Positions 1 to 64,000 of a stretch of DNA of 64,000 nt are shown here, one piece after another. Made by a program: the position numbers and the translations under genes. The stretch comes from Desulfolithobacter dissulfuricans (GTDB lineage: Bacteria; Desulfobacterota; Desulfobulbia; Desulfobulbales; Desulfobulbaceae). The stretch spans positions 1,930,001 to 1,994,000 of the forward strand of contig NZ_AP024233.1 in assembly GCF_025998535.1 (NCBI RefSeq). Reading direction: 5' to 3'. Each line of letters begins with the position of its first letter. Within the stretch, counting starts at the first letter, position 1. The notes beneath the pieces were generated by a model. The model saw only the letters and a list, made by a program, of their open reading frames with translations, was not told where the DNA came from and made no database searches.

Positions 1-2263
1 CCTGGCTCAAGTTGCCGATGCTGACCCCTTCCCGCGGGCCAAGGGTTACGTTATGCAGACCCACCCGGATGATGCCCCGCACCCCCTTGATGGCCTGATA
101 GGCATTGGTACACAGGTTCATGATAACTTGGTGCATCTGGGTGGGGTCGACCCGGACATAGGCAGACGAGGCAATGTCGGTTATGATTTCGATATTGGCA
201 GGCAGGCTGGCTCGGAGCAGCTTGAGCACTTCCTTGACAATGAGCGAAAGCTGCAGGGAAGAAACAGTTTTTTCAGTCTGCCGGGAAAAGGTCAGAATCT
301 GCTCTATCAACTTCCCTGCACGATCAGCGCCTTTAACGATCTCCTCCAGATTGGCCCGAAGGAGCGGATCATCCACCGCCCGCATCAGCGACAGTTCGGC
401 AAAGCCCATGATGGCGGTCAGGATGTTGTTGAAGTCATGGGCGATTCCACCGGCCAGGGTACCGATAGCCTGCATCTTCTGCGCCTGCCGGACCTGGTGT
501 TCCTGGACCACCTGCTCGGTGATATCGCGCTTCACCGCCACAAAGTGATGGATCCGGCCATTGCAGTCCTTGACCGGGGTGATGGTGGCCTCCTCTTCGA
601 GTATGGTCCCGTCTTTGCGCCGGTTGATGAATCGCCCCTGCCAGGTGGAACCGGAGCTGATCTCATCCCACATCATCTTGTAATAGTATTTCTCCCGCAT
701 GCCGGCATTGAGAATGCGCGGATTCTTGCCGACCAACTCCTCCATGGTATAGCCGGTCCGCTGCTCAAAGGCGGGATTGACATACTCGATACGGCCGTCC
801 ACATCGGTGATGATAACCGACTCGGCGGCCTGTTCCACAGCAGTGGCCAGCAGACGCCTGCGCTCCTCCATAAGCAGCCGTCTGCGGATATCATGGTACA
901 CCACCTGGACCATCCGCCGCGAGCCGACGGCAGTGGTGCTGGCACTGATTTCCACCGGAATGCGGCTTCCGTCTGCACTCTGGAGAAAAAGCTCATGTTT
1001 GCCGAGCACCTCGCTGAAACCCCGACCGTTACTGTAGAGATCCTGGTAGAGATGTCTGTCCTCCGGCGGATGGAGCTCATGGAGGTGCATGCCCACCAGG
1101 TCCTGGACCTCCCTGCCCAGCAGTTTGGACGCCTTTCTGTTGGCCTCGGTGACCAGCCCGGTCTCGGCATCGGCAATGATGATTGCGTCCTGGGCGGTCT
1201 CCATCAGGGAGCGGTACTGCTGGGTGGAATCCAGGTAGCGCTGTTCGATCTCCTTCTGCAGGGAAATATCGGTGATAGAGACCAGGGCCATGTGTGAATC
1301 GGGCCCGGAAAGGGCATCGATATTGATAATGGTATTGATACTGCGCCCGGAAAGGGTGGAACACTGGGCCTCGACGGAGAAATGTCGACTGCCGGCGAAC
1401 AGAGCCGAAAAGGCCGCCCGCAGGGCTTCCCTGGTGGACCTGGTCATTATCCCCCGGATACGTCCGACAAGTTCCTCCATGGTGGCGGCCTCGAACAGGT
1501 CCAGGGTGGACTGATTGACGTCGAGGATCCTGATCGCGGTCAAGGCCTGGTCGATAAAGTCGGGATTACGGCGGAAATAGTCACTGAGCTCGGCAACACC
1601 TTGTTCCCGCAACTGGGAGAACAGGTTCATCAGCTGGGAGAAATCACCGAGCCAGAGGGAAATACTGGAGTGACGGAAGATGGACCTGAAGCGCTCCTCG
1701 CTCAACTCGAGCTTGGCGTCCACCTTCTGGCGCTTGGCAATATCACGGCGCACTGTCTCCTGCAGGAGGCGAGCGTCATAACGCTGGGTGAGGCGCCGGG
1801 CAAGATAGAGCAGCAAGCGGGTTTCTCGACTGGACCAGGCGTCTTCCTGGTCTCTCTTTTCAAGCAACAGCAACCGGGGACGGTCATATCTGGTCGGCAG
1901 GACTGCAGCCATGAGGGCACTGGAGCCAAGCGCCGCCTCCAGGTCCGGGGCTGCCGGGCTGTCCGCCCCCAGATGCATCACCCCTCTGGAGCTCAGCAGT
2001 TGGCGCAGGAGCGCTGCCACCGGCTCCGAAACCCTGAATATGTCATTGTCCCCGGAGACAACAGGATCCGGAGATTCGGACAGCCAGGTTCTGGTAACCA
2101 GGTAGGGAACCAGCGGGTCACAGGGAAAGAGCACATGCACGGCCCGGAGGGCAAAGATCTGGAGAAATTCTCTGGCCGCCAGGTCGAGCAGAAATTCCGG
2201 AGGATCTTCCGTATCCAGGAGGGTATCAAAATTTTCGAGAATATCGAGAAGGTCGTTATCCAT
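1..2263 (-). CDS. PAS-domain sensor histidine kinase, 3' end outside window
   Basis: Reading the minus strand from the ATG at 2261-2263 gives 754 open codons to the window edge. Order: a GAF-like N-terminal region (about residues 30-190), three PAS domains (about 200-345, 350-465, 470-595), a HisKA domain with the motif GGIAHDFNN and phospho-acceptor His609, then the start of the ATPase domain (N-box MNLCTNAYQAI). HDFNN-type kinases often end in a receiver, which would lie outside the window. No transmembrane segment is seen, so it is probably a cytoplasmic sensor. No in-frame ATG exists upstream before a stop near 2348. The ribosome-binding site is weak. The signal sensed and the partner regulator cannot be read from the sequence. 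Confidence 0.9.
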   Translation of the reverse strand, partial: MDNDLLDILENFDTLLDTEDPPEFLLDLAAREFLQIFALRAVHVLFPCDPLVPYLVTRTWLSESPDPVVSGDNDIFRVSEPVAALLRQLLSSRGVMHLGADSPAAPDLEAALGSSALMAAVLPTRYDRPRLLLLEKRDQEDAWSSRETRLLLYLARRLTQRYDARLLQETVRRDIAKRQKVDAKLELSEERFRSIFRHSSISLWLGDFSQLMNLFSQLREQGVAELSDYFRRNPDFIDQALTAIRILDVNQSTLDLFEAATMEELVGRIRGIMTRSTREALRAAFSALFAGSRHFSVEAQCSTLSGRSINTIINIDALSGPDSHMALVSITDISLQKEIEQRYLDSTQQYRSLMETAQDAIIIADAETGLVTEANRKASKLLGREVQDLVGMHLHELHPPEDRHLYQDLYSNGRGFSEVLGKHELFLQSADGSRIPVEISASTTAVGSRRMVQVVYHDIRRRLLMEERRRLLATAVEQAAESVIITDVDGRIEYVNPAFEQRTGYTMEELVGKNPRILNAGMREKYYYKMMWDEISSGSTWQGRFINRRKDGTILEEEATITPVKDCNGRIHHFVAVKRDITEQVVQEHQVRQAQKMQAIGTLAGGIAHDFNNILTAIMGFAELSLMRAVDDPLLRANLEEIVKGADRAGKLIEQILTFSRQTEKTVSSLQLSLIVKEVLKLLRASLPANIEIITDIASSAYVRVDPTQMHQVIMNLCTNAYQAIKGVRGIIRVGLHNVTLGPREGVSIGNLSQ

Positions 2264-2585
2264 GGATGACAGCTGCGAAAGCCTGAACAGAAGAGAATGA
2301 AATTGGTCCCGGGCCGGGGGCCGCCAGTTGGCGGTCAGGGTTTCCGGTCACAATATCCCCCGAGCCCACCAGTCGCTCTTTACCACAGCTGGTTGCATTA
2401 TACGACCGACCTGTGTCTCTTTTACGTGCCACAATGTTACCAGCCAAGCCCGGAGAACCCGCAGGAACGCCCCCGGGTACAGGCCGGACATACCTGAAAT
2501 GAAGTCTATCATATTTGCGACCCGGGAAGCAATCAGGAAACCGTAAGGACCTGGCCATGCAGGGGGATTCTTCACGATGCATCCC
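2264..2585. other. intergenic gap without recognised gene
   Basis: These 322 bases separate the antiporter stop from the kinase start on the same strand. Open frames here have no recognisable protein pattern, and I see no clear hairpin with a T run. It probably holds the kinase promoter. Confidence 0.5.
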
Positions 2586-4610
2586 TCATTCAGTCCTGAG
2601 GGGTCTGGCGCACCCGGGTCCTTCAGGACTGCGACCGAAAAGGGTGCTGATCCGGGCCAGGTCCTCGGAAGAGCCCATCAGATAAAGGACATCCTCGGCA
2701 TACAGAGGCATGTCCACCTCGGGATTGGGAAAGGTCTGGGATCCGCGGCGAACCGCAAGGACGGTTACGCCGAATTTTTTCCGCAGCTCCAGATCGGCGA
2801 GGGATTTCCCCACCATGGAAGATCCCTGCTCAATACGCATGGAGGAGACTTCCACATCGGGAAGATGCAGGTCTGAGCCGGAAAACAGGGAGGACTGTTC
2901 CGCCATACTGCGGAACATCTCATAGCCATCCGAGCGAAGCTGGGTGACCATGGTATCGATCTCGTCCCTGGGAATGAGATATTTAGCCAGCACCCGGGAA
3001 AATATCTCAACCGATGTCTCAAACTCCTCGGGGATAACCTCGTTGGCTCCCAGTTCGTAAAGGGCCTGCATCTCCGCGAGATACCTGGTCCGGACGATGA
3101 GATGGGCCTTGCGGGTCAGCCTGCGGACATTTTCCGTGATGGCCCGGGTGGCAGCAGGATCGTTGATGGCGACCACCACCACGGTGGCATCCTCGATTCC
3201 GGCATGGCGGAGCACCTCCTCATGGACGGCATCGCCGTAAAAAATTGGCTCGCCCTTCTCCCTTTCCTTTTTCACTGTATCCGGTGACATCTCGATGATG
3301 ACATAGGGAATGTTGATCATCTTCGCCGCCCGGGCCAGGTTGCGACCATTGAGGCCAAAACCGATAATGACCAGGTGCTGGCTCAACCTGGGGAGTGGTT
3401 CCTGCTCGGACACGGGCCAGAGGCCGGTCTTCAGGCGTACCGGTACCGGCAGCCTGAGGATCTGATCGGCAAGACGGGGCGCCAGGACAATGATGAAGGG
3501 AGTGGCTGCCATGGTCAGCACGGCCACGGCGAGAAAAAGCTGGTAGTGACTGGCCAGCAGGCCGTGCTCCAGCCCGGTCTTGGAGAGGATAAAGGAAAAC
3601 TCTCCCACCTGGGATATGGCCAGGCCGGCCAGGATGGAGGACCTCAGCGGAAGACCAAGCAGGATGGCCCCGCCGGTGGCGATGACGGCTTTGAGGAGCA
3701 GAACTCCGGCCGAGACAATCAGGATGATCCCAGGATGGCTGAGCAGATAACCGGTATCCAGCAGCATGCCGATGGAGACAAAGAAAAAACTGGTGAATAC
3801 GTTACGAAACGGGAGGATGTTTCCCAAAGCCTGGTGGCTGTATTCTGATTCAGAAATGATCAGCCCGGCGATAAAGGCGCCCAGGGCGAGGGAGAGGCCG
3901 GCATAGGAGGTGAGCCAGGCAATGGTGAAGCAGATGGTCACCACGCTTAGAAGGAAAAGCTCCTTGCTGCGGGTCCGGGCGACCTGATGCAGGAGCCAGG
4001 GCATGAGATACCGGGCAGCCACCAGAATCAGACCGATAATGGCGACGCTCTTGGCGACAAACAGAAGCAGAGAGCTGTCTCCGGCTTCGGGCTGGCTCCC
4101 CACCAGCAGCGGCGTTACCAGGATCATGGGCACGATGACGACATCCTGGAACAGGAGGATTCCCAGGTCGGTGCGACCGTGGGGAGTGTCCACCTCGGCC
4201 TTTTCCTGGATCAGCCGCAGGACAATAGCGGTACTGGAGAGGGAAATCAGGAAGCCGTAAAATATCGCCTCGGCCGGGGACAGGCCAGTCATCCTGGTGA
4301 CGAGATAGACCGCAAGAATGGTCAGGCCGACCTGGAATGAGCCGCCGATCAAGGCCTGTTTTTTGATTTCAATGAGTTTTTTGAAGGAAAACTCGATCCC
4401 GATGGTGAAAAGGAGCAGGATAACCCCGATCTCGGCCAGGGCCTCCACCTCGTGGACCGCACCGACCAGACCAAAACCATGGGGGCCGGCCAGGATCCCG
4501 GTCAGCAGCAGGCCGACCACCGGTGGCAGCCGGAGGAAATGAAAGAGCAGCAGAACAGCGACAGAGAGCCCGAAAATGATGACGATATCGGTGAGCAGAG
4601 GGAGTTCCAT
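2586..4610 (-). CDS. CPA2-family monovalent cation:proton antiporter with TrkA-N/TrkA-C domains
   Basis: Inner-membrane antiporter of the KefB/KefC/YbaL group, expected to exchange K+ or Na+ for H+. I chose the ATG at 4610 (MELPLLTDIV, 674 aa); an upstream TTG would add 21 residues that do not resemble a membrane N-terminus. About 12 hydrophobic segments fill residues 1-375, including the family pattern PPVVGLLLTGILAGP near residue 27. A Rossmann-type RCK domain follows, with GFGLNGRNLA near residue 415, then a TrkA-C domain at the end. The gating ligand (NAD(H), glutathione or nucleotide) cannot be told. The downstream same-strand kinase is 322 bases away, so co-transcription is uncertain. 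Confidence 0.92.
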   Translation of the reverse strand: MELPLLTDIVIIFGLSVAVLLLFHFLRLPPVVGLLLTGILAGPHGFGLVGAVHEVEALAEIGVILLLFTIGIEFSFKKLIEIKKQALIGGSFQVGLTILAVYLVTRMTGLSPAEAIFYGFLISLSSTAIVLRLIQEKAEVDTPHGRTDLGILLFQDVVIVPMILVTPLLVGSQPEAGDSSLLLFVAKSVAIIGLILVAARYLMPWLLHQVARTRSKELFLLSVVTICFTIAWLTSYAGLSLALGAFIAGLIISESEYSHQALGNILPFRNVFTSFFFVSIGMLLDTGYLLSHPGIILIVSAGVLLLKAVIATGGAILLGLPLRSSILAGLAISQVGEFSFILSKTGLEHGLLASHYQLFLAVAVLTMAATPFIIVLAPRLADQILRLPVPVRLKTGLWPVSEQEPLPRLSQHLVIIGFGLNGRNLARAAKMINIPYVIIEMSPDTVKKEREKGEPIFYGDAVHEEVLRHAGIEDATVVVVAINDPAATRAITENVRRLTRKAHLIVRTRYLAEMQALYELGANEVIPEEFETSVEIFSRVLAKYLIPRDEIDTMVTQLRSDGYEMFRSMAEQSSLFSGSDLHLPDVEVSSMRIEQGSSMVGKSLADLELRKKFGVTVLAVRRGSQTFPNPEVDMPLYAEDVLYLMGSSEDLARISTLFGRSPEGPGCARPLRTE

Positions 4611-4838
4611 AACTTGAGCCCATATTCTCCTGGCGGCAGGACAGGAAGGAAGCAGAGAGGGAGCCCGCAACAACAGGGCTCATGAAGGTATCTTCAGGCT
4701 ATTTTACATGGTCGGCAGCCGGGGAGCGAGAAAAACATTCCACTGCGGCGGGGTGGCCACAGGAGAATGGAAGGATCGACGGTGAGAGAATCGGTGATCC
4801 CGGCTCTGACGAAAAGAAGATGGTGTTTGCCTGGCGGT

Positions 4839-5672
4839 TTAGCCGTAGCTGTGCAGACCGGAAAGCAGGTAGTTGACCCCGTAATAGGTAAACATGACCG
4901 AGGCGAAACCGGTGATGGAAAACCAGGCGATTTTCCTGCCGCCCCAGCCCCTGGTAAAGCGGGCATGCAGGGCCGCGGCATAGATGAACCAGGTAATAAG
5001 CGACCAGGTCTCCTTGGGGTCCCAGCTCCAGTAGGTTCCCCAGGCCGAATTGGCCCACACGGCCCCGGTTATGATGCCGGCGCTGAGCCAGAGAAAGCCG
5101 AACAGCAGGGTCTTGTGCATGATGTCGTCAAGGACAGCAAGATCCGGAAGCTGAGCCAGGAGAGGACTGGAGGTGCCGCTGTTCTTTTCCCTGTTTTTCA
5201 GCAGGTATATCACCCCGAATCCGCAGGCCACCGCAAAGGCTGCGTACCCTATGAAACAGGTGACCACATGGGCGATGAGCCAGTTGCTCTGCAGGGCCGG
5301 CACCAGTGGCCGGATGGCCGGGTTTTTCAGCTCCGCCAGGATCATGGCCAGGGCGGCAAAGGGCATGGCAAAGGCACCGAGATGGCGGTTTTTATACAGA
5401 TATTCCAGCCCCAGGTACAGAACGGCAATGGACCAGGAAAAAAAGACCAGCGACTCATACATGTTGGAGAGCGGCGCATACCCTATTCCCATCTGATGGG
5501 ATTCAACCCATCGCAGAATGATGCCGCCTGTATTGACGCCCAGGGCGACAGTGGTGGCCGCAGTGGCCAGAACACCAAGTCGCGGTGCCCGAAAGACAAA
5601 GAGGGCAATATAGATAATGGCAGAGACAAGGTAGGCAAACGTTGTGATGCCAAGCAGCTGTGAACTGTCCAT
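4839..5672 (-). CDS. ccsB: CcsB/CcsA-type cytochrome c biogenesis protein
   Basis: 277-aa polytopic membrane protein with about eight hydrophobic segments. The tryptophan-rich motif WSWDPKETWSLITW near residue 220 is the heme-handling signature of the CcsA/CcmC/CcmF family, which presents heme for attachment to apocytochrome c outside the membrane. The ATG at 5672 is preceded by AGGA at good spacing. Its usual partner ResB/Ccs1 is not adjacent here. A System II cytochrome c pathway would suit an anaerobe with many multiheme cytochromes. Subtype naming (CcsA or CcsB) varies between annotation schemes. Confidence 0.9.
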   Translation of the reverse strand: MDSSQLLGITTFAYLVSAIIYIALFVFRAPRLGVLATAATTVALGVNTGGIILRWVESHQMGIGYAPLSNMYESLVFFSWSIAVLYLGLEYLYKNRHLGAFAMPFAALAMILAELKNPAIRPLVPALQSNWLIAHVVTCFIGYAAFAVACGFGVIYLLKNREKNSGTSSPLLAQLPDLAVLDDIMHKTLLFGFLWLSAGIITGAVWANSAWGTYWSWDPKETWSLITWFIYAAALHARFTRGWGGRKIAWFSITGFASVMFTYYGVNYLLSGLHSYG

Positions 5673-6213
5673 AAAATAGTATCCTCTCCGGTGGTTTCTC
5701 GCCTGAAGATGACCGGCTCGTCACTTCCGGAGGTCACGATCCATCCCAGGCCCATCTTCAGGGACGATTTGCTCTGTATAGAATTCTTCCCCTACTCCTG
5801 TTCCCGGGGTCAACCGGGCAGACAGCCTGTAGTATGAGTTGCCGCCGGTCGATCCGCCCAGCCAGCCGCCGGAGGATATCGACCGCGTCCACCCTTGTTC
5901 ACTGTTCCCGGGAGCAGCAACACTTTCTCCGTCGTCAAGTCCCCCGGGGAACTGCTCATTCCCCATGGTATATGAATTCGTTCATGCACAACAGAAATGT
6001 TTTATTATTTCTCTTATACCTAATCGGCATATCCAGGATCCTTGCCATTTCCTTCCCGGTGTCCCGAACTGGTCATTCCAGGTTTTCAAATAACAAAATA
6101 CCCTCCATCCAAACGATATCTCTTGACTTTGTACCGTAAGAATACTACAGGAATACACTTGCAACAAACAGAAAATAATGACACTTTTATTCTAAAAAAC
6201 AAAAAAGTGATCC
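5673..6213. other. long intergenic region between ccsB and nhaR remnant
   Basis: About 540 bases between divergent genes. A minus-strand frame (5721-5966) is open but glycine-rich and unlike any family I know. The part nearest nhaR (6050-6213) is AT-rich and contains a TTGACT near 6122 that could be a -35 box. No RNA gene was recognised. Confidence 0.4.
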
Positions 6214-7112
6214 ATGGAATGGCTCAACTACCATCATCTTTACTACTTCTGGTCCGTGGCCAGGGGAGAAAGTATCAGCAGGGCCAGTGAACGGCTCGGT
6301 CTGGCCCCTCGACCATCAGTGTTCAGGTGGGCAAACTTGAGGAGGCCCTGGGCGGCAAACTATTCCGCCGGGTCGGCCGCAACCTGGAACTGACAGAAAT
6401 GGGCCGGATTGTCTACCGTTACGCGGACGAGATCTTTGCCCTTGGCCGGGAAATGATGGATACGGTGCGGGGACGCGTCGTGTCGGGGCCCCTGCGACTG
6501 GTGGTCGGCATTGTCGATGCCCTGCCCAAGCTGGTGGTCCGCAAACTTCTGGAGCCGGCCCTCCAGCTCCCGGAGCAGATCCGCCTCATATGCCACGAAG
6601 GCAAGGAAGAACAACTCCTGGCCGAACTTTCCGTCCATGGCCTGGACATCGTCTTGACCGATACCCCGGTCAAATCAGGACTCAGTGTCAAGGCCTACAG
6701 CCATTTGCTCGGGGAATGCGGGGTGAGCTTCTTTGCAGTGGAATCGCTGGCCGCCAGGGTGCGCCGGAATTTTCCCCAATCATTGAACGGAATGCCCATG
6801 CTTCTGCCCTGTCCCATGTCCGCCCTGCGCGGTTCCCTGGACCAGTGGTTCGATACCCGGGACATTCATCCGAAAATCGTCGGAGAATTTGACGACCAGG
6901 CCCTGCTCAAGGTCTTCGGTCAGGCCGGAGACGGGATTTTTGCCGCTCCTTCCGTGATCGAGAAAGAGGTGGTACAGCTTCATGATGTAACGGTGGTGGG
7001 CCGCAGCGATGCGGTCAGGGAACAGTTCTATGCCATTTCCGTGGAACGGATCATCAAACACCCGGCGGTGGCCGCCATCCAGAAGGCGGCCAGCAGCTCT
7101 ATTTTCACCTGA
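6214..7112 (+). pseudogene. nhaR: nhaR-like LysR-family regulator, broken by a one-base frameshift
   Basis: The first frame starts at the ATG at 6214 (MEWLNYHHLYYFWSVARGES), which closely matches the NhaR N-terminus, and runs to about 6305. The second frame, from about 6309 to 7112, contains the rest: VQVGKLEEALGGKLFRR, then NhaR-like effector-domain motifs ECGVSFF and GEFDDQALLKVFG. Adding one C to the four-C run at 6305-6308 joins the frames and restores the helix-turn-helix sequence APSTISVQVGK. The intact protein would be about 299 aa, the normal length for this family. In enterobacteria NhaR activates the Na+/H+ antiporter gene nhaA; no nhaA is adjacent here. A sequencing error in the homopolymer is as likely as a real lesion, because no other damage is seen. 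Confidence 0.85.
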
Positions 7113-7484
7113 GCAGACAGATCCGGTCAGATGGCGGCACAGAAGCGATTTTCTGCACCGGTCTGTCACCGGTACGCCACCGGCAGAAATCCAGCCCCCT
7201 TGGCAATCCACCTCTGGACCAACCAGGCCCACCGTTCCGTCAGGAGGCTGAACCGTGGCCCGGCCGGCTTTTTTCACCGCCTCCACGAGAGCATAATCCC
7301 AGAGCAGTAGCTGGAAAGCTTTGCACCAGAGGCAAAACAAGTCATTATACTAAAGAGAAATCTCTGCCCCACCCCGACCACAGGTACCACATCCCCGATT
7401 ATCGCTGGACAAGGACCTGTGGCGGGAATACAATAGTCGTGTATCATATTATCTGAAATTCATTCTCTATTCCAGCGACCAGTC
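7113..7484. other. intergenic gap without recognised gene
   Basis: These 372 bases lie between the nhaR remnant and the L,D-transpeptidase. A minus-strand open frame (to 7340) includes a short stretch rich in Gly and Val (GRATVQPPDGTVGLVGPE), but it runs antisense into nhaR and has no family match that I recognise. No terminator or RNA is seen. Confidence 0.35.
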
Positions 7485-8276
7485 ATGGGCAAAACACATC
7501 CTTCCCCGCCTGTTTTTCTGCCGGGTATTGCGCTCATTACCACCGTCACAATTCTCTTTTCCCTCAGATGGGCGATGGCCGCCCCGCCGGTCAACGAACG
7601 GGCCAGAGAACTGATGGACCGTGCCAGAACCAGGCTTGCGGCCGAACTGGACCAGAAGGGAATGCATCTGGGCCTGCCCATCTTCATCCGCATCTTCAAG
7701 ATACCCGGCACCCTGGAGGTCTGGCTGCAGCAGGATGGTACCTTTCAGCTGTTCAAAACCTATCCCATCTGCTCCTATTCCGGTTTTCCCGGGCCGAAAC
7801 TGCACGAAGGCGACTGGCAGAGTCCCGAGGGGTTCTACACCGTCACCCCCGAACAGATGAACCCCAACTCCCAGTATCACCTCTCGTTCAACATCGGTTA
7901 TCCCAACAGTTATGACTCCTCGCTGGACAGGACCGGCAGCAATATCATGGTCCATGGCGGCTGCTCCTCCAGGGGCTGCTTCGCCATGACCAATTACTGG
8001 ATGGAAGAGATCTACCTGCTGGCCCACACCGCCCTGGCCGGTGGACAGGAATCGTTCAGTGTCCATGTCTTTCCCTTTGTCATGACCGCCCGCAACATGT
8101 TCAAGTTCCGCAGTTCGCCCTGGCTCGACTTCTGGAATAATCTCAAGGAAGGTTACGATGCCTTTGAGGAGACCAGGCAGGTTCCGGCCATAACGGTTGC
8201 CGAAGGCCGATACCAGGTCCTGCCGGACATGCGGCTGGCCCTGGGCGCCGGCAAAAAAGACAGGGAGTCCCTATGA
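7485..8276 (+). CDS. YafK-type L,D-transpeptidase, secreted
   Basis: 263 aa with an N-terminal hydrophobic segment (about residues 11-33, ending AMA), typical of a Sec signal. The YkuD-fold catalytic region has His in MVHGGCSS and the nucleophile Cys in SSRGCFAMT near residue 170. The arrangement matches the YafK/DpaA branch rather than the classical SHGC form. Members cleave or form links at meso-diaminopimelate in peptidoglycan; DpaA releases Braun lipoprotein from murein in Escherichia coli. The stop overlaps the start of the PilZ gene (ATGA), so the two are probably translated together. Confidence 0.88.
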   Translation: MGKTHPSPPVFLPGIALITTVTILFSLRWAMAAPPVNERARELMDRARTRLAAELDQKGMHLGLPIFIRIFKIPGTLEVWLQQDGTFQLFKTYPICSYSGFPGPKLHEGDWQSPEGFYTVTPEQMNPNSQYHLSFNIGYPNSYDSSLDRTGSNIMVHGGCSSRGCFAMTNYWMEEIYLLAHTALAGGQESFSVHVFPFVMTARNMFKFRSSPWLDFWNNLKEGYDAFEETRQVPAITVAEGRYQVLPDMRLALGAGKKDRESL

Positions 8277-8611
8277 TAGTAGAGGAACGGCGCCAGGCGA
8301 CCCGGATCCGTTTTGAAAGCCGGGTCCGGATCCACCTGAACAGCGGCGAGCTCGAGGCCACTGCCGACACCAGGGACATCAGCCTGAAGGGCCTGTATAT
8401 TCGCTCGGAGGAAAAACTGCCGGTTGGCACCCGATGTTCCCTGGATATCGACCTCACGGGTCCGGGCAGCAAGCTGATCTGTTCGCTCACCGGGGTGATA
8501 TGCCGCCATGATGCCAGTGGCATGGGCATCCATTTCCAGGAAATGAATGCCGACACCTTTATCCACCTGAAAAGCTTTATCAAACTCAAGCAGGAACTGG
8601 TGGTTGAGTAG
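8273..8611 (+). CDS. PilZ-domain protein, probable c-di-GMP receptor
   Basis: 112 aa, essentially a single PilZ domain. The two ligand motifs are present: RRQATR at residues 6-11 (RxxxR) and DISLKG near residue 38 (DxSxxG). A lone PilZ domain usually passes the c-di-GMP signal to a partner protein. Its ATG overlaps the stop of the L,D-transpeptidase gene by four bases (ATGA). This suggests, without proof, a link between c-di-GMP and cell-wall remodelling. It converges with the hcpR-like gene 17 bases downstream. Confidence 0.9.
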   Translation: MIVEERRQATRIRFESRVRIHLNSGELEATADTRDISLKGLYIRSEEKLPVGTRCSLDIDLTGPGSKLICSLTGVICRHDASGMGIHFQEMNADTFIHLKSFIKLKQELVVE

Positions 8612-8628
8612 ACCGCCTCGTGGACAGC

Positions 8629-9300
8629 TTACATCTCGCGCAACCGCGGCAGGTCAAGAATGTGGATGGTCCTTCCATCCACCTGGATGAGTCCCTCGTC
8701 GGTCATTTTGGCAAAAATCCGCGACAGGGTCTCAGGAATGGTGCCCAGCAGGCTGGCCAGCTGCCCCTTGGGAATATCCAGGATAACCTTGCCATCATCT
8801 CCCTGTTCTTCGGCCAGATAGACCAGGTGAGCCGCCAGGCGGCCCGGCACCTCTTTGAGGGAAAGACTCTCGATCTGACTGGCGAAACGCCGCAGCCGCA
8901 GAGAAAGCATGGCCAGAAGATTGAGCGCCAGCGAGGCGTTGCCAGTGACCAGGTCGACAAAACCGTCCCGGGGGAAGAAAAGGATCCTGGCCCGACTCAG
9001 GGCAACGGCATTGGCAGGAAACGGATTGCCGTGAAACACGGCCACTTCGCCAAAGGGTTCGCCCGGTCCAAAGATATGCAGGGTCTGTTCTTTGCCGACA
9101 AGGGACATCTTGAAGATTTTAACCTTGCCATCAAGGACCATGTAGAAACCGTTGGCCTCGTCTCCTTCGAAAAATATCGGTTCACCCCGCTTGAACTCCT
9201 TCGTGGTGGCAATGGCAGCCAGCTGGTCAAGCTGTTCCCGGGGCAGGCCGTCGAAAAGAAAACTTCGGCCGATTATTTCCTTAACTTTTTCTGAAGGCAT
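8629..9300 (-). CDS. hcpR: Crp/Fnr-family regulator, HcpR-like
   Basis: I chose the ATG at 9300 (MPSEKVKEIIGRS, 223 aa). The open frame extends upstream, but that would place coding sequence over the divergent promoter. Order: a cyclic-nucleotide-binding-type beta barrel (about residues 10-125, with GEPFGEVAVFHGNPFPANAVA), a dimer helix, and a C-terminal winged helix with LASLLGTIPETLSRIFAKM as recognition helix. There is no Cys-rich N-terminus as in Fnr. HcpR proteins control nitrosative-stress genes, and this gene is divergent from hcp across 134 bases holding a TTGA-N6-TCAA palindrome. The specific HcpR assignment rests on this neighbourhood. Confidence 0.88.
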   Translation of the reverse strand: MPSEKVKEIIGRSFLFDGLPREQLDQLAAIATTKEFKRGEPIFFEGDEANGFYMVLDGKVKIFKMSLVGKEQTLHIFGPGEPFGEVAVFHGNPFPANAVALSRARILFFPRDGFVDLVTGNASLALNLLAMLSLRLRRFASQIESLSLKEVPGRLAAHLVYLAEEQGDDGKVILDIPKGQLASLLGTIPETLSRIFAKMTDEGLIQVDGRTIHILDLPRLREM

Positions 9301-9325
9301 AGATTTTTCTAAAAAAAACAATTTT

Positions 9326-9339
9326 TTGACATAGATCAA
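9326..9339. promoter_or_regulatory. FNR/HcpR-type operator between hcpR and hcp
   Basis: TTGACATAGATCAA is a symmetric TTGA-N6-TCAA site of the kind bound by Crp/Fnr-family regulators. It lies 26 bases upstream of the hcpR start and about 95 bases upstream of hcp, so it could serve both autoregulation and hcp control. Confidence 0.65.
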
Positions 9340-9388
9340 TGGAACCTTATGCAAGATGGTGCATAATGGGACCATACAAACATAAACC

Positions 9389-9401
9389 TGACATAACGTC
9401 A
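9389..9401. promoter_or_regulatory. second, weaker inverted repeat in hcp upstream region
   Basis: TGACATAACGTCA is a TGAC-N5-GTCA inverted repeat 33 bases before the hcp start. Its spacing differs from that of the 9326 site, so it may be a degenerate second operator or chance. Confidence 0.35.
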
Positions 9402-9434
9402 AACACGACATAAATCAGACAAAGGAGATACATT

Positions 9435-11066
9435 ATGTATTGCAACCAGTGTGAACAGACCGCCAAGGGAGTCGCCTGCACCACCATCGGTGTCTGCGGC
9501 AAGGACGAGACCGTTGCCGACCTGCAGGATCTGCTTATTCACGCCCTCACCGGCCTGGCCCTTTTTGCCAATGAAGGCCGCCAGAAAGGCATTGTCGATG
9601 AAAATACCGACCGGTTCGTCATGGAGGCCGTGTTCTCCACCCTGACCAACGTGGATTTTGATCCAGAGCGCTTCGTCAAGCTGCTCGAAAAGACCGTGGA
9701 GCTGCGCGAGGCCATGAAGGAAAAGGTCGCAGCCGCCGGCGGCAAGACCGATTTCGATCATCCGGCAGCCACCTTCACTCCGGCCGGCGACCTGGACGGC
9801 ATGGTGGAGCAGGGCAAGGAGCTCAACCTGATCCCGAGCCTGGACAGCGACGAGAACATCCGGTCCCTGAAACAGACCCTGCTCTATGGTCTCAAGGGTA
9901 TCGCCGCCTATGCCGACCACGCCTCGATCCTCGGCAAGACCGATCCCGCCGTTGCCGGTTTCATGTACGAAGCCTTGGCCGCTCTCCTGGCCGAGGGGCT
10001 CACCGTCGAGCAGTGCGTGGCCGTGGCCATGAAGGCCGGCGAGATCAACCTCAAGACCATGGAACTCCTCGACGCCGCCAATACCGGCACCTACGGCCAT
10101 CCCGTACCCACCACGGTTCCGCTTGGCCACCGCAAGGGCAAATGTATTCTTATCTCCGGCCATGACCTTCATGACCTGGAGCTGCTCCTGAAACAGACCG
10201 AAGGCAAGGGTATCGACATCTACACCCACGGCGAAATGCTCCCCTGCCACGGTTATCCCGAGCTGAAGAAATATGAACATTTCTATGGTCACTACGGGAC
10301 CGCCTGGCAGAATCAGCACAAGGAGTTCCCCAACTTCCCGGGACCGGTACTCTTTACCACCAACTGCATCCAGAAACCCCGTGACGAGTACAAGGACCGC
10401 GTCTTCACCACCGGCCTGGTCGGCTGGCCCGGATGTACCCATATCGAGGACAAGGACTTCACCCCGGTCATCGAAAAGGCCCTGGCCATGGACGGCTGGA
10501 CCGACGACGTGGACAATGGTTCGGTCATGGTCGGTTTTGCCCGCAACGCGGTACTCGGCGTTGCCGACAAGGTGATCGAAGCGGTCAAGAACAAGGACAT
10601 CCGCCATTTCTTCCTGGTGGGTGGCTGTGACGGTGCCAAGCCGGGCCGCGACTACTTCACCAAATTTGTCGAGCAGGTTCCCAGCGACTGCGTTGTTCTG
10701 ACACTGGCCTGCGGCAAATTCCGCTTCTTTGACAAGGATCTGGGTGACATCGGTGGCATTCCCAGGCTGCTCGACGTGGGCCAGTGCAACGACGCCTACT
10801 CGGCAATCCAGATCGCAGTGGCGCTTGCCAATGCCTTTGAGTGCGATGTCAACGATCTGCCCCTGTCGCTGATCATCTCCTGGTACGAGCAGAAAGCAGT
10901 AGCCATCCTCCTGACCCTGCTCTCCCTGGGAATCAAGGATATCCGGCTCGGACCCTCCCTGCCGGCCTTTATCACCCCGGCAGTACTGCAGGTGCTGGTG
11001 GATACCTTTGACCTGAAACCGGTTGCCGATAACCCCGAGGAAGACCTGAAGGCCATCCTCGGCTAG
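9435..11066 (+). CDS. hcp: hydroxylamine reductase / hybrid-cluster protein
   Basis: 543 aa with the N-terminal Cys set C3, C6, C15, C21 (MYCNQCEQTAKG... CTTIGVCGK), spacing CX2CX8CX5C, which binds the cubane Fe-S cluster. Downstream motifs such as GHDLHDLE, PCHGYPELKKY, TTNCIQ and the C-terminal LSLIISWYEQKAVAILL fit the hybrid cluster domain. Hcp reduces hydroxylamine in vitro and is thought to remove nitric oxide in vivo, in the cytoplasm. The start is well placed behind AAAGGAG. It is the first gene of a four-gene plus-strand set ending at the terminator at 13412, and its product probably receives electrons from the Fe-S proteins encoded there. Confidence 0.97.
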   Translation: MYCNQCEQTAKGVACTTIGVCGKDETVADLQDLLIHALTGLALFANEGRQKGIVDENTDRFVMEAVFSTLTNVDFDPERFVKLLEKTVELREAMKEKVAAAGGKTDFDHPAATFTPAGDLDGMVEQGKELNLIPSLDSDENIRSLKQTLLYGLKGIAAYADHASILGKTDPAVAGFMYEALAALLAEGLTVEQCVAVAMKAGEINLKTMELLDAANTGTYGHPVPTTVPLGHRKGKCILISGHDLHDLELLLKQTEGKGIDIYTHGEMLPCHGYPELKKYEHFYGHYGTAWQNQHKEFPNFPGPVLFTTNCIQKPRDEYKDRVFTTGLVGWPGCTHIEDKDFTPVIEKALAMDGWTDDVDNGSVMVGFARNAVLGVADKVIEAVKNKDIRHFFLVGGCDGAKPGRDYFTKFVEQVPSDCVVLTLACGKFRFFDKDLGDIGGIPRLLDVGQCNDAYSAIQIAVALANAFECDVNDLPLSLIISWYEQKAVAILLTLLSLGIKDIRLGPSLPAFITPAVLQVLVDTFDLKPVADNPEEDLKAILG

Positions 11067-11086
11067 AAAACGACCTCCTCCTTATT

Positions 11087-11114
11087 GCGGCCGGGCGTCC
11101 TCCTGCCCGGCCGC
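11087..11114. terminator. strong hairpin downstream of hcp
   Basis: A perfect 10-bp stem, GCGGCCGGGC / GCCCGGCCGC, with an 8-base loop sits 20 bases after the hcp stop. No clear T run follows (gccttctctc), so it may only partly terminate, or protect the hcp transcript end, leaving lower expression of the downstream genes. Confidence 0.6.
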
Positions 11115-11137
11115 GCCTTCTCTCACACGACCCACTC

Positions 11138-11830
11138 ATGACTGACAACAGCCGCCCTGACGCGACCAGGAAAACACACCTGGAGATTCCCGGATTCAAC
11201 CCGGCCATGCTCACCCTCCAGGATCTGGAGACGCTCACCGGGCTTATGCGGAAATACCAGGTCCCGGTGCTCAGGATCACCGGCGGTCAGCGGGTCCTCT
11301 TTCCGGATTTGGATCAGGAGCAATATCAGGCTCTCCGGGAGAGACTTGAGATCCCGGAACCGGCAAACCGGCCGGCCAACCGGATTCACATGGTTCAGGC
11401 CTGCCGGGGTACCCGGGGATGCCGATACGGCATGGGAGACTCCGTGGCCCTGAAAGAAAAAATCCAGACCCTGGAACTGGACGGCCCCCTGCCGGCCAAG
11501 GTCAAGGTCGGGATCTCGGGATGCCGGATGTGCTGTTGTGAGTCATGGATGCGGGATGTGGGATTGGTCAGGGAACAGAAGGGATGGCGACTGAGCTTTG
11601 GCGGTAACAGTGGTGGTCGGCCCCGAATCGGTGACCTGGTGGCCGAGCACCTGGATGAGGACCAGGTCCTTGTGCTGGTGACCAGGCTCCTCAACTTCTA
11701 CATCAGACATGCCGGACCGAGGGTACGTACCGCCCGGTTCATGGAACGGATCGGTCTTGAAGAGCTTAGGAAAAACGTGCTCGGCCGGGACTGGTGTGAA
11801 CCAGAACACCACAATTTGGAAACAAGATAA
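11138..11830 (+). CDS. nitrite/sulfite reductase-like Fe-S protein linked to hcp
   Basis: 230 aa. The N-terminal half (about residues 15-75) resembles the ferredoxin-like half-domain of nitrite/sulfite reductases (QVPVLRITGGQRVLF). Next come ACRGTRGCRYGMGDS and GISGCRMCCCESWMRD, a Cys pattern like the [4Fe-4S]-siroheme site. The protein is much shorter than true siroheme reductases, so it may be an electron-transfer or NO-handling relative. Its stop shares one base with the next start (TAATG). I cannot assign a reaction. Confidence 0.75.
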   Translation: MTDNSRPDATRKTHLEIPGFNPAMLTLQDLETLTGLMRKYQVPVLRITGGQRVLFPDLDQEQYQALRERLEIPEPANRPANRIHMVQACRGTRGCRYGMGDSVALKEKIQTLELDGPLPAKVKVGISGCRMCCCESWMRDVGLVREQKGWRLSFGGNSGGRPRIGDLVAEHLDEDQVLVLVTRLLNFYIRHAGPRVRTARFMERIGLEELRKNVLGRDWCEPEHHNLETR

Positions 11831-12564
11831 TGCAATGCCCAGGACAGGACAGCCGCTACTGGAGCGGTGAGGATGTGTTTGAAGTATCGTGCCCGAAATG
11901 CGGACATACGGTGGAGTTCTTCAAGGATGACAGCCAGCAGAAATGCCGCGGGTGCGGCCATCGGCTGCTGAACCCCAAGATCGATTTTGGCTGCGCCTCC
12001 TACTGCCCCCATGCCGAGCAGTGCCTGGGTTCCCTGCCCCCGGACCTGGTCGCCGCCCGGGGTGACCTGTTCAAAGACCGGCTGGCCATTGCCATGCGCC
12101 GGTATTTCGGCACCGATTCCCGGCGTATCAAACACGCCGAAGATGTGGCCATGTATGCCGAGGAAATCGGCCGTAACGAAGGCGGGGATATGGCCGTGAT
12201 CATGGCCTCGGCCCTGCTCCACGACATCGGCATCCGGGAGGCGGAACGTAAATTCAACTCCTCGGCCCCCAGGTATCAGCACCAGGAAGGACCGCCGGTG
12301 GCCCGGGAGCTGCTGACCGAACTCAAGGCCGATCCCGAGCTCATTGACGAGGTCTGCGACATCATCGGTCATCACCACAGTCCGCGCTCCAAGGAGAGCA
12401 TCAACTTCAAGGTACTCTACGATGCGGACCTGATCGTCAACCTGGCTGAGAAATATGCCGAGCAGCCGGTAACCAGAGAACAGTTTGCCAGGGTTCTGGA
12501 AAACTTTCTGACCGGTTCCGGCCCGGCTGTAGCCCAAAAAGCCCTGAAAAAATATATCAAATAA
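11830..12564 (+). CDS. zinc-ribbon plus HD-domain hydrolase
   Basis: 244 aa. An N-terminal zinc-ribbon-like part has CPKCGHTVEF and CRGCGHRLL (about residues 20-50), then CASYCPHAEQC. An HD domain follows with H (IKHAEDVAMYA) near residue 101, LLHDIGIREAE near residue 136, and HHHSPRS near residue 181, the metal-binding pattern of HD phosphohydrolases. The substrate is unknown; HD proteins cleave phosphoester bonds, often in nucleotides. The N-terminal Cys set may bind Zn or Fe-S. It overlaps the preceding gene by one base and belongs to the hcp cluster, suggesting a role in the nitrosative-stress response. Confidence 0.82.
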   Translation: MQCPGQDSRYWSGEDVFEVSCPKCGHTVEFFKDDSQQKCRGCGHRLLNPKIDFGCASYCPHAEQCLGSLPPDLVAARGDLFKDRLAIAMRRYFGTDSRRIKHAEDVAMYAEEIGRNEGGDMAVIMASALLHDIGIREAERKFNSSAPRYQHQEGPPVARELLTELKADPELIDEVCDIIGHHHSPRSKESINFKVLYDADLIVNLAEKYAEQPVTREQFARVLENFLTGSGPAVAQKALKKYIK

Positions 12565-12581
12565 AAAATACGCGGCCCTCT

Positions 12582-12599
12582 CCCTGAAACGTTTCAGGG
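12582..12599. promoter_or_regulatory. perfect 18-bp palindrome between hcp-cluster genes
   Basis: CCCTGAAACGTTTCAGGG is perfectly self-complementary with no spacer, in the 75-base gap before the ferredoxin-type gene. It lacks a T run and does not match the TTGA-N6-TCAA site, so it looks like a protein-binding site rather than a terminator. Confidence 0.5.
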
Positions 12600-12639
12600 G
12601 AGCGCGCAGTCAAACAGTACACAACAAAAAGGTGACATC

Positions 12640-13380
12640 ATGAAAGTAGTACGCAAAATCATTGAAATAGACGAGGAACTCTGCACAGGTTGCGGCGACT
12701 GTGTTCCCGACTGTGCCGAAGGATCGCTGCAGATCATCGACGGCAAGGCCCGGCTGGTGGGTGAGAATCTCTGCGACGGACTCGGGGCCTGCCTGGGCTC
12801 CTGTCCCACCGGCGCCCTCAGGATCGTTGAGCGCGAGGCCGAAGAGTTTGATGAGGAGGCGGTTGAAAAATACCTGGAGGAGCTGAAGAAGCAGAAAGAG
12901 CAGCCCGCAGCAGCCACTGGTGGCTGCCCCTCGAGCCAGCTCAAGACCATGCAGCCCATCAACCCATGCCAGGCTGCCAATGTCCCCCAGTCCCAGATCG
13001 GTTCGGCCCTGTCCCACTGGCCGGTCCAGATCCGGCTCATTCCGCCAACGGCGCCCTTTCTTGAAAACTGCGATCTGCTGATCGCCGCCGACTGCTGCGC
13101 CGTGTCCTATGGGGCGCTGCAGGACGATTTCGTCAAGGGACGGATCGTGATGATGGGCTGCCCCAAGTTTGATGACCAGCAGATGTATGTGGATCGCTTC
13201 ACCGAGCTGTTCCGGACCCGGAAGCTGAATACGGTCACCATCCTGATTATGGAGGTGCCCTGCTGCTCCTCCATGCTGCAGATCGTGCGCAAGGCCTATG
13301 ACGATGCCGGTGCCTCGGTGCCGGTCCGCCAGGTGGTCATCTCCACCCAGGGCCAGATCCTCGACGACCGGAGCTGGTAA
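12640..13380 (+). CDS. ferredoxin-type 2[4Fe-4S] protein of the hcp cluster
   Basis: 246 aa. The N-terminal dicluster ferredoxin domain has CTGCGDCVPDC and CDGLGACLGSCPTGAL within residues 15-60. A charged helical linker follows, then a domain with ADCCAVSYGALQDDF, GCPKFDD and VPCCSSM that resembles CO-dehydrogenase/hydrogenase-associated Fe-S proteins. It probably supplies electrons to Hcp or to the siroheme-like protein; that is inference from position. The start has AAAGGTG at good spacing. It is the last gene before the strong terminator at 13412. Confidence 0.85.
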   Translation: MKVVRKIIEIDEELCTGCGDCVPDCAEGSLQIIDGKARLVGENLCDGLGACLGSCPTGALRIVEREAEEFDEEAVEKYLEELKKQKEQPAAATGGCPSSQLKTMQPINPCQAANVPQSQIGSALSHWPVQIRLIPPTAPFLENCDLLIAADCCAVSYGALQDDFVKGRIVMMGCPKFDDQQMYVDRFTELFRTRKLNTVTILIMEVPCCSSMLQIVRKAYDDAGASVPVRQVVISTQGQILDDRSW

Positions 13381-13411
13381 ACCCAGTCTCCCGTATACGG
13401 CCTAAACTTAA

Positions 13412-13447
13412 GAGGCCGCTGCCAGGAAGGCAGCGGCCTCTTTTTTT
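13412..13447 (+). terminator. Rho-independent terminator of the hcp cluster
   Basis: A perfect 12-bp stem GAGGCCGCTGCC / GGCAGCGGCCTC, with loop AGGAA, is followed by seven T. It lies 31 bases after the preceding stop and between convergent genes. Confidence 0.95.
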
Positions 13448-13484
13448 ATTCTCTCCCGACAAGGCCCGACATCCTGCCCCGGAG

Positions 13485-15050
13485 CTACGACCCGTCCTCT
13501 TCCCCATCCGAGACAGCCAGGCAGGAAGGAAGATCCCCTTCCTGACCGGCGATATTATGGCGCCGCATGAAAAACGGGCACTTGCGGCAGTCGCGGATCT
13601 TTTCGGCGTAAGTCCCCATGACCTTGCCGGCACACAGGGTCCCGGCAACAGCCCAGCATATCCGGCCAAAATAAGGGTAGGCAGGACAGCGGAACGAGGG
13701 GTCCTTTTCCACCCCGCAGCCAAGACATTTCCAGCATGGAGTCCTGGAGTCCTCTTCCTCGGGCTGATAGGGAAAATAAAGCGACACCGTGGTGCCGCTG
13801 CCTTCGGCACTGTGCACCTTGATATAGCCTCGGTGATCCTCGAGTATTTCCCGAACAATGGTCAGGCCAAGTCCGGTTCCGGTGCCGATCCGTTTGGTGG
13901 AATAGAAAGGCTCGAAGATGAGATCGGCCTGCTTCCTGCTAATTCCGATCCCGGTATCGGTGATCGAAACCACCACCCATTCGATTTCACGGGCCTCTTC
14001 CATGTCGGTGCGAATGGTCAGGGTGCCGCCGTCGGGCATGGAATCCAGGGCATTGGAAATCAGGTTGCCGATGGCCTGTTCCACCTGGTTGGGTTCCAGG
14101 TAGACCCGGGGCAAATCATCACGGTACTGCTCCCTCACCTCCAGTTTTTTTTCGCCCCCGTACAGCCCCAGGTAAAAGGAGACCGCGTGCCTCACCACCT
14201 GGTTGATATCAGCGCGGTTCAGCTCACCGCCCTTACTGGTCACAATCAGGATATCACGGAGAATGGCCTCGAGCCGGTTGACCTCGGCGATAATGGTCTG
14301 GGCGTACTGGTATTCCCGCGATCCTTCCGGCAGCCTGGCCAGCAGGCGTTTGGAAAATCCCCCCAGGGCGGTGAGGGGATTTCGGATCTCATGGGCGACT
14401 CCGGCGGTCAGGCGCCCCAGGGCCGAGAACTTTTCGCTCTCTATCAGCTTCGCCTGCATCCGTTCCAGGTTTTCCAGGGTCTCGGAGAGCTGGGCGTTGA
14501 GCTGTTCAATTTTTTCCTTGTCTGTTTTCAGTTTTTCATGGATCAGGCCTGCCGGCAGGCCGATGAGATAGAGAAAGATGATTCGCACCCCGATGGCGGT
14601 CCAGTGAATTTGACCAAGAAAGGGCAGGACATTAAGCAGATAGAGCCCGGCGGCCAGAGTGGTGACAAACAGACCGAAAACCCGGCCGAAGTAGAGGGTG
14701 TGCAGCACGACCAGGAGATAATAACCGAGAAAAAAACTGTTATCGACCCGGTTCTCGAGCCTGACCAGGTAGTAGACAAAAATCAGATCAAAGACAAGAG
14801 AGAGGACATATATCTGGCGGATGCGATCGGCCCGGCAAAAGATAAGCCCGTAGAGGACACCGCTGTAGATGATAAAGATGAAAAGTGCAATGAAGTAGCC
14901 CCGTGACTCGACGACCGAAACCGGAGCAAAAAGCAGCCAGGCGGAACTGCCAACGATGGTGGCCAGTCTCAGGACAAAAAAGAGCCTGTCGCTGAAGGTA
15001 AAAAGCTGCTCGAATCGCTGTCGACAGTTTTTCAGCAAGGAAAAGGGCAT
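13485..15050 (-). CDS. membrane sensor histidine kinase with C-terminal Cys/Trp cluster
   Basis: 521 aa. Residues 20-175 hold about six hydrophobic segments with only short external loops, then a coiled coil (about 175-210). HisKA has GVAHEIRNP with His220, followed by the ATPase domain with NLISNALDSMP, DTGIGIS and GTGLGLTIV. After residue 440 comes an extra Cys-rich tail: CWKCLGCG, CPAYPY, CWAVAGTLCAG and DCRKCPFF, a pattern I know as a two-CW domain. It may bind a metal or Fe-S cluster and make kinase output redox-sensitive; that is inference. A similar cluster occurs in the chemoreceptor at 54795-56942. No response regulator is adjacent. Confidence 0.9.
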   Translation of the reverse strand: MPFSLLKNCRQRFEQLFTFSDRLFFVLRLATIVGSSAWLLFAPVSVVESRGYFIALFIFIIYSGVLYGLIFCRADRIRQIYVLSLVFDLIFVYYLVRLENRVDNSFFLGYYLLVVLHTLYFGRVFGLFVTTLAAGLYLLNVLPFLGQIHWTAIGVRIIFLYLIGLPAGLIHEKLKTDKEKIEQLNAQLSETLENLERMQAKLIESEKFSALGRLTAGVAHEIRNPLTALGGFSKRLLARLPEGSREYQYAQTIIAEVNRLEAILRDILIVTSKGGELNRADINQVVRHAVSFYLGLYGGEKKLEVREQYRDDLPRVYLEPNQVEQAIGNLISNALDSMPDGGTLTIRTDMEEAREIEWVVVSITDTGIGISRKQADLIFEPFYSTKRIGTGTGLGLTIVREILEDHRGYIKVHSAEGSGTTVSLYFPYQPEEEDSRTPCWKCLGCGVEKDPSFRCPAYPYFGRICWAVAGTLCAGKVMGTYAEKIRDCRKCPFFMRRHNIAGQEGDLPSCLAVSDGEEDGS

Positions 15051-15200
15051 GGAAACACCGGCGTTGGTCGTTGATCCTGATTCCGTGGGCCGGGAGGCAT
15101 ACCTCCTGATTCCACGGACAGCCTTCCTCTGGGTTATGTACTCGAGTACTTGAGAGCCGGCAACAACACCAAGCTTCAGGATACCGCTCTTTCCACGTTA

Positions 15201-15404
15201 TCAGGCTGATCTTTGCCGGATGAACCAGATACCGGTGAGGCAGATCACGATGCCTGCCCCTGCCACCACATATCTGGCTCCGGTTACGTCGATGGCAAAC
15301 AGGGCCTTGAGCACCAGCAAAAGGCCGACGATAATAAGGAGCCAATCCACACAGACACTGATCCAATGGAGCATTTTTCGGAACCATAAAACCAGGTGCG
15401 CCAT
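15201..15404 (-). CDS. small two-helix membrane protein
   Basis: 67 aa with two hydrophobic segments (about residues 18-36 and 43-62) separated by a short loop, and basic residues at both ends. No family is recognised. Its ATG overlaps the stop of the 47-codon frame upstream (TGATG), which supports both being real and translationally coupled. It lies upstream of the kinase gene on the same strand, with a 150-base gap. Confidence 0.55.
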   Translation of the reverse strand: MAHLVLWFRKMLHWISVCVDWLLIIVGLLLVLKALFAIDVTGARYVVAGAGIVICLTGIWFIRQRSA

Positions 15405-15547
15405 CAGGTCTTCACCACCGTATAGCTCACGCCACCGGATTCTACCTTTTTTTCCACTATCCGGCCGTCGTTCAAGACAATGACGCGGTCCATACGTCCG
15501 GCCGTGTCCGGGTCGACAATAAATCGCAATATATCACCCTGATGCAT
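15404..15547 (-). CDS. 47-aa small protein coupled to the small membrane protein
   Basis: The minus-strand frame from ATG at 15547 starts MHQGDILRFIVDPDTAGRMD and ends GGVSYTVVKT. Composition is protein-like (alternating hydrophobic residues, VIVLNDGRIVEKK, suggesting a small beta-barrel). Its stop shares TGATG with the next gene. The ribosome-binding site is weak. No family is recognised. Confidence 0.5.
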   Translation of the reverse strand: MHQGDILRFIVDPDTAGRMDRVIVLNDGRIVEKKVESGGVSYTVVKT

Positions 15548-15708
15548 GGAGCGAAGACGTAACCTTACGTCTCTGTATCCTCGTCAGCAGTCACCCCGAT
15601 AGTCAAATCTCCGCCTCTCCCCCACCACGATGTAGATTCCTCATTTGAGTAGATTTTCACTGAAGCTCTATGGTACAATGAACCAGACCAAAACAAAAGA
15701 GGTGATCC

Positions 15709-15882
15709 ATGACCCAGAAGAAAGAAACCTGTGAAGTCTGCGGCAAAACCACGACCACCGGCCTGACAAAATGCAAGGGATGCGCACGCATGTACTGTAC
15801 AAAATGCCAGAGCCCCTCGACCAGTCAGGACTTCTGCCGGGAATGCGTCGCCATGGAAGGAGTGGTCTCCAAGGAAGACTGA
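15709..15882 (+). CDS. 57-aa zinc-finger-like protein
   Basis: The ATG at 15709 sits behind AGAGGTG. The protein has eight Cys in pairs: CEVC, CKGC, CTKC and CREC, with spacing suited to two zinc sites in a B-box or RING-like fold. Residues between are polar and the tail is acidic. A single-zinc-knuckle role in protein or nucleic-acid contact is possible; I cannot be more specific. It converges with creA, 21 bases downstream. Confidence 0.7.
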   Translation: MTQKKETCEVCGKTTTTGLTKCKGCARMYCTKCQSPSTSQDFCRECVAMEGVVSKED

Positions 15883-15903
15883 TCCCGCAGCCGGGATATC
15901 GAC

Positions 15904-16386
15904 CTATTTCTGCCACGGCAGAACGACAATCGTTGAAATGGAATTTTTCGGCGAACCGTCAATCAGTTTGTCGCTATAGGTCAGGTAGACCAGGGTATTG
16001 CGTTTTTTATCATAAAAACGGACCACCTGCAGTTTTTTAAACAGCAGCGAGGTGGATTTCCTGAACACCCGTTTCCCATCGGCCCTGCCACTGGCCACCT
16101 CCGGCGGCAGGATGATAGGCCCTGTCTGCCTGCAGGCCAGCGAAGCATCGGATCTGTCTTCTGCCACCCCGAGGCTGCCCCGGATACCGCCGGTCTTGGC
16201 CCGGCTGACATAACAGGTTGCGCCGGGTATATCGGGATCGTCAAAGGCTTCGATGACGATCTTGTCATTGGCCCCCACCAGCTTGAAAGTGGTGGAGACC
16301 TCACCGATCTTCTCTGCCGCCGCCGGCCAGGTTGCCAGCAACACCATAACGATCGCTACCACCAGGCCCAGGCAGCTTTTTCTCAT
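15904..16386 (-). CDS. creA: CreA-family periplasmic protein
   Basis: 160 aa with a clear signal peptide (about residues 1-24, ending PAAA). The CreA pattern follows: EKIGEVSTTFKLVGANDKIVIEAFDDP, a Cys in GATCYVSRAK, a second in SLACRQTGP, and RFYDKKRNTLVYLTYSDKL. Two Cys suggest a disulfide in the periplasm. The function of CreA is not established. The start overlaps the leuA stop (ATGA), so it is read from the leuA transcript, an unexpected partner for leucine biosynthesis. Confidence 0.93.
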   Translation of the reverse strand: MRKSCLGLVVAIVMVLLATWPAAAEKIGEVSTTFKLVGANDKIVIEAFDDPDIPGATCYVSRAKTGGIRGSLGVAEDRSDASLACRQTGPIILPPEVASGRADGKRVFRKSTSLLFKKLQVVRFYDKKRNTLVYLTYSDKLIDGSPKNSISTIVVLPWQK

Positions 16387-18083
16387 GTTGTTTCCTCCTG
16401 GTGCTTTCTGCAGGCCCGGTTCAGGGCACTGAGAAGCGCCTTGATCGAGGCCACGATGATGTCCGTGTCCACCCCGGCACCCCAGAACGGCCGCCCCTCC
16501 CCGTCGGTTACCATAATATAACTTACCGCCTTGGCCGACGACCCCCGGGTCAGGGCATGTTCATGGTAGGCCTGGAGAGTAAACTGGAGGCCAAGCCCTT
16601 CCCGGAGCGCCTGGCAGAAGGCGTCCAGCGGGCCGTTGCCAGCGGCCCGCAGCGTCTTTTCCTCCCCATGGACCTCTATAACCGCCTCCACCTCGGCGGA
16701 CGAACGGGCCTCGTCATGGTCGATATGTCGTTTGAGGACGTTGAAACTCCGGAGCTTGTAGCACGAGTCGGCCTGCAGGTATTCGCGGTCGAAGGTGTGG
16801 TAGATGACCTCGCCCGGCAGCTCGCCGCCGGCCTCGTCGCTGATCTTCTGAATTATGGCCCCGAACTCCGGGTGCATGTCCTTGGGCAGCTTGAAGCCGA
16901 ATTCCTTGTCCATGACATAGGCCACCCCGCCCTTGCCGGACTGGCTGTTGATCCGGATGATCGACTCATAGGTCCGGCCCACATCCTGCGGATCGATGGG
17001 CAGGTACGGAACCGCCCATATACCGGAGTTGTCCTTCTCCACCGCGGCCATACCCTTGTTGATCGCATCCTGGTGAGACCCCGAAAAAGCGGTATAGACC
17101 AGCTCACCGGCATAGGGATGCCGGGGATGGACTGGCAGCTTGGTACAGCGCTGGTAGACATCTATAACCCGGTTGATATCGGAAAAATCAAGCTTGGGAT
17201 CCACTCCCTGGGTGAACATATTGAGCGCCACGGTCATGATGTCCACGTTGCCGGTACGCTCACCGTTACCAAAAAGGGTGCCCTCCACCCGGTCGCCACC
17301 GGCCATCAGGGCCAACTCGGTGGCTGCTACCGCGGTACCCCGGTCATTATGGGCATGGAGACTGATGAGTGCACAGTCGCGGTTTTTCAGGTGGCGGATA
17401 AACCACTCGATCTGATCGGCATAGACATTGGGGGTGGACATCTCCACCGTGGCCGGCAGATTGATTATCACCGGCCGCTGTGGAGTCGGCTCCCACACCT
17501 CCATGACCGCCTCGCAGATCTCCAGGGCGAAGTCCAGCTCCGTACCTGTGAAACTCTCAGGAGAATATTCGTAACGGATGTCGGTATCGGTCCTGGCCGC
17601 CTCCTCACGGATGACCTCGGCTCCCCGGACCGCCAGGTCGATGATCTCTTTCTTTTCCATGCCAAAGACCACCTGACGCTGCAGAGTCGAGGTGGAGTTA
17701 TACAAATGGACCACCGCCTGTCTGGCCCCTTTCAGCGCCTCGAAGGTCTTGCGGATCAATGGTTCCCGGGACTGGGTCAGCGTCTGGATGAGCACATCGT
17801 CCGGGACGAGATCCCGCTCAATGAGCAACCGGGTAAAATCATGCTCAATCCGTGAGGCTGCCGGAAAGCCGACCTCAATCTCCTTGAAGCCGATATCCAC
17901 CAGGAGCTGAAACATCTCCAGTTTCTCTTCCAGGTTCATGGGCTGGACGAGCGCCTGGTTGCCGTCCCGCAGGTCCACGCTGCACCAGATCGGCGCCTGG
18001 GTGATCGTTTTATCCGGCCACGTCCGATCGGGCAGATGGACCGTGGGATAGGGGCGATATTTTTTCAACTTATCAGTAAACAT
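16383..18083 (-). CDS. leuA: 2-isopropylmalate synthase
   Basis: 566 aa, the long (type 2) form. Condenses acetyl-CoA with 2-oxoisovalerate, the first committed step of leucine synthesis. The HMGL-like TIM barrel begins with WCSVDLRDGNQAL (residues 33-45, catalytic Arg-Asp), has the metal-binding SLHAHNDRG near residue 242 and GNGERTGN near residue 275. The C-terminal LeuA dimer domain for leucine feedback is at about 430-560. The ATG at 18083 follows GAGG at 8 bases. Upstream lie a palindromic repeat element, a terminator, and a leader peptide rich in Leu codons, so it appears to be controlled by attenuation. creA follows with a 4-base overlap. Confidence 0.97.
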   Translation of the reverse strand: MFTDKLKKYRPYPTVHLPDRTWPDKTITQAPIWCSVDLRDGNQALVQPMNLEEKLEMFQLLVDIGFKEIEVGFPAASRIEHDFTRLLIERDLVPDDVLIQTLTQSREPLIRKTFEALKGARQAVVHLYNSTSTLQRQVVFGMEKKEIIDLAVRGAEVIREEAARTDTDIRYEYSPESFTGTELDFALEICEAVMEVWEPTPQRPVIINLPATVEMSTPNVYADQIEWFIRHLKNRDCALISLHAHNDRGTAVAATELALMAGGDRVEGTLFGNGERTGNVDIMTVALNMFTQGVDPKLDFSDINRVIDVYQRCTKLPVHPRHPYAGELVYTAFSGSHQDAINKGMAAVEKDNSGIWAVPYLPIDPQDVGRTYESIIRINSQSGKGGVAYVMDKEFGFKLPKDMHPEFGAIIQKISDEAGGELPGEVIYHTFDREYLQADSCYKLRSFNVLKRHIDHDEARSSAEVEAVIEVHGEEKTLRAAGNGPLDAFCQALREGLGLQFTLQAYHEHALTRGSSAKAVSYIMVTDGEGRPFWGAGVDTDIIVASIKALLSALNRACRKHQEETT

Positions 18084-18111
18084 TGTCTTTCCCTCTTCAT
18101 GGAAAAAATCT

Positions 18112-18279
18112 GATTACCATCAATCTTCAGCATTGAAACCGGTGTCGACCTCACTTGTTTCACGGGACGCCATAAACCCGTCCCTGGGAGCTTGACTGTG
18201 GCCATCCAGGCCACAGACACCCGTGAAACAAGTAAGGCCGACACCTTCATCCATCGGTGGCTGAATGTCAGTGGTAATC
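18112..18279. repeat. 168-bp multi-hairpin dispersed element, copy 1
   Basis: Bounded by GATTACCA at one end and TGGTAATC at the other. Inside, long arms (GGTGTCGACCTCACTTGT and beyond, against CCGTGAAACAAGTAAGG and CGACACC) enclose two smaller hairpins, GGGAC/GTCCC and TGTGGCC/GGCCACA. It lies in the leuA leader between the attenuator terminator and the leuA start. Two further copies are at 42884 and 47431. It could be a MITE-like or REP-like element; no transposase for it is in the window. Confidence 0.88.
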
Positions 18280-18281
18280 AC

Positions 18282-18318
18282 AAAAAAAAAGCCACGATTC
18301 ACTCAAGTGAACCGTGGC
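18282..18318 (-). terminator. attenuator terminator of leuA
   Basis: On the minus strand GCCACGGTTCACT pairs with AGTGAATCGTGGC (13 bp, one G-U) around a TG loop, followed by nine T. It lies between the leader peptide and leuA. Its 5' arm can alternatively pair with the upstream leader segment at 18368-18377. Confidence 0.92.
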
Positions 18319-18345
18319 TGCGGGAACCGTTCTACTCCTGACACC

Positions 18346-18429
18346 TCAGGACAAAGCTTCTCCTTCTGCCACAGTTCGTCTGTGCAGTCCCGGTAGAGGC
18401 AGGATTAGGAGAAGGATTGCTTGATTCAT
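18346..18429 (-). CDS. leuL: leucine leader peptide of leuA
   Basis: A 27-codon frame from ATG at 18429 reads MNQAILLLILPLPGLHRR and ends GEALS, with a TGA at 18346-18348. Six Leu codons fall within residues 6-15 (CTT CTC CTA, CTG, CTA, CTG). The last of these is where the 1:2 hairpin begins, so a ribosome stalled in the run would block arm 1 and allow the antiterminator. The stop lies beyond arm 2, so completed translation would favour the terminator. The ribosome-binding site is poor (only AAAG-like purines upstream), the weakest part of the case. Confidence 0.82.
   Translation of the reverse strand: MNQAILLLILPLPGLHRRTVAEGEALS
18366..18387 (-). promoter_or_regulatory. leu attenuator 1:2 hairpin and antiterminator segment
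   Basis: On the minus-strand RNA, CUGCACAG (18387-18380) pairs with CUGUGGCAG (18374-18366). The second arm, extended as GAACUGUGGC (18377-18368), is complementary over 10 bp (one U-G) to the terminator 5' arm GCCACGGUUC (18318-18309). The two pairings exclude each other, as in the 1:2 / 2:3 / 3:4 arrangement of amino-acid operon attenuators. Confidence 0.82.
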
Positions 18430-18470
18430 ATACTTTTATTCTTTGCTGTTTTTGATTTGATGATGCCTTA

Positions 18471-18498
18471 ATACTAAAACTGCTGGCCGGTTTGTCAA
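18471..18498 (-). promoter_or_regulatory. sigma70-type promoter of the leuA leader
   Basis: On the minus strand TTGACA (18498-18493) and TAGTAT (18476-18471) are separated by 16 bases. The expected transcript start, near 18464, gives a 35-base untranslated stretch before the leader peptide. The rest of the 337-base gap up to 18766 shows no gene. Confidence 0.65.
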
Positions 18499-18766
18499 GC
18501 TCAATCTGCCCGATTCCCCAACTTCCGGCAACAGGTGGCAGCCAGCCTGAAAAAGATTGACTTTACCCCATCCTGCTTTTAAAAATCATCTGCAGCAGGC
18601 TGTGTATGATCCGGTTTTTTCCGGTACTTCCCCGTGGTCTGTTTTCTGTCCTGCTACATCAATTTTCATCTCAATCCTGCCACAGTTGTCCATGCTCCGG
18701 AAAGGTCGAGACGACCGCAGGATTCAGCCTCCGATAACTTTCTTGAAAACACAGGATTAGACTGCT

Positions 18767-19003
18767 ATGGCTCGGATCAACCTTCGCAACATGGCCATCA
18801 ACCAAAGTGGTGTCATTACCGCTGTAAAAGTCGGCGGGGAGTTGGGCCGTCGTATCCGGGAAATGGGATTGGTACCCGGTACAGAGATCACTATCAAGCA
18901 GCGTGCTCCACTCAACGACCCGGTGGCACTCCGGGTGATGGGCGGCACCCTTACCCTTCGCAACAACGAGGCTGATTTTATCGAAGTGGAAACAAAGGAA
19001 TGA
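18767..19003 (+). CDS. FeoA-domain small protein coupled to MscS channel
   Basis: 78 aa, a complete FeoA/SH3-like domain: INQSGVITAVKVGGELGRRIREMGLVPG, then a C-terminal VALRVMGGTLTLRNNEADFIEV. FeoA usually acts on FeoB in ferrous iron uptake, but here it overlaps an MscS channel gene by four bases (ATGA), and a separate feoA lies next to feoB at 29211. It may have a different partner, perhaps the channel. The start is ATG with only a weak upstream purine stretch. Confidence 0.85.
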   Translation: MARINLRNMAINQSGVITAVKVGGELGRRIREMGLVPGTEITIKQRAPLNDPVALRVMGGTLTLRNNEADFIEVETKE

Positions 19004-21345
19004 ACCTGTCCGCAATCCGGCACCTCCTGCTCCGGATAACAGCGGTCTGCTGTCTTCTGCTGTCTGTATGTATTGCCCCGCATGCCATGGCGGGGTTGTC
19101 CCTGCCTGGATTAAGCAAGCCGGACCAGAACCCTGTCGGATCTTCTGCCGGGCTGGAAAGCGGGACTGCACCCACGAAAGAGACAGGCAGCCTGCAAGAC
19201 AGTCCCGAAACGGATATTCCCGTGCCTTCTCTGCGTACGGCAAGCCCGCTGGTCATTGACAAGATATTCAAGCAAACGCTAGAGGAAAGCGAGTATCTTG
19301 TCTCACGCTTCAGGCTCCAGATACACGGAATACAGCACCTGCCCGGTGAACTGGCAAAGATATGGAATAAAATAGAAGATGGACATGCGCCCGGTTATCC
19401 CCTTCAACTGACGCTGACAGCCTTTGCCATTATCACCACAGCACTGCTCATCGAATATCTTGTCCGGCGTCTCACAGGTCCTTTCCGCAACCTTATCGTC
19501 ACATTCGACACCTGCAACCTGATGCAGCGCTCCTGGTGCATCTTTCTAAGGGCTGTGTCTGAATGTGCGTTTCTTCTCCTCTTTTTCTTTGTCAGCTTTA
19601 TCCTTTACTTCATTTTTCTGCCCCGCACCGGTCTGCCCTACCTGTTTGGCGGCTCCATATTCAAAGCGGTCTACCTGGTTCGTATCATCCATCTTATTTC
19701 CACCCTGTTGCTGGCTCCCAGATATTCGACCCTGCGTATTCTACCAGTGAGTGACTGGACAGCCCGGTTTCTGTCCAGATGGATTTTTATCGGTATAATC
19801 CTTATTGCCTTCCTCGGACGGATCGGTTTCCTGTTCAAGAAGACCCACGCAGACGAAGCGGCCTTTCTGGCTCTTGCCGGCCTGTTTGTCCTCGTTACCT
19901 GCACCATTTTTGCCGCCATCATTCTGCGCAGCAGGAAGCGCGTGGCCGAGGCAATACGCCGGACAGAACTGCATGCAGGCAACGAGGCCGCATCACCGCT
20001 TATCCTGCGTACTGCCAGAACCTGGTATATCCCGGCCATGATCCTGATCTTCCTGCTGGCCTTTGTCTGGGAGATCAGGGTGCTGTCCACCGGTAAGATT
20101 TATTTCGGCAAAGTACTGCTCTCCAGCATGCTGCTGCCGATCTTTTTTGCTGCCGATCACTGGGGGCAGAAACTCTTTCTTTTTGCCTTCCACCGCTCCT
20201 GCCAGCAAAAGAGTTCTCCGATCAATCGGAACAGGACCGAAGAAAACGGTTCGCAGCAATCCCCTGACCCTCGGTTGACACCTGACATCTTTCTTGTCAA
20301 TTATTTTCCCAGATTGCGGACTGCCTATCGGTTGCTGCTGATGGCTCTTTTCACCTTCCTGGTCCTCTCGATCTGGGACATCGACATTGTCCATGCCGGA
20401 CAGGCCTTTACCCAGTCACTGCTTCTGGTTATCACCGTACTGCTGATAGCGTACCTGATATGGCACCTTTTCAGATCCTGGATCGACACCAAAATCCAGC
20501 TCGAAATCCCGGAAGAGGACGAAGAGGCGGACGAAGGAGGCAAGGGAGGGTCCCGGCGCGGTACCCTGCTGCTCCTTTTTCGCAAGGCAGTGCTGACACT
20601 GCTTTTTATCATCACCACCATGGTTGTCCTCACATCGGTTGGGGTCAACATCATACCGCTCCTTGCCGGAGCAGGAATCCTCGGCCTTGCCATCAGCTTC
20701 GGCGCCCAGTCTCTGATCACCGATATCTTTTCCGGTCTTTTTTTTCTCATCGATGACGCGTTCCGACTTGGTGATTACGTAGACTGCGGCGGCGCCAAGG
20801 GCACGGTGGAACATATTTCCCTGCGTTCCCTGCGACTCAGGCACCACCGGGGAATGGTCCATACCATTCCTTTTGGCCAGATCGCCACGGTCACCAACTA
20901 CACCCGCGATTACATTATAATGAAGCTGGACTTCCGGGTCCGCTACGACACCGACGTGGAGAAGGTGCGCAAGATCATAAAGCGGATTTATAAAGACCTG
21001 CTGGCAGATCCGGAATTTGGCCCGAAACTGCTGGGCAAGCTGAAATCACAGGGGGTGTACGCCATGGATGATTCAGCAATGATCATGCGGGTCAAGTTCA
21101 CCACCCGGCCCGGCGATCAGTTCGTTCTGCGCAAGGAAGTCTATCGCCGTATACAGGAAGCTTTTCGCGAACATGGCATCGAGTTTGCCCACCGCAATGT
21201 TACAGTGTACGTTCCCCCGGAGGTAAAAAATGATCTGCAGAACCGTTCTCCGGAAGAAAAGATCAGCAAACTCGGCGCGGCTGCTGCGGCGGCTGTTATT
21301 CAGGGAGGAGAAGAGCAACAGCAGCAGAAGGAAGACTCCAGGTAA
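19000..21345 (+). CDS. large MscS-family mechanosensitive channel
   Basis: 781 aa. A signal-like N-terminus (about residues 1-28) is followed by a roughly 110-residue periplasmic stretch, then about ten hydrophobic segments (145-560). The conserved MscS core is near residues 545-600: pore helix LLAGAGILGLAISFGAQSLI, then FFLIDDAFRLGDYVDCGGAKGTVEHI of the beta domain. A charged, Ala- and Gln-rich tail ends the protein. Such channels open under membrane tension and release solutes in hypo-osmotic shock. Size and added helices resemble the YbdG/MscK-type enlarged members. It is translationally coupled to the preceding FeoA-domain gene. Confidence 0.92.
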   Translation: MNLSAIRHLLLRITAVCCLLLSVCIAPHAMAGLSLPGLSKPDQNPVGSSAGLESGTAPTKETGSLQDSPETDIPVPSLRTASPLVIDKIFKQTLEESEYLVSRFRLQIHGIQHLPGELAKIWNKIEDGHAPGYPLQLTLTAFAIITTALLIEYLVRRLTGPFRNLIVTFDTCNLMQRSWCIFLRAVSECAFLLLFFFVSFILYFIFLPRTGLPYLFGGSIFKAVYLVRIIHLISTLLLAPRYSTLRILPVSDWTARFLSRWIFIGIILIAFLGRIGFLFKKTHADEAAFLALAGLFVLVTCTIFAAIILRSRKRVAEAIRRTELHAGNEAASPLILRTARTWYIPAMILIFLLAFVWEIRVLSTGKIYFGKVLLSSMLLPIFFAADHWGQKLFLFAFHRSCQQKSSPINRNRTEENGSQQSPDPRLTPDIFLVNYFPRLRTAYRLLLMALFTFLVLSIWDIDIVHAGQAFTQSLLLVITVLLIAYLIWHLFRSWIDTKIQLEIPEEDEEADEGGKGGSRRGTLLLLFRKAVLTLLFIITTMVVLTSVGVNIIPLLAGAGILGLAISFGAQSLITDIFSGLFFLIDDAFRLGDYVDCGGAKGTVEHISLRSLRLRHHRGMVHTIPFGQIATVTNYTRDYIIMKLDFRVRYDTDVEKVRKIIKRIYKDLLADPEFGPKLLGKLKSQGVYAMDDSAMIMRVKFTTRPGDQFVLRKEVYRRIQEAFREHGIEFAHRNVTVYVPPEVKNDLQNRSPEEKISKLGAAAAAAVIQGGEEQQQQKEDSR

Positions 21346-21560
21346 TTCAGAGCAGCACATGACCTGTTTTGGTTTGCTTCTCTTCAAGTCGCTTCTTCCG
21401 GCAGCCTCAACCTGAAACATAAAAATTGTCCACCCATAACCCTCGCGGACGTAATTTTTATTTAACTCATCATCCTGAACCATATTTCGATTGGGCCCAG
21501 CCAAAAAGAACCTTGAAAATTATCCCGAACCCACCACACGTCGAGATAACTTCCAGATAA

Positions 21561-21611
21561 ACCAGCATGGCTGGACCAGGTAAGCGACCGAAGGGAGACT
21601 CCGGGTTTCGG
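21561..21611. repeat. 51-bp two-hairpin repeat, copy 1
   Basis: ACCAGCATGGCTGG forms a CCAGC/GCTGG hairpin, followed by CCAGGTAAGCGACC and CCGAA...TTCGG (second hairpin). A near-identical 51-bp copy is at 56955-57005. It lies in the 346-base gap between mscS and recQ, which has no gene. Confidence 0.75.
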
Positions 21612-21691
21612 CACGGCCCATCCACAACAACCTATTAAAATCACTATGGAATTACTATAATCTGTGGTGATTTTCGGATAAATTGCTTTCC

Positions 21692-23854
21692 ATGTCCTCT
21701 GTTTCTTCAGACCATATTTACAAAATACTGCGTGATACCTTTGGTTTTGACTCGTTCAGAGAAAACCAGGAAGAGGTGGTCCAGGCCCTGATCCAGGGCC
21801 GCGACGTATTCACGGTCATGCCCACCGGCGGCGGCAAATCGCTGTGCTACCAACTGCCGGCATCACTTATGGACGGCACCTGCGTGGTCATTTCGCCGCT
21901 TATCTCGCTCATGAAAGACCAGGTGGACCATGCCCGGCATCTGGGTATTCCGGCCGCCTGTCTCAACTCATCCCTCAGTGCCAGGGAACGAAGCGGTGTC
22001 CTTGAAGATTTCACCGGTGGCCAGCTCGACCTGCTTTACCTGGCTCCCGAGCGGGTGGCGCTGGCCGACTTTTCCAGCCTGCTGCAACGGGTGAAACTCT
22101 GTTTCATTGCCGTGGACGAGGCCCACTGCATCTCGGAATGGGGGCACGATTTCCGGCCCGATTACCTGCAGCTCACCGAACTGCGCAGGCTGCTGCCCAC
22201 TGTGCCCCTGGCCGCCTTTACCGCTACCGCCACCCACCGGGTCCAGACCGACATCATCAAGCGGCTCAACCTGCATGACCCCCTGGTGGTCCGTGCCTCA
22301 TTCAACCGACCCAATCTCCACTACGCGATCTTTCCAAGAGAAAATATCCTGCGCCAGATCCACCAGGTCGTCCGGGAACAGGATGGGGAACCTGGTATCG
22401 TTTACCGGCTCAGCCGGGCCGACGTGGACAAGACCGCCCTCTACCTGCAGGAACATGATATCCGCGCCCTGCCCTACCACGCCGGGCTGGACGGCGGGGT
22501 CCGCCAGCAGAACCAGGAGGCCTTCAACCGGGACGAGGTGCAGGTCATCGTCGCCACGGTGGCCTTTGGCATGGGGATCGACAAGTCCAATGTCCGGTTT
22601 GTCATCCACGGGGACCTGCCCAAGAACATGGAGAGCTATTACCAGGAAACCGGCCGGGCCGGCCGGGACGGGGAGAAAGCATACTGTGTGCTGTTCTTCC
22701 AGCGCGGTGACATGGGACGGCTGGGTTATTTCCTCAACCAGATCGACAATGAGGAGGAGCGACGGGCCGGCTGGAAAAAACTGGAACAGATGGTCTCCTA
22801 TTGTGAAAGAAGCGTCTGCCGTCGTCACCAGATCCTGAGCTATTTCGGGGAAGAATATCCGCGGGATAACTGTGGTGGCTGCGATGTCTGCACCCGGGGA
22901 GTGGAAGAGGTGGAGGCCACCACCGAGGCCCAGATGCTTATGTCGGCCATCTATCGCACGGGACAGCGGTTCGGAGCCACCTACATCATCGACATCGTCA
23001 CCGGGGCTCGAACCAAAAAGATCCTGGAACTTGGCCACCACCGGCTCAAGACCTACGGGGTGGGCAGCAAAAAGCCAAAGGCCTTCTGGCGCAGGCTCAC
23101 CGATGCCATGCTGCAGCACGGGTTGCTCCGGGCCACCGGGGACCGCTATCCACTGCTGCAGATAACCCCCAAGGGCGAGGATGTGCTCTTTGGCAGGCAA
23201 CCCTTTACCTATACCCGCCTCATCCACCCGGAGCAAAGCCAGGAAGCGGCCCGGAAAGAGCTGAGTCCCAATCCGGAACTGTTCACCATCCTGCGCGAAC
23301 TGCGTCGTCTCCAGGCAGAGGCCGAAGATGTGCCGCCCTACGTGATTTTCTCCGACCGGAGCCTGCGGGAGATGGCCACCTTCCTGCCAGCCACAGACCG
23401 GGAGATGCTCACCATCCACGGGGTGGGACGTATAAAGCTCGAACGCTACGGCCAACGCTTTCTCTCCGCCATCCGGTCCTGGCTCGAGAGACATCCCGAG
23501 GTGGAGAAGCCCGCAACCAGCGTATCACCCCTGCCGGAAAAAACAAAACCGGTCGCCGGCGCCAGTGTGGAGGAAAGTGGCCGACTGGCCGCCGAGGGAA
23601 TGACCCTGGAAGAGATCGCCACAAGGCGGGGTCTCAAACCAATGACCGTTGCCCAGCACCTGGAGACCTGGCTCGAGCAGGGAGGAGATGTGGATATGGA
23701 CCGGTTACTCAGCGCGGAAAAGCAGGCCCGGCTCAAGGTAGAATTCGAAACCCATGGCCTGGCCTACCTCAAGCCGGTGGTCGAATCCCTGGAGGGTCTT
23801 GTCAGCTTCGACGAAGCCAGGATCATGCGAGGCTACCTCAGGAGACAACAGTAG
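21692..23854 (+). CDS. recQ: ATP-dependent DNA helicase RecQ
   Basis: I chose the ATG at 21692 (720 aa) over an in-frame TTG three codons earlier. Domains: helicase core with Walker A MPTGGGKSLCYQLP near residue 44 and DEAH box VDEAHCISEWGHDF near residue 140; helicase C with QETGRAGRDG near 320; the zinc-binding region with CERSVCRRHQIL and CGGCDVC (370-410); winged-helix RQC; HRDC domain near 530-600; and a C-terminal helix-turn-helix segment (RLAAEGMTLEEIATRRGL). Unwinds DNA 3' to 5' in recombination repair. It stands alone and converges with the hybrid kinase 24 bases downstream. Confidence 0.97.
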   Translation: MSSVSSDHIYKILRDTFGFDSFRENQEEVVQALIQGRDVFTVMPTGGGKSLCYQLPASLMDGTCVVISPLISLMKDQVDHARHLGIPAACLNSSLSARERSGVLEDFTGGQLDLLYLAPERVALADFSSLLQRVKLCFIAVDEAHCISEWGHDFRPDYLQLTELRRLLPTVPLAAFTATATHRVQTDIIKRLNLHDPLVVRASFNRPNLHYAIFPRENILRQIHQVVREQDGEPGIVYRLSRADVDKTALYLQEHDIRALPYHAGLDGGVRQQNQEAFNRDEVQVIVATVAFGMGIDKSNVRFVIHGDLPKNMESYYQETGRAGRDGEKAYCVLFFQRGDMGRLGYFLNQIDNEEERRAGWKKLEQMVSYCERSVCRRHQILSYFGEEYPRDNCGGCDVCTRGVEEVEATTEAQMLMSAIYRTGQRFGATYIIDIVTGARTKKILELGHHRLKTYGVGSKKPKAFWRRLTDAMLQHGLLRATGDRYPLLQITPKGEDVLFGRQPFTYTRLIHPEQSQEAARKELSPNPELFTILRELRRLQAEAEDVPPYVIFSDRSLREMATFLPATDREMLTIHGVGRIKLERYGQRFLSAIRSWLERHPEVEKPATSVSPLPEKTKPVAGASVEESGRLAAEGMTLEEIATRRGLKPMTVAQHLETWLEQGGDVDMDRLLSAEKQARLKVEFETHGLAYLKPVVESLEGLVSFDEARIMRGYLRRQQ

Positions 23855-23877
23855 CCTCCGCGATAACGCCCCTTTTT

Positions 23878-26127
23878 CTACTCTTTCCTGCCCTCAAGGG
23901 CCTTTCGTACCGCCCTGGCCAGGTCTTGCACACCGATGGGTTTCATCAGCAGCTGGTTCACCCCGTTTTTCCCATCCCTGTAGGCGCTGAGTTTGTCACT
24001 GTAGCCCGTGCAGATGATGATCGGTATGTCGGGGCGGATCTTATGCAGCTCCTCAACCAGCTGTTCGCCGCTCATCCCCGGCATGGTCATATCGGTGATA
24101 ACCAGGTCAAAACCGTCTGGATCCTGACGGAGTTGATAGAGCGCTGCCCCGGGATCGGTGGTGGCCCAGACCGTGTACCCCAGCCGCTCAAGCATCTGCC
24201 TGCCCAGATCTGCGATCATGGGCTCATCATCGACAAAGAGGATTCGCTCTCTTCCGCCGGGAACCTGAGACAGCTCCCTGTGGGCCCGGTCAGCGCTCTC
24301 GGCACGAACCACCGGGAAATAGAGTTCGAACACGGTTCCCTTCCCCGGTTCGCTCTCGACCGAAATGACCCCGCCGCTGCCGGTAACGATTCCATGTACC
24401 GTGGCCAGTCCGAGACCGGTACCGCGATCCTCTTCCTTGGTGGTGAAATAGGGCTCAAAGATTCTATCCTGGATCTCCTCGGGTATACCGCAGCCGGTAT
24501 CGCCGACCCGCAGCACCAGATAGGGTCCCGGCCGCAGACCCGGATGGGAGGCGGCAAACTCCTCGTCCACCTCCACCGGCCGCAGACTGACCGACAGGAT
24601 GCCTCCGGTCCCGGCCATGGCGTGCTGGGCATTGGTGCAGAGATTCATGATCACCTGGTGGATCTCGGTGGGGTCAGCCAGTACACACTCCCGGCCCGAC
24701 CCGATCTGCTGTTCGATATGAATATCCGCCGGCAGGGCGGCCCGAATCAGTTTCAGGGCTTCCTTGATCACCAGCCGGATATCGAGGGGGGACTTCTCCT
24801 GCTTGGCCTGGCGACTGAACGAGAGTATCTGGCGGACCAGGTTCTTGGACCGGTTGGCCGCCAGCAGAACCTGATCCAGATACTCGGCAAGCTGGCTGTC
24901 CGGCGGAACAGCGGTCTTGCAGAGCTCGGTATAGCCCATGATCGGGGTGAGGATATTGTTGAAATCGTGGGCGATGCCGCCTGCCAGGGTACCGATGGCC
25001 TCCAACCGCTGAACCCGCTGGCGCACCTTCTCAAACTGCCGCTCTTCGGTCACTTCCCGGCGAACGGAAACAAAATGGGTAATCTCGCCATGTTCGTCAA
25101 AGACCGGTGAAATGGTGGCCTCCACCACATAAATGGACCCGTTCCGGTTGCGGTTGACGAGATCTCCCTTCCAGGTCCGGCCACTGTAGATGGTTTCGTG
25201 GAGAGATCGGTAAAAGGATTCGTCATGCCGACCACTGCGCAGGAAACGGGGTGTGTGGCCCATGGCCTCATCCCGACTGTAGCCGCTTATCTTCTCGAAC
25301 CCTGCATTGACAAAGATAATCTTTCGATCCCGGTCGGTGATGATGACACTCTCGGCGGCAAACTCCATGGCCTTGGACAGGAGGAACCGGTCCTGTTCGG
25401 TTTGCACCAGGGTGGTGATGTCGCGGCAGATGCCGCCCACTCTCTTCCTGCCATCGGCGAGCTGGACCGGAAAAAGGGTAACGTGACGATGGACGGGACC
25501 ATGATCGCCAGGCAGGCTGTATTCCAGGGTCCGGACCCGGTTCTGGGCCAGGCCCCTGGCACATTCCCGCCGCAGGGAACGGGCGATGTCGGCTGGAAAT
25601 ACATCCTCCAGTGGTCTCCCCATAAGATCATCACTGCCCGGGGAGCCAAGGTGGCTGAGACGATTGTTGGTGGCAATGAACTCGCCCTTCTCGCTGAGCA
25701 TGAAGATGTGGTCTTCCGACGACTCAACCAGGGCCCGGATCTCCTCGCTTTTTTCCGCCAGGGCCGCGGTCTGGTGCCGCAGGCGGAGAAAGACATTGAT
25801 CCGGCTGACCAGTTCGGCCTTGGACAGGGGCAGGCGCAGGCAGTCATCAACCACCCCGGAGTTGAGCCAGTCGGCCGCACTGCCACGGTGATCGAGGGCG
25901 ACGATAATCGGCAGGAAGACCGGATCTGCCTGTTTGAGCCCCAGGAGAAACGACCTCCCGCACCGGGTGGCGGACGGCGCATCGAGCAGAACCAGGTCAG
26001 GCCCTTCCAACACAGCCTCGTCCAACCTTATAACCCTGTGGTCAAAGGAGGTGAGATGATCGCGTACCAGCCGCTCATCGGCGGGCCGGGCAAAGGAGAT
26101 GGCTATCGTTCCCTGCAGCTGTGTCAC
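23878..26127 (-). CDS. hybrid histidine kinase with degenerate N-terminal receiver and C-terminal receiver
   Basis: 749 aa with a GTG start at 26127; an in-frame stop three codons earlier excludes longer forms. Residues 1-120 look like a receiver fold (DLVLLDAP, LPLSKAELVSRINVFLRL) lacking the usual N-terminal acidic pair, so probably a pseudo-receiver. Two PAS domains follow (about 130-250 and 255-375), then HisKA GGIAHDFNN with His387, the ATPase (MNLCTNAQHAM, DTGCGIP, GTGLGLATV), and a full receiver with Asp679 in VITDMTMPG. No membrane segment. It starts 9 bases after the KaiC-like gene stop, so the two form an operon, and a phosphorelay tied to the KaiC-like ATPase is likely. Confidence 0.92.
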   Translation of the reverse strand: MTQLQGTIAISFARPADERLVRDHLTSFDHRVIRLDEAVLEGPDLVLLDAPSATRCGRSFLLGLKQADPVFLPIIVALDHRGSAADWLNSGVVDDCLRLPLSKAELVSRINVFLRLRHQTAALAEKSEEIRALVESSEDHIFMLSEKGEFIATNNRLSHLGSPGSDDLMGRPLEDVFPADIARSLRRECARGLAQNRVRTLEYSLPGDHGPVHRHVTLFPVQLADGRKRVGGICRDITTLVQTEQDRFLLSKAMEFAAESVIITDRDRKIIFVNAGFEKISGYSRDEAMGHTPRFLRSGRHDESFYRSLHETIYSGRTWKGDLVNRNRNGSIYVVEATISPVFDEHGEITHFVSVRREVTEERQFEKVRQRVQRLEAIGTLAGGIAHDFNNILTPIMGYTELCKTAVPPDSQLAEYLDQVLLAANRSKNLVRQILSFSRQAKQEKSPLDIRLVIKEALKLIRAALPADIHIEQQIGSGRECVLADPTEIHQVIMNLCTNAQHAMAGTGGILSVSLRPVEVDEEFAASHPGLRPGPYLVLRVGDTGCGIPEEIQDRIFEPYFTTKEEDRGTGLGLATVHGIVTGSGGVISVESEPGKGTVFELYFPVVRAESADRAHRELSQVPGGRERILFVDDEPMIADLGRQMLERLGYTVWATTDPGAALYQLRQDPDGFDLVITDMTMPGMSGEQLVEELHKIRPDIPIIICTGYSDKLSAYRDGKNGVNQLLMKPIGVQDLARAVRKALEGRKE

Positions 26128-26136
26128 TGGTACCCA

Positions 26137-27612
26137 TTACAGCTCAGGTTTAGTGCCCAGATCCTCCACATGGGGTACTCCAGTGAGTAAGCCCCGCAGG
26201 CGGGTCAGTTTTTCGCCCACCAGGATCCCCTCTTCCGTGATCTTGAATTCCCGCAGGTCACTTTGAAAATTACCATGTCTCTTCTTCAGGCAGGCCACCA
26301 CCTTGATGATCTCACCGGAGTACTCGGCGTACCGGAGCATCAGGACGTTATCGGTCAGGTAACTGACTCCGTCTTCGGAGATGCGCAGATCACCCATGAT
26401 GTACTGCATCTCGTTGAGCAGAAAAAGGGAGGCCCGCTTGCGACGCAGATAATTGAGTATATTCTGAACATTGGCCGCCATGTTGCCGAATTCGTCCATG
26501 GCCAGTTGATAGCCGCGCAGGCTGTCGATGATAATGATCCGCCGGCCTTGTTCCTCCACGTCCCGGCGGATGATCTCCAGAAACTCATCGGGATAAAGTT
26601 CCAGCGGATTGACTTCGCAAAGAGCTACGGTTCCATCCTCCAGGCAGCCGTTGAGGGGAATACCGATCCCCTGGCACCGGTCCAGGATTGATTCAGTGCC
26701 CTCTTCAAAACAGTACATGATTCCCCGGGTTCCCCGGCGGGCGGCCTGGACCAGAAAATGGGTTGCCAGGGAAGATTTTCCTGTCCCGGATGGGCCGGTG
26801 AGCAGGGTGCAGGTGCCCATATGGAAGCCGCCCATGAGCAGCTCATCAAGTGACTCGATACCGGTTGAGAGCAGAGCACTATCGCCGCCGGGTCGTTTGA
26901 GGATTTCCACACAGTGGGGGTAGACGACGATACCTTCATCGGTGATACGCATGGGATGGCGGCCGGACAGATAGCTGCTGCCCCTGAACTTGGAAATCTC
27001 CAGGGTGCGGATCTCAACCACCCGCTCCTTGGAAATTTCACTGTGCAGCCACAGGATTCCGTCCACGGCCATGGCAATGGACTGCTCCCGCTCAAGTTCA
27101 CCGGGCTCGAAGAGCAGCAGGGAGAGGCACTGGCGTCGGGAAAGATGGTTGATCAGCTGCTGGACGTGCTTTCTGTACTGGTACTCGTCGGTGGAGAGGT
27201 AGCGCAGGTTGGTCACCGAGTCAATAACCAGCCGATCGGGCTCATACTCCTCGATGGCGGCGTGAATCTTCTTCCATATGGATTCCTCTTCCACCTCGCC
27301 GGGCGAAAACACCGAATACTCACCATTGGTTTTCGGTTCACCGTCGGACAGGGTCATATCCACCAGGTTGATGCCTTTGAGTTGCCAGCCAAAACTGGCG
27401 GCATCGCGACGGATGGTGGTAACCGATTCGGTAAGGGAAAGAAAGAGGCAGCGGCTTTTGCTCTGCTGGCACTGACGCAGAAACTGAAGGGAAAGGATAG
27501 TCTTGCCGGCCCCCGGGCCACCGACCAGAAGATAACTTGACGCCGGGATGAATCCTCCATGGAGAATCTTGTCAAGTCCGGTGACACCGGTGGGGATACG
27601 ACGTACAGTCAT
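26137..27612 (-). CDS. KaiC-like double-ATPase protein
   Basis: I chose the ATG at 27612 (MTVRRIPTGVTGLDKIL, 491 aa), which follows AGGAG at 8 bases; the open frame extends farther but with non-protein-like sequence. Two tandem RecA/KaiC domains: Walker A GGPGAGKT near residue 32 and TGPSGTGKS near residue 272, with Walker B-like IIIIDSLRGYQ in the second. Length is close to the usual KaiC size, but no kaiA or kaiB is adjacent, so a circadian role should not be assumed. Such proteins in non-cyanobacteria often work with PAS kinases; the next gene is one, 9 bases downstream. Confidence 0.9.
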   Translation of the reverse strand: MTVRRIPTGVTGLDKILHGGFIPASSYLLVGGPGAGKTILSLQFLRQCQQSKSRCLFLSLTESVTTIRRDAASFGWQLKGINLVDMTLSDGEPKTNGEYSVFSPGEVEEESIWKKIHAAIEEYEPDRLVIDSVTNLRYLSTDEYQYRKHVQQLINHLSRRQCLSLLLFEPGELEREQSIAMAVDGILWLHSEISKERVVEIRTLEISKFRGSSYLSGRHPMRITDEGIVVYPHCVEILKRPGGDSALLSTGIESLDELLMGGFHMGTCTLLTGPSGTGKSSLATHFLVQAARRGTRGIMYCFEEGTESILDRCQGIGIPLNGCLEDGTVALCEVNPLELYPDEFLEIIRRDVEEQGRRIIIIDSLRGYQLAMDEFGNMAANVQNILNYLRRKRASLFLLNEMQYIMGDLRISEDGVSYLTDNVLMLRYAEYSGEIIKVVACLKKRHGNFQSDLREFKITEEGILVGEKLTRLRGLLTGVPHVEDLGTKPEL

Positions 27613-27808
27613 GGTGGTTTCTCCTGGCACACTGATTTGTTCCTGAGAGCTCTGAAAAAATCCTTTGTCTGCATCCTGTTCCTGCAGGTCAAAACCCTGG
27701 TAGAACGAGTGGTTACCGGCGGCAACACGTGGTGTCATCAAGAGCTTAACAGGGCAGTTCCACTGCGATTTATCGTACCTTATTTTATATGGGACCGGGC
27801 AAGGATAG

Positions 27809-29017
27809 TCAAGTTGAGGGAGCTGATTTTTTCCCGGAAGGCGGCATTTCCTCTTCCCCCTCTTTATCCGTGGTGCGGATCTCGACCCCGGCCTCCCGCA
27901 GCAGCTGGACAGCGGTGCCCTCATGGAGCCGGGGGACAAGGATTTCATCCGGTTTGAGGGACAGCAGCCAGTTACCCACCAGCAACCCCTTCTTGCGCTC
28001 GGCATGGAGATGGGGATTTTCGACAAATTCCCTCTTCAGTACCCGGCCATTGCGGGTATCCACGGTTTCGACCAGGAACCAGGGCGCCCGGGTAAAATGC
28101 TCGCAGACGTCCCCTTCCGGCCGCTCAACCGGAGTGATGCGGCGGATAATATGATCGGGATGGTAATGGGGCCGGATCCGGGCCATGACCACCCGGGGGA
28201 AGCGGGCAGGAATCAGCTCCTCGAGCCGGTCGGCCACATGGTCGGCAATCTTGTGGGACGGGGTGTGCATGACCACATCCATGTCGAGGATAAAACGGCC
28301 CCCGGCGGTCCGGCTCAAACATTCTTTCACCCGGGTGATGCGGGGATGGCTTTCGACAAAGGCGATGATCTCCCGTTCCGTTTCCCGGTCAATGGAGGCA
28401 TCGAGCAGGTCCTTCAAGGCGGTAATCAGCAGAGAAGCACCGGCCCGAAAGACAAAGAGTGACACTACGGCTGCAGCCCAGCGGTCCACCTGGTAGCCAA
28501 ACCGGGTGGCAACCAGGCCGATGAGGACCACGGCCGTAGACAGGGCATCGGCCAGATAATCGCGGGCATCGGCCTGCAGGGCTGGAGAATCGAAGCGACG
28601 CCCGGCCCGCAGCTGATAGATACCAAAGCCAAGGGCAACCACCAGCGAAACAAAGGCCACGGGCAGGGCAATGGTGGTATCGGGCAGCCGTTCGGTGCCG
28701 AACAGGGCCTGGCGACCGATCTCATAGCCGGCCACAATCACGGCGATGGAGGTCACCAGCGTGGCAACTGTTTCCGCCTTGTACAGGCCGTAGGGAAAGG
28801 AGGGATGTTCACGGCTGGCGACCCAGAGTCCGAGCCAGGCGGCCATGGAGGCCAGGACGTCGGTGGCTGAATGGATGGCGTCCCCGATAAGCGCCGTTGA
28901 ACCGGCGGCAACCCCGGCAATACCCTTGCCTGTGGCCAGACAGAGATTGAGAACAATGGAGATCGCGGCGCGGCGGCGGGCGGATCTGAGATTGGCACGG
29001 GATATATCAGAACTCAT
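27809..29017 (-). CDS. cation diffusion facilitator with C-terminal NifX/NifB-like domain
   Basis: 402 aa. Residues 1-215 hold the six-helix CDF transporter with metal motifs GDAIHSATD near residue 45 and DARDYLADALST near residue 149. A cytoplasmic CDF dimer domain follows (about 215-295). An extra C-terminal domain (about 305-390) resembles the dinitrogenase FeMo-cofactor-binding fold (VETVDTRNGRVLKREFVENP and LLREAGVEI). CDF proteins export Zn, Fe, Co or Mn in exchange for H+. Position beside the Feo operon, in divergent orientation, hints at iron or manganese efflux. The specific metal cannot be read from sequence. Confidence 0.9.
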   Translation of the reverse strand: MSSDISRANLRSARRRAAISIVLNLCLATGKGIAGVAAGSTALIGDAIHSATDVLASMAAWLGLWVASREHPSFPYGLYKAETVATLVTSIAVIVAGYEIGRQALFGTERLPDTTIALPVAFVSLVVALGFGIYQLRAGRRFDSPALQADARDYLADALSTAVVLIGLVATRFGYQVDRWAAAVVSLFVFRAGASLLITALKDLLDASIDRETEREIIAFVESHPRITRVKECLSRTAGGRFILDMDVVMHTPSHKIADHVADRLEELIPARFPRVVMARIRPHYHPDHIIRRITPVERPEGDVCEHFTRAPWFLVETVDTRNGRVLKREFVENPHLHAERKKGLLVGNWLLSLKPDEILVPRLHEGTAVQLLREAGVEIRTTDKEGEEEMPPSGKKSAPST

Positions 29018-29115
29018 CGAGACCAGCGCTCTTGGACTGTGTGGAGGTTGCAGAGTATGCTACAGGAAAACATGGCCCAGACAATAATGCTCCAGGAAAA
29101 AATAACAAGCTGATA

Positions 29116-29134
29116 TTTGATAAAAATTATCAAA
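29116..29134. promoter_or_regulatory. Fur-like operator upstream of feo operon
   Basis: TTTGATAAAAATTATCAAA is a 19-bp perfect inverted repeat (TTTGATAA-AAA-TTATCAAA) located 77 bases before feoA and 98 bases before the CDF gene start. It has the length and AT-rich GATAA-core character of Fur boxes. A TTGACA at 29155-29160 may be the -35 of the feo promoter, though no good -10 follows. Confidence 0.6.
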
Positions 29135-29210
29135 AGTTATCCTTGCAAAATGTGTTGACAGTGCTCATTGTTTGGTGTACCTAAACTTACAAAAATCACC
29201 GGAGCGCAAT

Positions 29211-29537
29211 ATGAGCAAGAACAATCCGAACATGCTGTTTCGCTGTCTCAAGGGCAAGAGAAATAAATGTCGGATGAGACGTGGGTGTGCTGGGCCATCA
29301 CAGGCAGGCGTGATTGAGCCCCTCTCCCGGACCTGCTGCCGGGGAAAGGTTAAGGTATGCCGGATAACCGGCGACCGCAAGCTCTGTGCGAGGATGGCCT
29401 CTATGGGACTGCTGCCCGGCTCGGAACTTGAGTTGATCTGTCCCGGCCATGGCCATAACTGCATGGTGAAAATCGGTGGAGGAACCCTCAGCCTGGATAT
29501 GCCGCTGGCGGAAAACATCTATGTGACCCCAGTGTAG
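29211..29537 (+). CDS. feoA: FeoA ferrous iron transport protein with Cys-rich N-terminus
   Basis: I chose the ATG at 29211 (MSKNNPNMLFRCLKGKR, 108 aa) behind GGAG. Residues 1-45 contain several Cys and many basic residues; residues 46-108 are the FeoA SH3-like domain (GKVKVCRITGDRKLCARMASMGLLPGSELEL). FeoA supports FeoB, the GTP-dependent Fe2+ permease. The Cys-rich extension is unusual and may bind iron or a cluster. It is the first gene of feoA - small Cys-rich protein - feoB, downstream of a Fur-like site. Confidence 0.9.
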   Translation: MSKNNPNMLFRCLKGKRNKCRMRRGCAGPSQAGVIEPLSRTCCRGKVKVCRITGDRKLCARMASMGLLPGSELELICPGHGHNCMVKIGGGTLSLDMPLAENIYVTPV

Positions 29538-29616
29538 TTTTTTTCTCTCGTCTCTCTCTTTTTTTTGCCCTTGTTTTAGGGAGCCCTAATGCCTGATTAC
29601 ACCCATTGGTGAGCCT

Positions 29617-29805
29617 ATGCAGAACTCTATTGTCTTCATTATTGTAGTGGTCATTGCGCTGGGTTTTATTATCCGGCTTTACAGAAGGCTTGTCAGTAAA
29701 ACGGTTTCTGGCTGCGGCTGGGGCTGCAGCCACTGTTCTTCAGACTCCGGGAGCTGCAGCTTCAAGCCGCCGGAGCCCGATGACACCACAGAGGAAAAAC
29801 CGTAA
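29617..29805 (+). CDS. FeoB-associated Cys-rich membrane protein
   Basis: 62 aa. One hydrophobic helix (about residues 5-22) is followed by a basic stretch and the Cys motif [15 protein letters not shown]. It ends with an acidic, Pro-rich tail. This is the pattern of the small protein commonly found next to feoB in anaerobes. It probably sits in the inner membrane with FeoB. It ends two bases before the feoB start. Confidence 0.88.
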
Positions 29806-29807
29806 CC

Positions 29808-31976
29808 ATGCCTGAAATCAAAATCGCCCTGGCCGGCAATCCCAATGCCGGCAAAACCACCCTTTTCAATCACCTGACCGGGGCCCGCCAGCATGTGGGC
29901 AACTATCCCGGGGTTACGGTGGAAAAAAAAGAGGGCTTTTTCCAGCACAAAGGGCAGGAAATCCATGTTGTCGACCTGCCCGGCACCTATTCCCTGACCG
30001 CCTACTCGGTGGAAGAACTGGTGGCGCGGGATTTTCTGGTGGGGGAACGGCCTGATGTGGTGGTCGACGTGGTCGATGCCTCCAACCTGGAGCGCAATCT
30101 TTACCTCACGGTGCAGTTCCTGGAACTGGGCGTACCTCTGGTCCTGGCCCTGAACATGGTGGACGTGGCCCGGAGCCGCGGCATCACTATTGATACCGGG
30201 AAGCTGAGCCAGCTGCTGGGGGTGCCGGTTGTGCCCATCATCGCCCGTTCCGGTGAAGGGGTCGAACAGCTCATGGACACGGTTGTGGCGGTGGCAGCGG
30301 ACAATAAGGCCACTCTTTCCCCGGCCCTACTCCGCTACGGCCCTGACCTGGACCCGGTGATCACGAAAATGACCGCCATCATCGGGGAACACCAGCTTCT
30401 GACCGACCTCTATCCGCCCCGGTGGACAGCGCTCAAGATTCTTGAAGACGATGACCAGATCCTCGACAAGATCAGGAAGGCCTCCCCGCCCCTGGCCGAT
30501 GAGCTGCTCCAGCTCAGCCAGACCGTCACCGCCCATCTCCAGCAGACCCTGGACGTCTATCCCGAGGCGATCATTGCCGATCACCGGTATGGATTTATCA
30601 AATCCCTTCTCCGCCAGGGGGTGGTCACCCGCCAGTTCCGCACCGACCGGCTCTACGCCTCGGACCGGATAGACAAGGTGGTCACAAATCGGGTTCTGGG
30701 GCCGATAATCATGGCCCTGGTTCTTTTTGGCCTCTATACCTTCACCTTCAACTATTCTTCTGTCTTTGTCGACTGGCTGGCCGCTGGTTTCAGCTGGCTT
30801 GGTGATCTCGCCGATACCACCCTGCCGGACGGCCCGCTCAAATCCATGATCATCTCCGGCGCCATCGATGGTGTCGGCGGTGTACTTGGCTTTGTTCCGA
30901 TTATCATGTTCATGTTTTTCGGTATCGCGGTCCTGGAAGACTCGGGCTATCTTGCCAGGGTGGCCTTTATGATGGACCGGATATTTCATTTTTTCGGCCT
31001 GCACGGCTCCTCGGTCATGCCGTTTATCATTTCCGGCGGTATTGCAGGCGGCTGTGCTGTTCCCGGTGTGCTGGCAACCAGGACCCTGCGTTCGCCCAAG
31101 GAACGGATGGCAACCCTTCTGACGGTACCCTTCATGAACTGTGGCGCCAAGCTGCCGGTGCTCACGCTTCTGATCGGCGCGTTCTTTTCCCGGCACCAGG
31201 CCAGATACATGTTTCTTGCCACGGTTGCGGCATGGCTGGTGGCCCTGTTTGCGGCGAAATTCCTCCGCATGACCGTACTCAAAGGCGCCTCCACGCCCTT
31301 TGTCATGGAACTGCCGCCGTACCGGCTGCCAACCCTGCGGGGCCTCATGATCCATACCTGGGAACGGACCTGGGAATATATCAAAAAGGCGGGAACCGTC
31401 ATCCTCGGCATCTCCATTCTGCTCTGGGCCATGATGACCTACCCCGGCCTGCCCGAGGAAACACGGAGCGCCTTTGATCAGAAGCGTCAGGAACTCAGCC
31501 AGATTATGTCCGCGGAAGAGATGGACCGTGCCCTGCTGGCCATTGATCAGCAGCAGGCCGAGGCCGCCCTGCGCCACTCTCTAGCCGGCCGGATAGGCAC
31601 GGCGCTGGAATCGGTTTCCCGGGTGGCCGGCTTTGACTGGCGGACCAACATCGCGCTGGTGGGGGGTTTTGCCGCCAAGGAAGTCATCATCTCCACCCTG
31701 GGCACGGCCTATTCGCTTGGTGAAGTTGATCCCGAAGCATCGGGATCTCTCAAGGACCGGCTGATCGCCGATCCACACTGGAACCCGGTCACCGCCCTGG
31801 CCGTACTGGCCTTTATCATGTTCTATTCGCCCTGCTTTGTCACCATTGTTGCCATTGCCCGGGAGGCGGGTTCCTGGAAATGGGCTTTTTTCTCCATGGC
31901 TTTCAATACGGTCTTTGCCTTTATCCTGGCAGTGATTATCTATCAGACTGGGATGCTGCTTGGTTTTGGTGGGTGA
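29808..31976 (+). CDS. feoB: ferrous iron transporter FeoB
   Basis: 722 aa. The N-terminal GTPase has G1 [12 protein letters not shown] (residues 10-21), G3 DLPGTYSL near 52, and G4 NMVD near 116. A guanine-dissociation-inhibitor-like spacer lies at about 160-275. The C-terminal membrane part contains two Gate regions with Cys/Pro motifs ([12 protein letters not shown] and [11 protein letters not shown]) and about ten helices. Imports Fe2+ under anoxic conditions. It is the end of the feo operon and is followed by the response regulator gene after 36 bases. Confidence 0.97.
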
Positions 31977-32012
31977 TAACACAACCCGCAAAGAACAAAG
32001 AATAAACAAAAA

Positions 32013-32690
32013 ATGCGGATTCTTGTCATAGAAGATGACCGGAAAATCGGCTCGTTCCTGCAGAAAGGGCTGCAGGAGGCGGGATACGCTGTTGATCTGG
32101 CATCAGATGGTGAGGAAGGGCTTGACGCCATGCAATCAGGCGTCTATGACGCTGCAGTTGTCGACCTCATGCTGCCAAAGCTCGACGGACTGACCCTGAT
32201 CGAGCGCATCCGCAATCAGGGAATCACCACGCCGGTGCTCATCCTCAGTGCCAAACGATCCGTGGATGACCGGATCAAGGGGCTGCAGCAGGGAGGCGAT
32301 GATTACATGGTCAAGCCGTTTTCCTTTGGCGAACTGCTGGCCCGTATCCAGGCCCTGATCCGGCGGGACAACCGGTCTGCCGAGACCCACAGCCTGAGTT
32401 TTGCAGATCTGCACATGAACCTGCTCACCAGGGAAGTTACCCGGGGAGGACAGGTAATCAACCTGCCGGCCCGGGAATTTGCCCTGCTCGAATACATGCT
32501 GCGCAACCAGGGCCGCATCCTTTCCAAGACAAGCATTCTGGAAAAGGTATACGATTACAGCTTTGACCCCCAGACCAACGTGGTCGACGTGCTGGTCTGC
32601 CGCCTGCGTAACAAAATCGACAAGGATTTTGACAGCAAACTGATCCACACCGTTCGCGGTATGGGCTATGTCCTCAAACAGGACAGCTGA
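32013..32690 (+). CDS. OmpR/CusR-family response regulator
   Basis: 225 aa. Receiver domain with acidic residues D9 and D10, phosphorylation site D51 (VVDLMLPKLDG) and conserved Lys in MVKPF near 104. A C-terminal winged-helix domain follows (about 130-220, NLPAREFALLEYMLRNQGRILS). It resembles CusR/CopR metal-responsive regulators. It starts 36 bases after feoB and lacks an adjacent histidine kinase. The kinase at 43307-44650 is of the matching CusS-like class and likewise lacks a regulator; they may be a separated pair. Confidence 0.92.
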   Translation: MRILVIEDDRKIGSFLQKGLQEAGYAVDLASDGEEGLDAMQSGVYDAAVVDLMLPKLDGLTLIERIRNQGITTPVLILSAKRSVDDRIKGLQQGGDDYMVKPFSFGELLARIQALIRRDNRSAETHSLSFADLHMNLLTREVTRGGQVINLPAREFALLEYMLRNQGRILSKTSILEKVYDYSFDPQTNVVDVLVCRLRNKIDKDFDSKLIHTVRGMGYVLKQDS

Positions 32691-32733
32691 TCTTTCCGGC
32701 CTGCCCCACTGTAACCAAACGGCTCCAGTGGAC

Positions 32734-33285
32734 TCACGACAGTAAAGAATGCTGGTTACGGAATCGCAAGTATGTAACCAGTTCAAAGCCAATCACGCTG
32801 CCAAGCGTTCCTCCTGCAAACCATGGCAACGCGCGAGTCCACTTAATATCAGCCCCCAGCAGATAGAACAACATCACTGCAAACAGGGCTGCAGTGGGAA
32901 AGTAAACAAGCACTGACCGCTCTATGGCTTTCATCTCAACCTTTCTGAGGAAAAAAGGCGCAATCACAGCCCCGCCACTTAAAAAAATCATTCCGCAAAC
33001 AAGCATGAAGCCAACACCTTCTGAGTGTTGCACCAGGTCAGCCAGGTGGTCATGCTTTGTGAATCCTACCTCGAACTGGGGACAGAAAAACAGGGTAAGA
33101 GTCGCGCAGACAGCCTGTATCCCGCCAAGTTTGGCGAAAATTTTCCAAAGGGCGGGGCGCAGATCATCACCGATGGTGGCCCTGAGCTTTTCTGTCAAAA
33201 TCGCCGGAGGAGTGACGGGGTCAGAATCGACAAACTCAAGAAATTCCTTTTCCCAGTCACTATATTCTTCTTTCCTGTCTCTCAT
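32734..33285 (-). CDS. membrane protein coupled to ECF sigma factor, candidate anti-sigma
   Basis: 183 aa. A cytoplasmic N-terminus of about 50 residues (acidic, WEKEFLEFVDSDP) is followed by four hydrophobic segments between residues 53 and 172. Its ATG overlaps the stop of the upstream ECF sigma gene (ATGA), the usual arrangement for an anti-sigma factor. No zinc motif (HxxxCxxC) of the common ZAS type is seen, so if it is an anti-sigma factor it is of a less common type. It is convergent with the response regulator. Confidence 0.6.
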   Translation of the reverse strand: MRDRKEEYSDWEKEFLEFVDSDPVTPPAILTEKLRATIGDDLRPALWKIFAKLGGIQAVCATLTLFFCPQFEVGFTKHDHLADLVQHSEGVGFMLVCGMIFLSGGAVIAPFFLRKVEMKAIERSVLVYFPTAALFAVMLFYLLGADIKWTRALPWFAGGTLGSVIGFELVTYLRFRNQHSLLS

Positions 33286-33842
33286 GTCACATCCTCGGGC
33301 TTGATAATTTTTCTCAACTTTTTCAAAGCCCTGCTCACAAGTTGACGGGCATTGGAGGAAGTGGTCCCCAATGTTTTTGCAATGTCCTCAAAGGAAAAAT
33401 CTTCACCATAGCGCAGCTCAATGGCATGGCGCTGCTTTTTGCTGAGGTCCACGTTTTCGGGCAATAATCCGTCCAGGTTATGCTTATCCTCAACCTGGAG
33501 GGCCGTCGGGGTCACCTCCAGCTCATCCAGGGACACATCATGGTATTGTTTTTCCTTTTTCCTGTAGTGATCAATCAAACTGTTCCGCAGCACCGCATAT
33601 AACCACGGCTCAAAAGGAAATTCACTTTTGTACCGTGACCGGGAATGGTGCAGCCTGAGAAATACATCCTGAAAGACTTCATCAATCTCGGCCCGATTTC
33701 TCAGTCTTTTGTGTAAATAGCCATACACCAGGGATTTATACCTGTCATAGAGGCAATTAAACGCCTCCATATCTCCCCCCTGATACAGAACCATGAGCTC
33801 TGATCCACCCATGGAGGTGTATGACTTTTTATTTTCATTCAT
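33282..33842 (-). CDS. ECF-family RNA polymerase sigma factor
   Basis: 186 aa with sigma region 2 (about residues 22-90: AFNCLYDRYKSLVYGYLHKRL and FPFEPWLYAVLRNSLIDHYRK) and region 4 (about 130-180: KKQRHAIELRYGEDFSFEDIAKTLGTTSSNARQLVSRALKKL). Directs transcription of a stress or surface regulon. It forms a two-gene unit with the overlapping membrane protein. The ATG at 33842 is preceded by no strong ribosome-binding site. The target genes cannot be read; the secreted DUF6448-like gene divergent at 34364 is a candidate by position. Confidence 0.93.
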   Translation of the reverse strand: MNENKKSYTSMGGSELMVLYQGGDMEAFNCLYDRYKSLVYGYLHKRLRNRAEIDEVFQDVFLRLHHSRSRYKSEFPFEPWLYAVLRNSLIDHYRKKEKQYHDVSLDELEVTPTALQVEDKHNLDGLLPENVDLSKKQRHAIELRYGEDFSFEDIAKTLGTTSSNARQLVSRALKKLRKIIKPEDVT

Positions 33843-34363
33843 AGATATATTCGTCAGGGAGTGCTGTTTTGTGACATGAACTATCCCATCCCCTCAAAAC
33901 CAGCTTAACCGGGGTGTCGGTTTTTACTTGACCAGCTCAAAGAGCGCAAGCCCAAAGCAGCAGGGCTTGCCGTGCAGTCAGGGCACACAATTTCCCTTTA
34001 TCCCCCTCCTCATGCCCGTGCCCGTGAATAAACTACCTCAACTGGATAAATGAAAAACTTTTCCCCTCGTCATCCGCCATACCCTCCCGAAGGATCGCCC
34101 CTTACCTTCACATTACTATCCAGCTGATACTACAGACTTTCCAGCTTACAAACAGGCGCTTTGACAGTGCCATTTCAGGCGGCCTCGGGCCAAGGGGACA
34201 GAATTTTATCAACCCGGCAAAAAAATAATTGTCACAAACCCGGGCTCGTCTGCGAACTCAACAGTATAGCCGCATCGTATTGGTCGCGGGCGGCACCCTG
34301 GCCGGGAACATACCGTTGTAAAGACCGTTAAACACAACCTGAATCAAGGAGAGCTTACCAACC
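33843..34363. other. 521-base intergenic region between sigma gene and DUF6448-like gene
   Basis: No gene is seen. A hairpin GCAAGCCC/GGGCTTGC lies at 33946-33970 without a T run. Near 34313 GGAACA is followed 16 bases later by GTTAAA, which is loosely like an ECF-type promoter, 50 bases before the 34364 gene. This is weak evidence. Confidence 0.35.
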
Positions 34364-34963
34364 ATGAAACCACGCAAAACCATTCTGATCACCCTGTTTG
34401 TTCTGGTATCTTTACCCCTTGTTACCGTAGGGAACGCTTTGGCCCACTGCGACACCGTAGACGGCCCGGTGGTCAAAACAGCGCGGATTGCACTTGACAG
34501 GGAAGATATCACCCCTTTGCTGAAATGGGTCCGACCGGACAAGGAAGATGAAATCCGGGCCGCCTTTCAGAAAACTCTGGCCATGCGCGCCAAAGGACCG
34601 GATGTCAAAGAGTTTGCAGACACCTACTTTTTCGAAACCCTGGTCCGCATCCACCGCGCAGGGGAAGGAGCACCCTACACGGGACTGAAACCCGGAGGAG
34701 CAGTGGACCCGGCGGTTGCCCTGGCTGACAAGGCCCTGGAGAACGGCAATGTTGACAAGCTGGTCACAGTCCTCACCAATGCGATGGCAAGTGGTATCCG
34801 GGAGCGTTTTCAGCTGGTCAAGGAAACCAGGAAACATGCGGATGATTCTGTGGCAGCCGGCCGGGAATTCGTCGAATCCTACGTTACCTTCACCCACTAC
34901 GTGGAAGGGCTCCATGGACTGATCAAAGGCGGAGCAGCCCATCATGGCGAAGCAGGGCATTGA
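34364..34963 (+). CDS. DUF6448-like secreted protein
   Basis: 199 aa with a signal peptide (about residues 1-27, ending NALA, then HCDTVDGPV). The HCDTVDGPV start of the mature protein and the helical, charged body (FADTYFFETLVRIHRAGEGAPYTGL) match the DUF6448 family as I know it. Histidines at both ends (AHCD and AHHGEAGH) could bind metal. The function is not known. The start is behind AAGGAGAG at suitable spacing. The stop is 33 bases from the end of the intron array; before intron insertion it would have converged with the TPR-methyltransferase gene about 110 bases away. Confidence 0.8.
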   Translation: MKPRKTILITLFVLVSLPLVTVGNALAHCDTVDGPVVKTARIALDREDITPLLKWVRPDKEDEIRAAFQKTLAMRAKGPDVKEFADTYFFETLVRIHRAGEGAPYTGLKPGGAVDPAVALADKALENGNVDKLVTVLTNAMASGIRERFQLVKETRKHADDSVAAGREFVESYVTFTHYVEGLHGLIKGGAAHHGEAGH

Positions 34964-34995
34964 TTACAGTCCTCCATAACCAGAGTAAAAACAAA

Positions 34996-37103
34996 ATCGA
35001 GTAGGGTGAGGCAAGGTAATTAAGCTTGCCTCATCCCTCTCACAGAACCGTACGTACGGGCCTCGTATACGGCTCCTGTTTATTTTCCTTCATACTGAAA
35101 CAGAAATTCCGGTCTGTACAGATGCGAGGTCAAAGAGCCCCATTTCCCCATGCAGGCAGCTGTTGGGAAGGGCATAATGGCTCAGTGGACTTGCTGCATT
35201 GGCCCAGGAGTTCATCTTGATACTTTTGAACTCTCCTCTATAGCCCAGCTGTCTCAGTCTGCGGTGTAGCCTGCGCGGCTTTTTCCACAGCTTCAACTGA
35301 ACAGCACGCAGCCGTCTTCTGATCCACCTCATCAGCCGAGAAAACTCACCCTTGCAGTTCGCTATTCGAAAGTAGTTGGCAAAACCCCTCAGCAACCGGT
35401 TGAGATCGGCTATCACCTTCTCAAGGTTCACCGGGGAGTTACGCCGGGTCATCGCCTTGACCTTCGCCTTGAAGGCCCTCACCTTGCCTCGCTGTATTCG
35501 GGTCATCACGGAGTGGATACAAACTCCAAGAAATTTAATCCCTTTGAGGCTGTGGCTTATATGGGTCTTTTCCTGGTTGACGGTCAACAGCAGTTCTTCT
35601 TCAAGATAACGACTGGCCTGGTTCAGTGCATTTTCGGCTGCGCTCTTTGACTGGCACAGGATCAGGATGTCGTCCGCATAGCGGACGATGCGGTGGCCAC
35701 GATTCTTCATAAACTGATCGAAGGAATCAAGGTATACGTTGGCAATCAACGGGCTGATAACTCCGCCCTGCGGACTGCCGACCTCGCTGGCCTGCCAACC
35801 ATCTCCTGTCAGAACACCGCTTTTCAAAAACTTCTCCAGCAGACCAAGAATACTTCCATCGCTGACCCGGCGACGAAACGAGGCAAGGATCAGGTCATGG
35901 TTCAACGTGTCGAAACATTTCGACAGATCCATGTCCACTACCCATTTCCGCTCGTACGTCCGGATGAACATCGTGGCCTTGCTGATCGCCTGGTGACAAC
36001 TCCGACCAGGACGGTAGCCGTAGCTCGACGGATGGAAATCGCGGTCAAATATTGGTTGAAGTATATCCAGCAGGGCCTGCTGTACCACACGGTCACGGAC
36101 TGCAGGTATGCCGAGTAGCCGTTTCCCGCCGTTCAGCTTCGGGATCTCCACCCGTCGCACGGCCAGCGGTTGGTAGCTCTTGTCCTGCAGTTCCGTCAGG
36201 AGATGATCGATATTGGTCGCAAATGAGCCGGCAAAATCATCGATGGACTGGCCGTCTATACCGGCAGCTCCTTTCGAGAATTTCACCTTGTAGAATGCCT
36301 TGACCAGGTTCTCCCGGCTCAGCATTCGATCATATAGGCTGTACCAGACTTCAACCATGCTCCTGTCCTGCGTTTCCCTTCCTCTATTTCCACCCGGAGA
36401 CTTCGGTTCTTCAATGGGCGCGACCGCTTTCTATCCTCATGGGCAATATACGATCAACACTCCCATCTACTCCGGTGAACGGCCAAAATCGGCAGAGGAC
36501 CTGTCACGGCATACCGCCGATAGCGTGCCCCGTCCCGTCGGACGGCTTGTGTTCAGTCTGCCAGGTGTCCATAGATTCCGGAAAACCTTCAAATAAACTT
36601 CATCCCTTCGCAACAGATATGGCTTTTGGCTCATAACTGCCCCCAACGAACCAGGCCGTTGGGTCATCCCGGTTTTATCCTCCACACTGTTACCAGGCTT
36701 CACAGGCCGGAATTTCATCACTACTACGGAATCATCTGCCACCTCACACCGCTTCGATCCGCCTTGGATTTCTCCTTGTGCTTCTCTTTTTCCGCTTAAT
36801 GCGGAAACAGTGCAAGGCTTCCCCGGTTAAGGCGAACTCCCTGTGAGCGACCACATCCTCAATCACGTATCAGGACTGACCAGGTATCGGGCTTCGCGCT
36901 ATTTAGGACGCTTACCCTCCTGATACGCCGAATCAGGTTCGCTTGCGCTATGTGCCGCTCACCTCCTATCGCTTCCTTCAGACCCTGCCGTTACCAGCAA
37001 CGCCCTCGAAGTCTGCGCTTATCTGCGATTCGGATTGTCTTCCCCCTGGTCAGGGTGACGCCTGCTTAACACAGGCTGGGTTTGCCCGCCATGCCGGGCA
37101 AAC
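34996..37103 (-). mobile_element. group II intron copy 1 (downstream-most of three)
   Basis: On the minus strand it begins GTTTGCCCGGCATGG (a GUGYG-like 5' end) and ends CACCCTACTCGAT. Domain V (GAGCCGTATACGAGGC ... GTACGGTTCTGTGAG) is at about 35037-35075, and domain VI forms the hairpin ATGAGGCAAG/CTTGCCTCA next to the 3' end. It encodes one reverse transcriptase-maturase without endonuclease domain, as in bacterial class C introns. It has an 18-base segment near 37010 missing in the other copies and the most divergent maturase. Boundaries are inferred from where the copies stop matching their flanks. Confidence 0.85.
35090..36358 (-). CDS. ltrA: group II intron reverse transcriptase/maturase, copy 1
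   Basis: 422 aa. Reverse transcriptase palm and fingers with QPLAVRRVEIPK, SYGYRPGRSCHQAI, catalytic WVVDMDLSKCFDTLNHDLI near residue 139 and RYADDILIL with YADD at 227-230. A maturase (X) domain follows (about 300-400, LRGFANYFRIANCKGEFSRL). No HNH endonuclease motif at the end, the usual state for introns that insert after terminators. It helps the intron splice and copies it into new sites. It differs from the other two copies at about nine residues (for example MVEVWY for MVDVWY). Confidence 0.95.
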   Translation of the reverse strand: MVEVWYSLYDRMLSRENLVKAFYKVKFSKGAAGIDGQSIDDFAGSFATNIDHLLTELQDKSYQPLAVRRVEIPKLNGGKRLLGIPAVRDRVVQQALLDILQPIFDRDFHPSSYGYRPGRSCHQAISKATMFIRTYERKWVVDMDLSKCFDTLNHDLILASFRRRVSDGSILGLLEKFLKSGVLTGDGWQASEVGSPQGGVISPLIANVYLDSFDQFMKNRGHRIVRYADDILILCQSKSAAENALNQASRYLEEELLLTVNQEKTHISHSLKGIKFLGVCIHSVMTRIQRGKVRAFKAKVKAMTRRNSPVNLEKVIADLNRLLRGFANYFRIANCKGEFSRLMRWIRRRLRAVQLKLWKKPRRLHRRLRQLGYRGEFKSIKMNSWANAASPLSHYALPNSCLHGEMGLFDLASVQTGISVSV

Positions 37104-39193
37104 ATCGAGTAGGGTGAGGCAAGGTAATTAAGCTTGCCTCATCCCTCTCACAGAACCGTACGTACGGGCCTCGTATACGGCTCCTGTTTATTTTCCTTCA
37201 TACTGAAACAGAAATTCCGGTCTGTACAGATGCGAGGTCAAAGAGCCCCATTTCCCCATGCAGGCAGCTGTTGGGAAGGGCATAATGGCTCAGTGGACTT
37301 GCTGCATTGGCCCAGGAGTTCATCTTGATACTTTTGAACTCTCCTCTATAGCCCAGCTGTCTCAGTCTGCGGTGTAGCCTGCGCGGCTTTTTCCACAGCT
37401 TCAACTGAACAGCACGCAGCCGCCTTCTGATCCACCCCATCAGCCGAGAAAACTCACCCTTGCAGTTCGCTATCCGAAAGTAGTTGGCAAAACCCCTCAG
37501 CAACCGGTTGAGGTCGGCTATCACCTTCTCAAGATTCACCGGGGAGTTACGCCGGGTCATCGCCTTGACCTTCGCCTTGAAGGCCCTCACCTTGCCTCGC
37601 TGTATTCGGGTCATCACGGAGTGGATACAAACTCCAAGAAATTTAATCCCTTTGAGGCTGTGGCTTATATGGGTCTTTTCCTGGTTGACGGTCAACAGCA
37701 GTTCTTCTTCAAGATAACGACTGGCCTGGTTCAGTGCATTTTCGGCTGCGCTCTTTGACTGGCACAGGATCAGGATGTCGTCCGCATAGCGGACGATGCG
37801 GTGGCCACGATTCTTCATAAACTGATCGAAGGAATCAAGGTATACGTTGGCAATCAACGGGCTGATAACTCCGCCCTGCGGACTGCCGACCTCGCTGGCC
37901 TGCCAACCATCTCCTGTCAGAACACCGCTTTTCAAAAACTTCTCCAGCAGACCAAGAATACTTCCATCGCTGACCCGGCGACGGAACGAGGCAAGGATCA
38001 GGTCATGGTTCAACGTGTCGAAGCATTTCGACAGATCCATGTCCACTACCCATTTCCGCTCGTACGTCCGGATGAACATCGTGGCTTTGCTGATTGCCTG
38101 GTGACAACTCCGACCAGGACGGTAGCCGTAGCTCGACGGATGGAAATCGCGGTCAAATATTGGTTGAAGTATATCCAGCAGGGCCTGCTGTACCACACGG
38201 TCACGGACTGCAGGTATGCCGAGTAGCCGTTTCCCGCCGTTCGGCTTCGGGATCTCCACCCGTCGCACGGCCAGCGGCTGGTAGCTCTTGTCCTGCAGTT
38301 CCGTCAGGAGATGATCGATATTGGTCGCAAGTGATCCGGCAAAATCATCGATGGACTGGCCGTCTATACCGGCAGCTCCTTTCGAGGATTTCACCTTGTA
38401 GAATGCCTTGACCAGGTTCTCCCGGCTCAGCATTCGATCATATAGGCTGTACCAGACGTCAACCATGCTCCTGTCCTGCGTTTCCCTTCCTCTATTTCCA
38501 CGTGGAGACTTCGGTTCTTCAATGGGCGCGACCGCTTTCTATCCTCATGGGCAATATACGATCAACACTCCCATCTACTCCGATGAACGGCCAAAATCGG
38601 CAGAGGACCTGTCACGGCATACCGCCGATAGCGTGCCCCGTCCCGTCGGACGGCTTGTGTTCAGTCTGCCAGGTGTCCATAGATTCCGGAAAACCTTCAA
38701 ATAAACTTCATCCCTTCGCAACAGATATGGCTTTTGGCTCATAACTGCCCCCAACGAACCAGGCCGTTGGGTCATCCCGGTTTTATCCTCCACACTGTTA
38801 CCAGGCTTCACAGGCCGGAATTTCATCACTACTACGGAATCATCTGCCACCTCACACCGCTTCGATCCGCCTTGGATTTCTCCTTGTGCTTCTCTTTTTC
38901 CGCTTAATGCGGAAACAGTGCAAGGCTTCCCCGGTTAAGGCGAACTCCCTGTGAGCGACCACATCCTCAATCACGTATCAGGACTGACCAGGTATCGGGC
39001 TTCGCGCTATTTAGGACGCTTACCCTCCTGATACGCCGAATCAGGTTCGCTTGCGCTATGTGCCGCTCACTTCCTATCGCTTCCTTCAGACCCTGCCGTT
39101 ACCAGCAACGCCCTTACGATTCGGATTGTCTTCCCCTGGTCAGGGTGACGCCTGCTTAACACAGGCTGGGTTTGCCCGCCATGCCGGGCAAAC
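37104..39193 (-). mobile_element. group II intron copy 2 (middle)
   Basis: Nearly identical to the copies on both sides, with the same GTTTGCCCGG start and CTACTCGAT end. On the minus strand its 5' end directly follows the last base of copy 3 and its last base is directly followed by copy 1. Domain V is at about 37145-37183. The 5' region includes a strong GTTTGCCCG/CGGGCAAAC hairpin. Confidence 0.85.
37198..38466 (-). CDS. ltrA: group II intron reverse transcriptase/maturase, copy 2
   Basis: 422 aa, same architecture as copy 1 with intact YADD motif (227-230) and maturase domain. It differs from copy 3 at only two residues that I noticed (RLMGWIRR against RLMRWIRR, and KKPRRL against KKPCRL). 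No frameshift or stop, so it appears functional. The high identity suggests very recent duplication or ongoing gene conversion. Confidence 0.95.
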   Translation of the reverse strand: MVDVWYSLYDRMLSRENLVKAFYKVKSSKGAAGIDGQSIDDFAGSLATNIDHLLTELQDKSYQPLAVRRVEIPKPNGGKRLLGIPAVRDRVVQQALLDILQPIFDRDFHPSSYGYRPGRSCHQAISKATMFIRTYERKWVVDMDLSKCFDTLNHDLILASFRRRVSDGSILGLLEKFLKSGVLTGDGWQASEVGSPQGGVISPLIANVYLDSFDQFMKNRGHRIVRYADDILILCQSKSAAENALNQASRYLEEELLLTVNQEKTHISHSLKGIKFLGVCIHSVMTRIQRGKVRAFKAKVKAMTRRNSPVNLEKVIADLNRLLRGFANYFRIANCKGEFSRLMGWIRRRLRAVQLKLWKKPRRLHRRLRQLGYRGEFKSIKMNSWANAASPLSHYALPNSCLHGEMGLFDLASVQTGISVSV

Positions 39194-41285
39194 ATCGAGT
39201 AGGGTGAGGCAAGGTAATTAAGCTTGCCTCATCCCTCTCACAGAACCGTACGTACGGGCCTCGTATACGGCTCCTGTTTATTTTTCCTTCATACTGAAAC
39301 AGAAATTCCGGTCTGTACAGATGCGAGGTCAAAGAGCCCCATTTCCCCATGCAGGCAGCTGTTGGGAAGGGCATAATGGCTCAGTGGACTTGCTGCATTG
39401 GCCCAGGAGTTCATCTTGATACTTTTGAACTCTCCTCTATAGCCCAGCTGTCTCAGTCTGCGGTGTAGCCTGCACGGCTTTTTCCACAGCTTCAACTGAA
39501 CAGCACGCAGCCGTCTTCTGATCCACCTCATCAGCCGAGAAAACTCACCCTTGCAGTTCGCTATCCGAAAGTAGTTGGCAAAACCCCTCAGCAACCGGTT
39601 GAGGTCGGCTATCACCTTCTCAAGGTTCACCGGGGAGTTACGCCGGGTCATCGCCTTGACCTTTGCCTTGAAGGCCCTCACCTTGCCTCGCTGTATTCGG
39701 GTCATCACGGAGTGGATACAAACTCCAAGAAATTTAATCCCTTTGAGGCTGTGGCTTATATGGGTCTTTTCCTGGTTGACGGTCAACAGCAGTTCTTCTT
39801 CAAGATAACGACTGGCCTGGTTCAGTGCATTTTCGGCTGCGCTCTTTGACTGGCACAGGATCAGGATGTCGTCCGCATAGCGGACGATGCGGTGGCCACG
39901 ATTCTTCATAAACTGATCGAAGGAATCAAGGTATACGTTGGCAATCAACGGGCTGATAACTCCGCCCTGCGGACTGCCGACCTCGCTGGCCTGCCAACCA
40001 TCTCCTGTCAGAACACCGCTTTTCAAAAACTTCTCCAGCAGACCAAGAATACTTCCATCGCTGACCCGGCGACGGAACGAGGCAAGGATCAGGTCATGGT
40101 TCAACGTGTCGAAGCATTTCGACAGATCCATGTCCACTACCCATTTCCGCTCGTACGTCCGGATGAACATCGTGGCTTTGCTGATTGCCTGGTGACAACT
40201 CCGACCAGGACGGTAGCCGTAGCTCGACGGATGGAAATCGCGGTCAAATATTGGTTGAAGTATATCCAGCAGGGCCTGCTGTACCACACGGTCACGGACT
40301 GCAGGTATGCCGAGTAGCCGTTTCCCGCCGTTCGGCTTCGGGATCTCCACCCGTCGCACGGCCAGCGGCTGGTAGCTCTTGTCCTGCAGTTCCGTCAGGA
40401 GATGATCGATATTGGTCGCAAGTGATCCGGCAAAATCATCGATGGACTGGCCGTCTATACCGGCAGCTCCTTTCGAGGATTTCACCTTGTAGAATGCCTT
40501 GACCAGGTTCTCCCGGCTCAGCATTCGATCATATAGGCTGTACCAGACGTCAACCATGCTCCTGTCCTGCGTTTCCCTTCCTCTATTTCCACGTGGAGAC
40601 TTCGGTTCTTCAATGGGCGCGACCGCTTTCTATCCTCATGGGCAATATACGATCAACACTCCCATCTACTCCGATGAACGGCCAAAATCGGCAGAGGACC
40701 TGTCACGGCATACCGCCGATAGCGTGCCCCGTCCCGTCGGACGGCTTGTGTTCAGTCTGCCAGGTGTCCATAGATTCCGGAAAACCTTCAAATAAACTTC
40801 ATCCCTTCGCAACAGATATGGCTTTTGGCTCATAACTGCCCCCAACGAACCAGGCCGTTGGGTCATCCCGGTTTTATCCTCCACACTGTTACCAGGCTTC
40901 ACAGGCCGGAATTTCATCACTACTACGGAATCATCTGCCACCTCACACCGCTTCGATCCGCCTTGGATTTCTCCTTGTGCTTCTCTTTTTCCGCTTAATG
41001 CGGAAACAGTGCAAGGCTTCCCCGGTTAAGGCGAACTCCCTGTGAGCGACCACATCCTCAATCACGTATCAGGACTGACCAGGTATCGGGCTTCGCGCTA
41101 TTTAGGACGCTTACCCTCCTGATACGCCGAATCAGGTTCGCTTGCGCTATGTGCCGCTCACTTCCTATCGCTTCCTTCAGACCCTGCCGTTACCAGCAAC
41201 GCCCTTACGATTCGGATTGTCTTCCCCCTGGTCAGGGTGACGCCTGCTTAACACAGGCTGGGTTTGCCCGCCATGCCGGGCAAAC
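39194..41285 (-). mobile_element. group II intron copy 3 (upstream-most)
   Basis: Its 5' end, GTTTGCCCGG at 41285, lies one base beyond the T run of the TPR-methyltransferase terminator, the preferred landing site of bacterial class C introns. Its 3' end abuts copy 2. Domain V is at about 39235-39273. Removing all three units would join the terminator T run to TTTTGTTTTTACTC, consistent with an original uninterrupted T-rich tail. Confidence 0.85.
39289..40557 (-). CDS. ltrA: group II intron reverse transcriptase/maturase, copy 3
   Basis: 422 aa with the same reverse transcriptase and maturase domains and intact YADD motif (227-230). Distinguished by KKPCRLHRR in the C-terminal basic region. 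The gene is uninterrupted. Which copy is the parent cannot be decided from sequence alone, but copies 2 and 3 are closest to each other. Confidence 0.95.
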   Translation of the reverse strand: MVDVWYSLYDRMLSRENLVKAFYKVKSSKGAAGIDGQSIDDFAGSLATNIDHLLTELQDKSYQPLAVRRVEIPKPNGGKRLLGIPAVRDRVVQQALLDILQPIFDRDFHPSSYGYRPGRSCHQAISKATMFIRTYERKWVVDMDLSKCFDTLNHDLILASFRRRVSDGSILGLLEKFLKSGVLTGDGWQASEVGSPQGGVISPLIANVYLDSFDQFMKNRGHRIVRYADDILILCQSKSAAENALNQASRYLEEELLLTVNQEKTHISHSLKGIKFLGVCIHSVMTRIQRGKVRAFKAKVKAMTRRNSPVNLEKVIADLNRLLRGFANYFRIANCKGEFSRLMRWIRRRLRAVQLKLWKKPCRLHRRLRQLGYRGEFKSIKMNSWANAASPLSHYALPNSCLHGEMGLFDLASVQTGISVSV

Positions 41286-41286
41286 T

Positions 41287-41323
41287 AAAAAAGAACGGGG
41301 GCCTTCGGGCTCCCGTTCTTTTT
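41287..41323 (-). terminator. terminator of TPR-methyltransferase gene and intron target
   Basis: On the minus strand AAGAACGGGAGCC pairs with GGCCCCCGTTCTT (one mismatch) around CGAA, followed by a T run. It ends one base before the 5' end of the intron array and lies 38 bases after the methyltransferase stop. Confidence 0.9.
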
Positions 41324-41360
41324 CTGCCACCGGGCAGGCAGTATATCGTCCCCTGCACTT

Positions 41361-42722
41361 CTAGCTTTTTCGGGCTTCCCCTGACGGCTGAACGTTTTTC
41401 TGCAGTACATAGAGGCGTCCATCTATCCAGCCGCACTTTTCCCGACGGATTCCCTGGGTTCGAGTGGCCCGAACCGTAAAACCGTGCTCGGCTGCGAGTG
41501 TCCTGAGATAGGTGTCGTCATGGGCATAGCGGCCTGATTCCCGCAGGACATATCCCCTCTTCTTCTCTCCGGCCGCATAGTCTTCCACTGAAAAGAGCAA
41601 CCACCCGCCCGGAACAGTAGAGGCTGCCATGGCAGCAAAAACGGGTTGCAGATCTCCGAGATAGATAAAGACATCGGCGGCCAGCAGCAGGTCAAACCGC
41701 TGGTCCGTGTTCCCCAGAAAGGCCACGATGTCACCCTGATGCAACCGGTCATAGACTGCTTTGGCCCGCGCCTGGGCAAGCATACCGCTGGAGAGATCCA
41801 CACCGGTCAGGTCACCGACCAGGTCCCTGAAGACCTGCCCGGCAAGACCGGTGCCGCAGCCGAGATCCACCCCCCGGGCAAGGGGGAGACCTTCCGGAGC
41901 CAGATCATCGAACAGGGTGCGCAGATCCCGTGGCACGGTATAGCCCAGAACCTCCTGGATATGGGTATCAAAATGGCCCGCGTAGCGGTCAAAAACGTCC
42001 TGCACATAAGATGGCGGCGCTTGAGCAGTGGTCTGGCCGGTACATGCCGCGAGCAGGTGGCGGGCAGGCGCGTGCCGGGGATCCTGCTCCAGCACCTGCT
42101 GCAACTGCTCTTTTGCCTGGCCCGACCGGCCGTCACTCAGGTAGACACCGGCCAGGTTGTAGTGCATGCGCACGTCACCGGGCACCAGATCCAGACTGCG
42201 GCGAAAACAGTCTGCCGCCTCCTGTAACCGGTCCATCTTGGCATATACCACCCCCAGGTTGTTGAGGGCCAGGGGATAATCCGGCTCTTCCTGCAGGGCC
42301 AGTTCCAGATGATGTGCCGCCTCGGCTGTCCTGCCCAGGTCGGCAAGCAGCTTGCCCAGGTTGTTATGCGCTATGGCATTTGCCGGATCAGCCTGCAGGG
42401 CGCGGCGATAACAGAACAGCGCCTCCTGCCCCTGTCCCTCTTCCTCATGCAGGGCCCCGAGATTGATATGGATGGATGGATCCTGGGGTGCCTTTTCCAG
42501 GGCCTGCCGGTAACACTGGATAGCCCGGTCACGGCGGCCAGTGGTGGCATAGAGAAGGCCCAGGTTGGCAAGCACCTTGGGATGACCGGGCAGGATACCA
42601 AGCACCTGGTGGTACGCTTCTTCTGCAGCCTCCATATTGCCCTGCTGGTGCATGGCCACGGCCCGGGTAAAGAGCTGCTGCGGATCTGATGTTATCGTGT
42701 CGGAAGGTTGCCGGTACTGCAT
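41361..42722 (-). CDS. TPR-repeat SAM-dependent methyltransferase
   Basis: I chose the ATG at 42722 (MQYRQPSDTITSDPQQLF, 453 aa) over an upstream TTG. Residues 15-250 carry about seven tetratricopeptide repeats (for example AIAHNNLGKLLADLGRTAEAAHHLE). A class I methyltransferase domain follows (about 275-440) with SAM-binding GVDLGCGTGLAG near residue 282 and an acidic DVFIYLGDL. The substrate is unknown; the TPR region probably holds a protein partner. Its terminator is the site of the intron array. It stands alone, divergent from the sensor kinase at 43307 across 584 bases. Confidence 0.88.
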   Translation of the reverse strand: MQYRQPSDTITSDPQQLFTRAVAMHQQGNMEAAEEAYHQVLGILPGHPKVLANLGLLYATTGRRDRAIQCYRQALEKAPQDPSIHINLGALHEEEGQGQEALFCYRRALQADPANAIAHNNLGKLLADLGRTAEAAHHLELALQEEPDYPLALNNLGVVYAKMDRLQEAADCFRRSLDLVPGDVRMHYNLAGVYLSDGRSGQAKEQLQQVLEQDPRHAPARHLLAACTGQTTAQAPPSYVQDVFDRYAGHFDTHIQEVLGYTVPRDLRTLFDDLAPEGLPLARGVDLGCGTGLAGQVFRDLVGDLTGVDLSSGMLAQARAKAVYDRLHQGDIVAFLGNTDQRFDLLLAADVFIYLGDLQPVFAAMAASTVPGGWLLFSVEDYAAGEKKRGYVLRESGRYAHDDTYLRTLAAEHGFTVRATRTQGIRREKCGWIDGRLYVLQKNVQPSGEARKS

Positions 42723-42883
42723 TGGGATATTGAAAACAGAGATACGTTCGGGTTCCGTGACATCCTGAAGAACAGCCAGGTGCCACAAAAGTCCTCATGA
42801 GCGATCGATCCTCTGCAGACAAAAAATACACCAGCAAAAGCGGGTGGACAAGGGGACAAAACAGGTATTGGAAAAACTTTTCT

Positions 42884-43051
42884 GATTACCATCAATCTTC
42901 AGCATTGAAACCGGTGTCGACCTCACCCGTTTCACGGGACGCCATAAACCCGTCCCTGGGGGCTTGACTGTGGCCATCCAGGCCACAGACACCCGTGAAA
43001 CAAGTGAGGCCGACACCTTCAGGCATCGGTGGCTGAATTTCAGTGGTAATC
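42884..43051. repeat. 168-bp multi-hairpin dispersed element, copy 2
   Basis: Same ends (GATTACCA, TGGTAATC) and internal hairpins as copy 1, in the same orientation. The long stem reads CACCCGTTTCACGGG against CCCGTGAAACAAGTG, with two mismatches. It occupies part of the 584-base gap between two divergent genes; the rest of that gap shows no gene. Confidence 0.88.
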
Positions 43052-43306
43052 ACAAAAACTTTTTTGCAGTTAAGGAAAGTGGTCCGTACGGACAATCAGG
43101 AATGGTCTTTTCAGTCTCAGAGTGACAACAGCCCGGCTCGAGTATATGATAACTCCAGCCAGGCACAGGCGCCCTGATCCAGAAGCGGCGGCCTCACGCT
43201 GTGTGGCGTGGAGCGGCACGAGAGTGAGACAAAAAAAATCTTCACGACCTCTATCCTGTCATTTGTATGGCTTATGTTTTTTCCCAGGCGAACTGACTTT
43301 TCCGAA

Positions 43307-44650
43307 ATGACAACACTCCTGCGCCGCAGCCTCCCCTGCCTGGCCGTGTATCTGATTCTGCTCCTCGCTGTTCTGCTGACCATGCAATACATCCTGCAAA
43401 CGCAGGCACGAACTGAAACCGGGAAGCTCCTGGCTCATTCCATCGAACTCCTTGACCGGACCGGTATCAGGGGAATACAGCACCATTTTACGGTGCCATC
43501 TGCCTATGGAGCCGGTTTTCTGCGGGTCACCGGCCCGGACGTCCAGCTCATCCTGGTAACGGGAAATGATACGGAATCTGTCCCTGACTTCAACACATTG
43601 CCCCCAGTACTGAACAAGACATGGATCAGCCTGGATGATCCCGGACAGCACGGCAGCTGGACCATTCTTTCCCGGAAAACAGCGGACGGATTGACCGTCC
43701 AGCTCGGTCTCGATACCCGGAAACTGTTTGCCCTGTATCAGATGCTGCGCCAGCGCATTCTCTGGTTAGGGCTTTTACTGTCTCCGCTTGTCCTGGTGCC
43801 GGCCTGGTACTGGCAAAATAAGCAACAGCAACAGGTCCGGCAGCTCTGCCGGATCATCGATCAGACTGCCCGGAACCCGCAGTCGCCTGCTCTGACGAAT
43901 GATTTTTCCCAAAACGGTCCTGAACTCGTCCAGGCGGTCAGGCGGCTGCTGGAACGTCACGAGCGGCTGGCCACGGAACTGCGTGAATCCATGGACAATG
44001 TGGCCCACGACCTGCGCACGCCCATGACCCGGCTGCGAACAATTGCAGAATACGGTCTGCAGGAAGAGGATCCTGACAGATTACGCGATGCCCTGGCCGA
44101 TTGTCTGGAAGAGTCGGAGCGCGTGCTCTCCATGCTCCACACCATGCTCAGCGTGGCCGAGGCCGAGGCCGACACGGTCCAGCTCAACCTGCAGCCGGTT
44201 TCGCTTGCAAAAATCCTTCAGGATGTCCTGGAACTCTACGAAATTATCGCAGAAGAACAGGATGTTCATATCGAGTACCTTCAAGAGGCTGATCCTGTGG
44301 TGGAAATTGATCCTCCACGTATGCAGCAGGTCTTTGCCAACCTCCTTGACAATGCGATCAAGTACGGCGCCACCCGGGTAACCATCACCCTGAAACAGCA
44401 AGGCAACCTGGCAATCGTGAGCATAGCCGACAATGGCATGGGCATCTCTTCTTCCGAGATAGAACGCATCTGGGAACGCCTCTATCGCGGAGACCGGAGC
44501 CGCAGCAAACAGGGGCTCGGCCTGGGGCTGACCCTGGCCCAGGCCATGGTCATTGCCCACAAGGGGCATATCGAGGTACAGAGTGAACTGAACAAAGGCT
44601 CGACCTTTATCGTTTCCCTGCCCCTTCCCTCCCACATTACACATCTGTAA
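43307..44650 (+). CDS. CusS-like sensor histidine kinase
   Basis: I chose the ATG at 43307 (MTTLLRRSLPCLAVYLIL, 447 aa); in-frame ATGs farther upstream would add a poorly conserved leader. Two transmembrane segments (about residues 8-28 and 148-170) frame a periplasmic sensor of roughly 120 residues. A HAMP-like linker leads to HisKA NVAHDLRTPMTRLR with His234 and the ATPase with NLLDNAIKYGA, DNGMGISSSEI and GLGLGLTLAQAM. The class pairs with OmpR-type regulators; none is adjacent. The orphan regulator at 32013 is the nearest candidate. Confidence 0.9.
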   Translation: MTTLLRRSLPCLAVYLILLLAVLLTMQYILQTQARTETGKLLAHSIELLDRTGIRGIQHHFTVPSAYGAGFLRVTGPDVQLILVTGNDTESVPDFNTLPPVLNKTWISLDDPGQHGSWTILSRKTADGLTVQLGLDTRKLFALYQMLRQRILWLGLLLSPLVLVPAWYWQNKQQQQVRQLCRIIDQTARNPQSPALTNDFSQNGPELVQAVRRLLERHERLATELRESMDNVAHDLRTPMTRLRTIAEYGLQEEDPDRLRDALADCLEESERVLSMLHTMLSVAEAEADTVQLNLQPVSLAKILQDVLELYEIIAEEQDVHIEYLQEADPVVEIDPPRMQQVFANLLDNAIKYGATRVTITLKQQGNLAIVSIADNGMGISSSEIERIWERLYRGDRSRSKQGLGLGLTLAQAMVIAHKGHIEVQSELNKGSTFIVSLPLPSHITHL

Positions 44651-44840
44651 TCTTCCCGAAAGGTTCCGGTAAGAATAACCGGTTATTTTTGATTCTGCAT
44701 TCAGGGTCCCGGCTTCAGAAGTTGGGATACTTCCTGCTGATCAGCAGAGAAAGCTGCATTTGCAGAAGACTGAAACAGGTTCCAGCAATGGTGTCCCTCA
44801 AAGAGATAACATCGCTCATATTCGTACAAAAGGAGCACCC

Positions 44841-45908
44841 ATGATCAATCAAGCCACAGACAGCAGCAGCACTATCCCGCCGGTTCCCCGGGGCGTGGCG
44901 ATGGACCAAAAGACGGCAGAGCAACCTGATATCAAGGCATTAAACAGCGCGGTCAAACAGGCGGCCGCCTGGGTTGAGCCCCTGCAAAACGAAATACGCC
45001 GGGTTATCATCGGCCAGGATCATCTGATCGAGCGGCTCCTGGCAGGGCTTTTGACCGGCGGCCATATCCTGCTCGAAGGATTGCCCGGCCTGGCCAAAAC
45101 CCTGGCGGTAAAAACCCTTTCCCAGGCCATTGCCACGGATTTCCGAAGGATCCAGTTCACGCCGGACATGCTGCCGGCAGATATCATTGGTACGGAGATC
45201 TATAATCCCCGTGACACCTCCTTTGAAGTCAAGCAGGGACCGATCTTTGCCTCCATGATTCTGGCCGACGAGATCAACCGGGCGCCGTCCAAGGTTCAGT
45301 CGGCCCTGCTGGAGGCCATGCAGGAAAAGCAGGTGACAATCGGCGAGCAGACATTCCGCCTTCCCGAGCTTTTTCTGGTGCTGGCAACCCAGAACCCCAT
45401 TGAACAGGAAGGCACCTATCCCCTGCCCGAGGCCCAGGTGGACCGGTTCATGCTCAAAGTGGTTGTGGATTACCCGAGCATTGAAGAGGAACGGGCCATT
45501 CTCGATCAGGTGGAACACACGGATTCCAGCACCATGGTCCGGGCCATTATCTCGCCCGATGATATCCTGGCGGCACGCAGGGTGGTGGACTCCATCTACC
45601 TTGATGACCGGCTCAAGGATTACATTGTTTCCCTGGTCTATGCCACCCGGGACCCGCGCCGGTTCAATCTGGATCTGCAGGAGTACATCGAAACCGGTGC
45701 TTCGCCCCGGGCCACCATCAACCTGAAAGTGGTCGCCCGGGCACTCGCCTTTTTAAACGGCCGCGGCTATGTCATTCCCGACGACATTAAAGGTTGCGCC
45801 CTGGATGTCATGCGGCACCGAATCCGGATCAGTTACGAGGCAGAGGCCGAGGACATCACCAGCGAGGATATCATCAGGAAAATTCTCGATACCATTGCCG
45901 TACCGTAG
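44841..45908 (+). CDS. moxR: MoxR-family AAA+ ATPase
   Basis: I chose the ATG at 44841, behind AAAGGAG (355 aa), rather than an earlier in-frame start. MoxR core: Walker A EGLPGLAKT near residue 82, Walker B ILADEINRAP near 145, sensor-1 ATQNP near 187, and IEQEGTYPLPEAQVDRFM. The lid domain ends the protein. MoxR ATPases act as chaperones for VWA-domain proteins; the next six genes include two with VWA domains. First gene of the bat operon. Confidence 0.95.
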   Translation: MINQATDSSSTIPPVPRGVAMDQKTAEQPDIKALNSAVKQAAAWVEPLQNEIRRVIIGQDHLIERLLAGLLTGGHILLEGLPGLAKTLAVKTLSQAIATDFRRIQFTPDMLPADIIGTEIYNPRDTSFEVKQGPIFASMILADEINRAPSKVQSALLEAMQEKQVTIGEQTFRLPELFLVLATQNPIEQEGTYPLPEAQVDRFMLKVVVDYPSIEEERAILDQVEHTDSSTMVRAIISPDDILAARRVVDSIYLDDRLKDYIVSLVYATRDPRRFNLDLQEYIETGASPRATINLKVVARALAFLNGRGYVIPDDIKGCALDVMRHRIRISYEAEAEDITSEDIIRKILDTIAVP

Positions 45909-45966
45909 AGCATGGGAGTTGTGCGTTGGAGGTCAGGCCAGACATGTCGAGAACGCTCGTTTATTC

Positions 45967-46899
45967 ATGAAAAACAAAAAAGAAAAAGAAAATATTACCA
46001 GGGAAATCCTGAAAAAAGTCCGGCAGGTTGAAGTTCGGACCCGCCGCCTGGTGGACGACACCCTGGCGGGGAGTTACCACTCTGTCTTCAAGGGACGGGG
46101 CATGAATTTTGACGAGGTGCGCGAATACGTCCCCGGCGACGAGATCCGCACCATCGACTGGAATGTCACCGCCCGCACCGGGACTGCCCATGTCAAAAAG
46201 TTCACCGAAGAGCGGGAGCTGACCATCATGCTGATGATCGACATCAGCGGCTCAGGGGACTTTGGCTCCACAGCCCGGTCCAAACGGGAATACATGGCCG
46301 AGCTGGGCTCGGTCCTGGCTTTTTCCGCCATACGCAACAACGACAAGGTCGGGCTTATCCTGTTTACCGATTTTGTCGAACTCTACATCCCGCCGGGCAA
46401 GGGCAAGTCGCATGTCCTGCGAGTTATCCGGGAGATTCTCTTTTTCGAGCCCGAACACCGGGAAACAGATATCGGCGCAGCCCTGGATTTCATCAACCGG
46501 GTCAGTAAACAAAAAAGATGCGTCACCTTTCTCCTCTCTGACTTCTGTCTGCCAGGCAAGTACGAAGAAAGCCTGCAGCAGATACGCCCGAAACTGCAGA
46601 TCACCGGCCGCAGGCACGACCTGATCGCGGTCTCGGTGACCGATCCGCGGGAACACGAGCTGGTTGATGTGGGCTGGATCACCCTGGAAGATGCCGAAAC
46701 CGGGGAACAGATCCTGCTTGATACCGGTGACCAGTCGACCCGTGCCCGGTACCGGGAACTGGCCGGAGAACGCTGCCGGCTGCTTGGCCGTACGGTGCGG
46801 TCTGCTGGGGTTGACCTTCTGGAACTGCACACGGACAGGGATTACACTGGCGCGCTCATGACCTTTTTCGGTTTACGACAGAGGAGGATGGGCCGATGA
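45967..46899 (+). CDS. DUF58 protein of the bat operon
   Basis: I chose the ATG at 45967 (MKNKKEKENITREILKKV, 310 aa); the longer open frame overlaps moxR and is not protein-like there. The DUF58 signature GRGMNFDEVREYVPGDEIRTIDWNVTARTG is near residue 40, followed by VKKFTEERELTIMLMIDISGSGDFG, a VWA-like DISGS motif. It is expected to work with MoxR in assembling or regulating the membrane Bat proteins. Its stop overlaps the next start (ATGA). Confidence 0.93.
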   Translation: MKNKKEKENITREILKKVRQVEVRTRRLVDDTLAGSYHSVFKGRGMNFDEVREYVPGDEIRTIDWNVTARTGTAHVKKFTEERELTIMLMIDISGSGDFGSTARSKREYMAELGSVLAFSAIRNNDKVGLILFTDFVELYIPPGKGKSHVLRVIREILFFEPEHRETDIGAALDFINRVSKQKRCVTFLLSDFCLPGKYEESLQQIRPKLQITGRRHDLIAVSVTDPREHELVDVGWITLEDAETGEQILLDTGDQSTRARYRELAGERCRLLGRTVRSAGVDLLELHTDRDYTGALMTFFGLRQRRMGR

Positions 46900-47432
46900 A
46901 TACCGCGCAAATAAAAGATATCCGTCCGATCAAAGGCCCCATTGTCCTGGAATCCGGCTTTAACTGGCTGCCGTGGTTGATCGGGGCGCTTGCAGCCCTC
47001 CTTCTGATAACAGCTCTGCTTTTTTATTTTCGTAAAAAACAGAGCAGCAGGCGGGCTGCACCGGCCCATGAAAAAGCGCTGGCCCGGCTGGCCGAGGTGC
47101 GGGAACGGCTGGATACCAGTACAACCTGTGACCTGGCAGCGCGGACAGCTGATATCCTTCGTACCTATATTGAAGACCGGTTCCGGATAGCAGCTCCCAC
47201 CCTGACCACGCGCGAATTCATCAACGAGCTGATGGATGGATCCCGGCATCTGCCCCCGGAACTCACCGGAAACACGGAGGTACTGCAACAGGTCCTGGAG
47301 CAGAGCGATAAGGCAAAGTTCGCCCGGTGCCAGCCGGCCAGAGAAGAAATAGAGCAGATACTTGGTGCGGCGGATCAGTTTATCCAGTGCACAAAAAGAA
47401 AACCGGGCCAAGCGGAAAAAGAAAAAATGTGA
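46896..47432 (+). CDS. DUF4381-like membrane protein of the bat operon
   Basis: 178 aa. One membrane helix (about residues 24-46, LPWLIGALAALLLITALLFYF) is followed by a basic, helical cytoplasmic domain. The position between the DUF58 gene and batA is the usual place of this family. The function is unknown; a scaffold between MoxR/DUF58 and the VWA proteins is inferred. The last codon lies against repeat element copy 3: the TGA stop uses the first two bases of that element, so the element may have altered the original C-terminus. Confidence 0.78.
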   Translation: MNTAQIKDIRPIKGPIVLESGFNWLPWLIGALAALLLITALLFYFRKKQSSRRAAPAHEKALARLAEVRERLDTSTTCDLAARTADILRTYIEDRFRIAAPTLTTREFINELMDGSRHLPPELTGNTEVLQQVLEQSDKAKFARCQPAREEIEQILGAADQFIQCTKRKPGQAEKEKM

Positions 47433-47598
47433 TTACCATCAATCTTCAGCATTGAAACCGGTGTCGGGCCTCGCTTGTTGCACGGGACGCCATAAACCCG
47501 TCCCTGGGGGCTTGACTGTGGCCATCCAGGCCACAGACACCCGTGCAACAAGTGAGGTCGACACCTTCATCCATCGGTGGATGAATTTCAGTGGTAAT
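47431..47598. repeat. 168-bp multi-hairpin dispersed element, copy 3
   Basis: Begins GATTACCATC at the stop codon of the preceding gene and ends GTGGTAAT before batA, filling the gap inside the bat operon. Its long stem reads TTGTTGCACGGG / CCCGTGCAACAA, whereas copy 1 reads TTGTTTCACGGG / CCCGTGAAACAA: a change in both arms that keeps pairing. The right end differs (GGTAATGA for GGTAATCA). Confidence 0.88.
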
Positions 47599-47609
47599 GA
47601 AATAACAAA

Positions 47610-48605
47610 ATGGAAACATTCACCTTCCATAACCCGCAACTCCTCTGGCTGCTGCTCCTGCTGCCCCTGCTTGGTTTTCTGCGTGGCAGGCGTGGTCCGG
47701 CACCGGCCCTGGTGTTTTCCAATGTCTCGCAGATAGCAACACTTGCCGGGGTACGAAAGGCACGGCCCGGAAAACTGCTCGGCCTGCTGCGCCTCGCTGC
47801 GCTGGGGCTGCTCATCATCGGACTGGCCAGGCCGCAGATGGGCAACACCACGACAGAAATCCAGGCTTCGGGTATTGACATTCTCCTGGCTGTCGATGTG
47901 TCCGGATCCATGGAGGCCCTGGACTTTACCCTTGATAACAGGCGGGTCAACCGGCTGGAAGTGGTTAAATCCGTGGTTTCCCGGTTCATCGGGGACCGGC
48001 CCAATGACCGCATCGGGTTGCTTGCCTTTGCCGGGAGACCGTACCTGGTCTGTCCCCTGACTCTGGACCACAACTGGCTCCAGGAGCGACTCGAATCCCT
48101 GCGAATCGGCATGGTGGAAGACGGCACTGCCATCGGCTCGGCCATTGCCTCCGGAGCCAACCGGCTGCGGGACCGTGATGCCAAATCGCGCATCATGATT
48201 CTCCTGACCGACGGCATGAACAACGCCGGCAAGGCATCGCCGCTCACCGCCGCCGAGGCAGCGGAAACGCTTGGCATCAAGGTATACACCATTGGTGCCG
48301 GTACCCGGGGCGAGGCGCCCATGCCGGTGCGTGACCAGTTTGGCCGCAGACGGCTTATCCGGATGAAAGTCGATATCGACGAAAAAACCCTTTCCAGGGT
48401 GGCTGAAATCACCGGGGCCCGTTATTTCCGGGCCACAGATACAAAATCCCTGGAAAAGATCTATGATGAAATCAATGCCATGGAAGCCACGACCAGAACC
48501 ATCAAGCATTTTTCCCAGTACCGGGAACTGTTTCACTGGTTCGTGCTCGCGGCCCTTGGGCTGCTCGCGGTGGAACTGGTTGTATCCCGCAGGAGGCTGC
48601 CATAA
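47610..48605 (+). CDS. batA: BatA-like VWA membrane protein
   Basis: 331 aa. A short N-terminal helix (METFTFHNPQLLWLLLLLPL), a second helix near residues 55-72, the VWA domain with MIDAS motif AVDVSGSM near residue 90 and conserved Thr/Asp in LLTDGMNNAG, and a C-terminal helix near 308-325. The VWA domain faces the periplasm or cytoplasm between helices and binds a divalent metal. Bat proteins (Bacteroides aerotolerance) affect oxidative and membrane stress tolerance in several bacteria; the molecular role is not settled. Confidence 0.93.
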   Translation: METFTFHNPQLLWLLLLLPLLGFLRGRRGPAPALVFSNVSQIATLAGVRKARPGKLLGLLRLAALGLLIIGLARPQMGNTTTEIQASGIDILLAVDVSGSMEALDFTLDNRRVNRLEVVKSVVSRFIGDRPNDRIGLLAFAGRPYLVCPLTLDHNWLQERLESLRIGMVEDGTAIGSAIASGANRLRDRDAKSRIMILLTDGMNNAGKASPLTAAEAAETLGIKVYTIGAGTRGEAPMPVRDQFGRRRLIRMKVDIDEKTLSRVAEITGARYFRATDTKSLEKIYDEINAMEATTRTIKHFSQYRELFHWFVLAALGLLAVELVVSRRRLP

Positions 48606-48607
48606 CC

Positions 48608-50692
48608 ATGCATATCACATTTGCCTGGCCATACTGGCTTGCCGCAGGCACCCTTTCGCTCACCTGCGCGTACCTGTTTATCCGCTATGCCGGTAAAAAA
48701 CGGAGGGAAAACCTGGAACGTTTTGCCGCGCCAAACCTGCTTCCCCACTTGACCGGAAACGTATCCGTCTCCATGCGCCGAACCAAAAAAATCCTCTTTC
48801 TTCTGGGGGTGTTCTGCTGTTTTATTGCCCTGGCCAGGCCGCAGTACGGAGACCGCTGGGTGGAGGTGAAACGCAAGGGTATTGATATCCTCTTTGCTGT
48901 GGACACCTCAAAGTCCATGATGGCAAGGGACGTCCTGCCGAACCGTCTCGACCGGGCCAGGCTCGCCATTGGTGACTTTGTCAGCCGCCTGGAAGGCGAC
49001 CGGGTAGGCCTCATGCCCTTTGCCGGGACCTCGTTTCTCATGTGTCCCCTGACCACGGATTACGAGGCTTTCAACAGTTCGCTGCGGGCCCTTGACACCA
49101 CCATTATCCCCAAAGGAGGCACCAATATCGGGGATGCCATCCGCCAGGCCGAAACCGTGCTCGCCAATGAAGCCAACCATAAAATCCTTATCCTGGTAAC
49201 CGATGGTGAAAACCTGGATGGCAATCCCCTGGAGGCGGCCCGGGAGGCCAAAGAGCATAAGATGACCATCTTTACGGTCGGGGTGGGGACCCCCCAGGGC
49301 GAGCTGATTCCGGATCCGGACGCTGGAGAGGGAAACTTCCTCAAAGACCCTTCCGGCAAGTACGTGACCTCCAGACTGGATGAAAAAACGCTGACCAGAA
49401 TCGCCGAGGAAACCGGAGGTCTGTACGTGCCGCTGGGCACCACCGGCCAGGGCTTTGAGACGATTTATCAGAAAAAACTGGCCCTGGTACCCAAAGAGGA
49501 ACATGGCCGGCGCATGGACAAGATTCCCATTGAGCGGTTTGGGTGGCCCCTGGCTGCGGCACTCTGCCTGCTCGCCCTGGATTTTCTGCTGATTGGGCGG
49601 AAAAAGAACAAAAAGTCCTGGTCGCTGAACAGACACAGAATATCTCTGCGTCGCTCCCGTGGCCGCAGGTCCAGTCGTGACCGAACCATGGCTGCCATCC
49701 TGCTGCTTGCCCTCGCTGCCCTGCATCCTGTGACGAGCCACGCAGGAGCGGAAAAACAGGAACAAAAAGAAAAAGAAAAAATCCAGGCAGGACCTTACAG
49801 CCAGTATGAGGAAACCTGGCGCAAGACCCTGGCAGAAGATCCGGATAATCCGGTACTGCAGTTTAACCTTGGGGGCGTGGCCTATGAAAAAGGTGCTTTT
49901 GACCAGGCAATTGCTTCCTTTAACCAGGCCCTGCACACCGATGATCTCGATCTGCAGGCCCGGAGCTATTACAATCGTGGCAATGCCCAGTACCGCCTTG
50001 GTGAAAAAAGCCTGCAGACCGACCCTGGCCATACCATCAAACTCTGGGAAGAGGCCCTCACCTCCTATGAAGGATGCCTGGCCCTGAACCAGGGTGATCC
50101 TGATGCGGCCTACAACCGTGATCTTGTTAAAAAACGACTGGAAGAACTCAAGAGGCAGCTGCAACAGAAGAAAAAAAAGAATAAGCAAAACAAAGACAAC
50201 AGACAGAAAAGCCAGGAACAGCAAAAGCCGCAGGACAGCAAAAAACAAAAACAGGAACAAAAGAAGTCCGGCCGCAAACAGTCTGGCACGAACCAGCAGC
50301 AGGACCGGAAAAACAGCAAACAGAAACCGGATCCCGGCCAGTCCAAAGAGCAGGAGCAGAAAAACAGAAACCAGAGTAATGGCCATCAGGATAAGGAAAA
50401 GAGAAACAAAAAAAACACCCGGCCCGGCCAGCCGGAGCAGGCCGAAAACCAGCAGAATACAAACCAGGACAAATCCCGGGGACTGGCCGACAACAACAGT
50501 CGCAGCAAGGGAAAACCCGGGGACCAGGGTCAGGCTGGTATGAATCAAAACGATGCACAACGCCGCAAGCAGGGAAAAATGACTGTTGAGGAAGCCAAAA
50601 GACTGCTCGATGCCCTCAAGGGCGAGGAAGGAGAACTGCGGTTTATACCGCAGGGAGGCCAAAACGACGAACAGAGCAGGAGGAACTGGTAA
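48608..50692 (+). CDS. batB: BatB-BatC fusion: VWA domain, TPR repeats and Lys/Gln/Asn-rich tail
   Basis: 694 aa. Residues 1-335 are BatB-like: two N-terminal helices, VWA with MIDAS AVDTSKSM near residue 98 and LVTDGENLDG, and a third helix near 315. A linker and a second signal-like helix (MAAILLLALAALHPVTSHA near 362-380) follow. Then come TPR repeats as in BatC (about 400-510) and a 130-residue low-complexity region rich in Lys, Gln, Asn and Arg. The end has MTVEEAKRLLDALKGEEGEL. The fusion of BatB and BatC into one chain is the notable point. Confidence 0.9.
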   Translation: MHITFAWPYWLAAGTLSLTCAYLFIRYAGKKRRENLERFAAPNLLPHLTGNVSVSMRRTKKILFLLGVFCCFIALARPQYGDRWVEVKRKGIDILFAVDTSKSMMARDVLPNRLDRARLAIGDFVSRLEGDRVGLMPFAGTSFLMCPLTTDYEAFNSSLRALDTTIIPKGGTNIGDAIRQAETVLANEANHKILILVTDGENLDGNPLEAAREAKEHKMTIFTVGVGTPQGELIPDPDAGEGNFLKDPSGKYVTSRLDEKTLTRIAEETGGLYVPLGTTGQGFETIYQKKLALVPKEEHGRRMDKIPIERFGWPLAAALCLLALDFLLIGRKKNKKSWSLNRHRISLRRSRGRRSSRDRTMAAILLLALAALHPVTSHAGAEKQEQKEKEKIQAGPYSQYEETWRKTLAEDPDNPVLQFNLGGVAYEKGAFDQAIASFNQALHTDDLDLQARSYYNRGNAQYRLGEKSLQTDPGHTIKLWEEALTSYEGCLALNQGDPDAAYNRDLVKKRLEELKRQLQQKKKKNKQNKDNRQKSQEQQKPQDSKKQKQEQKKSGRKQSGTNQQQDRKNSKQKPDPGQSKEQEQKNRNQSNGHQDKEKRNKKNTRPGQPEQAENQQNTNQDKSRGLADNNSRSKGKPGDQGQAGMNQNDAQRRKQGKMTVEEAKRLLDALKGEEGELRFIPQGGQNDEQSRRNW

Positions 50693-52617
50693 TGGCTGAC
50701 TGCTTGAAGGATTTTCGGAGAACCAGAGATCAAAGATACAAAAAAGACAAAAAATATCTCGGGGCGACAGTTTTCCTGGCCGTTTTCCTGATCCTTGGGC
50801 TTATCGTAAACACCGCCGGTCTGGCCGCGGACCAGGTGACGGTTACGGCAGAACTCAATACCAGTGAGTTCCCGGAAGATCAGGCCGCCCTGCTCACCGT
50901 GACGGTGAACGGTGCAGGCTCGGCCAAGGTTGCCAGGCCCGAGGCAGACGGCCTTGAGATCGCTTATCAGGGACAGAACCGACAGATGCAGTGGATCAAT
51001 GGCAAATACTCCTCTTCCATTTCCTTTGTCTTCATTGTGCAGCCCCTGGAAGCTGGCACCCATACCATCAAACCGATCAAGGTCGAGGTTGATGGAAAGG
51101 TCCTGGAAACGCAGCCCGTGACCTGCAAAATCCTTCCTGTCAATTCCACCACCGCGCCTCCGGCCGGAAAAAAGGGCGGCCCGCCACCGGCTGGTCCCCA
51201 GACCAGGTTACGTTCGGGCGAGGCCGATAAAATCGGCTTCATGCGCATTATTCCGGAAAAAAACAAAAAAACCGCCTACTCGGGCGAACTGGTCCCCTTT
51301 ACCATCAAGGCCTTTTTCCGCCAGGGATTACGGGCGACCATCAAGTCCGCGCCGCGTATCATTGGTGATAATTTCATGCTGGAATATCTTGACGACCAGC
51401 CACAGCAAAACGAAGAGGTCGTCGACGGGATCCCCTATACAGTGGTGACCTGGCACGGAGCGTTTTCCGGGGTGAAAGAGGGTGATTTTTCCCTGGAAGT
51501 GGAGTTGGATGCCAGCCTGCTGGTCCGCACCAGGACCCGGCGTCCGGCCAGCCCGCTCTCACCTTTTTTCAATGATCCGTTTTTTGATGATTTTTTCGGT
51601 AACTATACCCACAGGGAGGTCAAACTGGTCAGTCCGGAGCAGGTCATGCACGTCAAAGACCTGCCAAAAGAAGGACAGCCTGCTGATTTCAAGGGCGCCA
51701 TCGGCACCTTCAGCCTCGCGGTGACCGGTGAGCCCCTGGAGGGCAAGGTGGGTGATCCCATCACCCTGAAGATGAAGATCCGGGGTACCGGCAATTTTGA
51801 CCGGGTCCAGGCTCCGGTATTTACCGGCGATCCGAAAGAGTGGAAAACCTACCCCCCATCGAACCAGTTTACAGACCAGGGCAACGGTCAGGATAAAAAA
51901 GAAAAGTCCTTTGAACAGATCATCGTACCCACTGACCAGAATATCACAGCAATCCCGCCGGTCTCGTTTTCCTATTTTGATCCGGATGCAGAGACCTATA
52001 TCACCCTGACAAGTGATTCGATTCCGCTCAACCTGCAAAAGAGCAAAAGCACGAAAAAACAGGTAGATTTACCACAGAAAAGCAAACCCCGGCCTGTTGC
52101 CCGGGAAAAAACAAAAAATCCTGATCCGGGCCTGGCCCCCATTCACACGGAACTGGGCCGCATGTACCACGCCATCACTCCTGTGTATAAAAAAACCTGG
52201 TTTCAGGCCCTGCTCGGCGCGAGCCTGCTTCTACTGGTCACGGGCCTTCTGCTCAGACAACACCAACGACGGCTGGAGGCGGATCCGATGATCACCCGGA
52301 GAAAAGAGGTAGATAAGAAACTCGCAGCCTGCTTCCGGGACATGGAGAATGCAGCCTCGACGGGTGACAGCAGCACATTTCTCAAGTCCTGCCGGACGGC
52401 CATCCAGGAGGCCATGGGCCTGCGCTGGAACAGGGAACCACGGGCCATAACCCTGGCCGACCTCAGGGCCGGTCTTGAAAAAGACTCACCGCTCATTTCC
52501 CTTTTCGAGCAGGCCGAACATGCCAGCTACATGGGCACAGAGCTGGATCAGGAAACCATGGGCAGGATAATTGAAAGTTTGAAGGGAGAAATTGGGAGCC
52601 TGAAGAAAAAAAGATGA
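50692..52617 (+). CDS. batD: BatD-like membrane-anchored protein
   Basis: 641 aa. The start shares a base with the batBC stop (TAATG). After a charged N-terminus, a hydrophobic segment (about residues 24-43) acts as signal or anchor. Beta-sandwich repeats follow, typical of BatD (VTVTAELNTSEFPEDQAALLTV, QWINGKYSSSISF). A transmembrane helix near residue 505 precedes a cytoplasmic helical tail with a conserved-looking SFLKSCRTAIQEAMGLRWN-type patch. It probably forms a membrane complex with BatA and BatB. Function inferred from the family. Confidence 0.92.
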   Translation: MADCLKDFRRTRDQRYKKDKKYLGATVFLAVFLILGLIVNTAGLAADQVTVTAELNTSEFPEDQAALLTVTVNGAGSAKVARPEADGLEIAYQGQNRQMQWINGKYSSSISFVFIVQPLEAGTHTIKPIKVEVDGKVLETQPVTCKILPVNSTTAPPAGKKGGPPPAGPQTRLRSGEADKIGFMRIIPEKNKKTAYSGELVPFTIKAFFRQGLRATIKSAPRIIGDNFMLEYLDDQPQQNEEVVDGIPYTVVTWHGAFSGVKEGDFSLEVELDASLLVRTRTRRPASPLSPFFNDPFFDDFFGNYTHREVKLVSPEQVMHVKDLPKEGQPADFKGAIGTFSLAVTGEPLEGKVGDPITLKMKIRGTGNFDRVQAPVFTGDPKEWKTYPPSNQFTDQGNGQDKKEKSFEQIIVPTDQNITAIPPVSFSYFDPDAETYITLTSDSIPLNLQKSKSTKKQVDLPQKSKPRPVAREKTKNPDPGLAPIHTELGRMYHAITPVYKKTWFQALLGASLLLLVTGLLLRQHQRRLEADPMITRRKEVDKKLAACFRDMENAASTGDSSTFLKSCRTAIQEAMGLRWNREPRAITLADLRAGLEKDSPLISLFEQAEHASYMGTELDQETMGRIIESLKGEIGSLKKKR

Positions 52618-53375
52618 AAACAAAAACGATCCTTTTCGCCCTAGCAATCCTTTTTTTCTCCGTTGCTGCGTCACTGGCAGCTCCGGAAAACACGGACGCA
52701 TTGTTCCAGCAGGCAAACGAAGCCTACAGCCGTGGGGAGTATGAGCAGGCCACTTCCATGTATCTGCAAATCGTCAGGGAAAACGGGGTGTCGGCCTCAC
52801 TGCTGTACAACCTGGGCAACAGTTATGGTGCCAGCGGCCATTCAGGCAGGGCCATTGCCAATTATGAACGGTCCCTGCGGCTGGATCCGGATAACCAGGA
52901 CGCCAGGTACAATTTGACCCAGGTCCGGAAAAACAATGGGCTGTACCTGGAAAACCGGCCCCTCTATGAACGGTTGGCCGGTATTCTTTCGCCGGACCAG
53001 TGGGCCCTGCTGGCCATTACCGGTTTGTCTGTCTGCGGGCTTACAGTTTTTATAACATCCCTCTGGCCCGGTCTGCCCCGGACCTTCACCCGGGTCCTGA
53101 TCACCTGTGGTCTGTTACTGGTTGTGGTGGGAGTTCCACCGGCCCTGCTGGCGTATCGTCACTGGGACAACGGCGTGGTAATCGCACCGGACGTGCGACT
53201 CCTGATTTCACCTTTTGCCGGGGCCGCGTCGGTGGGAACGCTTAAAGAAGGACGGGTCGTCACCCCGGACAAGCACCATAACAACTATATCCACGTCACC
53301 GATGAAACAGGACGAAGCGGCTGGCTGGACAGTTCCGTTATTACCTGGCTGGACCAACCCCCTGAAATGAATTGA
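52614..53375 (+). CDS. batE: BatE-like TPR and SH3-domain protein
   Basis: 253 aa. A signal peptide (about residues 1-22) is followed by two to three TPR motifs (residues 25-110, ASLLYNLGNSYGASGHSGRAI), two membrane helices (about 122-145 and 155-175), and a bacterial SH3-like domain at the end (PDVRLLISPFAGAASVGTLKEG and GRSGWLDSSVITWL). The SH3 part might bind cell wall. It overlaps batD by four bases and is the last gene of the operon. Confidence 0.88.
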   Translation: MKTKTILFALAILFFSVAASLAAPENTDALFQQANEAYSRGEYEQATSMYLQIVRENGVSASLLYNLGNSYGASGHSGRAIANYERSLRLDPDNQDARYNLTQVRKNNGLYLENRPLYERLAGILSPDQWALLAITGLSVCGLTVFITSLWPGLPRTFTRVLITCGLLLVVVGVPPALLAYRHWDNGVVIAPDVRLLISPFAGAASVGTLKEGRVVTPDKHHNNYIHVTDETGRSGWLDSSVITWLDQPPEMN

Positions 53376-53391
53376 GGATTCCAGGTTCTGA

Positions 53392-53422
53392 GCGATGGTA
53401 TCCCCTGGAGGGATACCATCGC
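53392..53422. terminator. perfect 13-bp hairpin between convergent batE and hypA
   Basis: GCGATGGTATCCC pairs perfectly with GGGATACCATCGC around CTGGA, 17 bases after the batE stop and 19 before the hypA stop. No T run follows in either direction, so it may terminate bidirectionally by structure or protect transcript ends. Confidence 0.6.
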
Positions 53423-53440
53423 CGGGAGTTTGTATGGCTG

Positions 53441-53788
53441 TCAGTCGTTTTTCACCTCGATATGGGTAATCTGCAGGGTTTTTCCGCTGGTAATATCCAC
53501 GCTCCGGCTGTCGCACTCCGGACAGACAAAAACATACCCATCCACATGGAAGGTATGATCACACTGTTGGCACCTGGCCATTATCTCCTCGGTTTCCAGC
53601 ACCATCTCGGCATGCTCGCAGACTGTATCTTCCCTGAAAAACTGATAGGCCTGCTCAAGGAAATGGGGATCAATGCCTGACAGTTTTCCGACTGTCACAT
53701 GAATTTTGACGATCTTTTCCGCACCGTGCTCACGGGCCACCCGGGCGCATGTTGCAATCAATGACTGGACAATACTGTATTCGTGCAT
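53441..53788 (-). CDS. hypA: hydrogenase nickel incorporation protein HypA
   Basis: 115 aa from the ATG at 53788 (MHEYSIVQSLI); the longer open frame upstream is overlap with the next gene. It has the conserved N-terminal Met-His Ni-binding start, followed by a zinc finger with CQQC and CPEC near residues 73-92 and an otherwise typical length. HypA with HypB delivers Ni to [NiFe] hydrogenases. Here it presumably serves the Coo-type hydrogenase at 61-64 kb; in Desulfovibrio species hypA is found within the coo operon. Confidence 0.95.
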   Translation of the reverse strand: MHEYSIVQSLIATCARVAREHGAEKIVKIHVTVGKLSGIDPHFLEQAYQFFREDTVCEHAEMVLETEEIMARCQQCDHTFHVDGYVFVCPECDSRSVDITSGKTLQITHIEVKND

Positions 53789-53807
53789 TGGGCCGGGTTC
53801 CTTCAGC

Positions 53808-54791
53808 CTATCTGTTATCAGAGAGGTTGACCGGTGGTTCCATTTGTTCACCACAATCCACGTCCATGCGGCACTCGTCCTCACCGGCAAAATCAAACAG
53901 GAAAAAATCATCCTTTGATTCCCCGGCTACGGGAAGCGGATCAAGGCAATTTTGTTTCAGGTACGTCATGATATCACTTTCTCCCCTGATAAACCGCATC
54001 CCGTTGGCCCTTTTTTCGATCAATACCGGGATGGTCTCAATCCCAAGTATTTTCAGGGCCAGGGTATTGATATCCGGGTTCCAGGAATCCATGGGTACCA
54101 GATCGGGCAGCACCTGCTTGTCTATCTGCTGCACAGGGTTGAAGCGGACTTCACACCGCGTGCAGGTACTCAGGAGATCCAGTACCCGGCGGCAATGGGG
54201 ACAATTGCTTGAAAACAGCAGGTACAGCTGCCGTTGCGGGCTGGCGCACCGTTTAATGGCATAGGTACCGTGATCGATATTGAACGATTTTTTACCTGCT
54301 CCCGGATTATGAAACTGCAGCAGGGAAAAGATAATGAGCTCTGTGGCAAACATCAAAACCGCAAGACATGCCTGGCGCCAGCCGGCCAGCATGTTCATGA
54401 CGATGATGAGGAAACAGATAAAGAGACAATAGGAACAAAATGTCTGCGCGACAAAGGCCTGGTACGAGACAAGCACCCCTTCTGCCGCCATGCCGCTAAA
54501 CAGCAGCAGGCGAAGAAACACCTGTGCGCCAGGGCTGAATCTGGCCACTATGGCGGCAAGCAGGAGACTGAGGAAGAAAAACGCGCCCGCCCCATTGAAC
54601 CAGAGCGGCGGAATGCGGAGCAGACTCTCGACCACACTGCAGCCCTGGTTCACGCAGATAACTGAATCGTTTATCAGCAGATAAACAACCTGAACAAGCG
54701 TCGTGATAGCCCCGATCCCGGCCAGCACAGTCATCCAGGCAAGCGTTCTCCTGCCGAGTTTTGGTATCAATTCACTTTTTGACTGATACAT
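53808..54791 (-). CDS. VKOR-family protein fused to thioredoxin-like domain
   Basis: 327 aa. Four to five helices make up the vitamin K epoxide reductase part (residues 18-165), with Cys pair VICVNQGCSVV near 46-51 and CxxC motif TFCSYC near 118-121. A periplasmic thioredoxin-fold domain follows with SSNCPHCRRVL near residue 195. Such fusions oxidise quinone to form disulfides in secreted proteins, a substitute for DsbB/DsbA. Acidic Cys-containing tail (DECRMDVDCGE). It sits between an MCP gene (3 bases upstream) and hypA (19 bases downstream), so may be in one transcript with them. Confidence 0.9.
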   Translation of the reverse strand: MYQSKSELIPKLGRRTLAWMTVLAGIGAITTLVQVVYLLINDSVICVNQGCSVVESLLRIPPLWFNGAGAFFFLSLLLAAIVARFSPGAQVFLRLLLFSGMAAEGVLVSYQAFVAQTFCSYCLFICFLIIVMNMLAGWRQACLAVLMFATELIIFSLLQFHNPGAGKKSFNIDHGTYAIKRCASPQRQLYLLFSSNCPHCRRVLDLLSTCTRCEVRFNPVQQIDKQVLPDLVPMDSWNPDINTLALKILGIETIPVLIEKRANGMRFIRGESDIMTYLKQNCLDPLPVAGESKDDFFLFDFAGEDECRMDVDCGEQMEPPVNLSDNR

Positions 54792-54794
54792 TGT

Positions 54795-56942
54795 TCACAT
54801 CTTGAATCTTCCAAGAATTTCGCGCAACTGTTCCGACAACCTGGAAAGCTCTCTGACATTAGTGCTGACCGTTGCCGAATTCCCAGCCATTGATGTGGCT
54901 ATATTACTTACCTCATCTATGTCACGGGCAATATCTCCCGCCATGGCCGAACTCTGCGAGACGTTCTCGTTCACCTCAGCAAGACCCATGGCTGCCTGGG
55001 TCACATTATTCCCTATTTCGCTGGTCACACTGGCCTGCTCCTCCATATCCGCAGTAATGGAAGAGACAATTTCGTTCACCTGATGGATAACATCTGAAAT
55101 TTCATAAATCTCTGAAACCGTTTCACTGGTTGAAGACTGGATCGCCTCGACTTTCTGACGTATTTCCAGGGTGGCTTCAGAGGCCTGTTTGGCAAGCCCC
55201 TTGATTTCATCGGCCACCACGGCAAAGCCTTTCCCTGCCTCCCCGGCCCTGGCCGCCTCAATGGTGGCATTGAGCGCCAGCAGATTGGTCTGTTCAGCAA
55301 TTTCCGTTATCGTTTCCGTCACTTTGCTTATCTGGGCCGCAGCCGAACCCAGCAGATCAACCTTTTCCGAGGCACTTGCAGCCCTGTTGACCGCATTATC
55401 TGTGATGGAGCTGGCCTGGTCTGTCTTTCCGGCAATCGCGGTAATGGTGTTGCTCATTTCCTCCACCGCCGAAGCCACCATGTTGACATTGGTGGTTGCC
55501 TGCTCACTGGCAGCGGCCACGGAATGCATGTTCGCACTCATGGTATCTGCCGCATTGGCAACATCATTGGCTTTTTCGGACGAAACCTCAGCCCCTTTTT
55601 CCAGATCCTGTGCCATACTTAACAGCCGATCAGCAGAAGAGGCCATGCTGTCCATACTGCGCCGGGCATTCCCGATGAGGACCTGCATATTGAACAAAAA
55701 CGCATTAAAGTAACTGCCCAGTTCCTGCAATTCATTCATTCTGGCCTGCTGGAAAACCTCCTTACACTCTGTGCAGCTCTGGTACACCCCGGAAACTATT
55801 TTCCTGCACGTCACCTCAATGGCGGAAAAGGACCCAACGGTTTCCCAGCACCGGTCCTCCCTACCAAAACAATCGCAATCCTCCTGGTCACAGTCTGAAA
55901 GGGCGGCGCAGGGCATCACCGGCATTTTTTCAGTGATTTTCTGTGAAAGATCGCCGCTGCCCGCCTTCTTGAATTTCGCTATCAGCACCTGCACAGGACG
56001 GTCCACGAGCCGGTCAAAAAGAATATACAGACTGATGACAAGAGCCAGAAGCAGAACGGCGCCAATCCCTATTTGTTTTACAAGATCTTTTCTGAGGGTT
56101 ACGAGCTGTGAGGAAATATCTTCAGGAACCGCCACCACTCCAATCACTTTTCCGCTGCAGTCCCTGAGCGGAGAAAAAATGGTGAACAGGTGCTTGCCGT
56201 TTTTCTGCACCTGTTTATAACGGACCCTGTTGCCCCACATGACGCTACGCAACCAGGGATAGGACTTTTCAGGAATTGTCAGAGAATGGGTTTTGGCCAG
56301 GTAGGCAAAACCACTGCCGTCGGGAACAACAATTGAAATATCGAAGTCGTACTTATCCTTTATAGGCATCAGGAGACTGTCATCCAGTTTAAAGCCCAGT
56401 TCGAGAGACCCCACCGGCCGTCCTTCATAGATAACAGGAACCACGCCCCTTATACCAAACCCGGCAACGCCTTTCTCAATCCCCGCGACAGGCTTGCCCG
56501 TCCGGTTGGCTTCAAGCACAGCGAACCGGAAGCCTGACAGATCATCACCATATTTATCGGGTTTATGGGCACGGAAAAACGAAATGGCCGGTGGCAGGTG
56601 AACCTGAAACTGGGCAAGGTCAAGCGGCTTTTGCAGCCGCTGAAAAGCGCCAAGGGTAAGCTCCTTGACGCGCTCTCTGTTACGCTCAGCCAGAGCCTTC
56701 TGCAGCTCACTGTTTTCCGCAAAGGCCATGGCCATTGTCAAAGCCTGGTTGGCTTTGCTGTTGAGCATATTTTCCACTATGGCGAAATGGGAATGGAGAC
56801 GGAATCGTTCTTTCTGCAGAAGTTTGTCGTGTTTCTGCTTGTAATCGTTCTGCACATATCCGCAAATCATGGCCAGAAAGGCGACAGATACGATCAAAAT
56901 AAACGTGCTCTTTATTCTATGGGGCAAAATTTTCTTTAACAT
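54795..56942 (-). CDS. chemoreceptor with periplasmic sensor and Cys/Trp cluster
   Basis: 715 aa. TM1 near residues 13-29, an extracytoplasmic sensor of about 265 residues (Cache-like: [17 protein letters not shown]), TM2 near 298-318, and a HAMP start ([14 protein letters not shown]). A Cys-rich insert follows (about residues 345-400: [22 protein letters not shown], and later CTECKEVF), the same kind of two-CW cluster as in the kinase at 13485. The signalling domain (440-700) has the hairpin tip [33 protein letters not shown] precedes the ATG. It may combine ligand and redox sensing for taxis. Confidence 0.92.
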
Positions 56943-56954
56943 CCTGTTCTCCTA

Positions 56955-57005
56955 ACCAGCACGGCTGGACCAGGAAAGCGACCGAAGGGAGACTCTGTAC
57001 TTCGG
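56955..57005. repeat. 51-bp two-hairpin repeat, copy 2
   Basis: ACCAGCACGGCTGGACCAGG... then CCGAAGGGAGACTCTGTACTTCGG; near-identical to 21561-21611. On the minus strand it ends 13 bases before the chemoreceptor start codon, next to its Shine-Dalgarno AGGAG, so it lies in that gene's 5' leader. Confidence 0.75.
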
Positions 57006-57067
57006 AAGGATCCAGCCACGATCCAGGGGATCTGTAATCCGTACCCATGCTGACGGTTGTGACGGTG

Positions 57068-57415
57068 TTACACTGTAAACGAAAGAATCAGCAGGGGCGG
57101 ATCCCCACTTTCCATACGACGATAATTGACCGTAGCTGCACATTCCAACAGGGTCAGGTACTGGGTGGGGCTTCGGTGTTTCAGTAAACTTGCATTTACT
57201 ATTTCAAGAATAACCGCCCCGCCTGGCTTGCAGTGAACAGAGGACATGCCCATTTCCGCATCATCGAGATAGGACATGCAATCCACCCAGGATTCACGAT
57301 CACGGCAAAATTCCGGAGGAAAACCAAATTTTTCACTGAATTCCTCGAAAAAGGAATGCTCACGGATCAATCGATTCCCATCGATTGTCATTCGAAGCAT
57401 ATGCTTGACTTCCAT
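57068..57415 (-). CDS. barstar-like protein
   Basis: 115 aa. The pattern SFFEEFSEKFGFPPEFCRDRESWVDCMSYL, followed by a strand-rich GGAVILEIVNASLL, resembles barstar, the inhibitor of barnase-type ribonucleases. No barnase or other toxin is recognisable beside it, so it may be an orphan immunity protein or a regulator. It contains two or more free Cys (FCRD, WVDCM, VHCKP). Start is ATG at 57415; the upstream region on this strand contains a CTTGTGCG/CGCACAAG inverted repeat. Confidence 0.62.
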   Translation of the reverse strand: MEVKHMLRMTIDGNRLIREHSFFEEFSEKFGFPPEFCRDRESWVDCMSYLDDAEMGMSSVHCKPGGAVILEIVNASLLKHRSPTQYLTLLECAATVNYRRMESGDPPLLILSFTV

Positions 57416-58658
57416 AAAAACATCCCCTGATGGTAGTGTTGCGGCAGGACATCACAATTATCTCTCATGTGGCGCAGTTAACCTGGAGTCCCTTTCGACC
57501 CTCCGGTTAAACCATCCCAGAAGAAGGCCTGGGTAATATCCATGGAGAGTCCAGCTAAAACCGACCCTCTCCTTGCCAGAGATATGCGTCTTGTGCGCAT
57601 ACGCACAAGAAGACACGCTGCCTGTCTTACTACCTCTTAACTTATTTATCGTCAAGTAGTGCTGTTATTTTTCCAGTAAAAGCCAGCCTCGACAAAATTA
57701 GGCTTGACCTTAACCGGCTCTTGATGTATCAGAGAGGTTAGCTATATATGCATAATTTGCACATATAGAAGCAGAGACTACCCTGCCACGATCAATTTAT
57801 TAAAAGTTTATACTGTGCGTGACAGGCAGGTTGTGATGACAAACAGGACAAAATGGTCCACGGCAAAACGACCTTTACCGTACCAGACCGGTTCTCCTGC
57901 CGCAGAAGCAGAAGGTAAGAAAAAGTGGGCTGCCGGGAGCTTTAGTGACACATGATAAAAATATAACCGTCTTCTTCCTCTTTATGGTGATCACATCACT
58001 CATACCTCTCCTCCGAAACGATTATATACGCCTCCTCCTACCTGGCATTTATCGCGTTAAATGAACTAGAGCTTCCGGCAGCCCTCTTTTGCGCAAAATA
58101 AACGGTAACCAGATTGTCAGAAAATAGAAGAGCTCCTCTGTGGTTCGAAATTCCCGGGGACCACGACATTCAATCTCGTTACAGGGAGGAACCCGGCCCC
58201 TGGGCAATATAAAGTGGGTGCTTAGCAGTGCCACTGGCACCGAAATCGCCTGGAGAACCGAGCTCATCCAATTCCGATTTTCATAGTCGAAGCCTACGCT
58301 CGTCATGCGGTCAAGCCGCATCACTATCTGGTTGTCCCCGGCGTTGCAGGGAATGACGGTTTAGAAAGTCCCAGGTGATACTTCGCCTGTATTCCGTTCC
58401 CGGGCAAAGGATGAATTTTTACTTTTTTACACAGTGGCGAGGATGGCCTGGAGCTGGTTGTTTTAAGTCGTTTCCGGCAGAGCAGAATACAACAGCCGCA
58501 TAATCCGAAGCGCAAATTCTCGCGCCGCTCCTTCAAGTCCCCAGGCCCTTCCCTTTCACTCTTCCAATCTGTGCGAGATGCAAAAGAATTCGGCACAACA
58601 GAACCGAACTTCAGAAAATCAAGCCAACAGATAATTCCCTGATTAAGGAGGCTTTGGA
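57416..58658. other. 1.2-kb region without a recognised gene
   Basis: Short frames at 57458-57655, 58049-58324 and 58324-58596 (all minus) do not resemble known proteins. At 57590-57609 lies an 8-bp perfect inverted repeat CTTGTGCG-CATA-CGCACAAG, 175 bases upstream of the barstar-like gene. The middle is AT-rich. Remnants of a decayed element are possible. The plus-strand chemoreceptor has its GTG at 58659 behind AAGGAGG, so its promoter is presumably in the last 100-200 bases. Confidence 0.45.
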
Positions 58659-60734
58659 GTGTTTAAAAAAATCCGTTTTACCACCAAGCTGTTTGTTGGG
58701 ATAATCACCGTCCTGGTCATGGTATTGTTGGCGTCAAGTATTGTCAGCATCTACAATGCCCGTAAAGGACTGGAAGAGACTGGTACGGCATCCCTGCGCG
58801 CGCTTTCCCTGACCATCAAGCAGACACTTACAATGCAGAACGATCTGACGCAGGACAAACTCAAAACAGATCTTGCTGTTATGGAGAACGTGATGTCCCA
58901 ATATGGTATTCCCCGGCTTGTAAAAAATAACCAGGTCAGGGAAACCATTGTCAATCAGGTTACAAAGGCAAGGGAAACTGTGTCTTTTCCGGTTCTTCAG
59001 TTCGGCAAATCAGTGGTTAACAACAACTTTGAAATCGTGGATGCTGTCAGAGACATGGTCGGCGGCACCGCCACCATTTTCGAAGTACTGCCGGGCAAGC
59101 TGCTCCGGGTTTCCACCAATGTAAAAAAACTCGATGGCACCCGTGCCACGGGAACATATATCCCCTCAGACAGCCCCGTGTACCAGACAGTTATGGCCGG
59201 GCGCACATTTTATGGCAAGGCGTATGTTGTCAACGCCTGGTATCTGACCGCGTACAAACCACTGCGTGACGAAGAGGGTAATATAGTCAGCGTGGTGTAT
59301 GTGGGCAGAAAAATATTGACCGACGCGCTTGTGGACTTTCTGCGGGAGGCATCCCGGGAGCTCAGGGCCGGAATCTATGCCTATAACTCCAAGGGAGATA
59401 TTCTGGTTGATGTAACGAACCAGTTTACAGGAAAGAATATCTTTCCCGGGCCCGGCGGGAAGTTGTTTGAAAACACGAAGAACGGAGTGATCAGGTATCA
59501 GGCTCAGGATAACGGCGTCATGAAAATCGCCAGTCTTGGCTATTTTCAACCATGGGACTGGCACATAGGGGTGGAACTGACCGAACAGCAGCTGGCCCGC
59601 GGCATTGACAGAAAGCTGGCGATAAATGGTTTTATCATCCTGATCGCCGGTATAGGAGTAAGCGTTATTGTTCTGTGGCTGTTCATCAAGACGATGACCA
59701 GGCCACTGCAGGAGCTGGCAGAGCAGGCGGAGGCAGTCCGGCAGGGTAACTTTGATGTAACATTTACCTATGAGGCCAATGATGCCATCGGCACCCTCGG
59801 CAAGGCGTTTCTCGAAATGGTGGACAACTTTAAAAATGTTCTTCTCGAGATGGCTACAGGCATCAAGCGTCTCTCTGATTCGTCAGCGGACCTGAACAAA
59901 ATTTCCGGTGAAATCAACAGTAATACAGCAGAAATAGCCACAACCGTGGACAACGTCGCATCATCTGCCGACAGCATGAGCCAGGCCATCAATATCGTGG
60001 CTTCGGCAATGGAACAGACCACGGCCAACGTCAATACCATTTCCACAGCATCCGACGAGTTGAGTTCAACCATCAACGAAATTGCGGAAAACGCGGAAAA
60101 GGCAAAGAACGTGGTTGATAATGCCGTTAATAACGCTGCCAGAACCACGGAAAAAGTCAATGCCCTTGGCGATGCGGCCAATGAAATCAATAAAGTGACC
60201 GAGGTGATCACGGAAATAGCTGACCAGACCAATCTACTGGCACTCAATGCCACGATTGAAGCGGCCCGGGCCGGAGAGGCCGGCAAGGGATTTGGGGTTG
60301 TTGCCAATGAAATCAAGGAGCTGGCCCAACAGACTGCCACAGCAACGGACGAAATCAAAGAAAAAGTAGAGTCAATCCAGAATGTGACAGGGGGAACAAT
60401 CCAGGAGATCAAGGATATTTCCGAAATTATTTCCAACATCAATGATATTGTCACAACCATTGCCGGAGCGGTAACGGAACAGTCCGTAACCACCCAGGAA
60501 ATATCCCGCAGTATCAGCGAAGTGGCAGCCGGGGTCGGCGAAGCAACGGAAAGTGTTCACCAGACCTCTGTCGACGCCTCGCAGGTTGCCTCTGATATGG
60601 AGACTGTCAACCTGCTTGCAGGCAAGATGACAACTTCCGGCAAGGAGGTTCAGGAGTCCTCCAAGATTCTGCTTGATCTTGCCGACAGGCTGAACAAAAT
60701 GGTGGCCAGGTATGATGGCCTCGTAAAAAGCTGA
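58659..60734 (+). CDS. Cache-domain chemoreceptor
   Basis: 691 aa with a GTG start (58659) supported by AAGGAGG 7 bases before. TM1 near residues 10-32; a Cache-type periplasmic sensor (about 40-310) with VVNAWYLTAYKPLRDEEGNIVSVVYVGR; TM2 near 322-344; HAMP (about 344-396); signalling domain with [31 protein letters not shown] near residue 525. No Cys cluster, unlike the other chemoreceptor here. No C-terminal CheR-docking pentapeptide. Ligand unknown; small organic acids are common for this sensor type. Confidence 0.93.
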   Translation: MFKKIRFTTKLFVGIITVLVMVLLASSIVSIYNARKGLEETGTASLRALSLTIKQTLTMQNDLTQDKLKTDLAVMENVMSQYGIPRLVKNNQVRETIVNQVTKARETVSFPVLQFGKSVVNNNFEIVDAVRDMVGGTATIFEVLPGKLLRVSTNVKKLDGTRATGTYIPSDSPVYQTVMAGRTFYGKAYVVNAWYLTAYKPLRDEEGNIVSVVYVGRKILTDALVDFLREASRELRAGIYAYNSKGDILVDVTNQFTGKNIFPGPGGKLFENTKNGVIRYQAQDNGVMKIASLGYFQPWDWHIGVELTEQQLARGIDRKLAINGFIILIAGIGVSVIVLWLFIKTMTRPLQELAEQAEAVRQGNFDVTFTYEANDAIGTLGKAFLEMVDNFKNVLLEMATGIKRLSDSSADLNKISGEINSNTAEIATTVDNVASSADSMSQAINIVASAMEQTTANVNTISTASDELSSTINEIAENAEKAKNVVDNAVNNAARTTEKVNALGDAANEINKVTEVITEIADQTNLLALNATIEAARAGEAGKGFGVVANEIKELAQQTATATDEIKEKVESIQNVTGGTIQEIKDISEIISNINDIVTTIAGAVTEQSVTTQEISRSISEVAAGVGEATESVHQTSVDASQVASDMETVNLLAGKMTTSGKEVQESSKILLDLADRLNKMVARYDGLVKS

Positions 60735-60826
60735 AACCTGAACCCTGCAGTTGTCTCTGTATCGAGGGCACTGCGTAAGTACAGAGGCAACAAGGCTGGC
60801 GAAGACGTTGCAAGATTCACGATTCC

Positions 60827-61348
60827 CTACCTGGTTGCCTGACAGACATGGGACGCACTCTGCCGGCCAGCCGTGAATTCTTTCCAGGACACGAGGGAAA
60901 GGGCGTTAAATTTGCACCCTGCAATACAGGCCTGGGTCTCTTTACCAAAGCAAAGATCACATTTAATCGCAGTCAGGCGCTTCAGTCCGCTTACCGGGTC
61001 TTCAACCTCGCGGATGTCAATCGCTCCCACCGGACAGACCATGGCGCATGTGCCGCATCCGGTGCAATCTTCCTCGTTCACCCTGACAATACCGCCGTCG
61101 TCCACCTGGATGACCCCAAGGGGACAGGCGCGGGCACAGGGCGCATCCTCGCAATGCATGCATTGCAAAACAGCCTTTTTTCCGTCTTGCTTGAGCACCT
61201 TATTCCGCGCTACAAGCTCGATGCCAGCCGCCCTGGCCTCCTTGGCAGACATACCAAGATGGCTGGTTGCGCATTTCATCTCGCACATCCTGCATCCCTT
61301 GCAAAGCTCCACGTCGCAAAGGACAAATCTGTGATCCCCGGTTTCCAT
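60827..61348 (-). CDS. cooF: CooF-like polyferredoxin
   Basis: 173 aa from the ATG at 61348 (METGDHRFVLCDVELCKGC). Four Fe-S motif regions: CKGCRMCEMKC, CMHCEDAPCARACP, CTGCGTCAMVCP and CDLCFGKETQACIAGC, an HycB/CooF-type arrangement. In CO-oxidisers CooF carries electrons from CO dehydrogenase to the hydrogenase. Here it directly follows cooH (13 bases), supporting the Coo assignment. The CO dehydrogenase gene cooS is not in the window. It might instead couple to formate or another donor. Confidence 0.85.
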   Translation of the reverse strand: METGDHRFVLCDVELCKGCRMCEMKCATSHLGMSAKEARAAGIELVARNKVLKQDGKKAVLQCMHCEDAPCARACPLGVIQVDDGGIVRVNEEDCTGCGTCAMVCPVGAIDIREVEDPVSGLKRLTAIKCDLCFGKETQACIAGCKFNALSLVSWKEFTAGRQSASHVCQATR

Positions 61349-61361
61349 AGAGCGCTTCCCC

Positions 61362-62447
61362 CTATCTTTCCGTGCACGAAATACACGGATCAATACTGTT
61401 GAAAATCAGTGCAATATCTGCGGTTTTATTGCCGGGCATCATGACCTTCAACGCCTCCCAGTGCATATAGGTGGGGACGCGCCATTTCATTCTCTCGGGC
61501 TTATTGGAACCGTTGGACTTGACGTAGTAAAACAGCTCGCCACGTGGCGCTTCCGACCTGGCGACAGCCTCTCCCCTGGGAATGCGGGGAAGGCCCGGCG
61601 TTGTTACCGGCCCGTCGGGCAGTTTCCGGAGGCACTGCTCCACAAGCCGTATGGCCTGAAAAACCTCTTCCAGCCGCACGAGAGTTCTCGCCCGGACATC
61701 GCATCCTTCCTGCAGAACCACGCTCCAGTCGAGCTTGTCATAGGCGGCGTAGGGATAAATATCGCGGATATCGTTATTGACACCACTTCCCCGGGCGGTC
61801 GGACCGACAACTCCGAGCCTCAACGCATCCTCTTTTGGCAATACACCGACACCTTCTGTTCTGGCCCTGACGATTCTGTGGGTCCGGAAGATGGAAATGA
61901 GTTCCCTGAGCGGTTTTTTCAGGCCATTGAGCTTTCTGGTCAGATAGCGAATTTGCTCGTCATCAAGGTCATACTTTACGCCACCAATGGTATTGGCGCT
62001 CAGGTCCATCCGGTTACCCCAGATGGTTTCCTTGATATCCTGCAGGACTTCCCTGGTCTCCATGGTCTGGGTCATCAAAGAATGAAATCCGATCAAATGC
62101 GCCTGCATGCTCACATTGAAGAGATGGGAAGCCGCTCTTTTCACTTCATCAGCAATGACACGCAGGAACTCGGCCCTGGGGGGTATCCGGATGCCGGCTA
62201 TTTTTTCCACCGCCATGATATAGGTGAACGGATGATTGTTGGAACAGAGCGAGCATGTACGTTCCGTGATAATCATGTTCTGGAGAAAGTTTCGGCGGAG
62301 AACCAGTGCCTCCATGCCCCGGTGGACAAAACCGCTCAGGATATCCACATCCTCGACGGTTTCCCCGTGCAGATGGACCTTGAAATAGACCGGCTCCTCC
62401 AGGGCGATATGGACAGGGCCGACCGGCAGCTTGTACACCTCACTCAT
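61362..62447 (-). CDS. cooH: energy-converting [NiFe] hydrogenase large subunit
   Basis: 361 aa from the ATG at 62447 (MSEVYKLPVGPVHIALEEP), behind AAAGGAG. Related to NuoD and EchE. Both Ni ligand pairs are present: ERTCSLC (Cys65, Cys68) and DPCISC (Cys355, Cys358). The C-terminus ends three residues after the last Cys, as in group 4 subunits that need no C-terminal cleavage or only a short one. Reduces protons to H2 and couples to ion pumping through the membrane subunits. Overlaps cooU by eight bases. Confidence 0.95.
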   Translation of the reverse strand: MSEVYKLPVGPVHIALEEPVYFKVHLHGETVEDVDILSGFVHRGMEALVLRRNFLQNMIITERTCSLCSNNHPFTYIMAVEKIAGIRIPPRAEFLRVIADEVKRAASHLFNVSMQAHLIGFHSLMTQTMETREVLQDIKETIWGNRMDLSANTIGGVKYDLDDEQIRYLTRKLNGLKKPLRELISIFRTHRIVRARTEGVGVLPKEDALRLGVVGPTARGSGVNNDIRDIYPYAAYDKLDWSVVLQEGCDVRARTLVRLEEVFQAIRLVEQCLRKLPDGPVTTPGLPRIPRGEAVARSEAPRGELFYYVKSNGSNKPERMKWRVPTYMHWEALKVMMPGNKTADIALIFNSIDPCISCTER

Positions 62448-62967
62448 TTCCGGCTCCTTTGGCTTCATTGATTCGTTCCCAGAGGGTGTTGGTCGCGGCG
62501 CCGGCCATGGCATCGGAAAGGGTCATGTACTCCTTGAATATTCCCTGGGCAATGCTTTCATCAAGAATTAACCGTTCCGGATTGGGGTGGTCGACAAGCG
62601 TGATATCAAACAGGTCCTGCATCTCCCGCTCTGTCCAGTCCGCGCTTTTCAGATACGGAGTAATGGACGCGACTGTCCCGTCTTCTGTCACCAGCGTGGC
62701 GGTCAGCAGCACGCCATCCACGTCAAAATGGTATGCTATCTCGTAGCCTGAATCGATCACATAGGGGCTGACAGTCACAACCCGGCCGCCATGTTTCCTG
62801 ACCAGGGTTGCCACTGCGGCGATGTCGGACTTGTCGTGCAGCTTGACATACAGATCCTGGTTTCCCGTGGAATCGGCACAGACGGCTTTCTGTTCAAATC
62901 CAGAATTGACATACACCTTCAGCTCGGAAAGAAGGGTGGATGCCAGCTCCTTTTTGTTTGTCATCAT
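62440..62967 (-). CDS. cooU: hydrogenase subunit related to NuoC
   Basis: 175 aa. The NuoC/30-kDa family signature is present in EREMQDLFDITLVDHPNPERLILDE near residue 130. It scaffolds the large subunit in complex-I-like hydrogenases. The start is one of two adjacent ATGs (62967 or 62964); the second overlaps the cooX stop. A good AGAGG lies upstream. Order cooL-cooX-cooU-cooH matches the coo operon. Confidence 0.92.
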   Translation of the reverse strand: MMTNKKELASTLLSELKVYVNSGFEQKAVCADSTGNQDLYVKLHDKSDIAAVATLVRKHGGRVVTVSPYVIDSGYEIAYHFDVDGVLLTATLVTEDGTVASITPYLKSADWTEREMQDLFDITLVDHPNPERLILDESIAQGIFKEYMTLSDAMAGAATNTLWERINEAKGAGNE

Positions 62968-63473
62968 AGGTACAACCTCTTGAAATTCTCAATTCTTCTG
63001 CACTCGGGACAGAGCGATACCAGCTGGCGGAGTTCATCGGTAACCTCTGTATAGGCACGCTGCAAAAGCGGTTCTACCGGAGGCTTTATATTCTGGCCGC
63101 ACTGCCGGCATGGTGTAAAAAGAACCTCACCTTCCGCTGTGGGCCGATATTTTTCACTCTGGGGCTGTGCCGTATGAAAATCATTTGTATGGGCCACAGC
63201 AGATGTGGGGCAGTAATATTCACAGTTACCGCAATGGGTACATGTGCCCAGCCAGAAAGAGAACGATATCCCCTGACCATCCTCTTTTTCCCTGACCCTG
63301 ATAGCCCCGCCGGGACAGACATATTCGCAGGTGCCGCAGCCGATGCAGAGTTTCTGATCATAGGCGATGATCCCCCGGTACTTTTCCGGAGTAAACGTCT
63401 CTCCAAAGGGATAGGGATCGGTTGTCGGTCCGTTAAAAAAGTTCCTGATCGCTATTTTAAAAAATCCGGCCAT
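62964..63473 (-). CDS. cooX: hydrogenase ferredoxin subunit related to NuoI
   Basis: 169 aa. Two [4Fe-4S] motifs, CIGCGTCEYVCP near residue 43 and CTHCGNCEYYCP near residue 78, as in NuoI and EchF. An additional Cys pair CRQC and later CPECRRIENF suggest one more metal site at the C-terminus, less usual for CooX. It wires electrons from CooF to the NuoB-like subunit. Starts three bases after the cooL stop. Confidence 0.9.
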   Translation of the reverse strand: MAGFFKIAIRNFFNGPTTDPYPFGETFTPEKYRGIIAYDQKLCIGCGTCEYVCPGGAIRVREKEDGQGISFSFWLGTCTHCGNCEYYCPTSAVAHTNDFHTAQPQSEKYRPTAEGEVLFTPCRQCGQNIKPPVEPLLQRAYTEVTDELRQLVSLCPECRRIENFKRLYL

Positions 63474-63476
63474 GGA

Positions 63477-63917
63477 TCACGCCTCTTGCCAGTGGGCAAT
63501 TTTTTCTTTCCAGATGGAGATCGCCTGCGCCACACCGTCAATAATCGACTGGGGACGAACAGGACACCCGCAGACATTCACGTCAACCTCAACGTACTTA
63601 TCAAGAGGTCCCCTGATGGAATAACTGTCCCTGAACACCCCGCCACTGATGGGACAGATACCCACCGCGACCACCACCCGGGGTTCGGGAATCTCGTCAA
63701 GCAAACGTATCAGATACGCTTCTGATCTTGCGGTGACAGGACCAGTGACAAGGACAATATCGGCATGCTTGGGTGATCCGGTGTACTTGCAGCCCAGCCG
63801 TTCGACATCATAACGCGGGATCAGCGCCGTGGTAGCCAGTTCCACGTCACATCCATTGCACGACCCGGTGTTAATCCTGAAAAGCCAGGGTGATTTGATT
63901 GCATATTTTGACAGCAT
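63477..63917 (-). CDS. cooL: hydrogenase small subunit related to NuoB
   Basis: 146 aa. The NuoB/small-subunit Cys set is present: GSCNGCDVE (Cys20, Cys23), VGICPISGG near residue 88 and VCGCPVRPQSIIDG near 118, which bind the proximal [4Fe-4S] cluster. Docks to the large subunit near the catalytic site. The ATG at 63917 is behind AGGAG and 9 bases after the upstream gene's stop. Confidence 0.95.
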   Translation of the reverse strand: MLSKYAIKSPWLFRINTGSCNGCDVELATTALIPRYDVERLGCKYTGSPKHADIVLVTGPVTARSEAYLIRLLDEIPEPRVVVAVGICPISGGVFRDSYSIRGPLDKYVEVDVNVCGCPVRPQSIIDGVAQAISIWKEKIAHWQEA

Positions 63918-63926
63918 TGCGATCTC

Positions 63927-64000
63927 CTATGAAAACAGGACCAGCCCAAGGCTCAAGAGGGAAAGAGCCGTGGGCACGATCAAGAGAAATTTAAAGGCCT
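63927..64000 (-). CDS. cooK: C-terminal end of NuoH-like membrane subunit
   Basis: The last 24 codons end FKFLLIVPTALSLLSLGLVLFS and TAG at 63927-63929, a hydrophobic terminal helix. By position directly before cooL it should be the NuoH/EchB/CooK proton-channel subunit. Most of the gene lies beyond the window. Confidence 0.6.
   Translation of the reverse strand, partial: AFKFLLIVPTALSLLSLGLVLFS

Follow-up and report, generated by a model that had tools for sequence, protein, structure and literature searches.

Results

A leucine-rich leader and terminator precede leuA

The window analyzed here is a 64,000-nucleotide stretch of the Desulfolithobacter dissulfuricans genome (contig NZ_AP024233.1, positions 1,930,001 to 1,994,000). 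On its minus strand lies leuA, whose product matches profiles for 2-isopropylmalate synthase of the yeast/actinobacterial type: TIGR00970 (leuA_yeast) at 780.1 bits against a cut-off of 697.4, and NF002991 at 860.4 bits against a cut-off of 455. The gene and the features ahead of it are as follows, in the 5' to 3' direction of the minus strand.

18471–18498, minus: promoter, TTGACA (18498–18493), 16-nt spacer and TAGTAT (18476–18471); promoter scan
18346–18429, minus: leader peptide ORF, MNQAILLLILPLPGLHRRTVAEGEALS, 27 codons plus stop, ATG at 18429 and TGA at 18348–18346
18385–18414, minus: control Leu codons, CTT CTC CTA. CTG. CTA .. CTG, residues 6–15
18380–18387, minus: strand 1, CTGCACAG, partner 18374–18366; from folds, with weak comparative support
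18368–18377, minus: strand 2, GAACTGTGGC, the 5' arm of the antiterminator; from folds and the alignment of relatives
18336–18351, minus: small hairpin, TCCTGA-GGTG-TCAGGA, which holds the leader stop codon and is nested in the 2:3 loop; from folds
18309–18318, minus: strand 3, GCCACGGTTC; from the alignment of relatives
18291–18300, minus: strand 4, GAATCGTGGC; from terminator pairing in relatives
18282–18319, minus: intrinsic terminator, a 13-bp stem (18319–18290) and nine T (18290–18282); terminator scan
18109–18281, minus: MITE-like palindromic repeat of 173 bp that separates the T tract from leuA, with ends set by eye from an alignment
16383–18083, minus: leuA, 2-isopropylmalate synthase, 566 aa; NCBIfam-type profile matches

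A sequence-only reading of this DNA had described the promoter, a 27-codon leader peptide with six Leu codons in residues 6–15, a 10-bp antiterminator and a 13-bp terminator with nine T, and all of these are present. The control Leu codons stand at residues 6, 7, 8, 10, 12 and 15; a seventh Leu (TTG), at residue 26, had gone unmentioned. The antiterminator joins GAACUGUGGC (18377–18368) to GCCACGGUUC (18318–18309) by ten pairs, one of which is U-G.

This architecture is not due to chance. A scan of 18050–18700 found two promoter-like and two terminator-like sites, as against 0.4 and 0.7 in shuffles, and on both strands of the window the Leu-rich leader is the only ATG ORF of 15–45 codons to hold six or more Leu within ten residues. 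The best ten-base partner of strand 3 upstream in the leader matches at 10 of 10 positions, a score that 0.1% of 2000 mononucleotide shuffles reached.

Downstream, a 160-aa ORF (15904–16386) begins at the leuA stop codon; given the 4-nt overlap, leuA may be co-read with it.

The leader is conserved in relatives

Among 57 related genomes, a 417-base query covering the leader region found partial matches in 29 and a leuA query found matches in 54. We chose 37 loci and kept the 35 in which a yeast-type leuA start and the DNA upstream of it are both present, 33 from the same family (f1) and two from the sister family f12; 34 were aligned. Dropped were L065, which lacks the leuA start, and L019, which comes from the same genome as L035; L039, in which a run of N falls where the terminator should be, was left out of the alignment.

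A Leu-rich leader ORF with 4 to 11 Leu lies ahead of leuA in 35 of 35 loci, a count that weighs less than the fixed position and stop of the frame, since the ORF picker favored Leu-rich frames. Six or more Leu within ten residues occur in 24 of the 35 leaders, and the others reach four or five. The ORF is followed by a terminator in 34 of 35 loci, the run of N occupying that place in the remaining one. The leader stop lies 19 nt past strand 2 in 32 of the 34 aligned leaders and 16 nt past it in the other two. At 19 nt ahead of strand 2, 30 of 34 leaders have a Leu codon (CTA in 19, CTC in four, CTT in four and CTG in three). TTGACA, followed after 15–19 nt by at least four of the six bases of TATAAT, precedes 26 of 35 leaders. 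Of 256 leader Leu codons, 57 are CTA, compared with 23 of 1471 for the leuA genes themselves; this enrichment is the rare-codon bias one would expect of a sensor.

Pairing between strands 2 and 3 is likewise retained: 90.6% of alignment cells (308 of 340) are paired, compared with 26.8–43.9% in slid controls and a mean of 88.6% when the 3' arm was shuffled. Nine cells show changes on both sides, eight of them in one outermost pair, and the number of 2:3 pairs with double changes was reached by 221 of 500 shuffles; covariation is thin here because strand 3 is almost invariant. For the ten core pairs of the terminator, 98.2% of 340 cells are paired (slid, 29.0–43.5%; shuffled, 93.8%), and four pairs have changed on both sides. 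The 1:2 pairing is found in 71.3% of cells, versus 69.0% shuffled and 42.6–58.5% slid, so that comparative support for this hairpin is weak. The interval from strand 2 to strand 3 folds better on average than its shuffles (mean z −1.3; 24 of 34 leaders below −1). Taken together, the alignment points to a conserved 2:3 antiterminator that would exclude the terminator, with modest covariation. The sequence-only reading had staked its case on the conservation of the Leu codons and of the 2:3 pairing in close relatives, and both outcomes favor it; the Leu-rich leaders at all 35 loci and the paired 2:3 cells support an attenuator.

Predicted effects of the ribosome on leader folding

We folded the leader with the footprint of a ribosome masked. 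In the free RNA ending at strand 3, the 1:2 hairpin, which the sequence-only reading had started at the last Leu codon and in which strand 1 (18387–18380) pairs with 18374–18366, has a predicted probability of 0.83, and 2:3 one of 0.095. When the footprint sits on one of Leu codons one to five, in a transcript of the same end, 2:3 rises to 0.970–0.997. A footprint on the sixth Leu codon (18387) covers strand 2, and 2:3 drops to 0.035. Even a ribosome at the stop codon leaves 2:3 with a modeled probability of 0.61 before strand 4 is made.

In relatives, the contrast with the ribosome-free state is weaker. For the set of 34 leaders, the mean probability of the seven core 2:3 pairs is 0.82–0.94 when the footprint sits 12–39 nt upstream of strand 2 and 0.00 once it sits on strand 2. 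The best Leu stall gives a 2:3 probability of at least 0.5 in 34 of 34 leaders, a generous figure because the maximum is taken over several codons; with no ribosome, 17 of 34 reach that value. When the footprint lies ahead of the Leu run, the averages over the relatives are still 0.63–0.95. Since such footprints and the free RNA allow 2:3 as well, the contrast across relatives is between a ribosome that is on strand 2 and one that is not, rather than between a stalled ribosome and none. On geometry and mask folding, a stall on the regulatory codons is predicted to free strand 2, and passage to cover it.

Masking 18429–18385 was the comparison proposed in the sequence-only reading. In the transcript ending at strand 3, the mask raised 2:3 from 0.095 to 0.997; with strand 4 present, the terminator was preferred whether or not the mask was applied, and masked 2:3 stood at 0.002. 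Indeed, once strand 4 is present, equilibrium folding prefers the terminator in every modeled state except one. The choice would therefore have to be kinetic, dependent on which strands are made first, as is the case for known attenuators.

A MITE-like repeat lies between the terminator and leuA

Most of the sequence that separates the T tract from leuA consists of a repeat that occurs elsewhere in the genome, a feature that the sequence-only reading had missed. When three mismatches or fewer are allowed, its left end has 60 matches in the genome, not all of which need be whole copies, and the reversed control has none. In an alignment of 11 copies, a common core is bordered on both sides by T-rich or A/T-rich flanks, which look like target duplications, the mark of a transposed element. 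A second MITE-like copy lies in the window at 42869–43058. For an autonomous parent, we looked at four copies with 2.5–3.5 kb of surroundings and found no ORF between the ends and, by eye, no transposase; in the copy L218, the right end was not found.

The segment 18062–18281 folds at −99.4 kcal/mol (z −8.7), and the repeat thus adds a very stable predicted hairpin to the 5' end of leuA. One could envision that the family's attenuator has been broken or rewired in D. dissulfuricans and that this long hairpin, rather than leucine, governs leuA. The palindrome is indeed unmatched at the leuA loci of relatives in a DNA search of 57 related genomes, and it ends 25 nt ahead of the leuA start codon. 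We nonetheless consider rewiring improbable. In the alignment, the D. dissulfuricans terminator, its nine T and the leader are intact and like those of relatives; the repeat lies past the termination point and so should not touch the choice between 2:3 and 3:4; and a terminator scan of the repeat gives a single 6-pair site with a poor tail.

Distribution of the leader and of leuA types

A covariance model, R1, was built from the leaders, and hits with E ≤0.01 were counted as matches. By this measure, 196 of 257 genomes of the class match. Among 73 genomes of family f1, 63 match at E <1e-6, four match more weakly and six do not match, the assignment beyond the 35 loci resting on the leader model. 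Strong full-length matches occur in f1, in f12 and in two genomes of family f5, where they precede a yeast-type leuA ORF whose product is 70% identical to the D. dissulfuricans LeuA over its first 239–243 residues; two other f5 genomes examined for leuA have the other leuA type.

In the wider phylum, R1 has hits at E ≤0.01 in 72 of 297 genomes. The matches shown outside the order are weak and fall mostly in the terminator half (best 1.5e-7, in G371, then 6.2e-6). A phylum-wide spread was considered and rejected: we read these matches as terminator look-alikes, and the two inspected (L107 of G371 and L109 of G467) have no Leu run. A pattern for the leader tail plus terminator matched 12 of 395 phylum genomes, about as many as its reversed control, and by eye these sites look coding.

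Among named loci with yeast-type leuA, taking the best 80 of at least 581, 20 match R1 on the forward strand below 1e-6. Seventeen of these 20 are titled Desulfobulbaceae, Desulfobulbus, Desulfocapsa, Desulfopila, Candidatus Electronema, Candidatus Electrothrix or unspecified; two are Nitrospirae/Nitrospirota and one is Spirochaetaceae, again within the best 80 of at least 581. Full-length matches to R1 precede leuA in two MAGs, one titled Nitrospirae and the other Spirochaetaceae. In that Nitrospirae leader, the frame and terminator are kept and the Leu run is gone; neither the Nitrospirae nor the Nitrospirota leader is Leu-rich. In five leaders outside the alignment, the ten-base 2:3 match beats shuffles in two from Spirochaetaceae (P 0.007 and 0.003) and is not above them in the f5, Nitrospirae and L138 leaders (P 0.37, 0.37 and 0.93).

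Two elements resemble the leader, with Trp codons and without a Leu run: L147:348-498, which is the Nitrospirota match mentioned above and comes from a MAG, and L108 (G071:C44:107326-107461), from family f15. They share an ...AVA(E/Q)GG tail and a GGCC(A/G)CGG terminator, and the gene downstream is not leuA and encodes a SAM-dependent methyltransferase whose best NCBIfam match, BioC, is below cut-off. One genus g9 genome has a second, diverged copy of the leader and terminator, L104 (G008:C48:7705-7845), with no ORF longer than 80 aa found to start within 250 nt downstream of it.

Other families of the order carry the other leuA type, at 26–31% identity. In the 12 of 18 such loci examined, we found no leader of this kind: none reaches six Leu in ten residues (the best has five), and R1 has no hit among them even with E relaxed to 1. 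In several of the 12, a short frame contains four Leu within eight residues, and in L122 a T run lies between such a frame and the gene; three short frames share a ..LSGP..Y.. end, taken as the end of the upstream gene.

It is conceivable, if doubtful, that the leader and the yeast-type leuA are an ancient pair transferred jointly between bacteria, with regulatory codons as if swapped for those of another signal in Nitrospirae/Nitrospirota, and that the mobile repeat landed at the T tract without breaking the switch.

Discussion

A probable ribosome-mediated leucine attenuator

The leuA leader of D. dissulfuricans is very probably a classical ribosome-mediated leucine attenuator. This reading is based on the observed parts, their conservation, the conserved pairing and the rare-codon bias. 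From these we infer where transcription starts, that the leader is translated, that ribosomes stall on it and that leuA responds to leucine, in the following way. RNA polymerase would start near 18464 and make the leader. When charged Leu-tRNA is scarce, a ribosome would stall on the Leu run (18414–18394), covering strand 1 and leaving strand 2 free. Strand 2 could then pair with strand 3 before strand 4 is made, perhaps aided by the nested small hairpin; no terminator would form and leuA would be read. The stop-codon hairpin (18351–18336) may shorten the antiterminator loop until a ribosome reaches the stop. When leucine is plentiful, the ribosome would run on and either occupy strand 2 or allow 1:2 to form, so that strand 3 is left for strand 4; with 3:4 formed, transcription would end at 18282.

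Alternatively, the hairpin could be a constitutive partial terminator that fixes the fraction of read-through, the peptide being untranslated. The sequence-only reading had flagged a poor leader ribosome-binding site as its weak point, and rightly: the longest match to the Shine-Dalgarno (SD) consensus is 3 nt in D. dissulfuricans, and it averages 2.7 nt over 34 leaders versus 4.2 nt for 35 leuA starts. Such weak sites fit an untranslated peptide, as does the preference for the terminator at equilibrium. However, the frame, the position of the stop, the positions of Leu and the rare CTA codons are all conserved, and a mere terminator would need none of these; we regard this explanation as very unlikely.

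It is hardly credible that a T-box or other riboswitch senses the leucine supply, with the Leu-rich ORF as a by-product, given that a covariance-model search for the T-box (RF00230) found none in the organism's own genome (a single contig of 3.6 Mb) and none in 96 genomes of the order, with filters strict enough to lose weak matches, that no Rfam leader family reaches its gathering score at the leader position in the window, and that Leu is preserved through synonymous codons. The same T-box search gave matches in five of 14 control genomes, two of them above cut-off. At 18050–18550, allowing E up to 1, Rfam returned three unrelated families far below their cut-offs. On these grounds, identity with a T-box or with a known Rfam leader was rejected.

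Relation to known leuA control systems

Geobacter sulfurreducens and Pelobacter carbinolicus are members of the same phylum as D. dissulfuricans, which places the present leader in a phylum where a leuA T-box has been reported for two species. The sequence-only reading was right that a T-box precedes leuA in some genomes, as an excerpt of the relevant study reports for these two (PMC2494555). That element is, like ours, an RNA control element before leuA (PMC2494555, in the same excerpt); a T-box senses tRNA directly, and none was found at the D. dissulfuricans leader.

In actinobacteria, the LEU element before leuA includes a Leu-rich upstream ORF and a conserved pseudoknot, the base stem of which extends to the leuA Shine-Dalgarno box; in the excerpt consulted, its authors consider classical attenuation unlikely (PMC1262725). 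The two systems have in common a Leu-rich ORF before leuA, as far as that excerpt describes the LEU element. Unlike the LEU element so described, the D. dissulfuricans leader has a terminator with a U run and a matching antiterminator.

Among the titles listed by our search of the open-licence literature, a scope to which most subscription journals do not belong, none names a leucine attenuator from the group to which D. dissulfuricans belongs. Classical attenuators are known from enterobacteria, where leucine attenuation is best known; E. coli leuL and trpL are examples, and the regulatory codons of leuL include the rare CUA. The D. dissulfuricans leader shares with them a short ORF, a run of regulatory codons, the rare CUA, mutually exclusive 1:2, 2:3 and 3:4 pairings, and a terminator with a U run before a biosynthetic gene. 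It differs in that strand 2 is part of the leader's coding sequence and is followed by the stop after 19 nt, in having a stop-codon hairpin, in driving a yeast-type leuA and in matching no Rfam leader. In Staphylococcus aureus, a leader peptide rich in Leu codons is said, by the title of a study (PMC5794164), to act as an attenuator peptide; it is alike in its Leu-rich leader, and its host belongs to a different phylum. An excerpt of PMC545781 mentions none of leuA, T-boxes or leader peptides.

The architecture is thus of a known kind, that of the classical attenuators; what is new is its extension to this taxon, where it is well conserved. Our analysis extends classical leucine attenuation to a family in which both sulfate reducers and cable bacteria are found, records of Candidatus Electronema and Candidatus Electrothrix being among the matches listed, and it yields a covariance model for a leader absent from Rfam. 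The general picture of attenuation is unchanged. With about 60 leaders in one family, there is now a natural set in which to study the choice of stalling codon (CUA) and stop-codon hairpins.

Other features of the window

Away from leuA, the region 34992–41285 holds three head-to-tail group II introns, each of about 2.1 kb and 98–99% identical, which form a tandem intron array. Its components are as follows.

36832–37000, 38940–39108 and 41031–41199: group II domains
35090–36358, 37198–38466 and 39289–40557, minus: intron ORFs of 422 aa, one per intron

The ORF of the middle intron matches the group II reverse transcriptase/maturase profile TIGR04416 at 403.8 bits.
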